Below, one piece after another: positions 1-64,000 of a DNA stretch of 64,000 bases. Location: positions 186,001-250,000 of the forward strand of contig JANBVO010000003.1 of assembly GCA_030052745.1 (NCBI GenBank), written 5' to 3'. The notes beneath the pieces were generated by a model. That model saw only the letters and a program-made list of their open reading frames with translations, made no database searches and was not told the origin of the DNA. The position numbers and the translations under genes were made by a program. Within the stretch, counting starts at the first letter, position 1. Every line of letters starts with the position of its first letter. Source of the stretch: Pleurostoma richardsiae. Its lineage: Eukaryota; Ascomycota; Sordariomycetes; Calosphaeriales; Pleurostomataceae.

Positions 1-1096
1 ATTTCAGGGCTTCTCCCGCCGCTTCGACTGACCGATCAGGCGGTTCCGCCAATAGTTCTGCAATATTCATCGCACCTCTGCCTCAAAGTCCGAATTCCTT
101 CGGGAAATCTCTTGTTCGCCATGTGTGACTGGAACTTGGTATGTGCCGCCCCTTTTGCAGCGGTCATTGCAACCGTGATGCTGATCGTCCTCACTTGGTC
201 AGATCAGATACGCATGCGGCCACATGCAGCACGTTGCAGGGAAGTGGTGTCCTGAGTACCCCAAGACCCAACGGCGGTGCCCCGTGTCCGTGACACATTA
301 CGAGGACAGGTCAGTAGAGAGCCGCACGACATGTCCAACCCGTTAGGTACTGACAGCAGCAGGGACTCCCAGGTGTGCCCGAGCTGCCGGCCGAAGACGC
401 AGCCAGCGTGGATGAGCAGCATGGTCAAGCCGCCCAGCTTGAGGGTCCCGCAGGGATCCCGACGATGAGACAGGAAATTTGACTGGAATGCACGTTCTTC
501 TGCCTACGTTCAATGCTGCCGAGCGCTGTGAATTGCACCGCCCGCGACTAATCTCCCCTCCCGGGGTGCCTCCGAGACTGGCCTGATGGAGGCGGTGCCA
601 TCTGGAGCGAGGAGGCTGCTGTCCACCGCGTGCCTCATGTGAGACGTGTGCTCAACGCGGCTGCGCCCGGCTGATGTTTTTGCCTTCCGTACACTCTGTT
701 TCGTCCCTTGGCCTGCTCTGGTGGTAGATCGGTGGTGAGATGTCGCGGAGGAATTGGTGTCAATATCATGCGGTGGAGGCTGGCCAGGCTTCAAAGGCAG
801 CGCCTCCGAGACCTTGGTCGTCTTCGGGCCGAGACGCAGTGGTCTCTTATTACATGTAGTCGCGCCTCGATCGGCGCTGGTGTGATCTTGAGAACAGCTG
901 GATCCTGAGATCCAGCTTCCTCTGACCTTTGGAGACATGCAAGCCTTCTTCTCCGCTCTGGACAGGTGGCTCTTCTTGATCCCTCAAAGGTTGTCTGCCA
1001 TTCTGATCGATATAAAGGCAGAATGGCCTGTCCTAGCCCAGTATCTTCTCCGTCAGTAGGTGCAGTCCAGGCTCATCTACTCACCTCACGTCAAAC
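1..1096. other. Left-edge stretch without a recognisable gene
   Basis: I see no coding region that I can support here. Several open frames of 60-140 codons exist on both strands, but none has family-like composition, convincing splice sites or a recognisable motif. The last ~90 bases serve as promoter and leader of the small gene that follows. Confidence 0.5.
1011..1016 (+). promoter_or_regulatory. TATA box of the 87-residue small-protein gene
   Basis: TATAAA lies 81 bp upstream of the ATG at 1097, a normal distance for a fungal core promoter with a short leader. The placement supports the coding call that follows. Confidence 0.5.
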
Positions 1097-1421
1097 ATGT
1101 CCGGATCCGGTGGATTCTACAAGTACCGCTGCAAGTACTTCTACACGTATAACTGCCTCGACTGGGTCTGGGTGAATAACAGCGCTTGCCCAGGCTGCCT
1201 GGTAAGTTTCCCGCTGTGCTGTAGCCCGGATTCTCTCTCGTACTCACCACCGAGCGCCATAGGCTCAGGGACGCGACATGCAACAGCCAGACGGGGGGGA
1301 GTCCACGATCTCCATACTGGCCGATGACCCGTTCGGGATGGACGGTGGAGGACACCAGGGTGGTGTTGGCAGGTGGTTCTTGGAGATGTCACTCTATTGG
1401 GCACGTAGTGCTCGGCACTGA
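1097..1421 (+). CDS. Small conserved-looking fungal protein, 87 aa, two exons
   Basis: Exons 1097-1201 and 1263-1421 join across a 61-nt intron (donor GTAAGT, acceptor CATAG) in phase 0 to give 87 residues. The first exon reads MSGSGGFYKYRCKYFY and then TYNCLDWVWVNNSACPGCL, so it is rich in Tyr, Trp and Cys: four Cys, with CPGC as a close pair. The second exon is Gly-rich and acidic (GRDMQQPDGGES, then ADDPFGMDGGG). I recall short fungal hypothetical proteins that begin with a similar YKYRCK...W-V-W-V-N core, but no function is known to me. There is no signal peptide or membrane segment, so it is probably intracellular. A TATA box at 1011 and the phase-preserving intron favour a real gene. 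Confidence 0.68.
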
Positions 1422-1623
1422 TGGCCTTGGCCTGAGGGGGTTCCTGGGATCGTGTGGTGTAGTCTTATTTGGAGACCCCGGCGTATCCATATCGCGAGGC
1501 TTTATGTGTGCTGGCACCCCCCGGGTGCCTGGTAGTCAGCGATTACATAGCTAAGTCCCTCAACACACACATGCATCCCATTCGACAAGATCTTGCTGCG
1601 TGGGTTTTAACAAAGTTCGCATG

Positions 1624-1636
1624 TATAAACTATAAA
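1624..1636 (+). promoter_or_regulatory. Double TATA element before the 645-residue protein gene
   Basis: Two TATAAA hexamers (1624-1629 and 1631-1636) stand about 270 bp upstream of the ATG at 1904. If used, the leader would run through the 15-bp repeat array at 1706-1800 and pass a 14-codon upstream open frame that starts with the ATG at 1677. Confidence 0.35.
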
Positions 1637-1705
1637 GAGCCAGAGCCTTCACCCAGGTCTTCTACTCTTGACGACATGTCTGTCCTCAATTCCTCAGCTC
1701 TCAAG

Positions 1706-1800
1706 TCCTCTGTCTCCTAGTCCTCTATCTCCTAGTCCTCTGTCTCCTAGTCCTCTGTCTCCTAGTCCTCTGTCTCCTAGTCCTCTGTCTCCTATTCCTC
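1706..1800 (+). repeat. 15-bp tandem repeat, about six copies, decaying at its right end
   Basis: The unit AGTCCTCTGTCTCCT recurs about six times with one substitution (CTCTATCT), then decays into AGTCCTCAGTCTTC-like copies up to about 1835. It is pyrimidine-rich on the plus strand. It sits in the probable 5' leader of the next gene rather than in a coding exon. Confidence 0.85.
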
Positions 1801-1903
1801 AGTCTTTAGTCCTCAGTCTTCAAGTCCTTAGTCTTCAACTTCTGACGGCAGCTCTCATCTGCACATTGATCCGTTGTAAACTCCCCTACCTTCAACGTGA
1901 GCG

Positions 1904-3991
1904 ATGGATCCGCCCTACCCAGACCCAGACGAAGCCGAACATGGCTGTGTCTCTCGCAGATGTCGTCTCTGTCAGTTCTCCTTCTTGCCGCGCGAGACAG
2001 TCGTCACAGGTAAGTCTCTCACTCAGCGGCCGCCTGTTGAGCTTTGCGCTGACAAGATGAAGAAGAAGTAACCGGCGGGCTGTGGGCCGACTTTCCCTTC
2101 GACAGCTTCTTTTGGATGAACAGGAGCCTGGAGTCACTCTTCGCTGCTGGCTCGCCTCTCTTGAATCGTGCTCGGGTTCCTGGTTATCATTCAGGGTGTC
2201 TCGCGTTCGCGTCTCGGGCGCCTTTTCCTGATCTTCTCGATGCTACGGGTTATTCATTCGATCCCGGCTTCTCTGATGAGAGGAGGCGGCATGCGAGAAC
2301 CAAGGAGCTTCTGTCGTGGAGGCTAAAGGAGAACTATCGCATCCTGCCAGCGGAAATCTGCTCGATGGTGGCAGACGAGCTGGTCCGTGAGTGTACGATA
2401 TTCACGAATCAAGAGAGGTGGCAAGTTCGTCGCAGTCGGAATGGCGATATCGATATCTCCCAAGGTGTCTGGGCCAACTATATCCTGATCGATGGTGTCC
2501 GATACGTTGCGGGCCTGTCAGACCAAGCCGGCCAGACGCCTGACAGCATCAAGATTCTAGATGGTAATAATGTTGAAGAAACCCGGTTTCTATTCGTCCT
2601 GGAGGACCATTTAGGGGTCAGGCAGTTGATATTTGGGGCCCCGCGGAAGGACGACCCGTCTCTCATGATGCCCAAGGTTGGCAACTGGTGGAGGATTGTC
2701 CCTCTTCTCTCGCCGACGCTGAGACTGAAGTCAGACGTAGGTTCGTTCCCAGTCACCTGCGATTCCTCACTAATATGCTTCCACCAGGGCCTGAAGCTCC
2801 GGTCCGTCACCTCTATGTCCGGCCCCGGCTTGAACAGCACGACCCCGAACACGGCAATGCATCCGTCTGGGATCCGAACTGTTGAAGCTATGTTCAAATC
2901 CGTCTTCGAAGACAAGGTCCCTCTTAGACCTACGGATTCCCAGGCGCTCCGGGGTATCGCCCCTTTCTTCAGTCTTGTCGTCCACAGGACAGTCTGGGAT
3001 ACACCGATGGATCCAACTGAGCTAGTTCCGCTTCGATTCTCGAGATTCAGTCCGAGACCAGGCCCGCGAGACAGTAACTTCCAGATGGCGAAACTCGACC
3101 TCAACGCGCCAGAGGTGACCGGATATTCCGCCTGCTGGGCCGGCAATATCAAGTTGCTTCATGCCCACCGTGCCGGTGAGGACATGTCCTTCTACAAGGA
3201 CTGGACGGCGTCACATGATGGCGCCGTCTGGTTATACATGCCGCTTGACCCCAACGAACGTATCTCGGAGATCTGGGGGCGTGGAGGTAGACATTATGCG
3301 CACATGGGCCTCATGGTAGGTTCCGTCCTTCAGCTTGCTCTCACACTCCGCTGACCTCCAAGCACAGCTCAAGACGGATAACGGACGGCAGATGATGATT
3401 GCCCTGCATCCCACACCCGGTCTATGTAAGCGCAACGGCGGGAACCAGCCCCATTGGTCTCAGGTGTGCAGCCTCCCGGACGGCCCGACTCGCCTTTTCT
3501 TCAATCTGGCATTCCGCGGCGGAGTCCAGCAATTCGGCATAGAAGAGCTGCCCCTTCCAGAGCGTTTCTTGTCGCTGCCTAGGCCAAACTCCTCTCCGAC
3601 AGCAGGGCTTCTCAAGGACTACTTCTACTCCGCGGCGCCCCTCGAAGGGGTCGTGGAAGTCACGCCTTGCCGAGTCGATCTGGAGGAATATTCCGCGATC
3701 ATTGGCTTGCAGCTCCGGTACGACAACGGCAAACGGACCTGCGTCGGCGAATTTCGACTGGACTCGGTCGAAGAGTCGTTGGACGTCCGGGATTCGGGGC
3801 TGTATCTCGGCTTCACGGACGACGTCTGGCCCCCTCCGTATGTGGACAGAGTCAGTACTCAACGTCCTCTTGATGAGGAGGATCTTGAATGGCTGTATCT
3901 GTCTCGTGAGGGACTGCTTGAATGGTGGTTTGCCCACGGCCATTGCAAGGTGTACTATGAGGACCAGGAGAGCCCGTCGTTTCTCGGCTAG
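1904..3991 (+). CDS. Uncharacterised 645-aa protein, four exons, possible F-box-like segment
   Basis: Exons 1904-2009, 2057-2736, 2788-3315 and 3368-3991 give 645 residues. Introns are 47, 51 and 52 nt, with GTAAGT/GTAGGT donors, and branch-like CTGAC (first) and CTAAT (second). The first exon starts MDPPYPDPDEAEHGC and holds a Cys cluster (RRCRLCQFSFLPRETVV) that could be half of a zinc site. A segment near residues 125-145 (YRILPAEICSMVADELV) resembles the LP-x-E-I start of an F-box-like helix pair, followed by V-R-Y-V-A-G-L. The C-terminal half (WYMPLDP-like strand-rich stretches and LYLGFTDDVWPPPYVDR) suggests a beta-rich domain. I do not recognise a named family; multi-copy Sordariomycete hypothetical proteins have this general build. 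Adaptor or surveillance roles are only guesses. The second intron is a multiple of three without stops, so retention would add 17 residues. Confidence 0.75.
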
Positions 3992-5872
3992 AGTCGGTGA
4001 CTGGGTCATGATCGCCATGGTGAGGTCTCTGCTGAGACCTGACATTCCACAACGATGCCCATTGGGCTGGAAGTCTTTCAGGGCATGGCATCATGTTGCG
4101 CTGATGGGAACCTTGTTCAAAAAACGCACAACCTTGGGGAGGAGTGCTATTCGTCACTGACAGCAGTCATCATTATTACACCTATCGCGTCTCCTCGTCT
4201 CAGAGGCACCACGATCATTACATCTCAATCATTCTAACCACTTGTCGACGCCTCGACCCACGGCGGCCTGCTTCCTTTCTGCTTCGCTTCCTCTAACACC
4301 ATTTCAACTTCAACCCTAACGTCGAAAACAACTCGGCGGCCATTTCCTGGCTACTGGGACAATGATGTTAAGCTGGCGTAATATCTCGGATGGAGCGGAT
4401 GAGTCTTTCTATTTCCTCAAGCTGGCGGCGTCTTCTAGGTCGCCAGGTTCTGTTGGGCCTTTCCTATCTAGTTGAGTTTCTGCTGAGCTCTCAGGCTCTC
4501 CCCCTTAGGAATAGTACCGTCAAATATACGGTATAGTGAGCGTGAAAATTAATGTGTTTCTTTTCAAAATCTCGTTCAACTTGCCTCGACGGAATCTCCA
4601 TGGTTGGCGTTTCCGGAGTAGACGGTGCTTGGTTTCGGCGTCACGTCCATTGGGCTTCCCGCCACATCTCTAAGGGCCTCTTTGATGACCAGATCATCTC
4701 GCTAGCCGAATGCTGGCTCAAGACTTTTAGACATGTGCCTCCCATCGTAGTGGCTGGCGTTCTACAGCTTCTCTACCTGGCTTCTCTACTTGAAATGTAC
4801 TTCCCCGTTTGCACCAGAACGTGTGTTTTGTTTGTGATTTTCATACTGACCGTAACTGCGCCTGGATGATTGCGAGTGAATGGCCTGCATGGGCGGCAGA
4901 GGCTGGGCCGGCCTTCATATCGGTCCGACCAAAAGCCTCGGCTGGCTTGGCGATCGTGCCGGAGGTGCTGGGTCGCTCGGGACCGTGCAAGCGAAGCTTC
5001 TCCCCGTGAGTTGAGATCCAGAGCGGGTGCTGTGGAATTCGGACATGCCATCGCACATCACGTACACGTTCGGCAAGACAGCGTATCCCCTCTGGAGCCC
5101 CCACCCCTTCCCATCAATCGCTGGAGGCAGAGAGCTCTCTGGCTCCGGTTGGGGAGTCCTGAAGGTGGGTTGACAGGGGTGCTGTGCCGACTAGGCGATG
5201 GTGGTTGGGACGCACGGGTGCCGCACCCTACATGCTCATTTACACCGGCCAGCCTCATTGAGACAACCTCACCGCCCGATCACACACCACAGTGAAGACG
5301 CACTGTCACACAGCTGGTCATAGTCTCGAGTTGCAACCTGCTTTTTCTGTTCTCGACGTCGCCGCTCATTTGTCGATCGCCACGGCCACGCACGTCCCTC
5401 GCGTCTCAGCTCGGAATTGGAGGAGTGACGAGTCACTTGTTTGCGTCCTGCTCCTCCTGGCTGTAAGCCTCAGTGCCACTTTGGGTAGAGAGGCACTTCT
5501 ATTGAGCCGGGGGATGAGGGGATCGAGAACCGCGCCACCGGGTGAGGACATTCAGCAACCCCGACGCCCCCGGCTCCCAGCTTCAAGCCTCCGACCCTTC
5601 ACATCCCGACCAGCGCGCAGCAAACTTTTCCTCCTTCTGGCCAGCGAGGTGACCGGAAATCCTGATATCTCAGCCCATCAGAGATACCCATTGACGCAAT
5701 ATGATTTGCCCGCCGACCTTCACAAGAGACCGGGCGATGTCCCTTATAGGGCCAGGCAACATGCTTGGGCGTTCCTGGATCTCCGCGTGATATCTCGCCA
5801 TCCAACTGGGACTCGCTCCAAAACACCACAACCAACCAGCACAGCACACTCTGAGCCGCCCGGATTCTCGCC
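3992..5872. other. Intergenic stretch without a supported gene
   Basis: Open frames at 4552-4869, 4870-5295 and 5292-5876 lack family resemblance, and their amino-acid use looks random. A 42-codon frame beginning with the ATG at 5045 has a somewhat protein-like composition but no splice partner that I can defend. The right end must contain the promoter of the HAP2-like gene. Confidence 0.45.
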
Positions 5873-6799
5873 ATGATGGCCATGTTAAACCCGCCCGTCA
5901 CCGGTTGGGTTCATGAGCAGCCGCCCTTCTCCCACGTGCAACACCCGCCTCCTCAATACATGTCCATGCTGGACGCAAGCAGTCTCGCCAGCACCGGCTA
6001 CCTGTCCCATGACCCCTGGGCGGTAGGGCTATGTCCGAGCCAGCAGCCTCTCGTCCAGCCCATCGTCCAGCCCACCTTCAACCCGCCCTTCCGTGTCTGG
6101 ATCACAGACCCGGAGCCTGACCCCGACACCCCGATGCCGCAGAGCCACGACGCCGCCGCACTCCTCCAGGCGAGGGTCGACGGGCTGACCGCCAAGCTCG
6201 CCTCGACCGACGGCGAGACCGATGGCGAGGCCGCCGCCGCCGTGCGCTCCAAGGACGAGGCGAAGCTCGTCCGGCTGCGGAGGAAGACCGCCAAGGCCGT
6301 CGCGCGGAAGACCCAGGTCGTCGACGCGGTCGCCAAGCAGAAGCGCCTCGTCCCGCGTCCCGCCGCCGCGCCGAGCTCCTCCAGCCCGCCGCGGCCTAGC
6401 GACTCGCCTCCGGCCGCGGGGAGCCACCCCGGTGAGGGAGAGGAGAAGGAGCAGAAGGAGCAGAAGGAGCAAAAGGAGCAGCAGGAGCAGCAGCAGCAGC
6501 CGCCTTCGCTGCCGCCGCTCGAGGAAGGGGCGGTGTACGTCAACCCGAAGCAGTACGAGCGCATCCTCAAGCGGCGGGCGGAGCGCAAGGCGCTGGAGGA
6601 GCACCTGAAGATCCCGCCGCAGCGGAAGCGGCTCCTCGAGTGGTCGAGGTACCAACACGCGATGTGGAGGCCCCGGGGGCGCGGTGGGCGGTTCCTCACG
6701 CGCGAGGAGCTCAGTGCTGCGGAGGACATGCAGCAGCGTGTGTTTGACGAAGCGGTGGCAGCCGGGCTCTTCAAAGTGTTCCCGCAATGGACCAATTAG
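5873..6799 (+). CDS. Divergent HAP2/NF-YA-like CCAAT-binding subunit, 308 aa, intronless
   Basis: Residues 221-275 carry the CBFB/NF-YA core: VYVNPKQYERILKRR opens the subunit-association helix, and SRYQHAMWRPRGRGGRF forms the DNA-binding helix and loop. HAP2/HapB proteins join the HAP3-HAP5 histone-fold dimer and touch CCAAT. This copy departs from the usual HESRHxHAMRRPRG: the first and second His are Glu and Tyr, the Arg before HAM is Gln, and a Trp sits after HAM. The Arg-Arg-Gly-Gly-Arg-Phe elements are kept. Upstream lie a Pro-rich head, an acidic/basic middle and an EQK-EQQ repeat from imperfect GAGCAG/AAGGAG triplets (about 6445-6500). The first of two ATGs (5873, 5882) was taken. Conventional fungal HapB genes usually have introns and a closer core, so this is probably a paralog rather than the housekeeping subunit. 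Nuclear location is inferred. Confidence 0.82.
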   Translation: MMAMLNPPVTGWVHEQPPFSHVQHPPPQYMSMLDASSLASTGYLSHDPWAVGLCPSQQPLVQPIVQPTFNPPFRVWITDPEPDPDTPMPQSHDAAALLQARVDGLTAKLASTDGETDGEAAAAVRSKDEAKLVRLRRKTAKAVARKTQVVDAVAKQKRLVPRPAAAPSSSSPPRPSDSPPAAGSHPGEGEEKEQKEQKEQKEQQEQQQQPPSLPPLEEGAVYVNPKQYERILKRRAERKALEEHLKIPPQRKRLLEWSRYQHAMWRPRGRGGRFLTREELSAAEDMQQRVFDEAVAAGLFKVFPQWTN

Positions 6800-7490
6800 C
6801 CGGTGGAGGAGGAGGGGATTTATACATATTGTAGTGTGCGTACGGCGGAGAAAAAAACGGCGACGACTCGATGCGTGTGCGGGTGGAGGACGGGAGCTGT
6901 CGAGCCTCTGAGGTGGCTGCGGTAATCCAAGTGTGTTTGAGATCTCAAAGTGTCTCCTTCGCCCTCTAGGCCATGCCCACCGATCCTGGCCGGAGTCCAT
7001 GTGCAAGATGCTCATCTGCGGCTTAGTTCGCCGTAGACCATTGCCGCAGAATCCAGCAAGCTCAAGGCAGCCAAGACTACCCCTTTTTAGGGCACCCAAC
7101 ACCCTCCTCACAAAAGTCCTCCCTCCACGAGCATGTGTGCCCACGACGCTACTGGCTGGCCAACCCCTTCAGTTGCCATAGTATATGCGTACGACCGTTC
7201 TCAATCAGTGACAGTAGTACCCAGCCCTGGGACTCATATGCAGTCCCACGAAGCATATCAGGCGCGGGAGCCACTACGTGCAGGATCTGATAGCCCCTTT
7301 TCTCGGCCCCAAAAGAGAGCAAGGCAATGACAGGTGCCTATGGCCTCTGCATCACACCTGTGACTCTTGCTAGCAGCTTGTAGACTACCTGTAGTGAGGA
7401 CTGTCTGAACCGCCCGGCATGTTAGGACTGTGATGGCAGACACGAAGTGCAGATTCGGTCGATGCATCGCCAATCGCGAGGCTCCCGAAC
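6800..7490. other. Downstream flank of the HAP2-like gene, no gene seen
   Basis: No coding region is supported on either strand. The long minus-strand frame that enters this stretch from the HAP2-like gene is only its antisense shadow, made of Leu/Arg-rich repeats. Confidence 0.45.
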
Positions 7491-7800
7491 ATGTCGACAG
7501 GCATCCGGATTGCAACCATATCGCGGTCCGCAGAATGGGAGATGAGCATGATCAAGCGCTCTAGGCGGAGCGTTGCTCTTCACGCCGGAAGAAAGGCATT
7601 GATGTCGACCCATGGTCAGCGACTCAAGGGATCTGTCTGTAGCGACCCTATCGCCCGATTTGTCAATCACGCCTGCGATCCCACTTGCACAATGAAGGAA
7701 TGAACTGTCGAGGGAATTAGCTCGAGCGCTGAAGACCAGAAGACCTGTGAGGTGAGGCGAAGAGTCGACTTTCGACTATCATACTGCTTTCTGGGTCACT
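7491..7800 (+). pseudogene. SET-domain methyltransferase relic
   Basis: One frame reads DPIARFVNHACDPTC at about 7640-7690. This is the hallmark (I/V)ARF(I/V)NHSC-P-C block that binds S-adenosylmethionine in SET lysine methyltransferases of the ASH1/SET2/SET1 type. It ends at a TGA (7701-7703) exactly where the family usually has Trp (CxMxKW-V-G); the next codons read TVEG. About 55 bases further on, in another frame, GEESTFDYHTAFW (7756-7794) matches the later SET motif GEE-(L/I)-T-(F/Y)-DY. The two core motifs are thus in order and at roughly the right distance but out of frame. I find no intact exon structure before or after. The stop is what a G-to-A change in TGG would give, as in repeat-induced point mutation, though the region is not AT-rich. 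Confidence 0.6.
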
Positions 7801-9229
7801 CCTAAAGAGCTGTTGAAGTACTCAAGCCCAAATCGTCGACACGTTATAGGACCAGCATGCCTCGTTGATGAGACGGCCTGCCTAATGGGCAGTTCGAAGC
7901 CGACAATCTTCGATAGAAGTGTCGCTTCGCAGAGTCCCTCTCCTCTCTTCAGTCCAAAGCCTCACAGGCTCGCGGCCGGGCTGGCAACGCGGTTTGTGCT
8001 GAGGGAGAGACCCAGCGGACCTTCAATGGACCCTTACGCAAACCGGCAGACAGGTGACCGAAGGCTCCAGAGATCCATCCACCATCCACACAGGAAATGT
8101 CCTGGAGGAAGCGCGGTCCGCCTCTCCAACACATCATCAGCGTCTGGCTCTGAGATCTGACGTTGCATATGAGGATCCATTCGCGCGAGAGACGGTTCCC
8201 ATACGAGTAACTCGTCGTCTGGAAGAGATCACCTATGGAATCATTGGGGTTCCATACGCACGACAAGTCTCACGCATGCTAAAACGCTTGGCTGTGTTAA
8301 GAAGTTTGCTGACGAAGTGAGCATGAACCAAAAGGATATCTGCGTGGGACGAAAAGCCTTTAGTGAGAAGGGACACGCAGGCCAGCAGCATGGTTGCAAG
8401 CTCTATGCATTTGAGGTTGTCCAGCAACAAAGTGCGATCCAGAGCACTGTGTCTTCTGGATTGCGAGCTTTCTCCTTTCCGCGATGCTCAAGGACGGAGG
8501 CTCCTGTACCTCTCGCAACAGGATCTCTAGCGACCCCTTAGCAGCCCCGAGCAGCTTACCACTGAGCGATTTCGCTGCGTCGCTTGCTCAGTTGCTCGCA
8601 TTTGTTTACATCATGTCTGCATGGCTCCTTCGCCTGGACGTACAACCTCCTGGATGCCAGTGTCTTCCGTGGGAAATTCTGTCTCGTGGACGTCTCAGTG
8701 CTGACAACAGAGTTCGCCAACACTCTTACATGGTTTCTGGTGATATTAACAAATGACAAGTGACAGTCAACACAGGTCGGCGGCAGCGGCTCTATGACAC
8801 AGACCCAGGCGGAATGGTCGTCGGTACACATGTCGGGACACGCAAATCTCATGCGTTCTTGAGCCCTCTATGGCATACTACACTTCACGTCTCCCCAACA
8901 CTCACGAATCGCCATACCTTAGACTGTGGACGCCTTCAGAATATGCCCGTGCGGACCATCCCCTATCCAGTCCGTACCTTGGAAGCCCAGAGCGCGCCGG
9001 CAGGCAAGCCAAGTCCGGACTACAGACACCTACGCAACACCGCTAAGCATGCTATCCACGTGTGGGAGACGCTCAACCTCGCAGCAACGACCATGGAGGG
9101 GGAATCCTGGTAGACCTCGGAGACTGGACACTTATGGCTACTGGACCGGCAAACGCGTGAAAAGGACATACAACGGTGGCTGCTCATGTATAGACACCTG
9201 GTCATCAGCCTACGATGTCGGCCAACGAC

Positions 9230-9245
9230 AAAAAAAAAAAAAAAA
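9230..9245 (+). repeat. Homopolymer run of 16 A
   Basis: An uninterrupted A run follows GCCAACGAC. It could be the scar of a retrotransposed poly(A) tail, but no clear element was found upstream; otherwise it is a simple microsatellite. Confidence 0.8.
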
Positions 9246-12200
9246 CAGACAGCTACTCGGCGAGATTCAGCTTTGGAGTTTTCAGTACCGCCGCGCAGTT
9301 CGGTCAGGCGGCAAAGACGGCGGCCAGTGAAGCACAGTCAGACAGAGCACTGCAATGGACAGACTTGTGAGAGGAGGGAAGGCCTCAAACGCAAAGGATC
9401 ATGTGGCACACTTGAGCTTGTGGCACAACAGGAAGCCCGTTGCCCGTAAGGGCAACCGCCACGGGATGTCTTGAAGCAAACGGTGCTTGTCCCTTGCGGC
9501 GGCCGAAGCATCGGCGGTCGAACGCGTCCCGCACTCCGCACCCCCGTGCCGGCCCCGACTTTTCACACACCCCAGCTTGGAGCGCCCCCCTCACGTCCGA
9601 AATCCAGCAGTGATACCCCCCACTGGAGAAAAATCGACCCGAAGGACAAGGGCCACAAGTCCGTCCCATCCGCATATGCCGGGCCTGCGTCGCCGTCGGT
9701 CCTTGACTACTGGGTGTGAGACGGCGCCAGGTCCGAGCATCTGATGGACCACGGTCATGCAAAAGATGCCTGCTTGTATCCGGTACCTCGGCGCTCGAGG
9801 TGAACCGTTGGGACTGGGGCATGATCGCATGAGAATTGGACATTTCCCCAGTGCGCGTATGAGGGATTTTCCCCAAGGCCGGTTCTGTGCCTGACTGGCT
9901 GATAGGTGCTGCTGAAACGCTGTCTCACTCAGGCCATTTTCGGGACAATGAGGATGACAGAAGTGTTTGCCGTTGTCCACGGACGGGACGGGGATCCGTG
10001 GAGGATTTGTTTGAATATCTGCACCTCGACGTGGGGAGGCGTCCATGCCGCTCTTGTTGAATACCTTATTCCTCGGGCTATTCGAATGCAGTAAGAGGTC
10101 ACGTAGATGGCGGCTGCAGGTCTCGTTCATGTTTTCTAGCGTTACCCCTCTCGCTGCTCCTCCCGTCCCGGCAGAAGACTGCACTGTCTCATTCGCCGGT
10201 CTTCAACTGCAAGAGACCAGGAAGGAATGCTCATGACGCCCTCACTTCCGCTCTCTATCAGTTGTCGCGGCACGCCTCATTGGGATGATCAGAGGACCAG
10301 CGGTCGATGACAAGTCAGTTCTTGCCCAAAGAGCTTGTTCCTTGCAACCGAAGCGTAGCTCGTTTGAGCAACAGACGAGTCAGCAGGACTTGACCTGAGC
10401 AGAAGCTGCTCCCAAAGGAGAGAAAGAGACACGGAAATGGACAGCTCAGGAGAAGCTGCACCAAACCGCAATCCATTGGACGGCAGAGAAAGGAAGTGTG
10501 AGTATGCAATGCAGCCGACTCCTTTTGGTAAACATGCCGTCGAAAATTCCCAGGAGCTTGCGCGGAGTAAATCAGCTCACTTTCTTCAAAGTTCAGCCGC
10601 GAAGGAGAAGCCAATGAAGGGAAGTAACGGGATGACCTTGTAGATAGGCGTCGTCAGGATTAGCGACACTTGACGCCGACGCCCCTCTCAGTTATCATGG
10701 GCTAGTGAACGCACAAGCGATGCCCGTGATGTCTCGCTCTCTTTGTATCCTCGGTTAGCTCAGTAGCGTGGACGCCTTGGCGCGTAGACGGAGTGAGATA
10801 TCGCACAGGAGAACAGAGAGTAGCACGGGTGACGCTTGGTGGCCGTGTCTAGAAGACCGCGCTTCTTACAAAGTAGGTCGCACATCCAAGACTCCTCAGA
10901 AGACGGTATCTCTCAAGGCTTGGCGATGCCTTGGCGATCGCTTCTGAGCTGCAGAGAGTCGATCCTGGAGATCGCAAATCAAGTCTTGGATCTGTCTGGT
11001 CGACCGTTTGACAAACTTCAGTCTCGCGGCCAGCGATCGCAAAGGACATGTCAACTGTCATTCCTTCACCGCCAAGCCGGCTGCGACAGTATCCCACCGT
11101 CCTGTGGTCAAGATTGTGCTGCAGCTGCAGGAGCACCGAAAACATTGTTGAGCTTGGTGTCACGAGGCGTGTCCAGACTCTTGATGGGTACCGTGCGACG
11201 CATGTCTCTGCACCCTGCAGACGAGTTAAACAGGGAGCCCGGCCAATGAGGACTGCAGAGGCGTTGAAGCCAGCGTGGGGGGTGTGATAGGTTTCCTCTC
11301 GGTGGAGAGGACCGAACACAGGCAGGTCGCATTTTCTGGGACACTCGGGACGCGGCGGCTTGCTGATCCTTGTGAATTTGGACAGTGCCGAAGCTTTCCA
11401 TCGACCGCCAGTTTGCGTCGCGATATGGCGAGACTATGAGCGATGGCCAACGCGATAGACCGATGCGGCGAAACGGGAGATGCCGCACGAGTAATGAGCT
11501 CGGATCGAGGCGGATGTTGAAGATGACTCCTGATGACTGGATATCAGCGGCTGAATTGGGCCGAGATGCCAAAAGTCGAAAGTTCTAGGTGGATGACCAT
11601 CTGCTGGCGAGTAGTCCGGTGTCGTCATATCAGATTCCGGGTCTAGGCGACTTGGCAGAAATGTTGGGTGACCCAGTATCGTACCTGGCATGTCCAAGCA
11701 GGAATCGCGACGCAGTGTGACCGACCACTGTCGAGCTTGCTTGGGCGTGAAGATAAGCAGGCATGGCGAGGCGGGCTTTGCTGTCTCGGCATAACGGAGA
11801 TCGTTTAGACGTCAAGCAGCGTTATCACCAGTTTTTCATGGAAGTCCAGCTCATCGGGCCAATGAGGCCAGGTTCTACGGTTGCCCTATCGGGGAAGGGG
11901 AGATGTCGTGCAGCTGAAGATGCCAGTGTGGAGTTTCAGGGTCCTTCATCCTGAGCCACACCTCTGGCGGCTTCTGGCTCATGCCGTCCTTGGCCAGCTT
12001 GTTTGCTCCGGGGGAATCGGGAGAGTTTGTTTGTTTAGGCACACGAGACAGGCGATTTGCCAAGCAAAGCGGCCCGCGTGCTGGTCGTCAATCAGGAGAC
12101 GAGGAAATGGCCTTAGGAAAAGACAGTGTGCGAGCACGAAGGGGAGACTGCTGCTAGAGAGGATGAGGCAAAGCCATGCGCAGCGCCGCAACGGAGCCAT

Positions 12201-15200
12201 ATCGGCGCCGGTGTCGCGGGTGGATCGCGCTGGCTGGGCCGTGGGTCGAGCGGCCATACCTTGACTGGCCATTCGCAGCGAGCCGCAGGCGTCCCAATTT
12301 CCGCCTTTTCGCAGATAATGCCTCGGTCTTTTTTTGCTGCATTGCAGACTGACCCAGTATGTACAACGCACGACGCACAGCCCATAGATAGGCAGGGCGA
12401 CGAGACACGGCCGGCTCCACGGGGGGAGGATTGCTGGCAATGAATGCTCTGGGGTCTCCAGGAATGTGACAAGCACCCCAAGCACCGCACGCGGCACGGT
12501 CACGTCTGAAACAGCCGTGGAAACAGTCCGAGAGACGACAGGATTGAACCCTTGGACGATGATGCAACACCCCGTAATCCTCGAAATGGAGGGAGGGCCA
12601 GACGGCCTCTCATCAGCCGTCAGCTGGTCCATGCTCGAGTGAGATTGAGTTGCGGAGGAAGGGAGCAGGGTCTGGCGACAGTGCGACCCTCCTGTCCTCC
12701 TGTTAGCGCAGGATCTGCACGTGAGCCCTGATGACGAAGAAAGGCAGCCAAAAGGGCCGACCTCTCTTCATAACCGCCTAACACGACCCCGGGAATGGCC
12801 CGGGATAGAGTCGGCTTGTCTCTCCACTTTCCAGGGAAGATGACGCAGTGGGATCTTCATCAGGATTTCGCCCGGGGGGGCTAGCAGAGATGGATAACGG
12901 ATAAGGACGTGGGAAGGTACCAGGTACATCCCGCCCCGGCTCGCCCACCCACCAGCCGCTGTAGGCGCTTTCGAACGGAGGCCCATCAGTCAGTCAGTCG
13001 GCATTCGCGTTTTTGCTCCCGCTCCGGTCGGTGGTTGGCAGAGCAAGGCAGAGAGAGGTGTCTGAGAGTCATGTTCTTTAGCCATTTTCATTTCTGCTTG
13101 ACAGTGCACGTGGGGACGATACCCCAGTGTTGTGCACGGCCAACCAGGTCGGTCAACTGAGACCACATCCGGAATACGTTACGTCTCTCGAGGTGCCAAA
13201 GACGGACACACACACACTCGAAAGTTTGGGTGACGGAGAGTGATGACCGTTGGTGTATGCACATGGGTGGATGAGGTGTCGAGACAGGTCGAGCTTCCTA
13301 TCTCGACAGCACGTTTCTTGCCATAATTTCTCGGCATCAGCCTTGGCCTTAACGCAGACAGCGCTTCGGACGGCAAAAAGCCGCTGATATCAGAAGCACG
13401 CCTCCAAAGTCTCTCCTCTCGAGCGCTTGGCATCCCTGAGCTGTCCCTTACCGGCTATTGCAGCCACCCAGGGCTCGGGGGCTTGGTAGATCGACGCCTG
13501 GCTGCACCTCCCTCGCGCTCGCCATGGAGATCGCGGTCACCAAAGCAGCAACCTGCCCGCTGCTCCTGTCACGGGTTTCTCGAACAAGTACGGATGTGTC
13601 GTATTAGATCACCATCCACCGCCTCGAGTGCCGACTGTACCGTCTGGCCCAATAAACGAGCGCCGTCAGCGGCACCGAGGAGTGGCTCTGGGTCCCATCC
13701 GCTATTATTATCGCCCTTGGGAGGCGCACTCGTAGCGGGCCATTCGACCCCACCAAAGCGCCGGAGCCAGCGACAGGTCCTTGGTACGCGGCCATACACA
13801 CAGCAGAGCGCCGACCTCTGATTAGCAGGGTACCTGAGTCTGTATGCGGTGCGAGGCCAGAAAATCACTCACTGAAAACGCGGGTACCAAGCAGGTACGA
13901 GAGACCGCCAAGATGCTGCGCTGCTAGACACGCTTTGAACTTGCGATCCCTGGAGGGAAGAGAGCGAGATGGGATGTTAAATCTCCCGTTCGCCCAGCTC
14001 TGGCGTATTCGAGAAACATGCGCCTTGTGTGGTACCGCAGAAAGAGCCCTGCCGCGGGCCGTGAATTCCCCTCGAGGAAAGCCGATTTCCTCGTTTGGCA
14101 TATCGAATTGACAGGAATTTGCATTGCACACGCAGTCAGGTGGCTGGCTTGTGGCAGATTCTCGAGGTGCCAATTGTCACAGGGCCCAGAATAGAGTAGA
14201 CTTTGTAGAATGCACACCCCTGCCCCTGTTTCCTCCACTTCCTTTCCTTTCCCCATGGAACCACAGACCATGTAACTTTTCCGCAGGCCATTGATGAGAG
14301 CGAGAGTGAAACGCCCGCTTTGAGAGTCGGTCAAGGCGGGTCTTTGTGCGGCCCCTCGAGTCGTTCCAACAGCCGCCAGGAAAATCCCTTAAAAGGCCGC
14401 TATCCGGGTGAGTTAATAATAAGACTGATCTAATCCTCTCTTCCAGCCCCCCAATCACAGGCCGTTGATTCGTGTGACAGCCTGAGGCTTCAAGTAGCCG
14501 GTACTCAACGGTTCGTCGGCTTTGAGGGTGACGGGTACTCAATACTTGCAGACGGACCCGGGTTTCGCCAGGGCCGGCACGCCACTCAAGGCTCGGGCCC
14601 AATCACAGGCGCCGGCGGTCGGCAGCTTGAGGAACGGGACCCCTCTTCGAGAAGCGCCCCGCCTTCGCTCTGCATGTACCCCGGTACATATGCAAGGGTT
14701 TAGCTCGGTGCTAAAGGTACTCGCGTACCGTGGACTTGCGCTCGCGTCTGCACTCTGCGCCGTATCGGCTGTAGGTAGAGGAGAGTACAGTGCCAAAAGG
14801 GCATTCAACCAAGGCGCTCCAGTTGACAATTGAAACCCACACGCACACACCCCAGGTTGGAGTGAAGTCCAAGTGAAGCGATCGGCCTCCGCACCGCGCA
14901 CCGCACACACCCCAGGCCGTTCCCGCTCCAATAGACAGCCCCAGCTATTCCCTCGGAAGGCGAAACTGTCTCCCACCTGCGACCTGCGACCTGCGCCGGC
15001 CGGTCTCTTAAAAGCCCTGGGGGAGCCGCTTTCCTTTCTCCGAGATCTTGAAAATCCCACCCAAGGGTGCACCAAAGGTGTCTCCGACAATGGGTTTATA
15101 ACATCTTCGGCCATTGCGGCATCCTCGATCCCTCCTCTCAATCATCATCCTGCTTGTGCGGTCACCTATTCCTGCATATTTCGGACGGCTTGGCAAAGTC

Positions 15201-15380
15201 ATTTCCCTGCAGATCCCTCGCCGTTTCTGTCCGAGTCGACGAGGCGCTTCGCTGGCTTAGCAGCTGAGGGCAGGGCGCTCTGGCTACACAAATCTCGCCG
15301 CGACTGAGACGTCCGGCCTTGGCAAAGAACATCACTTCTCGGCGGTTGCACCCACGCGCACATCCGACGGTTACTCGACA

Positions 15381-15386
15381 TATAAG
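15381..15386 (+). promoter_or_regulatory. Possible TATA element of the kinase gene
   Basis: TATAAG within ACATATAAGAAAAG lies about 410 bp before the kinase ATG. If this is the core promoter, the transcript has a long leader of more than 350 nt, common for fungal regulatory kinases. Confidence 0.35.
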
Positions 15387-15792
15387 AAAAGGCACACGTT
15401 CCTGTCCCGCCGTGTGCACACGCGAAGGGAAGGACTCGATCCTGCCTTTACCGAAGAGTTACGAGCAGCTGCAACCAGCACTCAGCTGAGCCCGCCTGGC
15501 AAAGTCGTTCGTGGGGCCCCTTGGAGGTGCGTTGGGAGAGAGGCGTTCGTGCGTGTGGTGTCATCATCCATTATAACAGCAGTCGGACCCTCTGCTGCGC
15601 GGGAAGAAAGAAGGTGTGAAGCAGGACGACGGCGTGAACCAACTCCTGCCTTGCCCTTCCCTTTCAGCGTGTGGTGTGGTCACTCGACTGGCCCTGACGT
15701 ATTAGCCGTCCTTTGCTCTGCTTAGGCGGCTTCTCACGACTGGATCGACTCGCACGGCACTAAAAAAGAGCGCTGCCCTCCAAACGCCCACA

Positions 15793-18069
15793 ATGCCTGC
15801 AACTTCCACCATGGCGGTGTCAGCTGTGCTGCCCCTTGCAGTCACTCAGACCTCAACTCTAGGTATTTTCACCCTCTTTAATTTGAGCCATTCTCGGCTC
15901 CCACTTCCTCCGCTTCCTTGTCCTCCTCATGACATTATTCATAAGCAATCAGACGACTCAACTCCTCCGTTTCCTTTAGATTCTTCACAGTCCTCTTCCC
16001 AGGGCGACTCCAGCCAATCGTCATCGCCCCGCCAATTCCCCACCGACCTGTCTAGCCCCATCCTCGAAGAAGGCGATGAGTCGGAGAGTGAGCCGCCGAA
16101 CGAGCCCGTCACACCCGTCAGCGGTCGCCAGTCCCAGGACTTCAACGCCCTCCAGAATCACGACACCCTCCGAGACGCCGCCGACGGTGCCCCAGTCCCT
16201 TACTCGACGGCTCGCCCCAAGCCGCCGCTGATCCTTAACACCGCACCGACGCCACCCGCCAAGCCACGCACTTCGACCTCAAATCAGGAGCCACCCAGCA
16301 CTCCAGCCACAGCCAACGCCACAGAGCGTCCACCGAGTCCAACGATATCACGGCGCAGCACCCGCGCCCCTTCTACCTCTGGCTTCAAGCGCACAATGTC
16401 CAGCATTTTCCGCCGCAGCAACTCACAGACCAATGCACAGGTCCTCGCCATGACCCAGGCGTTGAACACCGACTCAGAGGCCAACCTTCCCGATGACGAG
16501 AGGAAGGTGCCCGCTCGACGATGGTCGATGAATAGGTCCTCGGCGACCACGCGGTCGAACACGCCGCCCTCGCCCAGCTCCCCGACCCTCGAGATGGCTA
16601 AGGTCTCCAAGGAACATGCTGCTTCCCCGACGCTACCTAGCACAGAGGACTTCTACTCCAGCAAGAAGACCCGAGCTGCTACGGGTCTCAGCCTGCGGAG
16701 CAGAGCGGTCAACTTCGTCGTATCTGGCAGCCGCAACGAAAAGCCGAGGCCGTCTAGGAGACGCGCGAGCAGCTTCGACGCCTCAACACCACACCACCCT
16801 CATGTCCACTACGACCCCAATAACCCCACAGTGGAGAGCCACCGACAGATATTATGGATGGCAGCAGATGCCGGTGTTGGAGTCAAGGCCCGCCGGCTGA
16901 GTTTGAGCCTCCCTGACGAGTTCGCCGTTGACGTCGCCGAGCTGCTCTCCGAGTTTGAATACCACCACAAATTCCTCGGTCGGCATGGTAGGCACGTTGG
17001 AAAAGGGGCAACATCGAAGGTTACCTTGATGATCCGCAAGGGCTCACCAGGCGAGCTGTATGCCGTCAAGGAGTTCCGCGGGAAGTCTTCATCGGAAACG
17101 AAGGAGGAATATGAAAAGAAAATAAAGTCCGAGTTCAGCATCGCCAAGAGTCTGCACCACCCGAACATCGTCGAGACGGTCCGGCTGTGCACCAATCATG
17201 GCAGATGGAACCACGTGATGGAGTACTGCTCAGAGGGCGATCTTTTCAGTCTTGTCCAGAAGGGTTATCTGAAGACTGAGGCTCGACAGGCCGATCGCCT
17301 GTGCCTCTTCAAACAGCTGGTCCAGGGACTGGCGTACCTCCACAACAATGGCATTGCCCATCGTGATATCAAGCTGGAGAATCTTCTGATCACTAAGGAC
17401 AGCAAGCTGAAGATTACGGATTTCGGCGTGTCAGAAGTCTTCTGTGGCATCCACCCCGGCCTTAGGGAAGCCGGAGGCCAGTGCGGCATCAACATGGGAG
17501 AGATCCGGCTGTGCGCGCCTGGCATTTGCGGAAGCGAGCCATATATCGCCCCTGAGGTCCTCGAGAAGAAGGAGCACTACGACCCGCGCGCACTGGATGT
17601 CTGGGGTGCGGCAATCGTCATGATCAATCTCATCTTTGGTGCACCCATCTGGGAGCGGGCCAAGTTGGAGAAGAACGACAACTACGCCGCCTTGGTCAAG
17701 GGCTGGGAGAAGTGGAACGCCAAACACCCTGATGACGAACAGGTCTTCACCGATACTGACTATCCCAACGTCCTGGCCTTCGACATGATGGTCAAGCCCC
17801 CAGCACTCCGGCGTGTCCTTCTTCGCATGCTGAACCCGAACCCCAAGAAGCGATGCACCATCACCGACGTCATGAACAACCGCTGGGTAAAGAATGTCGA
17901 GTGCTGCCAGCTCGACAGCTACGACGACCCCGCGAAGCTCATCGACGCGTCCAAGAAGCACACCATGAAGGTGACCGGCTCCAAGAAGATATTCTGCCAC
18001 AACCACCTGCCTCCGCAGAACCACGGCTCGCATTCATTAGGCAAGATGCCTGGCCAGCCCGGCTACTAA
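15793..18069 (+). CDS. HAL4/SAT4-like serine/threonine kinase, 758 aa
   Basis: This is a single-exon kinase. Residues 1-390 are low-complexity and rich in Ser, Pro and Thr, with basic patches (GFKRTMSSIFRRSNS). The kinase domain spans about 393-705: glycine loop GRHVGKGATSKV (399-410), ATP lysine K426 in AVKEF, catalytic loop HRDIKLENLL (523-532), DFG at 543-545 and APE-type IAPEVLE at 585-591. The long insert between DFG and APE (EAGGQCGINMGEIRLCAPG) and the Trp-Gly-Ala helix are typical of the fungal HAL/NPR1 group. In yeast, these kinases regulate the Trk potassium transporters and the trafficking of nutrient permeases, so a role in ion homeostasis at the plasma membrane is inferred. All catalytic residues are present. 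The C-terminal HNHLPPQNHGSHSLGK tail is also seen in related proteins. No introns are needed. It is flanked on both sides by gene-poor DNA. Confidence 0.9.
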   Translation: MPATSTMAVSAVLPLAVTQTSTLGIFTLFNLSHSRLPLPPLPCPPHDIIHKQSDDSTPPFPLDSSQSSSQGDSSQSSSPRQFPTDLSSPILEEGDESESEPPNEPVTPVSGRQSQDFNALQNHDTLRDAADGAPVPYSTARPKPPLILNTAPTPPAKPRTSTSNQEPPSTPATANATERPPSPTISRRSTRAPSTSGFKRTMSSIFRRSNSQTNAQVLAMTQALNTDSEANLPDDERKVPARRWSMNRSSATTRSNTPPSPSSPTLEMAKVSKEHAASPTLPSTEDFYSSKKTRAATGLSLRSRAVNFVVSGSRNEKPRPSRRRASSFDASTPHHPHVHYDPNNPTVESHRQILWMAADAGVGVKARRLSLSLPDEFAVDVAELLSEFEYHHKFLGRHGRHVGKGATSKVTLMIRKGSPGELYAVKEFRGKSSSETKEEYEKKIKSEFSIAKSLHHPNIVETVRLCTNHGRWNHVMEYCSEGDLFSLVQKGYLKTEARQADRLCLFKQLVQGLAYLHNNGIAHRDIKLENLLITKDSKLKITDFGVSEVFCGIHPGLREAGGQCGINMGEIRLCAPGICGSEPYIAPEVLEKKEHYDPRALDVWGAAIVMINLIFGAPIWERAKLEKNDNYAALVKGWEKWNAKHPDDEQVFTDTDYPNVLAFDMMVKPPALRRVLLRMLNPNPKKRCTITDVMNNRWVKNVECCQLDSYDDPAKLIDASKKHTMKVTGSKKIFCHNHLPPQNHGSHSLGKMPGQPGY

Positions 18070-18871
18070 GAAGGACGTCGCACACAGACTGTGCCCGGGT
18101 ACTGCCCCTGGCAGCTGTTCACTTGTTTCAAACGGGAAGGGCAACCTTTTCCCATTTCTGTTGGTTTATAGGTCGGAGTCGGCAGGTTGGCAAAGCATAT
18201 GCTATAGGCGTTTGGTGAGAGGACCCCTGGTAACCAAGCCGGCAGGGCGTCAAGGCCTCCTCGAAATATGATTCCCTTTTGTTCCTTTGCTTTAATACAT
18301 ACCATTATCATTATTTTAATTGTTGGTGATGGATGTCAGTGAAAGCAGACGAGGCTGCTTCTCCAAGTGTCGTGTTCCCCCTTTTGCATCCTCACAGCAG
18401 TACATATCTCACCTGAGGTCGATGGCATTTGATGGCCAGCAAGCCCCTACATACTCACGCGATGACACTTCCTTACAAGATGCCGACGAGAGAGGATGCA
18501 CATATACCAGCACGGTACCATCTTCGCCGCGTTGTGGCCGTTATTGGGCGCGGCATTATCTGACAGAAAAGTTCGATGAGTTTTTGAATTTTTCATCTGA
18601 TGAAGCCAGGAGGAGCGGGGAGAATCCCTCCGATCAAGGAGGAGGGATGCCGGGACGGACAGTACGGTCAGTCGCTACAGAGATCCTGGAGGAGGTACTC
18701 TCGCTCTTGGAGGCCAGATTGGGCAGCCAGCGGTTGTCTGTGCTGGCTGTCCGATGTATACAGATCAATGCAAGAGAAATTCAAACAAGAAATCGGTTTC
18801 TCAACGGGCCTTGGCCGTTTCATGCCGGGGCGACTGTCTCACACCCAGCCATTGACGAGCACCCGGCTCCT
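18070..18871. other. Kinase 3' flank, no supported gene
   Basis: A 197-codon plus-strand open frame (18320-18913) opens only at a TTG, runs into the 134-bp duplication and has no family resemblance, so I do not call it a gene. The first part should contain the kinase 3' untranslated region; an AT-rich stretch with TTTAATACATACC near 18290 is a likely processing area. Confidence 0.4.
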
Positions 18872-19135
18872 GAAACATTAGCTCACTACCGACTCACTGC
18901 CGATGTAGGATGAATGTCGGAGCCGAGCTTGGCGGTGAGTGCTCCGTTCATCGTGAGAAGACGACGAGAGCCTCCTCCCTGAAGCCATCCTCCGATCCGG
19001 CTCATGAAACATTCACTCAGTGCCGACTGACTGCCGACGTAGGATGGATGTCGGAGCCGGCTTGGGGGTGAGTCTGATCGAGGTGATCGTGAGAGACAGG
19101 GCTTGTTCCCGAAGCCATCCCTCGATCCGGCCTGC
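18872..19135 (+). repeat. Direct duplication of a 134-bp unit
   Basis: Copy one (18872-19005) and copy two (19006-19135) align over their whole length, starting with GAAACATT and ending with GAAGCCATCC...GATCCGGC. The shared middle is GTAGGATG-ATGTCGGAGCCG. Copies differ by about one base in six and a few short indels. No coding potential was recognised. Confidence 0.8.
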
Positions 19136-19639
19136 CGAGGGACGACGGCAGATCCTCATCCCATCTTGACACGTCTGTGTCGCGTGCCACTGTTGCTCAT
19201 CAGCCCTGTCCTGCTGCTCTTCGTCCCCTTGTTCACCCCCCACACGGACGCGCATCCCCCTTTCCCCGCCTTTTTTTTTTCTCTTCTCATGCACGTCTAA
19301 AGCTTTTCTGTCACCGAGGCAGAAGCCACAGTGCTTGTTTATTTCCCGCATCCCCCTGGCGATACTTATGCATGCATGCACGCTACGCCATGCGGCATAC
19401 GTGTATCTCCTTCCCTTCTCTCATTTCCTGTTTGTCCCGTGGGGTGCGTCCGGGGAGGACGGATGTCACGCGTGGACTTTCCGTGTTCGGGTACCGCTGC
19501 TGCTGTGCGAGCGTGATGTGATGCGAGAGACAGACGGCGTGGGGAGGGTCCGTAGGCGGCAGGGGGAACGCTGGACGAATGAATGGATGGAGGGATTGGC
19601 AGGGGCAGGGCAGGGCTGGCTGGCTTGGCTCACCGCCGC

Positions 19640-22180
19640 AATTCCGGTGAGGGCGGCTTGCGCTCCCTGCTGCTCCTTGGCGGGTGCATTCCTGGTCCAA
19701 TTGGGGAGGGAACCAGCCAGGGTGGGCTTGCGGCCTGCATTCACCGGGTTCGTTCTGTTCATCTCCTGGCTCGTTTGTGCCTGAGATGATGGGGGAAAGT
19801 CGACGACAGTTTGCTTCCTGCATACTCACCGGGTTCGTTTTGGTTCGTCGCCGGTTTCATTCCCTGTCTCGATGGCTGGGGACCAGCGATGGTGGCTTTG
19901 CGCCCTGCATTCACCGGGTTCGTTTCTGTTCGCCTCCTGGTTCAATTCTGTGTGGGATGGTGGGAGACTGTTGATCGCGCTTTGCTTCCTGCATACTCAC
20001 CGGGTTCGCTTGGTTCGTCGCCTAGTTCAGGGCCGTCCGGTGTGGTGGGAAGACGTCGATGGAGGCTTGCATCCTACATACTCACCGGGTTCATCCTATT
20101 CGTCGCCGGGCTCCTATCCTCTCTCGATGACTGGAGACTGGCGATCACGGTTTGCATCCTGCATATTCACCGGGTTCGTTCCTGTTCTCAATGGCTGGAG
20201 GCTCGTGATGGTGGCTTTCTTCCTACCTCGTTGCCGGGTTCAACTTTTAACCAAACTGCGGGAGGCCTACAACGGTGGCTGGCCTCTTGCATACTCGCCG
20301 GGCTCATCACATTCTTCGCCGGGTTCATTTCCGTTCTCGATGGTGGGAGGCTCCTGAAGGTAACCTGCATTTCCCCATCTTTGTCGGTGCCTAACTTTCT
20401 GTCTCGATGGCGGAAGGTCAGAGCCAGAGTGGCTTTCCTCCTGCATTTCGACTGGGTTCATTTTCTGGTCCCTAATGACCGGAGACTGGCGAAGACTGCT
20501 TGCCTCTTCCCTTCTGCCGGGTTGACATCTATTCTGGACGGCGGGAGGCCAGCAGCGAGCGTGGCTTGCTTCCTGCATACTCACCGGGCTCAGTCTGCCC
20601 GTCGCCCGGGTTGCCTCTGCTCTAATGGCTGGAGAGCAGTGCCGACGGCTTGCATGTCCCCTCGTTACCGGGTTCAATTTCTAGCTGGACGACAGCAGGC
20701 TGGCGAAGGCTGCTTTCTTCCTGCATACCCACGGGGTTCGCTCTGTTCTTCGCCGGATTCGTCTCTGTCCTCAACAGCCGGAATCTGCCGAAGGTGGCAC
20801 GCTTTGACCATCCTCGACGAGGCGCTTTCCTACGGGAGGAGGGTCAGGCTAGCTTGCTCTCCGGTCCTCATCGGGTTCAATCCCGTTCCTGATGGCGGGA
20901 AACGGTTGATGGTCGCTTTCCTGCCACCCACCTCCGTCTCCGGGTTCAGTTTCTGCCAGTGACGGTGGCTTGCTCTCCTGTTTGGCGGGCTCATTTCCAT
21001 CACAGTCAGCTGCACGGAGTTACACAGCGAGATGCAGTTTGCTCTTCTCTTCCGTGCAGGGTGCTCTTCTGTCTCGGTGGCTGAGATCGGCTGATGGCAA
21101 CTTGCTTCCCGCTTGTTGATCGGCTCCGATCTCTCCTCGCACAGACGCGGGAGACCGGCCGAGAGCTGACTTGTTTGTCTGCCGGGTCGAGGCGGGTGAG
21201 GGCGGCATGCTCTCCTGTTTGCCGGCTTCTTCCCTGCCTCGATTGGCGGGAGGTAGGTTGCCGTAGCCATCCCTATCACACCGGGTTCGCTTCTGTCGAC
21301 AATAGCCGAAGGCCGCAGAGGGCGGCTTGCTTTCCGCTTGTTTGCTGGGCTCAATCCTGCCTTGGATTGTGAGAGACCGACGGAGATGGCTTGCTTCTTG
21401 CATACTCACCAGGTTCATTCTATTCGTCGCCGTGTCCAGGATGGTGGAAGAGTTGATGGCAGTTTGCTTCGTGCATGCTCACCGGGTTCACTCTGTCGAT
21501 CGCCGGATTCATCTTGTTCTTTGCCCGTTTCAATCCATCTTCGGATGATGAGGGACAGATGAAAGTGGCTTGCATCCTACATACTCACCGGGTTCGTTTT
21601 ATTCATCGCCTGGTCCAATCCGTTCGTCGCCGTGCCCAGTTCTATCCGGGATGGTGGGGGAGAGTTGATGGCGGCTTGCTTCGTGCATACTCACCGGGTT
21701 CATTCTGTCGATCGCCGGGTTCAGCTTGTCCTTTGCTGCTTCCAACCTGCCTTCAGATGGTGAAGGACTGCAAAATGGTGGCTTGCTTCCTACAAACTCA
21801 CCGGGTTCATCCTACTCGTCGCCGGGTTCGATTCTGCCTCGATGACTGGATGCCGGCGACAGTGGCTTGCTTTCCCCTCCCTCGCCGGGTTCATCTCAGT
21901 CCCCAGTGGCCGGAAGCAGCTGAGGGTGGCTTTTCTCTCCCCTCCTTTCCGGGTTCGCATCACTGGTCATCCGTGATGATGGCTTGATATCCCACATTCA
22001 CCGGGTTCAATTCTGCCTTCATGACTGGTGACTATCGATGGCGGTTTGCTTCCTGCATACTCACCGGTTTCATTCTATTCGTTGCCGACTTCTCCTCTGT
22101 CCCAATGGCGGGCATCTGGCGAGGACCAGTTTGCTTCCTGCATCCTGACCGGAGTCAATTTCTGGCTCGATGACTTGAGG
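19640..22180 (+). repeat. Degenerate minisatellite-like array with CACCGGGTTC core
   Basis: About 30 diverged copies of a module stand in direct orientation. The best-conserved part is CTTCCTGCATACTCACCGGG followed by TTCATTCTG, an optional TCGTCGCCGGGTTC half-unit, then CTCGATGGCTGGAGACTGGC. Copy starts are spaced by 84-87 bp where both halves are present (for example near 19821, 19908, 19992, 20076 and 20162) and by 65-70 bp where the half-unit is missing (20223-20655). Spacings near 21470-21795 are about 105 bp. Copies at 21400-21800 resemble each other more than distant ones. Long plus-strand frames cross it (up to 383 codons at 19811-20962), but they read repeat-derived PAYSPGS-type peptides and are not convincing genes. 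Confidence 0.85.
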
Positions 22181-22502
22181 GACGAACGCCTCTCGAGGCG
22201 GTAGCCACTGAGGAGTCGGCATCCATCCTGACGCCAAGCAGGACGTGCCGCTCCCTGTTCAGCTGCCGGACACAGCATCTGCCAATCCTGATTTGGCCTT
22301 TCTGGTGACGATCCTGGGCCTGGACCTGGGCCTACAGAAAAGCCATGCCTCCGAGGTGGTTTCCCGCTTGGGTCATCCGATGGATCGACAACGGCCCGGG
22401 AGCGTCGATGTAAGCCATGCAGGCAAACACACGCCCGGAACCCAGCTGTAGCCGTCACGGTTGGCTATTCATCAACAATCCGGGCTAATTTGCCCAATGA
22501 TC

Positions 22503-22524
22503 GCCCGGAGCAAATGCTCCGGGC
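22503..22524. repeat. Perfect hairpin with 10-bp stem
   Basis: GCCCGGAGCA and TGCTCCGGGC are separated by AA. It lies just right of the CACCGGGTTC array, and a weaker pair GGGC/GCCC precedes it. It could mark an array or element boundary; no matching partner end was found by eye. Confidence 0.7.
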
Positions 22525-22989
22525 ATCAGCGGGCTGCATGATGCGCTGGCCATCTCCAACCATTCCGTCGTCTTGATCAGCAGTCAGCATCATCAGCGGC
22601 GCACGTCTCGTGCTCTTTTTGCACCTGTAGGCTGCTCTTCCTGGGTTGTTTGTGCAGCCAAAGGCTGGAGTCGGGGACCGCTCATGCAGCCGGTCAACGA
22701 TCGTCCGCCTGGCGGGACAGAGCGGACGCAGACGTGCAGCGCCTGGCAAACAGACTCGGGCAAACATGGACGGGACGGCCAGAGCGGGCGACGTCTTCCT
22801 CCAGCGCCACCGACGAGGTGCATGCTGACCGGCTTTCTCTCCCACCCTCTCCGCGACCTGCGGCTGCACGAGTCCCCGGATCTGGCAGGGCCAGCCGACA
22901 GGTTTCCGCTCCGGCCTAGACACGGCTGGCTGCGGAGCGCCCACCTGCGATGTGGTCTCGTTCCGGGCCGGGTGGGGAATCAATTCCCG

Positions 22990-23470
22990 GGCCGCCGACC
23001 TGCCTGCTTACTTTTTTGCTTGTTTGCTCGTCTGTTCTCTTCTTTGCCTGCATGCTCGCACGCTTACGTGTCCGTTTGCTCGGCTGTCTGTTCGTGTGTT
23101 TGCTTTCTTGCTTGATCGGCCGGCTTGGCTGATCGCTGTGGTCGCATCTCCGGCCCGGGCGGGGGATCGCTCCCGAGCTTCAAGGCTGCTCGTTTACTCG
23201 CTTGCCTGTTTGCTTGGATGTTTGCTACCTTGTTTGCTTGACCACTCGCTTGATTACTCGCTTGATCATTCGCTTGCTCGTTTGGCCACTGGCTTGTTTG
23301 CTCGCTTGATCTGCCTTCTCTGTAGATGCATACAGTCATGTTTGGGGTTGTACAGAGTCGCTCACGGGCTGAGAAGTTGTTTGCTTCCCTGGTTTTCTGT
23401 TTGCTCACTTGTTCGCTTGCTCGCTCGATCTCTCGCTCGATCTCTCGCTCGTTTGCTTGCTTGATCGGCC
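22990..23470 (+). repeat. Low-complexity TTTGCTTG/CTCGCTTG tract
   Basis: Short words TTTGCTTG, CTCGCTTG, TTGTTTGCTCG and CTCGATCT recur irregularly over almost 500 bp, most densely at 23190-23300 and 23395-23465. Both strands stay open through parts of it, giving Leu/Cys/Ala peptides on one strand and Glu/Gln/Ala/Asn peptides on the other, which is a composition effect. Confidence 0.7.
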
Positions 23471-23940
23471 CGCGTAAGTGTCCTATTCGTCCTTGACTGT
23501 CGGGCCGCGGAAATGTGACCTGTATCCTGGCGTCTCCATCACGTCCACCACAGCATGCATGTCCGGAGCAGGAGAGGCCTACCATTGACCGGTGAGCTCT
23601 ACCATGCTCTTCTCAGGTTTGTTTGCCTCTTGTCTGCGGGGGAAACGCCTCTCGGTCTGGTGACTGTAGGTACTGAGGAAGCGAGTGGTTCTAGCCCTTG
23701 AGCGGCGAGTGCTGCTCCTGCGGAGGTGCCACAGAGATCACCAGCCCATCCTCCTCTTTTCAGCCGCTCATAGCCGATCTGCGTCCGGGTGGCTGATAAG
23801 CTACGTCTACGTGTTCCGGGTGGCTTCCGCGGGTGTCGTCCGGAGCATCGACTCCGCATTCTTCCGTCCTCTACGCCGGGGAGTGCCCGGGTTGTGGTCT
23901 ACGTCCGGGTCGGGCTGGTGGTCTCTCCCATGCTGCCGCG

Positions 23941-24010
23941 CTGTTTGCTTCTCTGTTTGCTTCTCTGTTTGCTTCTCTGTTTGCTTCTCTGTTTGCTTCT
24001 CTGTTTGCTT
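23941..24010 (+). repeat. 12-bp tandem repeat, 5.8 copies
   Basis: CTGTTTGCTTCT repeats five times without error, then ten more bases follow. The unit length is a multiple of three, so all frames remain open: FASL or LLLC repeats on the plus strand and EKQT repeats on the minus strand. The unit shares the TTTGCTT word with the tract at 22990-23470, so the two probably have one origin. Confidence 0.95.
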
Positions 24011-24521
24011 GTTTGCTTCGCTTCCCTGTCTGTTTGCTTGCTCACTGCTCACATTCTTGCCTGTTTGCTTGATCGACGCGCTTGCATGCTTCACTACTCA
24101 CGATTCTCTGGCCGCGGGATGGATGACGTGGGAATCAGCCACTTCTCCGCCTCTGTGTATCAGATGTGATAGGGACAGAATGTTTGTCGTCGACCGGTGG
24201 ACGTGCTCCGTAAGCAGTATCCCGAGCGACATGGAAGGCCAGTGGGAAAGGCATGGCGAGGTACAGCCAGAAACGGCGAGGCTCCAGAGCCGGGTAACTG
24301 TACGCAATCTTGGTATAGAGGCACTGCCATTCAGAGAGTACTCGACACTACGATATCTCCCGTAACTCTTCGCGCTGGGTATCTCTCCGTCCTCCCCTCC
24401 ATGGTGCGCTGTCCATGCGCTTCAGAAGCTGGCATCAACGTGACACAGCATTTCTGCTCCCCAATGGAAGCAGCGATATCAAGACGCACGAGGTGACGGC
24501 ATGGCTGGCGATTGCTGCTCC

Positions 24522-24712
24522 GGCGACCTCGCTTGCTCCCCTCCGGGCTTCATCTCAAGTTTTGTATCACCCCGGCCTGCTTCCGTTTGGCCTCGCGGAC
24601 AGCAGTGTCGGCGACCTCGCTCGCTCTCTCGCTTTCTCCGGGCTCCATATCCCCCGGGGCCGTTTCCGTATGGCCCTGCGCGAAGCATCGTCGGCGACGT
24701 TGTGTCACCTTC
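24522..24712 (+). repeat. Tandem repeat of about 88 bp, 2.2 copies
   Basis: Copies begin with GGCGACCTCGC at 24522 and 24610 and GGCGACGTTG at 24693. Each full copy also contains TCCGGGCT-CAT, CCCCGG and a CCGT-TGGCC-CGCG block in the same order. It is another member of the repeat-rich zone between the kinase and the NVJ2-like gene. Confidence 0.75.
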
Positions 24713-25663
24713 CCTCTTGTTTTCCCGATGATCATCGGGGAAACGCCACCAATGCAGTCCATCGCGGCGATATGGCCGTACGAAGAGGCGTTTCAACAGT
24801 GAAGAAAGAACAAGGCCTGGCCAAACGCAACGTCCCGGGCCGGCAAAGACGCGGCCCGGCTTTGCGCCTCCTCCTCCCGTGTCTATGCGTCACTGATGTT
24901 TGACAAACATTCACATCCTCCTCAGCTTCCAAGGTGCCACCAGATCGAGCGGTCCAGATGCTGCAGGCGGCGGCACTTAAGACGCGCCAAGGCTGACTGC
25001 CTGCCTGCCGGCACCCGAGGAGGACGATCTGTGACGGCACTCAAGGATCTGCAGGGTGCAGGCTCACCGGCTTGGGGGCGCTGACGGGCGGGGTGAGGGG
25101 GAGAGCCGGAGTGATCCGCGCCGGAGGCGCAACTAGGGCGGAAGACCTACCGGCTTACGCGGTCTCTGAATGCCGAAGATCTTCGGGATTCGACGTGCCC
25201 GTTTGCTTGCTGACGATCTCTTGGCGGGCCCGGCTACCAGGACTGGTGGAGGAGAATGGAGGCATGCGTCGTGGCGGCGGCTCGGCTGTGCCGACATCCT
25301 GCAGCGGGATGGATGGCTTGGCATCCGGCGCAGACACATGTTGACGAGATTGGATGAGTCAAAGCATCACGTAAAGCAGAGCATCGGAACTGCATGTCAC
25401 ATAGCAAACATTGGCTTCAGCAAACAATGAGTTCGATTGATGAACCGGGTATGCCATGTTGATCCCCCGAGAGCAAATCCACCCACGCCCATGACGCCGT
25501 CCCAGTTACTCCATTGCCCCCCATCCAATCCATCTCATGATGACTCCGATTATGTCTGTGGGAAAGCAAACACGCGGCATGCTCCGCGTCTCAGAGCCCG
25601 ACCCCACGCGCCCAGTGTCAGAAGCAAACATCTCGAGTTGATCGCCGAATGCATGATGTGCTG
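24713..25663. other. No gene seen; 3' flank of the NVJ2-like gene
   Basis: No coding region is supported. The right half should contain the 3' untranslated region of the minus-strand NVJ2-like gene. The GC-rich, repeat-like character fades here and base composition becomes ordinary. Confidence 0.45.
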
Positions 25664-28600
25664 TCAATGTGCCAATCCCTCGCTCGTCACTGCGCTAGCC
25701 AGCGCCTCGTCTTCCCCCATGTTGTCCATCCACGCCGAATACTCGTCTTCGCCTTCCGTGTCACCCTCGAGGTCGGCGACCTTGGCGACCTGAGGGCTGA
25801 GAGACGGCTGCGGCTCCTCGACCTCTGCTGCCGGTGGCGTCTCATTGTCATCAGGGCTTGGCAAGTCCTCCTGATCCACACGATCAACATGGTCGTGCAA
25901 CCCATCCTCGTCGTCGTCTTCCTCTGCATCCTCCACATATGGCTGCATGTACTCATCATGATCCTCTGTCAGAGGCGTCGTCGGTTCGGAGTCTGTGAGG
26001 GGAGCGGCAATGACAAGCATGCCGTCTTCGTTCACAGCCGGTTGGGTCTCTTGCACCTGCCGTCTCTTCGGGAGAGGAGGTGGTGGTACAGGTCGCCGCT
26101 TGACCTCGGGCTGGCGCTCATCGTGATGTGGTCGCTCGGGTAATGGAGGAGGCAGAGGTTTTCGCTTCGGCATAGGCATCGGCACGACGGTAGACTTCCT
26201 CTCGGGCATCGGCAATGGGACTCCTGGGGGTGGGAAGGGGCGCCCTCCTCCCATCGGTTTGCTTAGGTCGAGTGGCTCCGAATGTGCATGATGTCCGTTT
26301 CTGTTTGCGTCGCTTGTGCGTCGCTGCAGAGCGTTCAGTCCCCAACGCTTGGCGGCTCCAGCAGCGTTCGATGCCACATGCGACACCGCTGCCAAAGTGA
26401 TCTTCTTCTGTGCTTCATTGTTCCCATTCGAGGTTATCGACACAGAGTTGCCGGTATTTTCCCTCCTCAACAACTTCCCGCCTATCGGTCCTGTCTGACT
26501 CCTGACAGATCCTCTAATCGACGGAGCTGGCGAATGTGGGCCACTATGATCTTCCCATATGTTGCTGTCAGTGGAGATGGAAGCGGTGCCTCGCTGGAGG
26601 CTCGATTTCGGCGTCTCTTCATTGTCAACTTCCGTCTCCGTGACTTCTTTGGAGGAACTGGACGAGTGGCCAGAACTGTTCGACGCGACTGACGCTCTGT
26701 GCGGTGATCCGAGTGATACCACAGACGGCGTTGCAGGCTGGGAACGAGCTGACAACCTGGCCATCGCATCTGCAGCTGGGCTTTCTCCTGGCGGGGAAGA
26801 AGAGGGCTTGAAGACATCAGCGTGAGTACCATCCATTTCAACGATCGGCTTTGGCTCGTTGACAAAAGAGTTCGACTGCTCCGCACGCGCATTCGGTACA
26901 GAGTCGTCTTTGCTCTCGAGGCTTACAGCAAAAGAACTCGCCCTGGGGCTATTCAGCCCCTGGCTGTCGACACTGGTGGATGAGGAGCTGGGTTTCCCGG
27001 TTTTAGAACCTCTGCTACCCAGTTTCCGCCCGAAGAGTCCTGTTGTCGATGCAGCCTCAAGGACCGGCAAACTGTAGCTCTTCTCCCTCGGAGGCAAATC
27101 CACCGGCTGAGATATACCTCCACCCTCAAGGGTGCTGACATCCTCAACGTCACCGATTTGAGCTGCCACAGTCTCTAGATCCGTCGAAGACCGCACGGCA
27201 TCGTCCCCTTCGAAGATGCCTCCTCTCCACTTCTTATGTTCCGTGCGGAAGAATGGCACATCGTCCCAGAATGGAAGTACGAGGGTTTCGGCAATGACCT
27301 CCTTGATCCGGTTCTCGATCTGGCGAAGAATGACATTGTACGTGATTTGCCTGGAGCTAACGATCGGTTCAATGGTCATCTCAATCTTCGGCATATGTTG
27401 GAAGGAGAACCAGACACGGTTGCTCGGCGGAGGCTTGATCTTGAACAGCAGATGACCCTCGAGCTTCCTCACCACGACGGCTAGAACGAGATTGACTTCG
27501 CGAGTTTTGATGCGTGATCCCAGATCGATTCGAGCCACAGCAGCTACCTCGAGCCGGAAGTTGCCATTGTACCGGACATCTGTCTCAATGCCGCACTCCC
27601 CCTCGACTGTCAGATCCTTCAGACGGATGTTCGTGAAGTAAGGAGCCGATTCTCCCGTGTCGATCTTGCGAATTGTGATGTTAGATAAAAAATTTGGACG
27701 CTTGACCCTCGATATCTTCTTCGTGAGCTTCTCTCTGATGATGTTCTCAATATCTGCTGTCTTGTGAAGCCCGAGAAAGACCCGTCCAAGTACCGCGTTC
27801 AGCCATCTCGTCTGTAGGTGCTCTTCGGAGGAGTGCAGCTTCTGGACCAACGATATCATGTTCTTGACGTCAAACTGGAGGGGAGAGGGCACTTTCACTC
27901 CTGCCGAGAAGTTCTCCTCCTGATTTCGCAGCAGCGCAAAGTAGAAGTCCTCCTTCGCCGAGCAATTCTCAGAGAAAAGGTAGAATGGTTTCGAGAGTTG
28001 GCTGTCTGGGGCGAGTTCCAGTCCATCCTTCCTCCGCGACAAACAGATAGCATTACGCTTTATGAACAGCTCCCCTTCTGGAGTAACCCCTCCGCCAGAG
28101 TATATAGTCACATCGTGGTGCGCCAGTGATATAACGTGCCGTACCTCGAGTTGTTCGTCGTCGTCGAATAACATCAAGTGTCCGTGTCTATGGTCTTGGT
28201 CAGCGCCCGGATCCATCGGAATAGGTGCCATCAAACATACCTCAGTACAACATAGAAGACGTTTCCCGCCTTCTTGGGCCGTTGACTGACGCTCTTATTG
28301 TCCAATGGGCTTGATGTCTGCTTCCTGTCGAAGATGCTCCGGTACATTGTCTGGTAGACGCTGGGGCTCGGGGCTGCCACTGTGGTGGAGCCGACGGGAG
28401 TAGAGCGTTCGATCGGCTTCGCGTTGATTCCCATAGGAGTATATTCACGACATACTGCGAAGTAGCCGGCGGCAACTTCAGGTTCCGGGTCGGTACTCGC
28501 CTTGAGTTTCCCTTCGTTCTTGAGCTCTTTCTGGACCGCCTCGAGGGGCCCAAGATCGTCGCCTGGTTGTACAATATCATCTTTGTCGTTATTCTGGTTC

Positions 28601-28725
28601 GCCTCGGTATCTTCACGGTAGGGAAAGAAGTAGTAGGCATGGAGAAAGACCGTGATCAAGACCAACGGAATGAAGGTGATGCCTCCCAGAAGGTAGGCAA
28701 AGAGGAAAGCTGACCAGCCGCCCAT
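25664..28725 (-). CDS. NVJ2: NVJ2/TEX2-like SMP-domain lipid-transfer protein, 1002 aa
   Basis: Exons 28725-28241 and 28187-25664 join across a 53-nt intron (GTATGT...CATAG, CTGAC branch site); the split Arg codon restores VFYVVLR-HGHLMLFDD. The start gives MGGWSAFLFAYLLGG and a membrane segment at about 5-30, then a PH-like domain (about 154-249) and an SMP domain (about 290-476: FLGLHKT, SNITIRKIDTGE, LPFWDDVPFF). The C-terminal half is Ser/Pro-rich and disordered, with polyproline (PPPLPERP, PPPPLPKR). The family (yeast Nvj2, animal TEX2) sits in the ER membrane at ER-Golgi, ER-vacuole or ER-endolysosome contacts and moves ceramide and other lipids through its tubular SMP domain. The proline-rich tail may bind SH3 partners (inference). 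The acidic C-terminus is complete with a stop codon. Confidence 0.92.
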
Positions 28726-30669
28726 AGCTCCGACGCACGGAATGCACGGTGCAGAGGAGCTGAAGCTCTGCTAGCTATTTTGCGGAAGACAGAACGTGTG
28801 CATAAGGAGGGTTCCTGGGCCAGACGAGCACCATGACATCTACGCAGGAGGTTTGTGGAACAGAACAGTGTGGAGGATGAGAATCTCCGGAGGTTGAACG
28901 TGTCGGCACGGCCGCCCCGAATGGCCACCGTACGGTACGTAGCTACCTAACCTCCTACGTACACCAGTGCCGGGCCCGTGTGCTCTCCACGAGCTTCCAA
29001 TTGGCTGGCCCCGCCAATGACTTCATCCAATGGCCGCTAGCCGGTCGAGGTTGCGCTTATGTAATAGTTGACTACTGCGTAGGCCCGACTTCCGTGTTAG
29101 ACTGAGAGGTTTCCATGTGATGACCCCATCAAGGGACAGAAGTAGAGTACAGTCTTCGCTTCATCCCTGGTTCCTAGGTAGGTAGCTTATGGAAAGTGAA
29201 CTCTTCGCTATAGGTTCATCTCATCTCTCAAGCCTCCTCAAACTCTGATTGCAAGCTCCAGGCCGATCTAAATTTAGATGTGAAGGTTCAGCTGCTGTGG
29301 TTAGAGATCGCTCTTAGCACAGAGAAACTCTTGTAACAAGGCCGTCGTAATATCTAGTGAACTATGCTATGTCGGCTCGTAGATGCTCAAGAGCTTGGTG
29401 ACCTGTCGTGGTTCCGAGAAAGCATTGCCGGACAAAGCTCGGTGTCAGTCTCCTATACCGTCCGTGGACCGAGACTTTCAAAGGCGAAAGTGCGAGCTCC
29501 GGAGACACGCACCGGCCGGACTTTCCGGAAGACGGGCCGAGCGGCTTCCTCACCTGCACCCGACGTTAGTATTAGGTCCCTCCTTCAAACGCTGTGTACA
29601 ACTCAAAAACCTCCTGTGGCCTGGCATTTAAGTCACGCGTATTTGCGGTACTATGCCTCCACACTGTCTCTACGTTGACTCGCTTGTACATGTTATGTCG
29701 AAGATGGAACTGGGCGCGCTCAAAGGCTCTCCCCCCCTCAGGACCATTTCATGAGAGGTGGTCAGCCATAGTACAGAGGACTCTCACCAGCCCAAAAAGC
29801 TTGAGAGTCATACCTTTCAGCATCCTGCTTCAAATTGGCACAGACCGATCTGAAGCCTCCTCGATGTAACATTTGACAATATGAAGAATGCCATAGTGCC
29901 AGCCACTGGGTTCTGCACCTAACAGTATCAGCGCCATCGGTACATAGCGGGAGCCATTGACGGTTTACAGACTTGGTGATCTGGAATGGGCCTGCCTTTG
30001 GTTGTGTGGGTAGAATGGCACATACAAGGCGAGGATGAAGCAAGGAACCTAAACGTCCTCACGAAGAAAGTGACACTCCCGCAAGCTTCCGACGACTCTC
30101 GTTGAGCCTGCGTTCAAGACAGTTTCAATAACATGCTTACCATGGGGCTGCAAACACTCACTGCTGGCCTGATCTGCTACTGATAGACAAACTCCAACTT
30201 CTTGGTAGCTCCGGTAAGGATAAGGCTGTAATGACTTGTTCTTCATATACGGTTCCCAGCTTGCTCCGACCGCATTGTAGTAGCCATCAGACCTGCCGCC
30301 ACAGGGAAGGAAACAGGCATGTAATCAGTTTTTATTGAAGCATATGAACATGGTGCGGATGTTTTCTCCGAGTTCCCAGTCATACGCCTACCCCCTCCCG
30401 CTGTCATGCTGGCTCTGCCCCAAGGGCCATGTCCAAGGAGACGCACGTTCGACATCCCTGTGAGGGTGGCCGAGGTGCAGCACGCGGACGAAGCCACGTG
30501 TTGTCACCGCTGAGTTCAAGACGACTTGGACATGCCATGGGTTTTGTATTTCCTAAAGCACTGCCCTGCTCCATGCCGGATCATGCCAGAAATATTTCCG
30601 TTCCGTACGTGATGAACCCCAAGCAAAGAAAAACCAAGCAACCGCAACCAGCAGCCCCGCCAAAACCCC
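28726..30669. other. Intergenic region between NVJ2-like and eL21 genes, no gene seen
   Basis: The left side is the promoter of the NVJ2-like gene and the right side the 3' flank of eL21. Short open frames near 29364-29870 have no family resemblance and lack acceptable splice sites. Repeated GGTAGGTAGC and CTACGTA words near 28935-29190 look like common fungal intergenic sequence. Confidence 0.45.
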
Positions 30670-31341
30670 TTAGATGGTCGTCTCGTACGCGACGGGCGCC
30701 ACGGTCTCAGGCTTGTTCTCGACGAAGGAGACGGTCCGCGCATCCCGGGGGAGGTCCGGGAGTCTCTTGACCTGGACGGTGGTGCCCTCGGCCTTGGCCT
30801 TCTTCTTCAGCTCAGCGTTCTCCTTCACCCGGCGGATGAAACCCTCTCTTGACCGCGACGGGCTGACGTGCTCGATCCGGAGGTTGATGCGCTTCTCGAT
30901 GTACCGGTGCTTGACCTTCTTGTAGATAATGACACCGACGGCGCTCTTCGTGACGTTGTAGACGATACCGGTCTTTCCGTGGTAGACCTTGTGAGGCATG
31001 CTATCCCCGAAGTCAGCGCGACTGTCCGTACCGCAAAGCCTCTCGGAAAGTTCCTTACCCCTTCTGGACCGCACCGTTCGCCTTGATGTCAACAATGTCA
31101 CCGACCCTGCCCCCTGTCAGCACCTAATCGTAGAGAATCGAGCCACGGTGTCGCATACTTGTACTGTCTCAGGTAGGTAGACAGCTTGATCATACCCTTC
31201 TGGCGGAACTTTCGCGAGAAGGCATACTGCGAGAAGAAAGACCATCAGTATCTCTCCATCAAAAAGGACCCCTCGTGGTCCACGACCCAAATCGATTGAA
31301 CGTACGCGAGTGCCCGCGCGCAGACCGGCGGCGTGACCCAT
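30670..31341 (-). CDS. rpl21: 60S ribosomal protein eL21 (L21)
   Basis: Four exons: 31341-31306, 31226-31159, 31106-31059 and 31000-30670. Introns of 79, 52 and 58 nt have donors GTACGT, GTATGC and GTAAGG; the phases join to exactly 160 residues, the usual fungal L21 length. The protein opens [19 protein letters not shown], continues [20 protein letters not shown] with [18 protein letters not shown], and ends with a basic helix and [19 protein letters not shown]. eL21 is a structural protein of the large subunit near the 5S rRNA and central protuberance. It is transcribed away from the uS4 gene over a 333-bp shared promoter, suggesting joint control of the pair. Confidence 0.97.
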
Positions 31342-31674
31342 TTTGGCTGATTTTCGAAGGGACTGGTGATGGTCGTTGAGAAGCTGTCCGTTGCGGGCGT
31401 CAGAGAGGAATTGCAGAAGAATTTCAAAATACCTTTTCTGTGGTATCCACGAGGAAAGTGCCTTGTCCAAGAACGGACTAGTGCATTGGTCTCTCTGGGC
31501 GAGAATTTGATTAGGGCAAGGGCGCTCTGACCAGCGCCTTGAGACGGAGAAACTTTATTGCCGATCCACACGAGGCCCTCCCACTTCCACAAATTCCACT
31601 GCGACCATCGTGAACTTTTTTCCTGAGACGTACAACCACGACGACGCCCACCAAGTCGACAAGTCAACTCAAAC
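31342..31674. promoter_or_regulatory. Shared divergent promoter of eL21 and uS4 genes
   Basis: Only 333 bp separate the two start codons of genes encoding one large- and one small-subunit protein. The stretch has GATTAGGGCAAGGGCGC and CTGACCAGCGCC words near 31510-31540. No TATA box stands out, as is usual for fungal ribosomal protein genes. Confidence 0.6.
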
Positions 31675-32444
31675 ATGGCGCCGCTTTCCTACTCCAAGAC
31701 GGCCAAGGTGCCGCGAAGGTAGAGTCATCCGCATCATCTGCAGCCATTTCAATGCATGCTAACTGGAGTATTACAGACCCTTCGAGGCCGCCCGACTGTC
31801 AGTATTCACCGGCCACTGAGCAGGAGCTTGCCTCTGCTTAAGTCGATTGTGAACGATCCACTGACACAAACACTCCAGGGACTCTGAGTTGAAGCTCGTC
31901 GGCGAGTATGGTCTGAAGAACAAGCGTGAGGTCTGGCGTGTCCAGCTCACCCTGTCCAAGATCCGTCGTGCTGCTCGGTATGCTCGCGTTCCGCCGCTGC
32001 TTGGCCTTGGCAATAATCTAACGTCCTTCTAGTCAGCTTCTTACCCTCGACGAGAAGGACCCCAAGCGTCTGTTCGAAGGCAATGCCCTCATTCGCCGTC
32101 TGGTCCGCGTTGGTGTCCTGGACGAGTCCCGCATGAAGCTCGATTACGTCCTTGCCCTGAAGGTCGAGGACTTCTTGGAGCGCCGCCTGCAGACCTGCGT
32201 CTACAAGCTCGGTCTTGCCAAGTCCATCCACCATGCCCGTGTCCTGATCCGCCAGCGCCACATCCGCGTCGGCAAGCAGATCGTCAACGTCCCCTCCTTC
32301 ATCGTCCGTCTCGACTCCCAGAAGCACATTGACTTCGCCCTGACCTCGCCCTTTGGTGGTGGCCGTCCCGGCCGTGTCCGGAGGAAGAAGGCCAGAGCTG
32401 CCGAGAAGAAGGATGAGGGTGAGGAGGAGGAGGATGAGGAGTAG
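31675..32444 (+). CDS. rps9: 40S ribosomal protein uS4 (S9)
   Basis: Four exons: 31675-31718, 31777-31797 (a 21-nt micro-exon), 31879-31977 and 32033-32444. The introns are 58, 81 and 55 nt. The join gives 191 residues, beginning [37 protein letters not shown]. The S4 RNA-binding fold covers about residues 107-150 ([34 protein letters not shown]). The C-terminus is basic ([16 protein letters not shown]) and then acidic (EEEEDEE). uS4 binds helix junctions at the 5' end of 18S rRNA early in small-subunit assembly and contributes to decoding fidelity. Length and sequence are those expected for the family. Confidence 0.97.
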
Positions 32445-32782
32445 ACACATCACAGAGATATCCTGCTGTGAAGGGATAGCATTGCATGGGCTAGGGATTT
32501 TGGTCTCGGAAAATGGAGTTAATCTGACTCAAGGCGTTTATCCAGTGCTTCAATGGAACGCATCAATGATGACGGATGTACCTGCCCTAACCCTGAGTGC
32601 CAGTGACCGTCGTTCGAACAAACATGGTGCAATAGTGATTATGGCTTCAGTCAACCCTTTGGAAGTACTGTGAGCTGCTGTGCTATTTTCACCTTCATGT
32701 GGGAGGAAATTTTGAGAGCCCTATGACTACGGTAGTGGGAGCTTACGAGTGGAGGTATCATTTGTATTCGAGACTCCAGGCT
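32445..32782. other. Convergent 3' ends of uS4 and SLU7 genes
   Basis: These 338 bp separate the stop codons of two converging genes and hold only untranslated 3' sequence as far as I can see. Confidence 0.5.
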
Positions 32783-34168
32783 CTATACAAGTTCGTCCTT
32801 GCCAAGGAACTTCGCCATAGGATCATTTGCATCCGTCCTTTTCCGTCTGTACGCGTCCAATTCAGCCTCAGAGACACCATCCATGAGTTCTCCTGACGGC
32901 CGGGCCTGCGCCTTCTTATCTTTCGTCTCCTTGACAGGCTCCTCTTCTCTCTCGAGTTCATCTGCCGGTTCCTCGATGAGATCAGCACCGGCTCTCCGCC
33001 GTTCTGCTGCCTCCCAGGCCAACTTTCCTTCCTCCCCGGTGCAGTAACTGTTCTTAATAAAGGAATGACAGCATGCATAACCCCACTGGAAGTTGAACCA
33101 CCAGCTGCCCCATACGGAAGTATGGTTGTTCGTGAAGACATCTTCGGGATATTTGGACCTGGCGGCGGATTTTGGTGCCCCCTTGATGAGTCCCGCCTCG
33201 TCGTACTCGACGAAGGTCTCTGACTCTGTGACGGTCATATCCTTGAGAGCAGCGGGTATCGTCTGCTGGTCCACGCCGTATTTCTCCCGGAGCTCTCTTT
33301 CTCGTTCTGCCTTTTTTCTCTCCGCCTCTTCCCTCTCCTTCTTGCGGTAGAACTCTCCAGCCGTGGGGTTGGCCTGCAAGTGCTGGCTCGTGTCGCCCTT
33401 CTTCTCCTGCGCCTCCCACGCATATCTCGTCGCCTTCTCAAACTCCGCCGCATCCCCCGAAGCCCGCATGTAGCCCTCTTCGGCGAACAGCTCTGCCGCC
33501 TTATCATGTGCCGCGCCCGCGTCCACAATGGACCTCGTCTTCGGATCGTACTTGGCGGACTCCAGGTCCAGGTTCAGCAGGTACTTGGCCGTGTCCTCGC
33601 GCAGCCGCAGCTGCCGCGTCGACGTGGGCTGATGCTTGCTCATGTCGATCTCCTCGGCGTACCTGTCGCCGTCCTCCTGCGTCTCGCCGCTCTCGCCGCT
33701 CTCGGCGGCCTTGCGCGCCAGCGTCTGCTTGCGCAGCTCCTCCATCTGCTCGAACTCCTCGACGTGCTTGCGGTACTCGCGCGGGTCGTAGCCGTTGTAC
33801 TGGTCGCGCTTGGCCGCCCACGACAGCTCCACGTCCTTGACCACCCTGTCTGCCTGAATGTCCTTGCCCGTCCAGCGCGCGCCGACCTTGCGCGGCCGCT
33901 CCAGGCAGTCCTTGGCCTTGTGGCCCATGGCGCCGCAGTTCTCGCAGGCACCCTTGCGCCACTTGGTGGCCGCGGGGCCTGCCTTCCTCCCTCGTTCGTA
34001 GGCCGCAGAGTCCGTTGCCGACTTGTTGTGTAGTCGCTGATGCTCGAGGTAATCGGTCGAGTCGTCATCTCCGAGGGCGGCGTAGAAGGGGCGCTTCTTG
34101 ATGAAGCTCGGGATGTACACGTTCTCCTCCTTGGAGGGCGCCGAAGGCACCTTGTGAGGTTGTGACAT
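32783..34168 (-). CDS. SLU7: Pre-mRNA splicing factor SLU7, 461 aa
   Basis: The start at 34168 gives [15 protein letters not shown], as in fungal Slu7; the open frame extends 24 codons upstream without supporting similarity. A CCHC zinc knuckle (C75, C78, H83, C88 in [14 protein letters not shown]) is followed by the family block [19 protein letters not shown] and [15 protein letters not shown]. Later blocks are [31 protein letters not shown] and [19 protein letters not shown]. Slu7 acts in the second catalytic step of splicing, helping to select the 3' splice site after the branch point with Prp18. It is nuclear. No intron is needed. The SVWGSW block is followed by a shorter linker than the W-Y-D-P form I recall from relatives, so a local deletion is possible. 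It shares a promoter with REV3. Confidence 0.95.
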
Positions 34169-34641
34169 CTTGGGCAACGGTGATGGAAGGTTCCTCCAAA
34201 GGATTTTTGTAGACTGACACTCCCGCGCTCTCCCTCTCACGGTGTTAAGAGGTCAAAGACAGGGTTGAATGCAGGATAGTTGCTGGGTAGATCGTTGTGA
34301 ACCTACGCTCAGGCAAGTCACTGCGTTGGTCAGGGAAATTTCCAGAGCCACAGTCCGGAAGCTGTGGCTGGGATAAGTTCTTGATAAGATAAGCGCATCG
34401 TTGACGTGGGGTCACGTGCCGGCGTGTTTAGGTGACGCGAACCGAGGGACGACAGCAAGCTTCACGGCTGTTTATAGCGCGTCCACCCGTGTTCCTTGTC
34501 CGTGTAGACGGACTGATGAATATGAGACGATAATGAGGGCATGCCACTGTTCTCCACCTCGGAGAGGAAGTCCTGTTAGACTTCCTTGCTTCGGCCGCTC
34601 TTTGGTTCTGTCGGAATGACCCTTCCTTTACCACCTCCACC
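34169..34641. promoter_or_regulatory. Divergent promoter of SLU7 and REV3
   Basis: The 473-bp gap between the two start codons contains TTGACGTGG and TCACGTGCC in tandem (34401-34419). These resemble a CRE-like bZIP site and an E-box (CACGTG at 34413-34418). GATAAGATAAGC just before them offers GATA-type sites. Use of any of these is inferred. Confidence 0.45.
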
Positions 34642-37600
34642 ATGGACACCTTCCGGGTCAGGTTGAACTGCATCGATCACTATCAAGGGACGCCGACGAG
34701 ATATGATCCTCGGCTGCGTAATGATGTCCGACCGTCTCAGATCTCCAAAGGCCCAAAGGTCCCCGTGGTTCGGGTCTTCGGCTCGACGGAAACTGGCCAG
34801 AAGGTCTGCGCCCATATTCATGGAGTATTCCCTTACCTCTACATCGAATATACCGGGAGCTTGGCTCCGGAGGATGGTAAGTAACCCTTAATCGCAGGCT
34901 GCTCTTCTTACTCTTTCCTGACTCTATGGATCAGTCGGAGCCTACATCCTGCGGCTGCACCTCTCCATAGACCATGCTCTCGCAGTGAGCTACCGACGCA
35001 ACGACTATAGGGAGACTCCCATGTTTGTTGCCCGGATCACTCTCGTGAAGGGCGTTCCATTCTATGGATACCACGTCGGTTATCACTTCTACCTCAAGAT
35101 CTACATGTACAATCCCGTGTATATGACGAGATTGGCAGATCTTCTACAGCAGGGGGTCATTATGAGTCGAAAATTTCAGCCTTACGAGGCGCACCTGCAA
35201 TATCTTCTGCAGTTTCTGATCGACTACAACCTCTACGGGTGCGACTATCTCGACAGCAGCAGAGTCGTATTCCGTTCTCCGGTCCCCAGGTACGAGGATG
35301 CTGACAACGCCTCTCACCTGTGGCACAGTGAGTCCATTCCGGAGGAGCGTATCACGGACGATTTTTCTTTGCCTCGCGTCAGCCACTGCTCCATCGAGGT
35401 TGATATATGCGTTCGTGATATCCTGAATAGGAAGGCTGTCAAAGAACGCCGTCTCCACCACGATTTCAGGGAGATGAATCAACGCCTTCCTCCAAACATG
35501 AAATTAGTTCCCAGCATGGCGGGCCTGTGGAAAGATGAGACCAAGAGACGGAGAAGACGAATGGGAATCCTCGACCCTCGAAGCAGTCCTTTCCCTCCAG
35601 AAGCACTGGTGTCTATGTCTGCGGACTCCCGCGACTCGCAGCCAACAGGGTGGATTCACGAAGAAGAATATCGAGAGCAAGTTGAGGAGCTGATACACGA
35701 GGAACAAGAAGGCGGTGACGGTTCGCCTGTCTCCTTCGATGATTTCGCCGAACAAAAGCCTCTGGAGCACACAGTCAAAACAACCCTCGAAGCCGTGGAA
35801 GATCTGTATCCAGAGAACCTCTTGCCGTCGCTCGGTCTGTCGCAACCTCTCGCCGACGGTGATCAAATACCTCCCAGTAGTATTGATATCGATGAAAAGG
35901 GCATTCTCAAATTTGGAGACAATGTAGAAGGCGATGAGGACCTCTTCCCGGATGACTCCGATGAGGAACTCATCCGGGAGACAGAACTCGCCGAGCAGGC
36001 TGCTGCAAGGGCTGCACAGGCAGAGCAGGCGGATCCTGAACCACCGCTAAGACGCACCAAGATGACCGTCAACAACCTCGTTGACAAGTCTGAGCTTTTC
36101 GCAAAGGCCAGCCTTGATCCATCAGCCACATCAAGCAGCGTATCAGACACGCCGACCTTCAACAGTCTGCCAAGGGGCATTTGCGCCAGTGGTCAGAAAC
36201 ATGGTATTCTTCCCAAAATGCCTGTTTCGAAGGAGTTTGTGAAGGCCGCGGAGGATGACGGACTCATAAGTAAATACCCACGAGTCCAGGATGACGCCCA
36301 TCGCCTTCAATCCCTCAAGCGTTTAAGGTCCGCAACAGGGGAAAATCTGGATGTCAAGCGTCTTAAGATTGAAATCGAGCCTGCAGGTGTTGAAACAGGC
36401 GACCCAAAGAGACATGATATCAAAGAGCCTGTGCCAAGCCAGACAGCAACCAAGGAAGAGAGGCATGTGAGGTTCCAACCGTCATCTCAACCGCGAAAGA
36501 CCGTAGCTACTGGAAACAGCATTAAGAGGCAACCCAACCAGACGATCGGCTTTCCTGTGGTCAAAGATCCGAATGATCCTACAACCAGACTTCGGTTAAG
36601 TCAGCAGAGTAACTCGCAGCTTAGTGAAGATGATGTTCCTAAGAAGAGCATCTCGTTTGAGCCTATGGCAAAGCCACCCACAGAGCCATCTTCCTCTGAG
36701 TTGGGAGAAGGGCATTCTGGGACGCCATCGTCACCTCCATCGTTCCTGTCACCTACGACCCTTGGGAAGGCCACACCACACTCTTCCCATGATACTTACC
36801 CGGGTTATGGGAGCCTGGTCTGCGTGCTTAACAACCCACCTCCTGCTTCTGAGGTTTGCGCTACCATGCAAGACTACGGCCTGCCCGATGTCATCTACCA
36901 AGACGCCTTCTACAGCAAGGAGAAGGACGTGCCTCCGAGAGCCAGGGAATATGCTGGCCGAGAATTTCGCCTCGAGAGCACTACTCTACCATTCCTTCCG
37001 GAATTCGATCCCGCAGGCCAATCCCCTGCAACCTTTGGTCGGAAGCAGGAAGCGCCACTGGATCGTCGCAAGGCCGAACTTCAATACGAACGGAGGCAAC
37101 GACAGTGCACGCTGAGAAGCTGGGAGATGGCTGAACCGCCCCCGACATTCGATGAAGTCAACGACTGGTGGCTGAAGTTGGGAGAAGACAGCAAGCCCCG
37201 TCACCCCAATTCAGCGGCGCAAACAGTGCCACTTTCCACTCCAGCCCGGCGGAAATTTCTGTCTCAAATCGATGGACCGACTCCTAGGAACAAGCATGGG
37301 TTCAAATACTCTCAGGCCCAGAGTTCCACCAGCGTCCAGCACGAGACGCAGTACATGAGTACCATGAGTCTAGAGGTTCATGTCAACACAAGGGGCACGT
37401 TGGTACCGAATCCAGAGGAAGATGAGGTCCAGTGTATCTTTTGGTGTGTCAGCTCTGATGAACAGCTCCATAATGGCAGCCAATCTTCCGACAGAGCCCT
37501 CTCCGGTGTGGTCGTCTTGTCAGAAGATGGCTCCTCAGCTCAGAAGATCCGAAGCCAAATCAGCACTGCGCTTGTTATGGAAGAATCCTCGGAGCTGGAC

Positions 37601-39919
37601 GTGATGGTTCGTATGGTGGAAATTGTCAGGACTTATGATCCGGACATCCTCACTGGATATGAAGTCCATGGGAGCTCATGGGGTTATTTGATTGAACGCG
37701 CTCGGTTCAAGTACGACTACAACCTTTGTGATGAGTTTTCCCGGATGAAGTCACAATCTCATGGAAGATTTGGCAAAGAAGCCGATCGATGGGGTTTCAA
37801 CACGACCTCGACTATTCGAGTCACTGGCAGGCACATGATCAATATTTGGAGGGCCATGCGAGGCGAGCTGAATCTACTTCAATACACCATGGAGAACGTC
37901 GTCTGGCACCTGCTCCACCGACGGATACCGCATTACTCTTGGCGTACCTTGTCTGACTGGTATACCAAAGGGCGGCCACGGGACTTGAGCAAAGTTCTCC
38001 GGTACTACCTGACCAGGACGCGGCTTGATGTCCAGATCCTGGAGGATAACGAGCTGATTGCTCGCACAAGTGAGCAAGCTCGCCTGCTAGGCGTTGACTT
38101 CTTCTCTGTTTTCTCCCGCGGCTCTCAGTACAAGGTCGAGTCCATTATGTTTAGAATCGCAAAGCCCGAGAACTTCGTGCTCGTCTCCCCGAGCCGGAAG
38201 CAAGTCGGTGGCCAGAATGCACTGGAGTGCTTGCCCCTAGTCATGGAACCGCAGAGCGCGTTCTACAATAGCCCTTTGCTGGTACTGGACTTCCAGAGTC
38301 TTTATCCTAGCGTCATGATCGCTTATAACTACTGCTATTCGACCTTTTTGGGCAGGATTGTCAATTGGTGTGGGACAAACAAGATGGGCTTCACAGAATA
38401 CAAACGACACCAGCGGCTCCTCGAGCTTCTCAGGGACCATATCAACATCGCTCCGAACGGGATGATGTACACCAAAGTGGAGGTTCGGAAGTCGCTTCTG
38501 GCAAAGATGCTTACTGAGATCCTCGAAACAAGAGTCATGGTCAAGAGTGGGATGAAGCAGGACAAGGATGACAAGACACTGCAGAAGCTGCTGAACAACC
38601 GGCAGCTCGCGCTTAAGCTTCTTGCCAATGTCACTTATGGCTACACTTCGGCGTCTTTTTCTGGACGGATGCCATGCTCCGAGATTGCAGACAGCATTGT
38701 CCAGACGGCGCGCGAGACTCTGGAGAGGGCGATAGCATATATCCACTCCGTCGGGCGCTGGGGTGCCGAGGTTGTCTACGGCGACACAGACAGCTTGTTC
38801 GTCTACCTCAAGGGCAGGACACGAGAGCAAGCGTTTGATATTGGCCAAGAAATTGCAAAAGAAATCACGGACATGAACCCGCGGCCCATAAAGCTGAAGT
38901 TCGAGAAAGTGTACCACCCCTGCGTCCTGCTGGCGAAGAAACGATATGTCGGGTACAAGTACGAAAGCCGAGACCAGAAACAGCCCGAGTTCGACGCCAA
39001 AGGCATCGAGACCGTCCGGCGGGACGGCACTCCTGCCGAGCAGAAGATCGAGGAGAAGGCGCTGAAGCTGCTCTTCGAGACGGCCGACCTCAGCCAGATC
39101 AAAGCCTACTTCCAGAAGCAGTGCGAGAAGATCATGCGCGGGCAGGTCTCCATCCAGGACTTCTGCTTCGCCCGCGAGGTCAAGCTGGGCACCTACAGCG
39201 ACAAGGGCCCGCCGCCGCCCGGCGCGCTCATCAGCACGCGGCGCATGCTCGAGGACGCGCGCGCCGAGCCCCAGTACGGCGAGCGCGTGCCCTACGTGGT
39301 CGTCACGGGGGCCCCCGGCGCGCGCCTCATCGACCGATGCGTCGCGCCCGAGGAGTTGCTGGGAAACTCGCACTGCCAGCTCGACGCCGAGTACTACATC
39401 TCCAAGAACCTCATCCCGCCGCTCGAGCGCATCTTCAACCTCGTCGGCGCGAACGTCCGCCAGTGGTACGACGAGATGCCCAAGGTCCAGCGCATCCGCC
39501 GCATCGACCACAGCGCCGGCGGCGGGCTGATGGGCGCTGCCCGCAGGAAGAAGATCACCCTCGAGAGCTACCTCAAGTCGGCGTCGTGCGTCGTCTGCGG
39601 CGCCAAGATGAAGACCTCCGGCGCGGGCGAGGCGCCGTCGCTGTGCTCGCGGTGCCGGCGGGACAGGCCCGGCTCGCTGCTGAAGCTGCAGACGAGGCTG
39701 CGTGCCGAGGAGCAGAAGCTCGCGGACGTGGTCAAGGTGTGCCAGAGCTGCGCGGCGCTGGCGCCCCTGGACGACGTGCCCTGCGACAGCAAGGACTGCC
39801 CCGTGTTCTACACGCGGCAGAAGCAGGCCGCGAGGCTAGGCAGCGAGAGGAGCATCGTCGGGCCGGTGGTGCGGCAGCTCGCTGAGATGGGCGTCGGGAG
39901 GAAGGCGATGGAGTGGTGA
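34642..39919 (+). CDS. REV3: DNA polymerase zeta catalytic subunit REV3, 1739 aa
   Basis: Exons 34642-34876 and 34935-39919 join across a 58-nt intron (GTAAGT, ATCAG) in phase 1. The N-terminal family-B fold begins MDTFRVRLNCIDHYQ, then GVFPYLYIEY and DFLIDYNLYGCDY-like blocks. A long disordered acidic middle (about 250-690) follows, then the decayed exonuclease region without the usual catalytic acids. Polymerase motif A is DFQSLYPSVM starting at D1197, and motif C is YGDTDS at 1360-1365, both intact. The C-terminus has CysA (C1630, C1633 and later pair) and CysB (C1681, C1684, C1695, C1700), the latter the expected 4Fe-4S site that also binds accessory subunits. Pol zeta extends primers past DNA lesions, so this is the translesion and mutagenesis polymerase. 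Length and order of parts are normal for a filamentous fungus. Confidence 0.97.
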
Positions 39920-40871
39920 GGCGGCCGGGGAGAGAGGCGGGATAGTCTGGATTGTACGATGGTGGGCAGGCGTCAGTGGGTTGGATTACCGCGGTGCATG
40001 GTTGGGCATGGGATGTACGGATACTGGGTCGCATTGACGGGACGGAGTTCGGCAGTATGTCATGTATCACGAGAGGCATGAACGGTGCATCCATAGCAAG
40101 GGTCACGACACCACGCCACGATGACGCGGACACAGACTGGTGGTTTTTTTTTTCCAATCTTGAGTCTGATCATTCAATCATCAAAGCCCAACCGCTACAA
40201 GAAGTTATACCACTAGCCCTAACAAAAGCGCACCCTGTCCGTCCGTTTCCCTTCCGTTCTGCGAAGCCAGAAAACCTTCCCGGAGATGTATGGTAACCGG
40301 TCGAGCAACGACAAAACACCCCCGACCAGCATGTAGAGTCCGACAGGGGAAATGCCCAACAAGACAAAGTGTTACAGCCTGAGACGGTATTATTGCGAGG
40401 TCTCCTAGAAGACGCGACGTTGCTTTTTTTTCTTTTTGTTTCCGAGGCCGTCCTGTCGCTTCCGGCACCCATGGCCCGGGAGTGATTTTGCTCCCTTCTT
40501 CGGGATCGAGATCGACTGTACAAGCATGCTCCCCTTCGCAGAATAACGCCAGGTGGCAGGATAGATAGAAGCCCACAGGATTAGGGATGGGTTGCCCGAG
40601 GATGGGCGGATGTAGGTGGATGAAATGCATGGCATTAGGGGAGAAGTGAAGGAGAAACTCATCGACGTCGTAAGAAATTCGAGGCGTGGGGCCACAAAGG
40701 CCCATGACTTTGTGGGAGGGAGACAGATATCAGTGAGTTCTTGATTTGATGCAAGATGCTCCCTCGAGAGAGGGACTGACTAGAAAACGAGCGTATGCTG
40801 CGAAGCAGCTGGGTATGTGCAGTTCTGATCCGTCTTATGGAGAAGGAAATGAATGAATGTTATGGGCAGGG
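39920..40871. other. Convergent 3' flank of REV3 and apsA
   Basis: No gene is supported in these 952 bp. They contain a run of ten T near 40145, polypyrimidine stretches and the untranslated ends of the two converging genes. Confidence 0.5.
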
Positions 40872-43800
40872 TTATGCCCTGGATTTCACGGTTCCCATCG
40901 GTGTTGACGTGGTCGAGGGACCGGCTGGGGTATGTGAATGCGAGTGCGAATGGCCGTGAGAGTGTCGACCTTTCTTGCGGGTCAAGGTGCCAACGTCGTG
41001 TTTACCTGAGGTGAGGACAGTTAGTATGAAGGTGAGATTTAGAAGTAATGAAGACGGATACGTACCATCACAGCAGGCCCTGACGTTCTCCAGCCTGTCG
41101 GCTTCTCTGTCCTGCTGCTCATAGACCATGCGCAAGTCTTCGGCGCTGTCATGCACCTCGCTGGCCTCGTAAATGCTGTGGTCTAGGCCACCTCGACTCC
41201 TCCGGCTGGAGAAAGTGCCCGACGACTTCAAGTACCCGCTAATACGGCCGAGTGTGCCCATCGACGTCCTCTGGGTTGTTGTCCTCTTTTGATGAGTCGG
41301 CGTCAGGGTCGGGATGCTCATGTCCACCTGGATTGGAGCGGGAGACTCGTTCCGAGTAGTGCGCGAGTTATAAGATGACAGCGAAGCCGGCGGCTGGACT
41401 CTCGTACCGGCAGCGGCGCGGCGCCCGTAAGGTGGATTGAACTCGTCCACGTCTTCCCGGGTGATGCTTCCTGCCATGTCCTCAGCGTCCGTCTGCCCTT
41501 CCTCGTTGGTGCGTAGCAACAGGTACGACAGGGCGTTGAACCATGTCTCGTGCCGCTGGCCTGTTGTGCACGTAAACTTGACGGTCCGGCCAGGTGAGAT
41601 GATGACGAGACTCTTGCGGTGCAATCCGGGTGGCATAGGGTTGTCGTCCGTGACGACTCGCACAGCCTCGATAGGCACACTCTTTGCCTTGAGTTCAGCA
41701 CGACCGGCAGTGGACGGATCTCGGTCACTCCAGTAGAGCGTGCGGGTGTATGGATGCACCCAGAAGTATCGCCTATGCCTGTTCTCGGACATCTCACCGC
41801 GACCTGCCTTGCGAGTGTACTTCCACAGGTATTCGCCGATCATGGTTTGAGTGATCGCCTGGATCATGCGCGGGTCAGTATTCGCGCCTAAGCCGTGGGG
41901 ACCCATGCCCATGGGGTCATGTATGTTGAACCTCGTGTCAATCTCTGACACAAAGGACGACACAGACGACTGGCGGCTCCTGACCGTGGTACGGGATGGC
42001 GAGTGGATGTCAGCTGTGCCGTGAGCCGATCCGGTCCTAGCTGCTCGAGGCGTCGGTGTACCCCGGACGGAGGTGACAGATACGGGAGACATCGGCTTCG
42101 GACCACTCGGTGTCCGTGGACGGAGGGCCGGGTTCCTATAAGCGGAAGCAGGGAGTAATGGTGGACCCATGGTGCCAACAGTTCCTTGCCCACCGCTCGA
42201 CGAGCCCGTGCGAGCTGCCTCGATGACCTGCTTATGATTGGGAGGCAACGGAGGCACATCTTGCGTGGACACCCGACCGCTTGCTGAACTGCCCGGCCGA
42301 CGGAGAACGATGTCGGGAACAGACTCAGTCCCAGTATCAACCATCTTGCCCTTGGGTCTCACGACACTGTTCACACTTTCCAGGGACCTTCGTATGCGAA
42401 CAGTGCCTGGCGTACCAATGCTGCTCACCAGACTGTCTGTTTTATGATGTCCAAGAGCACCGCCGGGTGTAGCTTTGGCTATCAGCATCTGATCGATAGC
42501 CTCAGCTGTCAAAGATGTCTGGGCTCCCTGGTCTGTTGTAGCAACGGGTGGCTTCCTCGTAGGCCTTGCATTTGCGTTGGCAGACAGCTCCTTGAGGGGC
42601 CGCTGAGATTCTGGGGTCTCAGACAAGGGCGTGTCGCTAGGCGACTGCCGAGTCTCATCTTCGGCGATGATGGGTGTCGCCGGTGCTTTATCCCTGCTCC
42701 TGCCTAGGACAGTTGCAAAGAGTCCCTGAGTTGGCGTTCGCGGCTGTCCAGCGTCCACAGATCCTTGTTCTTGTGCATCGCGCGGAATTATGAAGGCATT
42801 CCGCTTAGGGTTCTGAGGAGATCCCGGCTCCGTCGCTACGGACTGGATTTCTGAGAATCCCAAAGGAGGAAGAAGAGCTTTTTCGGGAACGAACACCTCG
42901 GGTTCCGTCTCAACCGACTGGATCGTCGTGAATCCTAGTGGGATAGGTATGGCTTCCTCAGGAACGGGTGCCTCTGGTTCTGTCTCAACGGACTGAATGG
43001 CGGCGAAGTCAAGTGGCACGGCTAGCGGTTCTGTTTCCACTGATTGGATCGACGTCAAGACAAGTGAAGGAGGGGTAGGTTCGCGGGGAGCAACCGGCTC
43101 AACATGCTGTGAAGTAATGGAGGACAAAGACATTGGCGGAACGATCGGCTGGGGTTCCGCTTGAGGCTCGATGTCCTCGACACAGATGGCCGAATACGAA
43201 AGAGGCTCCGGCGCAGGGATCGGAACGGGAACGGGAGCGACGATATCCCGCTGTACCGGCTCGGGTTCAGGTTCCGCTACAGGCTCCACCTGTTCGGCGA
43301 AGATGGGCGACACAGACAAGACAGGCGGCAGTGCAGCCGGCTTCTCGACTTCCGCAACTGGCTCAACTTGCTCCGACAGAACGGATGAGAGACCCAGCAC
43401 AGGTGCGGTTATCTCAGGCTCGGCGATAGGCTCGACCTGCTCCGAGAAGACGGACGACACGCTGAGCACCTGTGGAGCTTCTGCCACCGGCTCAATGTGT
43501 TCAGAGACGCAGTTCGATAAGCTCAATACCGGAGGCAGCACAACTGGTGGTTCCGGTTCGGCAATTGGCTCCAAGTCTGCTGTGACGGCTGTCGACACAC
43601 TTAGTGCCGGAGCAGGAGGTGGGGGCTGCTCCGGTTCAAGCACAGGCTCAACCTGCTGGGCCACAATCGAAGAGAACTCCAAGGCGGGCGGCGGAGTGAC
43701 AGGCCGCTCCGGTTCAAGCACCGGCTCCACGTCCTCAAACACGAGGGACGATAAGCTGAGCGAAGGCGGAAGTGGGGAAGATACTTCCCGTTCAGCGTCG

Positions 43801-46405
43801 GGTTTGATGTCCTCCGCGTGGATGATGGACATGCTCAGAGAGTGAGGCGGCGGGAGGATTGGAGTAGGTTTGGCACCGAGCTTATGCGCCGAGGTTGGGG
43901 GAGACGGAAACAGTGCCAGCTTCTCCTCCATGTCAGGGTCATGCTGTGCGCCAGCATCGCTGTACGCGAACATAGACAGTGGTCGCGACTGATCTCCGTC
44001 CCTAGTTTCTGGTCCATCTTCGAACCATGACGTCGAGGCATCTACTCTATGTGTATTATTCACGAGGCCAATGGGCATAGGTACTTCAGCACCCACAGCG
44101 CTTGCAGATGACACTGCAACAGGCTGGATGTCGACAGGGTCTGTCATGACACCGCTATCGATCATGATAAGCTTGGGAATAGGAGGGACTGCAGGGGGAG
44201 GGGTTGCTGTTCGCCCGCGAGCAGTTGAGCCCGGCGTGAACGAGCGAATGCTCCGGCGACTAGGCGTGGCACCGACTGACTCGTCATCGCTGCCGTCGAA
44301 ATCGCCAAGCTCTGCAAACAGGCTCTGAGCTGGCTGCTGTGGCGTGCCGGACGTGCTGCTGTTTGCAAAGCTGGCAGGACTGCTCTGGAACGTCGGCTCT
44401 TCACTAGCTTGCCTCGAGCGTCGGGATAGAGCTCCGCGGCTAACACGCAGGCGCATCTTTTGAGGCGGCAGAGCGGTGGGTGTCTTCACATCGGCACCAA
44501 AGCTGAGATCATCCTCATCATTGGACGTAGAAGCCGTGCTGTGGAACGAGTACCTATTGCCAGGCTGATTCATAGGCAGCATAGGAGGTCGCTTCATACG
44601 GCCTGCGCCCCTGGATGGGCTTTCGGTCTCGGTTGCGGCATCGTCATCGTCAGAAAACTCCTCTGCCCCGGTCTGGAAGTCTTCCGTCTCGGTGCCTCGC
44701 TCGTGCGCAGTTTCGAATGCCGCGTCGCTCGTCTCATTTGCCTCGTTTGCCGTCTCGAACTCATCGCCGGTCTCGCCGATGGATTCGACACCCTGGAGAA
44801 CGCGACTGCCAGGGCTTGCGTATGCAGGAGACCGAGACGGGCTCCCCGCCTCATCTTCCCAGTTCGCATCGTCCAAGAAGATCTCACTCCTGCTAGAGCG
44901 AGCGGCGCCGAGCTGGCCCAGCCTAGGCGGTTTCTTGAATTCTCTAGAATCAACCTTGCGGCTGCGCCGGCTCGCGGCCGCGTTCGGATCGGCTCGCACC
45001 TTTTCCAGCTCGTCCCTAGCTTCCTGGAGCATGCGCTTTAGCTCAAGCTTTTCGGTCTTTTCCCGGTGGACGTTAGTCCTGAGGCTCTGGATCGTCCGCT
45101 GAGCATGGTGTAGAGAAGTCTTCAGTGTTTCGGATTCAAGCATTGAGTGTCGCGGGGTGTTCTTCACCGGGGAAGGGGGCGGAGAGTGCTCCGGAGTGAT
45201 GTTGTCAGTGGCAGTCTCGAAATCCTCATCACTCATACCAGAGGTGGGGTCGCGCTCCGTGGTTCTCCCTCTCTGAAGCGAGAACGCCTTGGCAAGCTCT
45301 TGATTCTGACTCGTTAAGTCTTCGATCTTGCGCTGCATCGCCGCCCGCTCGCTCTCAGCCATGACGATACTGCGTTTAGCGGTACCCAGCTCGATATCGT
45401 GATGCTTGACAGCTGCCGTATGCTCCTCGACGAGGCTAGAATGGTTCATCTTGACCTCGTCCAGCTCCCTCTGTGTAGAATTCTTCTCCGCTTGGAGGAT
45501 GGCGAGAGCCTGAGAGAGCTTCTTCTCACGCTCCGCCGCTTCCTTCTGAGAGGCGATGAGCTCATGAATCTGAGTCTCCAGGTTCCAGTTCTCGTCCTTG
45601 TATCGGTGCTCGCTCTCATCGAGTGTTTTCATACGTTGCTGGAAGCCTTCAACTTCGATTTCGAGCTTCGACTTGTCCGCCTTGGTGTCTCGCAGCTCCT
45701 CTTCCCGTTCAGCAAGTAGTGCCTGAAGGTTGCGGACCTGAGAGATGAGCGATGTGCTGATCTCAGCGGCGAATTCGATATCGTGGATGCGGTTGGAAGG
45801 CTGATTACGCAATTTTCGATTCGGGACACTGAATTTCGTCGGGGAGCCTGTAGCCTGGCTCTCAAACTTGGACGGACTAACCGATCGCTGTGCACCTTGT
45901 CAGCTCTATAGGTGACGATAAGAACTTGCATCTGAGAGCGCACCTTGCCAATCCTTCCTTCGGGCACATAAGGAGAGCCAGGGGCCGCCTCATTGCTAGG
46001 AACTCTCTGCTTTGGCAGGAAAGCCCTTGCGCTCTCCCTTGCAACCTCATTGTAGTCCTTCTCAATCTCAACAAGCTTCTGCCTCAAGTCTGGTGTGAGC
46101 TCTCCCTCCGCTTGAAGCGCCTCAACTTCCTTCAGGCGCTCTGTAAGTTCTTTGCGTTGTTGAACCAAGGCAGTACCCAGCTTCCCAGCCTCCTCCATGC
46201 GGCGCTCAGTCTCAGCCAAATGGCTTTCCAAAGCACGTTTCGCCTGTTCTGCCGATGCCCCTGGGCCGAGGGCGAAGAGCTGTGTATCAAAGTTCGAATA
46301 GCGGAGATGAGAAGGGCCGGAGGAGTTGGATACGAAGGGGTCGTTCGATGCGTCTGCCGGGCTGAAGCCCAGCGACGGTTTGTCGGTCGCGATCGAAGTT
46401 GTCAT
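40872..46405 (-). CDS. apsA: ApsA/Num1-type cortical nuclear-migration protein, 1805 aa
   Basis: Exons 46405-45944, 45887-41066 and 41005-40872 give 1805 residues; introns are 56 nt (donor GTGCGC, rather weak) and 60 nt (GTACGT, perfect TACTAAC branch site). The ATG at 46405 was chosen because an upstream extension opens only at TTG. Residues 60-420 are coiled coil (KRALESHLAETERRMEE, RNQPSNRIHDIEF). The middle is disordered and includes about ten diverged repeats of the type SEQVEPVAEPE at about 850-1165. A PH domain lies at about 1500-1616 (GEYLWKYTRKAGRGEMSENR to WFNALSYLLLRT), and the tail is His/Ser-rich. ApsA/Num1/Mcp5 proteins bind the cell cortex through the PH domain and anchor dynein for nuclear positioning, and in yeast also mitochondria and ER. 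The tail exon is supported by the phase and branch site. Confidence 0.93.
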
Positions 46406-48276
46406 CTTGAAGGCGGTGGAGAACAAAAGTCCTCCCCTTGGATCACCAGAGTAGCGCTACCATGGGTGGGTGAGCGGGTCGAAGCAGCTCCGAGCGAGAT
46501 GTTGACGGTCGATGGCGGTTGCAAAGCAGAAATTCCCTATCCGTAACACCAAGGAGCCTCCCTTCCCTAAGCAGATGCACAGACGGTGTGATGCAGCAGA
46601 CCCGGTCTGCCCCAGCAAAAAGCCCGATCTGGAACGAAGAGAAGGAGAAGGAAATATCGGCGGCTCAAAAGGAAAGAGCGGACTGCAGCCAGGACAACGG
46701 GTCGAGGGAGGGCCCGAAGTTTTGTGCGTCTTGCGGTCTAGGACGTTGGACTGGAATGTTTCGATGCCGACGCGACGCAAAAATGGGCGGACGGTGGAGC
46801 GGGACCTCCAATTGCTTGGGAGGATGGAGTGACGCGCCTCGAAGCGATTAGGCGCACAATAGCTCAAAAGCGTCCGTACTCCGTACACGTACAGTAGCGG
46901 CCCTCCGGCCTGTGACAAGCGGGAGAAACACACAGCAGCTGCAATGACTGGCGACGAACGAATCAAAAGCACGAAATCCGCAAAGGCAAGGAAAACCCGA
47001 GAAACACGCGCGAACGAAGGAGGGGAGAGAATTAGGTAGGGATTCGGCCTGATTACGAGAGGGGGGAAAGACCCTCAATGACGAAGAGAAGGAGAAGGTA
47101 CGGCTCAAGCAGCGCGGAAGGCTGAGTCTGCAGGAGCTTTGGGGATTGACTTGAGATTGTCTCGGTGACGGCGAGCGGGACGGGAAGAAGACAAAGGAGG
47201 GAGAAGGGATCGGGAAGAGGGATCAGTGGAGTTTTACTCCGTACCTTCGGGCATGGATCACAAGTGCTGGACCTCCGTCCATAGTCGAGATGGGATCCCC
47301 ACCGCATCCCACGTCGACGAGACCCGACCTTGTTGACCACACAGACAAGGGGTTAAGGGCTGTGAGTTACAGTACATAACGCAACATGCAGGGAGACGTG
47401 ACTACACCACATCTATAATACATGCTGCAGCAAGTCCATGAATGAGTCTCCCGAAACCAGAGATACGTAGATGTCTGTTCTTGGGAGAGTTCTCGCAGCA
47501 CAGAAGCACTCTGGTTCTCAAGGGCTGGAGGTTGTTGAAACGTGCACACAGGCAAGGGACTGGACTCAAGCCCAGAGAGCACCGTGCCAGTTCCGCTGAC
47601 GGCTTATCAGCGACCTCCGCCGTCACTGCGAGAAACAGCTCGATGACGCGCGCGTCTCGATAGTATGCTAACATTACCACATGTCCCTGAGTGTAAGTGC
47701 TGTGCGGTGCTCTTAGGAAGGCCTGAAGTCTGCTGAGCAGACGACCTGCGGTTGTGATATGGTGCCTCCAGCAGTGTCACCAGCGAATAGAACCGGATCT
47801 TGCATCTCACGATCGCAACCGCTTCCCCGCCTTCAATCATCAACAAAAACAATCCCCCAGGGCTGGTAGTACCGACGCGTCTCGGCTGCTCGCATGAGGA
47901 CCAAATTTAAAAAACCCCAGTACCGGCAGCGATCTGTTGACTGGCTGCAGCCCAATCACCTGTCGCCAAATGGCATTAGGCCGAGACTAACAGAGTTGGC
48001 GGCGTATCCTTCGCAATCCCGCTAAGAGTGACATCCTGTGCATCTTTGTAGTGCGATAAGCCGACATTATGTCATCAGCCAGGGGGAAACACAGAGAACT
48101 TCCCAGCTATCGGGGCCATTTGTAAGCTCCACTTTTTTTACATCGTTCTAAGCAATTCATCGCCTCGCCATATTATATCGACTACCACGCACCAACATCG
48201 AACAGCTCGTCGCTTGCGACATACAACAAAGTCTGCAATCTCTCGGCTTTGTTACGCACGGCTCTATCTGTTCACC
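46406..48276. other. Divergent upstream region of apsA and CWC24
   Basis: These 1.9 kb contain no gene that I can support. The left part is purine-rich on the plus strand (GAAGGAGAAGG-like tracts near 46600-47230), consistent with a long leader of the minus-strand apsA transcript. The right end contains the promoter of CWC24. Confidence 0.45.
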
Positions 48277-49346
48277 ATGGAAGAGAGCTCTGCGGCTGCA
48301 GCTGCAGCTCCGGCGCCGGTCGCCATCTTCAAGAAGAGAGGCGCGAAATCAAAAGCGAATTTCAGGAAGCGACCAGCAACGCCGCCACCCGCAAGCAGTG
48401 GCGACAGCTCCTCAGACTATTCCTCGTCTGAGGATGAAGCTGGACACAGGATAAAGCGGAGGAGGAAGAACACTGGGGCAGTGACAGCCTCTTCGAAGGA
48501 CGCAACGTCGACTGCTAAGGACCTTTCCGCCACCACCTTCGAAGCCGATCGCAATGTCCCTTTGACAAGCACCAACGACGCCACGAAGCAAAGCAACTGG
48601 TACGATGACGATGCAAAAGACAGCCTATCCTCAAAAAATCTCCTAGGCACGACTCGAGCCATACCCGACGGCACTTACAAAGGCTTGGCGAACCAAACAT
48701 CATACATTCAGAAGAACCCGAATGCGCCTACGAGGACAGTTGGTCCAGTAAAGGCGCCAACGAACATACGCACCATCACTGTTACAGACTTCGCGCCAGA
48801 CGTGTGCAAGGACTACAAACAGACAGGCTTTTGTGGATTCGTAAGTGTTCAATCTGGCAGCATATGCGGTAACTGGGCTGACAAAGTGTGAAATGACAGG
48901 GTGATAACTGCAAGTTTCTCCACGCCAGAGAGGACTACAAACAAGGCTGGCAACTGGATAAAGAATGGGAAAACGTCACGAAGGGGAAGAAGAATCTCGG
49001 AGGCACCATCGTTGCCAGCGCGAACCGGAGCAAGGACGATCAGGAAGACGAGGACGAGGAAGACGCAATGCTGGAGAACATACCATTTGCCTGCATCATC
49101 TGCAAGGAGTCGTACAAGTCCCCAATTGTTACCAGATGTGGTCATTACTTCTGCGAGCCTTGTGCTCTCAAGCGATATCGAAGGGATCCGAGCTGTGCGG
49201 CCTGCGGTGCGGGCACCAATGGTGTATTCAACTCGGCGAAGAGGCTGCAGAAGCTGCTGGATAGGAAGAGGGAGCGGGCGGCCAAGAGGAGGCAGCAAGC
49301 CATCGAAGCAGGCGAAGAAGTGAGCGACGAAGAAGAGGAGGAATGA
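48277..49346 (+). CDS. CWC24: Pre-mRNA splicing factor CWC24, 336 aa
   Basis: Exons 48277-48840 and 48900-49346 join across a 59-nt intron. The join completes a CCCH zinc finger: C177-x8-C186-x5-C192-x3-H196 ([20 protein letters not shown]). A RING finger of C3HC4 type follows at 253-290 (CIICKESYKSPIVTRCGHYF, then CEPC and CAAC). The N-terminal 170 residues are low-complexity, with a poly-Ala stretch and an acidic/basic patch. CWC24/RNF113 proteins enter the activated spliceosome and bind the 5' splice site before the first catalytic step. The ATG at 48277 gives MEESSAAAAA; a GTG-type extension upstream was ignored. The intron splits the finger exactly, so both exons are needed for function. 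Confidence 0.95.
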
Positions 49347-49906
49347 ACGAGGCAGCCCTGTGAGGCGCCTTAGCTTGCGTCGTAGATAGCCGGGCAACTA
49401 CTGGCGTAGCCACTGTCTAGGACTTGACGCCTGGTTAGTTACAGAGAGAGAAACGCGTCGGAAGAGACGAGTTTGTTCTTCCTATCCCTCTATCCATGAT
49501 TTTTGCATGTCAATCCGTGACATTTTGACTGTCTGGGCCATGATACTTACGCAGCTACGGTACCCCGCCGTGCGACCGAAGTCAATGCCTCCCTTCGAGG
49601 CCTTCCACATTAGTAAATCAGCCCCACCATTAGTTGCCCCCACGCTGGAATTAGCCTGGGGCCGCCGCCTGACAGGCAGGCACCCGTAGCATATCTCGCT
49701 GCCCCGCCATGTGATCCACCGCTGTGACCAGACATGAAGCTCAGCTTCCCTTGACCTTCCGTCATCGCGCTTCTTCCTCGAGCCGGACACCTGCCTAGAG
49801 TCCTCGACCTTCTCTTGAACCTTTTATCCGAATCCTGTCTGTCTTCTTGTCGAGTCTCCCTTTCTTCTCTTCCTTTGAATAAATCTAAGCCATCATCCGC
49901 GCGACA
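49347..49906. other. Intergenic region before ATG3, no gene seen
   Basis: The 3' flank of CWC24 and the ATG3 promoter share 560 bp. The last 100 bases are pyrimidine-rich (TCTTCTTCC, CTTTCTTCTCTTCC), the usual fungal CT-rich leader. Confidence 0.45.
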
Positions 49907-51106
49907 ATGAATATCCTATACTCCACCGTCAACACCCTGCGGGACAGGTATGCGCCGGTGACGCACACTTCGACCTTCCGCAAGACAGGCGAGATCACAC
50001 CCGAGGAGTTCCTCGCCGCCGGCGACTACCTCGTCTTCAAGTTCCCCACCTGGTCTTGGGCCGACGCAGAGCCCGCCAGCAAGCGTGTCAGCTACCTCCC
50101 CCCCGGCAAGCAGTTCCTCGTCACGCGCAACGTCCCCTGCCACCGCCGTCTCGACGCCGACTTCGCGGGAGATGCCGGCCACGAGGAGGCCCTGGTCAAC
50201 GACGGCGATGACTTCAAGGGCGCGGGTGGCGGCGCCGACGAGGACGGCTGGCTACGAACCGGCGGACTGTCGAGCTCCCAGCCCCTCAAGGTGCGCGAGA
50301 TCCGGACGGTGGACGATGCGGGCAATGTCGGCGAGCGAGAGGTTCTGGATGATGATGATATCCCGGATATGGAGGATGAGGATGATGAAGAAGCCATCAT
50401 CCGTGATACAGACACTGATGGCAGAGCTGGGTGAGTTGCATCGTGGCGATCTGAGCAACCACCATGGAGGGCGAGCGTCTCGCTGACATCGACCGTGTCG
50501 ATTTAGGGGTCGACGAACATACAACCTATACATAATGTACTCACCGTACTACCGTACGCCCCGACTGTACATGTCGGGCTATATGCCGAACGGCCAGCCC
50601 CTGCCCCCACAGCTTATGATGGAGGACATTGTCGGCGACTACAAAGACAAGACGGTTACCCTGGAGGACTTCCCGTTCTTCGCGAACAACATCAAGATGG
50701 CCTCTGTCCACCCCTGCAAGCATGCCCCGGTCATGAAGACACTCCTCGACCGGGCAGATGCTGCCCTGAAGATCCGAAGAGAGAAGCTGAAGGCCGGCCT
50801 GGCTGCCGGTAGCGACCAGGGTATGGAGGGCCTGGTCGACGAGATCAACAAGCTCGATGTTTCTGGTGTGGAGGCTGCGGCGGACAAGGCTAGCAACGAC
50901 GAGTGGGAAGAGGTCTCCCCGGAGCCAGATGATCAGGAGGTTGCTATTAGGGTTGATCAGTACCTCGTGGTCTTCCTCAAGGTGAGCAGGCAACCCTTGA
51001 CTGCTTTGGTCCCTATCATGGTGAGGGACTCCACACTAACTCTCCTGCCCAGTTTATTGCCAGTGTCACTCCGGGTATTGAGCATGATTTTACAATGGGC
51101 GTTTGA
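49907..51106 (+). CDS. ATG3: Autophagy E2-like enzyme ATG3, 350 aa
   Basis: Exons 49907-50430, 50507-50981 and 51053-51106 give 350 residues; introns are 76 and 71 nt. The start [18 protein letters not shown] carries the N-terminal amphipathic helix. The E2 core has [20 protein letters not shown], and the catalytic Cys is C245 in [13 protein letters not shown]. The last tiny exon encodes the classical tail [17 protein letters not shown]. An acidic, flexible loop (about 125-170, with [15 protein letters not shown]) matches the ATG7-binding flexible region of the family. ATG3 receives ATG8 from the E1 ATG7 and transfers it to phosphatidylethanolamine on the growing phagophore. All expected elements are present. 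Confidence 0.97.
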
Positions 51107-51840
51107 ACTGGGTCAAGGGTAACGATTGGCTTGAAGGATGGGGTGTTCATTATAATGTAGATTTCTTCAACTTTTGCTTCTCGGCTCGGTGCGGTGGACA
51201 ATGAGACGAGTCTCGTGTGAGGTAGATAGGTACCACAGGTCTCAAGGAAGGGACTCATCACGGCAATTGCCCTAAATATTCTTTGCCAGAGTTCCATACT
51301 CTTCTTAGCAAGCTCCAGTGAAATGCAGTGGCAGACGACTGCGTCGCAGCCATCTGTTTCCGCCAACAACAGTCGCCGGTCCTCAGTTACCTCCGGGATG
51401 AGCGATCAACCTATCGAGAATCATATGACGACGAGTAATACTATCCCAGGCTTTTATGGGCCTTGTCTCTCCGGATGCCTCGCCCTGAAGATCTCATGGC
51501 TCGGACAGTTCCTCAGCGAGTGGATTCACCGTTGTGCTTAGTCATGTGCCCGAGAATCTCCACATTCCCCATCACCCAGCCGCGCCTCTCCAACGTGCCA
51601 AGCTGCAGCCTTCCGCATAGCTGACGACGTCAACGCCTCCTTTACGTTGTCAAGGAGCAGGCAACGCAATTTTTCCTCCCATTTCCCTCTCACTTTTAAG
51701 TAGCACTGTTTACATCATTTCTCGAACCCAAGCGGCCCCTTCCCTCCGCTGAGGAAGATTCGCCGCTGCTGCAACTTTCCCGTCCCGATCGAAGCATCTC
51801 CCATATTCGCGCGGCTTGCGAGCTCTACCCGACCTTCAAG
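51107..51840. other. Intergenic region between ATG3 and SLA2, no gene seen
   Basis: These 734 bp hold the ATG3 3' end and the SLA2 promoter. A minus-strand open frame at 51016-51369 overlaps the last ATG3 exon and is not supported by composition. Confidence 0.45.
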
Positions 51841-54800
51841 ATGGCGACCATCCGGAGCTTGGATCACACCAAGTATGCGCTCATGCTCTTCCTCCGTCAC
51901 ATTCTGAGCTCGCGGCAGCTCGGCGTAGAATATCGCGGAAGCTAACCCGCGTTTCCGAGCAGATCCGACACGGAACTTGCGATCAACATCAAGAAGGCCA
52001 CGAACCCCGAGGAGACGGCACCCAAGCGCAAACATGTCCGCAGCTGCATCGTGTACACGTGGGACCACAAGTCCTCCCAGGCCTTCTGGGCAGGCATGAA
52101 AGTGTGCGTACAAAGCTCTGTCAACACCTCCCGCTGTGCCAGTTGCTTCCTGCCTCGGATACCTCGCGCGGAAGACCCTAGTGGCGCATTCCTTCCGAAT
52201 CGGCGGTCTGCATACTTGCCGCTATCGTTGATGGTCCTTCCGTTTTGACTACACATCCTGTATCTTGTCAGCGCAGTCACGAATCGGGAAGGGCTACCTG
52301 ATTTCTCATCCTAAGCCGAGAGTTCCTTCATACAATCCACGCTTTCTCCTCATCCTACCTCGCACAGGCGACTGACCTCCTCTGCAGCCAACCTATCCTC
52401 GCCGATGAAGTGCAGACGTTCAAGGCACTAATAACAATCCACAAAGTCCTCCAGGAGGGACACCCCATAACCCTCAGAGAGGCTATGGCCAACCGCGGCT
52501 GGATTGACAGCTTGAACCGTGGCATGTCTGGCGAGGGCATGCGAGGCTATGGACCGCTGATCCAAGAATACGTATACTTCCTACTCGCCAAGCTGTCCTT
52601 TCATCAACAGCATCCCGACTTCAATGGAACCTTTGAGTATGAAGAATACGTGTCTCTCAAAGCAATCAATGATCCGAATGAAGGCTATGAGGCTATCACA
52701 GACCTCATGATCTTGCAGGACAAGATCGACCGCTTTCAAAAGTTGATTTTCTCACATTTCCGCAGCGTGGGAAACAATGAGTGCAGAATATCCGCCCTCG
52801 TGCCACTTGTCCACGAGAGTTACGGCATCTACAAATTTATAACCAGCATGCTGCGTGCAATGCATTCCACCACAGGCGACACCGAAGCCTTAGAACCACT
52901 TCGTGAGCGCTATAATGCTCAGCACTACCGCTTGGTCAAGTTTTACTACGAGTGCTCCAATTTGCGATACCTGACCAGCCTCATCACAATCCCGAAACTT
53001 CCTCAAGATCCGCCAAATTTGCTGGCCGAGGACGACCAAGCACCTGCGTTGCCAGCCCGGCCGAAGCAGGAAATCGAGCGCCCGCCTACCCCGCCAGTAG
53101 CTCCCAAAACCGAAGAGCCAGACGAGATCTCCGAGTTCTGGAAGAGCGAGCTCGACCGCCAGAATCGCGAGTACGAAGAACAGCAGAGAGTCTTACAAGA
53201 GCGGCAGCAGCAACAAGCTCTGGCGCAGCAACAAGCGCAGCTGCAAGCTCAGCGAGACTTTGAGGAGCAACAGCGTAGGCTCGCCGAGCAGCAACAGCGT
53301 GAGCAAGAGGCGCTTATGGCGCAGCAGGCACAGTGGCAGACACAAGGCCGGCTCGCGGAACTCGAGCAGGAGAACCTCAACGCGCGGGCGCAGTATGAGC
53401 GAGACCAGCTCATGCTGCAACAGTATGATCAGCGAGTCAAGGCACTGGAGGGTGAGCTTCAGCAGCTTCAGAACAGTTATGGACAGCAGATCAACAGTAA
53501 AGACGACCAAATCCGAGCGCTTCAGGAGCAAGTGAATACTTGGCGGTCGAAGTATGAAGCCCTTGCGAAACTTTACTCGCAGCTGCGTCACGAACACCTC
53601 GACCTGCTCCAGAAGTTCAAGTCCGTGCAGCTGAAAGCTGCCTCTGCTCAAGAAGCCATCGACCGGCGGGAGAAGCTGGAGCGTGAAATCAAGACCAAGA
53701 ATTTGGAGCTTGCAGACATGATTCGCGAGCGCGACCGGGCCCTCCACGAGAAAGACCGGCTCCAGGGAGGCCAGAAGGATGAGGTCGAGAAACTGAAAAG
53801 AGAACTGCGGATGGCCAACGACCGGGCGGATAACCTGGAGCGGAGCAAAGGCAACGAGCTCTCCACGATGCTTGCGAAGTATAACCGCGAGATGGCGGAC
53901 CTCGAAGAGGCGCTCAGGACCAAGTCCAGAGCTCTTGAAGAGGCACAGGCCAAGCTCAAGGACGGGAGCTCCGATCTTGAGCAGCTGCTCCGAGAGAAAG
54001 AAGAGGAACTCGAGGTCTACAAGGCCGGCATGGATCAGACTCTGATCGAACTCAACGATTTGAAGCAGAACCAGGGTGCCACCGACCACGCTCTGGATGG
54101 GCAAATTGATGCGATCATCCTGTCCAACTTGGACAAGATCAACGACATCATCGATTCCGTCCTGCAGTCGGGTGTGCAGCGTGTCGACGACGCCTTGTAT
54201 GAACTTGACTCAACGATGCAAGCCGGTAACCAGAACGCGTCTCCATCCTATGTTCTCTCCCAAATCGAGAAGGCTTCCTCCAGCGCCATGGAATTTGCGA
54301 CCGCATTCAACAACTTCATCGCGGATGGGCCTAATGCTACTCATGCCGATTTGATCAAGGCTATCAACGTCTTCTCTTCTTCCATCGCAGACGTTTGTAA
54401 CAACACCAAGGGTCTTACTCGGCTGGCCACAGACGACAAGAAGACCGACTCGTTGATGAATGGAGCACGCCAGTCTGCGCAGGCCACGGTCAAATTCTTC
54501 CGAGGTCTCCAGAGCTTCCGTCTAGAGGGCATGGATCCCATCCAGAAGACCGACGTCGTCATCAATAGCAACAATGATGTCCAGATCAACCTGCAGAAGC
54601 TGAACAAGCTTGTCGAGACTTTCGCACCCGGCTTCGGCAAACTCGCCAACAAGGGAGACCTTGGCGAGATTGTCGACCAAGAACTCACCAAGGCCGCTGA
54701 TGCTATTGCCGCTGCTGCCGCACGATTAGCCAAACTCAAGAACAAGCCACGGGATGGCTACTCCACTTACGAGCTTAAGGTTCACGACTCGATCATAGAT

Positions 54801-55447
54801 GCCGCGACGGCCATCACGACAGCGATCGCACAACTGATCAAGGCAGCGACCGTCACCCAGCAGGAAATTGTCCAGGCAGGGCGTGGGTCATCCTCGAGAA
54901 CTGCGTTCTACAAAAAGAACAACCGCTGGACAGAGGGTCTCATATCGGCAGCCAAGGCGGTGGCCTCATCTACAAACACGCTCATCGAGACTGCAGACGG
55001 TGTTCTATCTAACCGGAACAGCCCCGAGCAGCTTATTGTAGCGTCGAACGACGTGGCAGCCTCGACTGCCCAACTCGTGGCGGCCAGTCGTGTCAAGGCC
55101 GGCTTCATGAGCAAGAGCCAGGAGAGCCTCGAGCAGGCCAGCAAGGCTGTTGGTGCTGCTTGCCGGTCTCTGGTCCGCCAGGTGCAGGCGATCATCAAAG
55201 ACCGGCTCGGAGAGGAGGAGCAGGTGGACTACTCAAAGCTTGGGGCCCACGAGTTCAAGGTTCGAGAGATGGAGCAGCAGGTACGTGATCCCAGCCATAC
55301 GTCAAACTCTTTCTTCTACGGGCGCAAGGGAACCAAAGCTAATGTTGTTACTTCCTACAGGTGGAAATCCTCCAGCTGGAGAACGCGCTCTCTGCCGCTC
55401 GGCAGAGACTGGGAGAGATGCGTAAGATCTCCTATCAGGAGGAGTAA
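51841..55447 (+). CDS. SLA2: SLA2/END4 endocytic actin adaptor, 1050 aa
   Basis: Exons 51841-51872, 51963-52103, 52388-55280 and 55361-55447 give 1050 residues. The first introns are 90 and 284 nt, the last 80 nt; the phases fit. The ANTH domain (about 1-285) begins SDTELAINIKKAT and includes CIVYTWDHKSSQAFWAGMK and ADEVQTFKALITIHKVLQEG. A Gln-rich coiled coil follows at about 305-600, and the talin-type I/LWEQ actin-binding module fills about 800-1050, ending LENALSAARQRLGEMRK. Sla2 couples clathrin-coated membrane to actin during endocytosis and hyphal growth. It is a conserved flank of ascomycete mating-type loci, and here it lies 6.8 kb from MAT1-2-1 with its 3' end facing the locus. The 284-nt intron is long for this window but has correct ends. 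Confidence 0.96.
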
Positions 55448-56504
55448 AGCACCACCCCCAAAGAGCGGGTGCATTGAGGGCGCCCCCCTTCGCATCCTCG
55501 CTTAGACGTCGATATCTTGGCGAACACGCCATACCTGTTTTCAGTGTCAGTCCGCCGTGGAGGAGATGAGGGCTGACACAGCAATATTCTGCATCGATGT
55601 GCCAAGGACGCCATTCTCCCTTACATTCGGATCCTTCTCAGCATGTATGGTCGGTCACACCGGCCCAGTGTGGACAGAGAGTTCTTTGTGTCTATCCCAG
55701 GCCACTCGGTCAAGAAACCACCCTAGATTGTCCTATATAGTTCAGATCCCCACCGATCGGAAAGTTGTTTGCTCCTCACCCACGTACAAAGAAAGCATCC
55801 CTTGCATGGAGGTGCGGAAGTGTGTGCAGCCCTCGTCCAATGGTCTCTCGAGAATCTGCAGCACAAGCACCTTGATGTGTCGATGCGGGGTCCTTTTTGG
55901 GGTTGTGGCCCCTCGGATGTGATTCGTGCGATGCGCCTGGACAGCCACATGGTTCTCGGCGATGCCTGTTTCACTCACCCGCACGAGGCGGGGCGACCGA
56001 CGGGAGACTTTGACTCATCCGTGTCTCTGTTAGTGCAAGACTTGCTTCACTTCATCAACAGACTTTAGTCATTCTTGTCGATAGCGCTTTCAGTGTTGCA
56101 ATCTTAATACGTCCCTGCGCAAGGTACGCAAGGTTGGCGAAGATGGATGAGTGACCAAACCTTACGGGCATTCATCGCCCAACGCGGAGGTACGTACCTA
56201 CACGGCCAGTGCGCTCTTCCGTTTTGAAGCGCCGCGGTTGGCAGCGACAGGTCTAACCCAGATAGACAGAGATCTGACGCGTCTAACCGGAACTGGCAGT
56301 CCAGGTGCCGCCAACGCTGCATTGGCCAGTGAGAGGGCTGCGCTTCACTTTACCTGAGCTCTGAACTCTGGACATCAGGTCGCGGTTGCCCTCACCTTTC
56401 GACTCGCACCTTCCTGCCTGTCGCTTCGACTTCAGCTTCAGGCCGACCTCAACGGTACAAAGGTACAAACCATCCGAAGTCTGGAAACCCTCCGGGAGCC
56501 CTAA

Positions 56505-56534
56505 GCCCTAGGGCACAGGAAACCCCATGGGGTT
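56505..56534. repeat. Two neighbouring perfect palindromes
   Basis: GCCCTAGGGC (56505-56514) and AACCCCATGGGGTT (56521-56534) lie six bases apart, in a stretch also rich in CCCTAAGCCCTA and GGGTTACCC words. These words resemble decayed telomere-like sequence but do not form a repeat array. Confidence 0.75.
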
Positions 56535-56979
56535 ACCCTGAATGGGGAGGTACCCGACCCTAGCGCCCGCCGAGCCCTAAGGTTGGGTACGTCCCTGGTT
56601 CGTTGTGGAGTTAATACTCGCGTGTCGGGCTCAGTGCCTACTGACCCAGCCGACAGACTTCGAGTGCCAGAAAACTCGGATTCGCAACACAAGAGTCAAA
56701 GTTGCATATGCACACCTTGTTACGACATTGTGCTCTCACATCGGGACGGCCCAAGTTACCCCGGGGAACCCTTGCCCATCCATGTCGGCTATGGGTGACT
56801 GCCACGGTATGGTGATGATGTAGTGATTGGGCTTAGAAAATTAATCAGATAGTTGCTGCTGAACTCTATGTGAATTGAGGCTTGAAGAGTTTTAGAGAAG
56901 CTTTGAAGATGCTTTGAAGATACTTGGTTTGAGCTCTCATGGGGAAAAGTCATCATCGATGGCTATTGCAATGGAAGTG

Positions 56980-56986
56980 TATATAT
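56980..56986 (+). promoter_or_regulatory. TATA box of the unknown gene at 57205
   Basis: TATATAT occurs in AAGTGTATATATCTAGAG, 225 bp before the first in-frame ATG. A CT/TCC-rich leader with CATCCTTCATCCC follows, as is common in fungi. Confidence 0.45.
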
Positions 56987-57204
56987 CTAGAGAGAAGTCT
57001 GCCCCCGGAAAAGGGCACCGGAAATTCTCCATCCTTCGACATATCCTTCATCCCTAATCAATCCTTGCCTTGATCCCCTACAATAACATCCTGGCCGAGT
57101 CCATCAACACCTCTCGCAGCCAGAGATTGACTGAGTCCAGCCTGCAAGAGAACAAGGCGGACCCTTGTCCCAGATTTCTTCCCCTCACCCTCGTCGTTGT
57201 AGCC

Positions 57205-58816
57205 ATGGTGATTCCTCGGGAGAGGGGCTTGCCGACAGTCGACCTGAAGTTTGATGGGATCTCATTCATTGGGCCTGATGGCAGGATTGACGCCAGCAAT
57301 GTCTCCCCCGCGCAGATGAATGTGATATTCACCTATCTGAAGCATGAGTACGGCGTGGTCAACATCTCGTACAGTGAACCTTTCCTCGTTATTTTTTGCG
57401 CACTGAAGATGGATATCCCGAACGAGAACGAACGTCCCACTTGCGTTGCCGGCCTGATCGCCATCTGGTGCGTGGCTGGCCAGAAATTCGAACAATACAT
57501 CGGCGCCTCGGGCCGTCAGGGCGAGATCAGAATCGACCAGAGGATGCTCAAGAAGCTCCAGAAGCGCAAAGTCCCGCCGGACGATTTCATCCTGTACCTG
57601 GCGAACCGCGTGTTCATCGACTGCGAGGCCCTCTCCTTCATGTGGGAGTCGCTGATCGTCGAGCTGCCCCGGGTCAATGCCAGGAAGTTCCAGGCCCGTC
57701 TCAGACGCCTTCCCCACAACATCAAGGACGCCCCCTTCACCCTGAGGTACTATAACGGCCCGCTCCCCAACACTATGAGGAGATATGACGCAACCGAGCC
57801 GCCGGTTGCTGTGGCGGCAAGCGTTGCGCCGAATGACACGGACAAGGCGCGGGTCAAGCGTACGTTCCCCTTTCATCATGAAAACCGAATCCCGACTCGT
57901 CGATTCTAACATGCGTACTGCTGGCTTAGCATTCCATCCTGGCTCCTTGATCACTTCCCTTGACATGGAGAGGAGAATACACAAATGTGCTTCGGTGGGC
58001 ATAGTCGTCAATAGAGGCCCTGAGAAGCGGCTCACCTCTTCTTGGCACTCCTGGACAGAATATAATTCAGATTTCCCGAGGATATTCGGTTGGCTGGACC
58101 CGCAGAGGCGGATTGTCTCCCGGGATTCGCAGGGGCCGGCGAACGGTAAGCCCGGCATCGCCGTTGGCATGGTGTGGGTACGGTACCGTGGGACCAACAC
58201 CGCCCTGCTGGACCTGGAAAATGGCATCCGTTTCGCGAACGTCTTCCCCAACCTGAACGCTCCGGCCAGGACCTTGATCGCCAGCAAAGACCAGGAGCTG
58301 GGCGACACGTACATGCTGGACAGCAACCACGCGGGCCTGCGGCAGGCCATGGGGTACGGCACGCGATTCGTCATCGCGCGCCCGGTCTGCGAGCCCGTCG
58401 CCCCAGGGACCCTGAACCCCATGTGCCTCTCCCACCTGGCCATCATCAGCGCGCGGCACGGCGCGTTCGCGACCGGGTCCTCGAGGCTCGCCTGCCACCC
58501 CTCGGTCCGCGAGGGCATCTCCGGCGCCGTCCTCCTGCGCAGCGGGGACGTCACCAGGAGCACGCAGACCCCCTCGCAGGTCATGCAGCGCGGCGAGGTC
58601 GCCGCCCAGGTGCAGTACGTGCATGGGCAGTACAAGTACAGGGCCTCGCCCGAGTACTACCTCGTCTTCGCGGACTTCTTCGACGGCATGATCCAGGAAG
58701 GCTGGGACATCTTCCAGCCTCAGGAGCAGGTCCTCAGCGGCTGGATGCTCGACGAGGTGAACCGGGAGGCCGAGGCGGACCAGGACACCGAGATGACCGA
58801 GGACGCCGAGGAATAG
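57205..58816 (+). CDS. Unknown 513-aa protein between SLA2 and MAT1-2-1
   Basis: Exons 57205-57859 and 57930-58816 join across a 70-nt intron (GTACGT, GCTTAG) in phase 1, giving 513 residues; the open frame upstream of 57205 has no ATG. The N-terminal half (TVDLKFDGISFIGPDGRID, FEQYIGASGRQGEIRID, LYLANRVFIDCEALSFMWE) looks like a compact mixed fold. The C-terminal half has ALLDLENGIRFANVFPNLN, LGDTYMLDSNHAGLRQAMGY and RHGAFATGSSRLACHP-SVREGISGAVLLRSGD. The GISGA block resembles the G-x-S-G nucleophile site of trypsin-like proteases, but I cannot see a convincing catalytic triad. The acidic tail is TEMTEDAEE. I recall fungal hypothetical proteins with similar C-terminal blocks, without a known function. 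No signal peptide or membrane segment is present. Codon use is GC-rich and ordinary, so it looks like a functioning gene. Confidence 0.78.
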
Positions 58817-60234
58817 GTGGCGCGCGGAGGACAAGCTATTGGGAGATGAGTTGCGGGGTGACATCAAAGGTTGAATCACTGGCAGACCCCGAGGAAAGGT
58901 ACACACCATGTACCTTACTAATTGTTTTTGTTTGGAGTTGCCATGACGGCAACCCGACCTTAGGTTAGGTATTTCGTCTTCAATGATAACTGTCTTTCCT
59001 TAACAGTGTCTCACCCAACGGCAACACCCTTGATGTCTTTCCTGTTTCTTTAGCCACCGACCGACCTGGCGGGGCCGGGGCGGGGAGGGGAAGCGGGGGC
59101 GGGGAGCGAGCCCACAAAATCCGTCGAATGCGGCTGAAGCCGATCGTGCACCACTAGACTAGCTTGGCGGGTCTGCAGTCTCTTTTGACGACAAGCCATG
59201 GCGTCTAAGCGGGCTGCGACGGCGGCGGCACTCCCACATCGCTTTTCTTTGTCCCTCCCACCCCTGGTCGTCGCCGGGGAGCGCACATGTGACATGTCTA
59301 CGGCCGCTGCTTGGACAGCTGACAGCTGACCGGGAGCCTGGGGCTGAGGGGGAGATTGCAAACGGAACAAGGGGGAGGACAAGAGGAGAAGAGGAGGCTT
59401 TTTCATGGGGGGGAAATATGTGACTGATCGATTTGTACTGTCGGTCTCTATCTATGATCCTTCCTTCCACTCATGCAGGGGAGAAGACGGCGGTGAAGCC
59501 ATCCTCCCACGCGCATGGGCGAAGTAGAACAGGTTGAGGCAAGTGCCTAGTACTGGGAGCTATGTTACACGACCACATGTGGATGGGAATCCTTCCTGCA
59601 ATCTCGTGTGTCTCCATGTCAACTGTTGATCCGTCACTTTTTAGGGGTGTTGGGGGTCTCCTGCCGTTGGTTGTCGTTCCGTTAATGAAAAGGGGGTGTG
59701 CCTGTGTGTGCTGCAAGGGGTGCCGTGGGGGGCCCTGTGGATGTTCGATTGGGGGAAAGCGAGAAGAGCGAGAGGCGGGGGAAGAGCGGGCAAGAGAGAG
59801 GGAGAGGGCCGCTCTCTTTGTTTGTCGAGGTTCCAGACTTTGCGCCTCTTTGCCGGCTGCGTTCCCTGTCCCTTCTTGGGGGTCTCGTCCTCCTCTAGCT
59901 GCATGGTGCCGGAGCGGGGATGGGTCGACTGGAAGGGCTGGACCCTGGTGAAGTTACTGGGGAATGTCGCCGTTGGCGTCAAACTGTTTGTCGAATAGAG
60001 AGTTAAGAGATCTTCAGGTCCATAAACTCCGCTGGGTATGTAAGTGGGTTTCAATTATGTCTGCTTCGTGACGACGTCTTGAGTTTGCCACACTAATCAT
60101 GTGCAGGAGGTCTCATATGCTTTCTCGATATCACCATTATTGTCCGCTTCGGACACTGGCTGCCTCACGCATCTCGAGTAAGTTCAGCATTAGGATGACT
60201 CGCCACGACCTGATGACGTTCTTGGTTTCTTGGG
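58817..60234. other. Spacer between the unknown gene and the MAT-linked genes
   Basis: No gene is supported. A minus-strand frame at 59641-60054 contains a charged stretch (MQLEEDETPKKGQGTQ and PAKRRKVWNLDKQRE) that could be a first-exon fragment with a nuclear-localisation-like patch. It lacks an upstream ATG in the full frame and has no evident partner exon. G-rich runs are frequent near 59060-59110 and 59690-59770. Confidence 0.45.
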
Positions 60235-60534
60235 CTATCTTGTATCTCGCAAGAAAAATAGTACCGCCACGTATTTGTCGTCTGTCATGTCTCTCTCTTT
60301 CTTGATACCTTGGCCTGATTTCGTCGCTCTCTCAGCTGAAGCTATCATATCATTCGTTTCACGGGGTCTCCGATGTTCAAGTTCCACCTTCGTGTACCAA
60401 TCAATTTCTCGCGGGGGGCCAATGCCATTTCTAGGGATACATGAATGATCTCCGCAAAGTTTCTTTGGCGGAAAGATCTTTATAAAGCTCGATGGTACGG
60501 AGTACTTGCTCAGTCCTGACTTCCCTCTCTCGTC
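60235..60534 (-). pseudogene. Start-less 99-codon open frame beside the MAT-linked gene
   Basis: On the minus strand this frame runs 99 codons without a stop but has no ATG in its first 60 codons. It reads protein-like: KKLCGDHSCIPRNGIGPPRE, IDWYTKVELEHRRPRETND, MIASAERATKSGQGIKKERD and MTDDKYVAVLFFLRD. It begins just after the 3' end of the MAT-linked gene on the same strand. It could be a downstream exon, a gene whose first exon is missed, a relic, or chance. I do not recognise a family. Confidence 0.25.
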
Positions 60535-60544
60535 TCATTTCCTA

Positions 60545-61596
60545 TCAACGGCCAATGTGACGCAAGTCCTCCTCCAATGTAGCGAGTACTTCAGGTGGAA
60601 TGTTTTGTTTGACAAGTTCAACCTTAAGAGCAATAATGCGGTGCAAAAACTGCAGTGTCTTGAGACGGGCTTGCTGGATGCTAACTGTGAACAAGTCAGA
60701 GATCATTACTAGCCATCATACAGGTGGAAGCTTGCCTTCGTGTTCCCAGTGGCTGTCATATCTGTCGTCGCCATGGAACAAGAGGAAGAAGTCGACTCCT
60801 CCAGTCTTAACCCTATGCCAGGCACGATTATTGGCTTCCGCATCCGCCGGTTTCATGGTCCGCACACGGCCGGCCAGATTCAAGGGAGTAATCTCGATCT
60901 GTTCCGTTTCTTCGTCTCCGTCATTCGTCAGACGTCCAAGAGCGATGATACCTTCCTGCGCCATCCGCATTTCAGCGATTCTATGAGCTGTTAGAGTCCC
61001 GGAAGATTGAACGTGGCAGGACATACTTACTCCATAGCAGTACTTCGCACCGCAGTCCGGAGAAACGCAGGCCACCAAGGAGAAGGAGTCTCGGTACCCC
61101 AGAGCTTGGCGGTAATTCGAATCAGAACCTTCAGGTACCGGTCTGCATCTCTCTTCGTCATGAGAAGTATCTCTTGCATCTTGTCCACCATGGCTGTGTG
61201 CGCAATCGCCCATTCACGAGCTCTGAAAGTGTATGTAAAGACCCCAATGCTTCGCATCTCCTGCGGGATTTCATCAGTAGTGTGATGTCCAGTGTCAGGG
61301 GAACTGGCATCCGCTGGAACTGAATCATTTGTGTTGCTGTCTTGAGGTTCGCGGCCAGCATTCTTTCTAGCCTCGGCATCGCGCTTTTCCTCCGCCGAAA
61401 CCGCGCAAAGGAACTCCTTCAAGATTTTCTCCGCTGTCTCGTAGGCGACCTGCTTGGGCTTAACATCTCCCTTGGAAACCACTTCCTGGTCAACGCTCTG
61501 GGTGTTTCCATCTCGAGCCGACAGAATGGCCAGGAGGGGAGCAACCTGGTCGGCGATGGACGCAGCCCCGAGGTTTGTGTTCGTAGGGTTGTTCAT
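60545..61596 (-). CDS. Unknown MAT1-2-linked protein, 317 aa, divergent from MAT1-2-1
   Basis: Exons 61596-61031, 60980-60722 and 60673-60545 give 317 residues. Introns are 50 nt (GTAAGT, TCATAG) and 48 nt (GTATGA, ATCCAG, CTCTGAC branch-like). The third exon is not forced: read-through would stop at 276 residues (60716), and a GC-AG variant of intron two is also possible, but the exon encodes a clean helix, LKTLQFLHRIIALKVELVKQ. The ATG at 61596 gives MNNPTNTNLGAASIADQ; upstream frame lacks ATG. Residues 45-70 look helical (ETAEKILKEFLCAVSAEEKR); 80-110 are polar and disordered. A core at 119-185 reads SIGVFTYTFRAREWAIAHTA, MVDKMQEILLMTKRDADRY and LWGTETPSPWWPAF. No HMG or alpha-box is seen. 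It is probably a MAT1-2 accessory gene whose family I cannot name. Confidence 0.72.
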
Positions 61597-62254
61597 GGTG
61601 TCATTTCTGGAGAATGAATAATATGATGGAGGAGACCAGTACCGGTGCTGATTTCGCGTCAAAGGAATAGACGGATGCTATGATGAAACTGGTGCTGTCT
61701 TGGATGCTGAACGATAATGTAGCCCAAGACCAAGACTGCACATCTGGTCATGGGCTGAAAACCGAAGATGTAAACAGATCAGTGAGTGATGGGAAGGGCG
61801 GCTGCCTGTTGCATTGGGACGAAATTAAATATTATTTGTGGCATTCAAAATAGTTTATTCAGAGGTCAATATTGAATAAACAAAGGGCCTCTGGTGGGCT
61901 GTACTCCTCTGCTAGGCTGCCGCTCACCTCGCACTCACCTCACTCACCACCCTCAATTTTCGCACATTGACCCCCTCCGTTTTTTCTACCACTACCTCCA
62001 GCCCTTTTCTTTCTCTCCTATCCCTGCCTCCCACCCACAAATACCTTCACCTCCTCTCCCCCTCCAACCTCGACACAATCACAATCCTTTGCCCCCTTCT
62101 ATTCAAACCTCGCGCAGCCCTCCAATTCCCCGAACTCGACCTCCAAACTCACAGACCCTAATACTCGTCAGACCTCGAACACAAAGCATCACTCCAGCAA
62201 GATTACTCCAGCAAGACTTCACCTAGGCTAAGGTGAAGCCATCTACTACTCACC
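61597..62254. promoter_or_regulatory. Shared divergent promoter of MAT1-2-1 and its neighbour
   Basis: The two start codons face away from each other across 658 bp. An AT-rich centre (61825-61885, with AAATTAAATATTATTTG and TCAATATTGAATAAACAAAG) is flanked on the MAT1-2-1 side by 250 bp of CT-rich leader-like sequence. ATTGAATAAACAAAG contains AACAAAG, an HMG-box recognition core, so autoregulation by MAT1-2-1 is conceivable. Confidence 0.5.
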
Positions 62255-63363
62255 ATGGCATCCCAGCTCGTTAACACCATGATGATCCCGAACTCTATCT
62301 GGAATGTTGCAGACTTCAACGCCATCTACGCTGATCTGGAGGTTCAGCTCCATGGATTCAACCAAATCATGGCCATCAAGGGCGAATTGTACTGGTCCTT
62401 GGATCAGGGTGCTCTTGAGGAATTGGAGCGCCGCCTTAAGTAAGTTGACATTTCTACAATGAACGGGATATAATTTCTGATTATGACTTTAGGCACCGCT
62501 TTGGCGCTCAGGAGAAGATCTTGATGGTCCGAGATGGCAATCACCTCTCTCGTTACCTCATCGGTCCGTCTCGAGTCGTGCTCAACGCTCCTGGAGCCAA
62601 GCTGGTCCCAAGCACCAATGAGAACCTCTCAGTTCTGTACTTTGACTACGACACCATTCTCAATGAGCAGAAGAAGAAAGAGCAGAAAATGCCTGCTAAG
62701 ATTCCTCGTCCTCCCAATGCCTACATCTTGTACCGCGCCCATCACCAGAAGATCCTCAAGGTGCAAAATCCTGCTCTTACAAACATCGCAATCTGTAAGT
62801 CGAGCTTAGTCCATTTATTTAGGCTCTCACTAATACGCTCAGCGCGAAAACTGGGTATTCAGTGGCAGGGAGAAACGGATGATATTCGTCAGTTCTGGAA
62901 GAACAAGGCCGATGCGGTGAAGGCAGAGCTTCTCGAGAAGTACCCCAATTACAAGTACACGCCTCGCAAGGCCGGCCAGATCAAGCATCGCAAGAAAGCA
63001 AAGAAGGCCGACACTGCCAAGCAGCCGCTCTCGGGTTCCATCGCAGGGTCTCATTTCATGGAAGTCCCCATGGACGAAGAAACTCTTCGTCTGTTCAAGG
63101 CTGCTGAGGAATCAGCTCTCGGTGAAGACATGCCAGAGTATGATCAGACGGATCAGCTTATGATTGGCTCTGTGGGGACTCACACCAACGCTGAGCAGCA
63201 GGCAGACTTCGAAGCCATTGCTCAATACATCGACCCCGGCACCGTCTGTGTCAGCCCAGCTGAAACTACAACTGCCAGTGCATTCAGCGATTCCCTTTCT
63301 GAGGACTGGTTCGAGAGCACCGAGGCTATCCTGGATGCCTCTCAGTTCCGTCGGACATATTAG
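62255..63363 (+). CDS. MAT1-2-1: MAT1-2-1 mating-type HMG-box transcription factor, 335 aa
   Basis: Exons 62255-62439, 62493-62794 and 62843-63363 give 335 residues; introns are 53 and 48 nt. The HMG box spans about 131-205: KIPRPPNAYILYRAHHQK opens it, GIQWQGETDDIRQFWKNKAD is helix two, and LLEKYPNYKYTPRKAGQ follows, with a basic KHRKKAKK tail. The second intron interrupts the Ser163 codon (T, then CG), the position conserved in ascomycete MAT1-2-1 genes; this alone identifies the gene. The 130-residue N-terminus is longer than the box leader in many relatives and includes NSIWNVADFNAIYADL. MAT1-2-1 controls pheromone/receptor expression and mating identity in MAT1-2 strains. Without splicing of intron two the HMG box is broken, so intron retention would switch the protein off. 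Confidence 0.96.
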
Positions 63364-64000
63364 ATGCCTTTCGTTCGACTTTACATCGAAGGTTCTGTCA
63401 CACTACTTGTATACTATCGATCAACAACTCCCTGTGCCGGACATATTCACGCCAGAAGCTGTCCTTAATCAAGATCGCGGACAGCCACAAGTCAGCTTTA
63501 GGTGCTTGCTCACTCACCTGGTCAACCCAAGTCCGATTTGCGATCCTACGATATCACCTCACTTCCTGCGTTCTCCAGTCGTCCTGACTGTCGTTAGACG
63601 TCTTCGCCTGATTTTCCCTAATATGCCTTCGGCGTGAAGAGACAGCCAGGATCCGATCTACGCAGCACACAGTCACGACGGCTATGAACCACATGTACTA
63701 CTAGAATCTCGATCCCTCTCGACTTGAGCAAGAGGGAACTGCCGGGAGGCCTCGGCTCTTGGCCAAATCCTATAGGATCAGAGTCATCTTCGGTGTTGGT
63801 TCCAGGGCCATAAATCCTGGCAAGATCGACTATTGGCAAAGACGGCAGGCTGCCCGACGCAAAAACCGCTTCTTTCTTCGCTCTATCAATCCCTCGGCGG
63901 GCGTGGAACTGGCCTTAAGTGATCGGAACCGCAATACGCTCTCTCTCTTGGGGTTTGTCCGGCGGACGAAAAGCTCAACAAAAAGAGTTCGACGACATCT
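63364..64000. other. 3' flank of MAT1-2-1, no gene seen to the window edge
   Basis: No coding region is supported. A minus-strand open frame (63618-63839) has no recognisable motif. The expected MAT flank on this side, APN2, must lie further right if it is present. Confidence 0.45.

Follow-up and report, generated by a model that had tools for sequence, protein, structure and literature searches.

The MAT locus of Pleurostoma richardsiae raises the question of whether the gene that is transcribed head-to-head with MAT1-2-1, here called X, is part of the mating-type system or only stands beside it. An earlier note on this DNA had interpreted X as an accessory MAT1-2 gene under joint control with MAT1-2-1, which our analysis supports in part. 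The window analysed here comprises 64,000 nucleotides (bases 186001-250000 of contig C60), and the searches were extended to the whole genome (39.43 Mb, 136 contigs). Read from left to right, the locus consists of SLA2, a hypothetical gene, X (minus strand) and MAT1-2-1 (plus strand), with APN2 just past the window edge.

The main open frame of SLA2, the left flank of the MAT locus, extends from stop to stop over 52302..55505 on the plus strand. Within 52302-55400 it harbours an ANTH domain (PF07651) and an I/LWEQ domain (PF01608), and it is very close to the ANTH domain of the solved structure 5oo7, which we take to be that of Chaetomium thermophilum. Between SLA2 and X, the hypothetical gene is found as two overlapping open frames on the plus strand (57205..58816, ends approximate), neither of which matched a Pfam family (E up to 10). 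MAT1-2-1 (62255..63363, plus strand) encodes 335 aa and contains introns at 62440-62492 and 62795-62842, the second of which splits the HMG box (PF00505, 42.5 bits). Beyond the window, APN2 was recognised by its Exo_endo_phos domain and a PA-RING protein gene by a domain match; two further genes just outside are presumably COX13 and APC5. The locus has the standard MAT1-2 arrangement with SLA2 and APN2 as flanks, and X lies within it, beside MAT1-2-1 and between these flanks.

The start codon of X is the ATG at 61596 on the minus strand and that of MAT1-2-1 is the ATG at 62255 on the plus strand, which confirms the head-to-head arrangement, 658 bp apart, described in the earlier note. In our conservative model X covers 60716..61596 (minus strand) and encodes 276 aa, with exons at 61596-61031 and 60980-60716 and a TGA stop at 60718-60716. 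Exon 2 is joined in frame after intron 1 (60981..61030, minus strand, 50 nt), which has a GTAAGT donor, a CTAAC branch site and a TAG acceptor. In dinucleotide-preserving shuffles of 59951-62250, a one-intron gene of at least 828 nt with such splice signals was never obtained (0 of 1000), and any one-intron gene with these signals and coding stretches of 120 nt or more on both sides of the intron was obtained in 5 of 1000; the splice signals had been selected with the intron already known. The length of the open frame by itself is weak evidence: when 59951-63400 was shuffled 300 times, a frame of 216 codons arose in 10 cases.

Codon use was scored in segments of 129 nt, for which the reference means were 0.172 in coding segments (n=111) and -0.031 in non-coding segments (n=1212). 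The four segments of exon 1 scored 0.226, 0.346, 0.016 and 0.168, and the two of exon 2 scored 0.189 and 0.114. The normal codon use claimed previously was therefore recovered in all but one of the four segments of exon 1 and in both of exon 2, whereas exon 3 and the remaining exon-1 segment were ambiguous, the latter because 31% of non-coding segments reach its score of 0.016. With a cruder codon score, the correct frame was the best of six in both exon 1 and exon 2, with a narrow margin in exon 2 (0.15 vs 0.14 for a frame on the opposite strand). X is a real gene, intact and protein-coding across exons 1 and 2, and the structure of these two exons is beyond chance.

The earlier description of X as a three-exon gene of 317 residues was confirmed for exons 1 and 2 and for intron 1, but not for exon 3 and the total length. 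The open frame stops after 276 codons at the in-frame TGA (60718-60716), and the 317-aa model requires the removal of 60721-60674 as a 48-nt intron, thereby excising this stop. The putative intron has a weak donor (GTATGA) and a CTGAC branch site. Splicing at the AG closest to this branch site (60685) would remove only 37 nt and disrupt the frame, which is preserved with the AG at 60674. The possible exon 3 (60545..60673, minus strand; 43 codons including the stop) has a codon score of 0.039, which puts it at the 17th percentile of the 111 coding segments, while 22% of the 1212 non-coding ones score at least as high, and with the cruder score it is beaten by a plus-strand frame. Its GC content (0.465) and GC3 (0.44) are below those of exons 1 and 2 (0.543 each and 0.58), and its GC resembles that of the intergenic DNA at 60000-60500 (0.46-0.47). 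Exon 3 is therefore doubtful and may be 3' untranslated sequence, and we use 276 aa as the conservative length of X.

Nothing in the protein was recognised by profile searches. No family in Pfam (24736 models, E up to 10) was matched by the 317-aa protein or by the exon-1 frame, a negative that has to be read with the HMMER filters in mind, which lose most matches above E about 0.1. The library included MAT1-1-2 (PF17043), the alpha box (PF04769) and HMG, and the result agrees with the previous reading of X as a protein without alpha-box, HMG or other motif. Several relationships were rejected. A MAT1-1-2 homologue is not indicated, since PF17043 was absent from X and from the genome (the control genomes had no match too) and X lacks the PPF motif, which is described as a feature of MAT1-1-2 (PMC13097639). 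X was also rejected as an HMG protein or MAT1-1-3, as PF00505 was absent from it, and as a relative of a solved structure, for which we obtained a single chance match (E 0.75). When its own genome was searched, X gave only one match besides its own two pieces (E 0.086); it is a single-copy gene there, with no paralogue recognised. The predicted protein looks soluble and acidic (pI 5.3 for 276 aa, 5.7 for 317 aa), and a single-sequence structure model of exon 1 was uninformative (mean pLDDT 42.1).

To judge the mating type of the strain, we used the same profile searches on the whole genome. The alpha-box profile (PF04769) gave no match, and none of the 14 control genomes, all prokaryotes, matched it either. 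Because no control genome matched, this negative is weak and does not show absence. The HMG profile gave 14 matches in the genome by the same method, including both halves of the MAT1-2-1 box, and none of them in X. Since MAT1-2-1 was found and no alpha-box match was, the strain is most simply, and probably, a heterothallic MAT1-2 strain. A search of 59000-64000 for mating-type switching repeats found just two imperfect pairs, a short direct one and an inverted one. Two of the HMG-box frames in the genome, on the small contigs C120 (53090-53293) and C129 (13207-13410), are identical in length (149 aa) and in score (45.1 bits) and possibly represent a recent duplication.

The accessory idea would be ordinary even if right, because a second domain-less gene beside MAT1-2-1 is well known in Sordariomycetes. 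The names MAT1-2-9 and, earlier, MAT1-2-3 denote one and the same gene. In F. oxysporum the MAT1-2 idiomorph is reported to be 3.8 kb long and to contain MAT1-2-1 and MAT1-2-9, the latter described as having no conserved domains (PMC13097639), and an apparent MAT1-2-9 homologue is reported beside the HMG gene in Clonostachys (PMC13401452). By description, these genes resemble X in that each is a single additional gene next to MAT1-2-1 in a short idiomorph. For F. neocosmosporiellum, MAT1-2-3 is described as divergent from MAT1-2-1 (PMC6568001); it shares this orientation with X, unlike the gene of its close relatives. Second MAT1-2 genes that can be likened to X by place are also described in Ophiocordyceps (MAT1-2-2, a protein of unknown function; PMC10153710), Villosiclava virens (MAT1-2-8; PMC7344243), Beauveria bassiana (MAT1-2-8; PMC5134283) and Calonectria (MAT1-2-13; PMC9190971). 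According to a review, the numbered genes MAT1-2-2 to MAT1-2-11 often have no known domains, accessory MAT genes are typically not conserved past the genus or family, and only some are even partly characterised (PMC6562746). On this comparison X probably belongs with the loose accessory MAT1-2 class, which is defined by place and not by homology.

Our preferred reading, which we consider probable, is that X is an accessory gene of the MAT1-2 idiomorph that encodes a small, soluble and domain-less protein of about 276 aa, is divergent from MAT1-2-1, is switched on together with it in sexual development and has a modulating role. Candidate control sites in the spacer would then switch on both X and MAT1-2-1 during sexual development. 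MAT1-2-1, as the HMG regulator, would do the main work of setting the mating type, and X would modulate MAT1-2-1 or a later step of fruiting-body development, being helpful rather than essential. Whether the second gene acts as a tuner of MAT1-2-1 could conveniently be asked in a MAT1-2 idiomorph that cleanly comprises two divergent genes. It is reported that MAT1-2-3 knockouts of F. graminearum form normal perithecia (PMC11708053), and this dispensability is a warning against assigning a strong role to X. For Huntiella omanensis, truncation of MAT1-2-7 is reported to deregulate sexual pathways (PMC9602353). A bolder version, in which X founds a MAT1-2-restricted family unrelated to all numbered MAT1-2 genes and shares with MAT1-2-1 a single bidirectional promoter that keeps the two in step, seems to us unlikely. 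If it were true, the mating-type switch protein and an unknown partner would always be made together.

The spacer between the two start codons (61597..62254, 658 bp) is a candidate bidirectional promoter. It contains the forkhead-like motif RYAAACA at 61770 and 61876 and the HMG-like motif AACAAAG at 61879. Two RYAAACA sites were observed where 0.31 were expected, and 17 of 500 shuffles had as many; the single AACAAAG was equalled in 94 of 500. As seven motifs were tried, neither result is significant. In F. graminearum, sites of the forkhead protein PNA1 are described upstream of MAT genes including MAT1-2-3 (PMC11708053). The Fusarium PNA1 motif has CAAACA, whereas both sites beside X read TAAACA. 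We take the forkhead-like motif as a lead and no more. At the X end of the spacer, the minus strand also carries a three-codon upstream frame (ATG ACA CCA TGA, 61593-61604), the stop of which overlaps the start codon of X.

Whether X lies within the idiomorph decides between the accessory reading and the view of X as an ordinary gene specific to its lineage, which would sit just beyond the idiomorph or across its border, occur in full or in part in both mating types and be adjacent to MAT1-2-1 only incidentally. If both mating types carry X, it is no more than a neighbour. Base composition bears on this point. GC is 0.54-0.67 at 58.5-60.0 kb, drops from 0.60 in the 250-bp interval starting at 59750 to 0.47 in that starting at 60000, and to the right of 60.0 kb, through X and MAT1-2-1, remains within 0.46-0.54. 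The GC3 of X exons 1 and 2 (0.58) and of MAT1-2-1 (0.63) compares with 0.67 in SLA2, 0.78-0.85 in the hypothetical gene and 0.58 in APN2. The step near 60.0 kb therefore groups X with MAT1-2-1 rather than with the gene to its left, which is suggestive of a position inside the idiomorph without proving it, and it counts against incidental adjacency, as the composition of X is like that of MAT1-2-1 and unlike the left flank. In many species APN2 lies outside the idiomorph. The argument is one-sided, because the GC3 of APN2 is as low as that of X; on the APN2 side GC does not rise at any obvious border, and this lends the incidental view some weight. So does the hypothetical gene that already stands between SLA2 and X, as well as the report that MAT1-2-2 of Magnaporthe oryzae shares partial homology with MAT1-1-3 of the opposite mating type (PMC3583454). 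Taken with the GC step, we regard incidental adjacency as doubtful.

It is less likely still that X derives from a MAT1-1 gene by unequal recombination; it would then be either a MAT1-1-1 that lacks the alpha box, like the one in Grosmannia clavigera, or a copy of MAT1-1-2, like those in Valsa and Diaporthe. PF04769 gave no match to X, and an alpha-box-less MAT1-1-1 copy would give none either; because we know of no Pfam model for MAT1-1-1 outside the alpha box, such a form stays among the possible origins of X. The truncated MAT1-1-1 of G. clavigera is described as lying upstream of MAT1-2-1, as X does (PMC7344243, PMC3583454), and was likewise an extra, at first unrecognised frame; a truncated MAT1-1-1 is also reported from a MAT1-2 strain of Cordyceps cicadae (PMC5577849). 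However, the truncated genes of G. clavigera and its relatives are described as intronless (PMC3583454), and X has at least one intron, a strong one. MAT1-1-2 homologues are reported in the MAT1-2 idiomorphs of Valsa and Diaporthe (PMC5386874) and are, like X, an extra MAT1-2 gene, but neither PF17043, an HMG box nor the PPF motif was found in X, and the genome had no PF17043 match (nor did the controls). A decaying relic is further disfavoured by the exons and splice sites of X, which are intact. Finally, the open frame could be non-functional or mis-modelled, for example with another start or 3' end. Exon 3 is indeed doubtful, long frames do arise by chance in this DNA (216 codons in 10 of 300 shuffles) and a plus-strand frame in exon 2 scores almost equally; set against the one-intron structure, absent from all 1000 shuffles, and the codon use that backs exons 1 and 2, this explanation appears very improbable.

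A few observations concern the assembly and the rest of the window. The 5.8S rRNA was not found in the assembly by model, DNA or primer site, and the rDNA may be missing from it. None of seven published primers fits, the best matches carrying 4 to 7 mismatches, with the 4 located in the conserved HMG box. The matches of an isocitrate lyase exon reached 313.5 bits for 5e9h, 299.7 bits for 5e9f/5e9g and 283.8 bits for 1dqu, which, together with the SLA2 match, points to a Sordariomycete as the likely source. Elsewhere in the window, imperfect tandem repeats were observed at 19708-20179 (units of 85-170 nt), 21435-21720 (106 nt), 23229-23466 (12-24 nt) and 23941-24029 (12 nt), and the plus strand of this region (19708-24029) has long open frames of low complexity.
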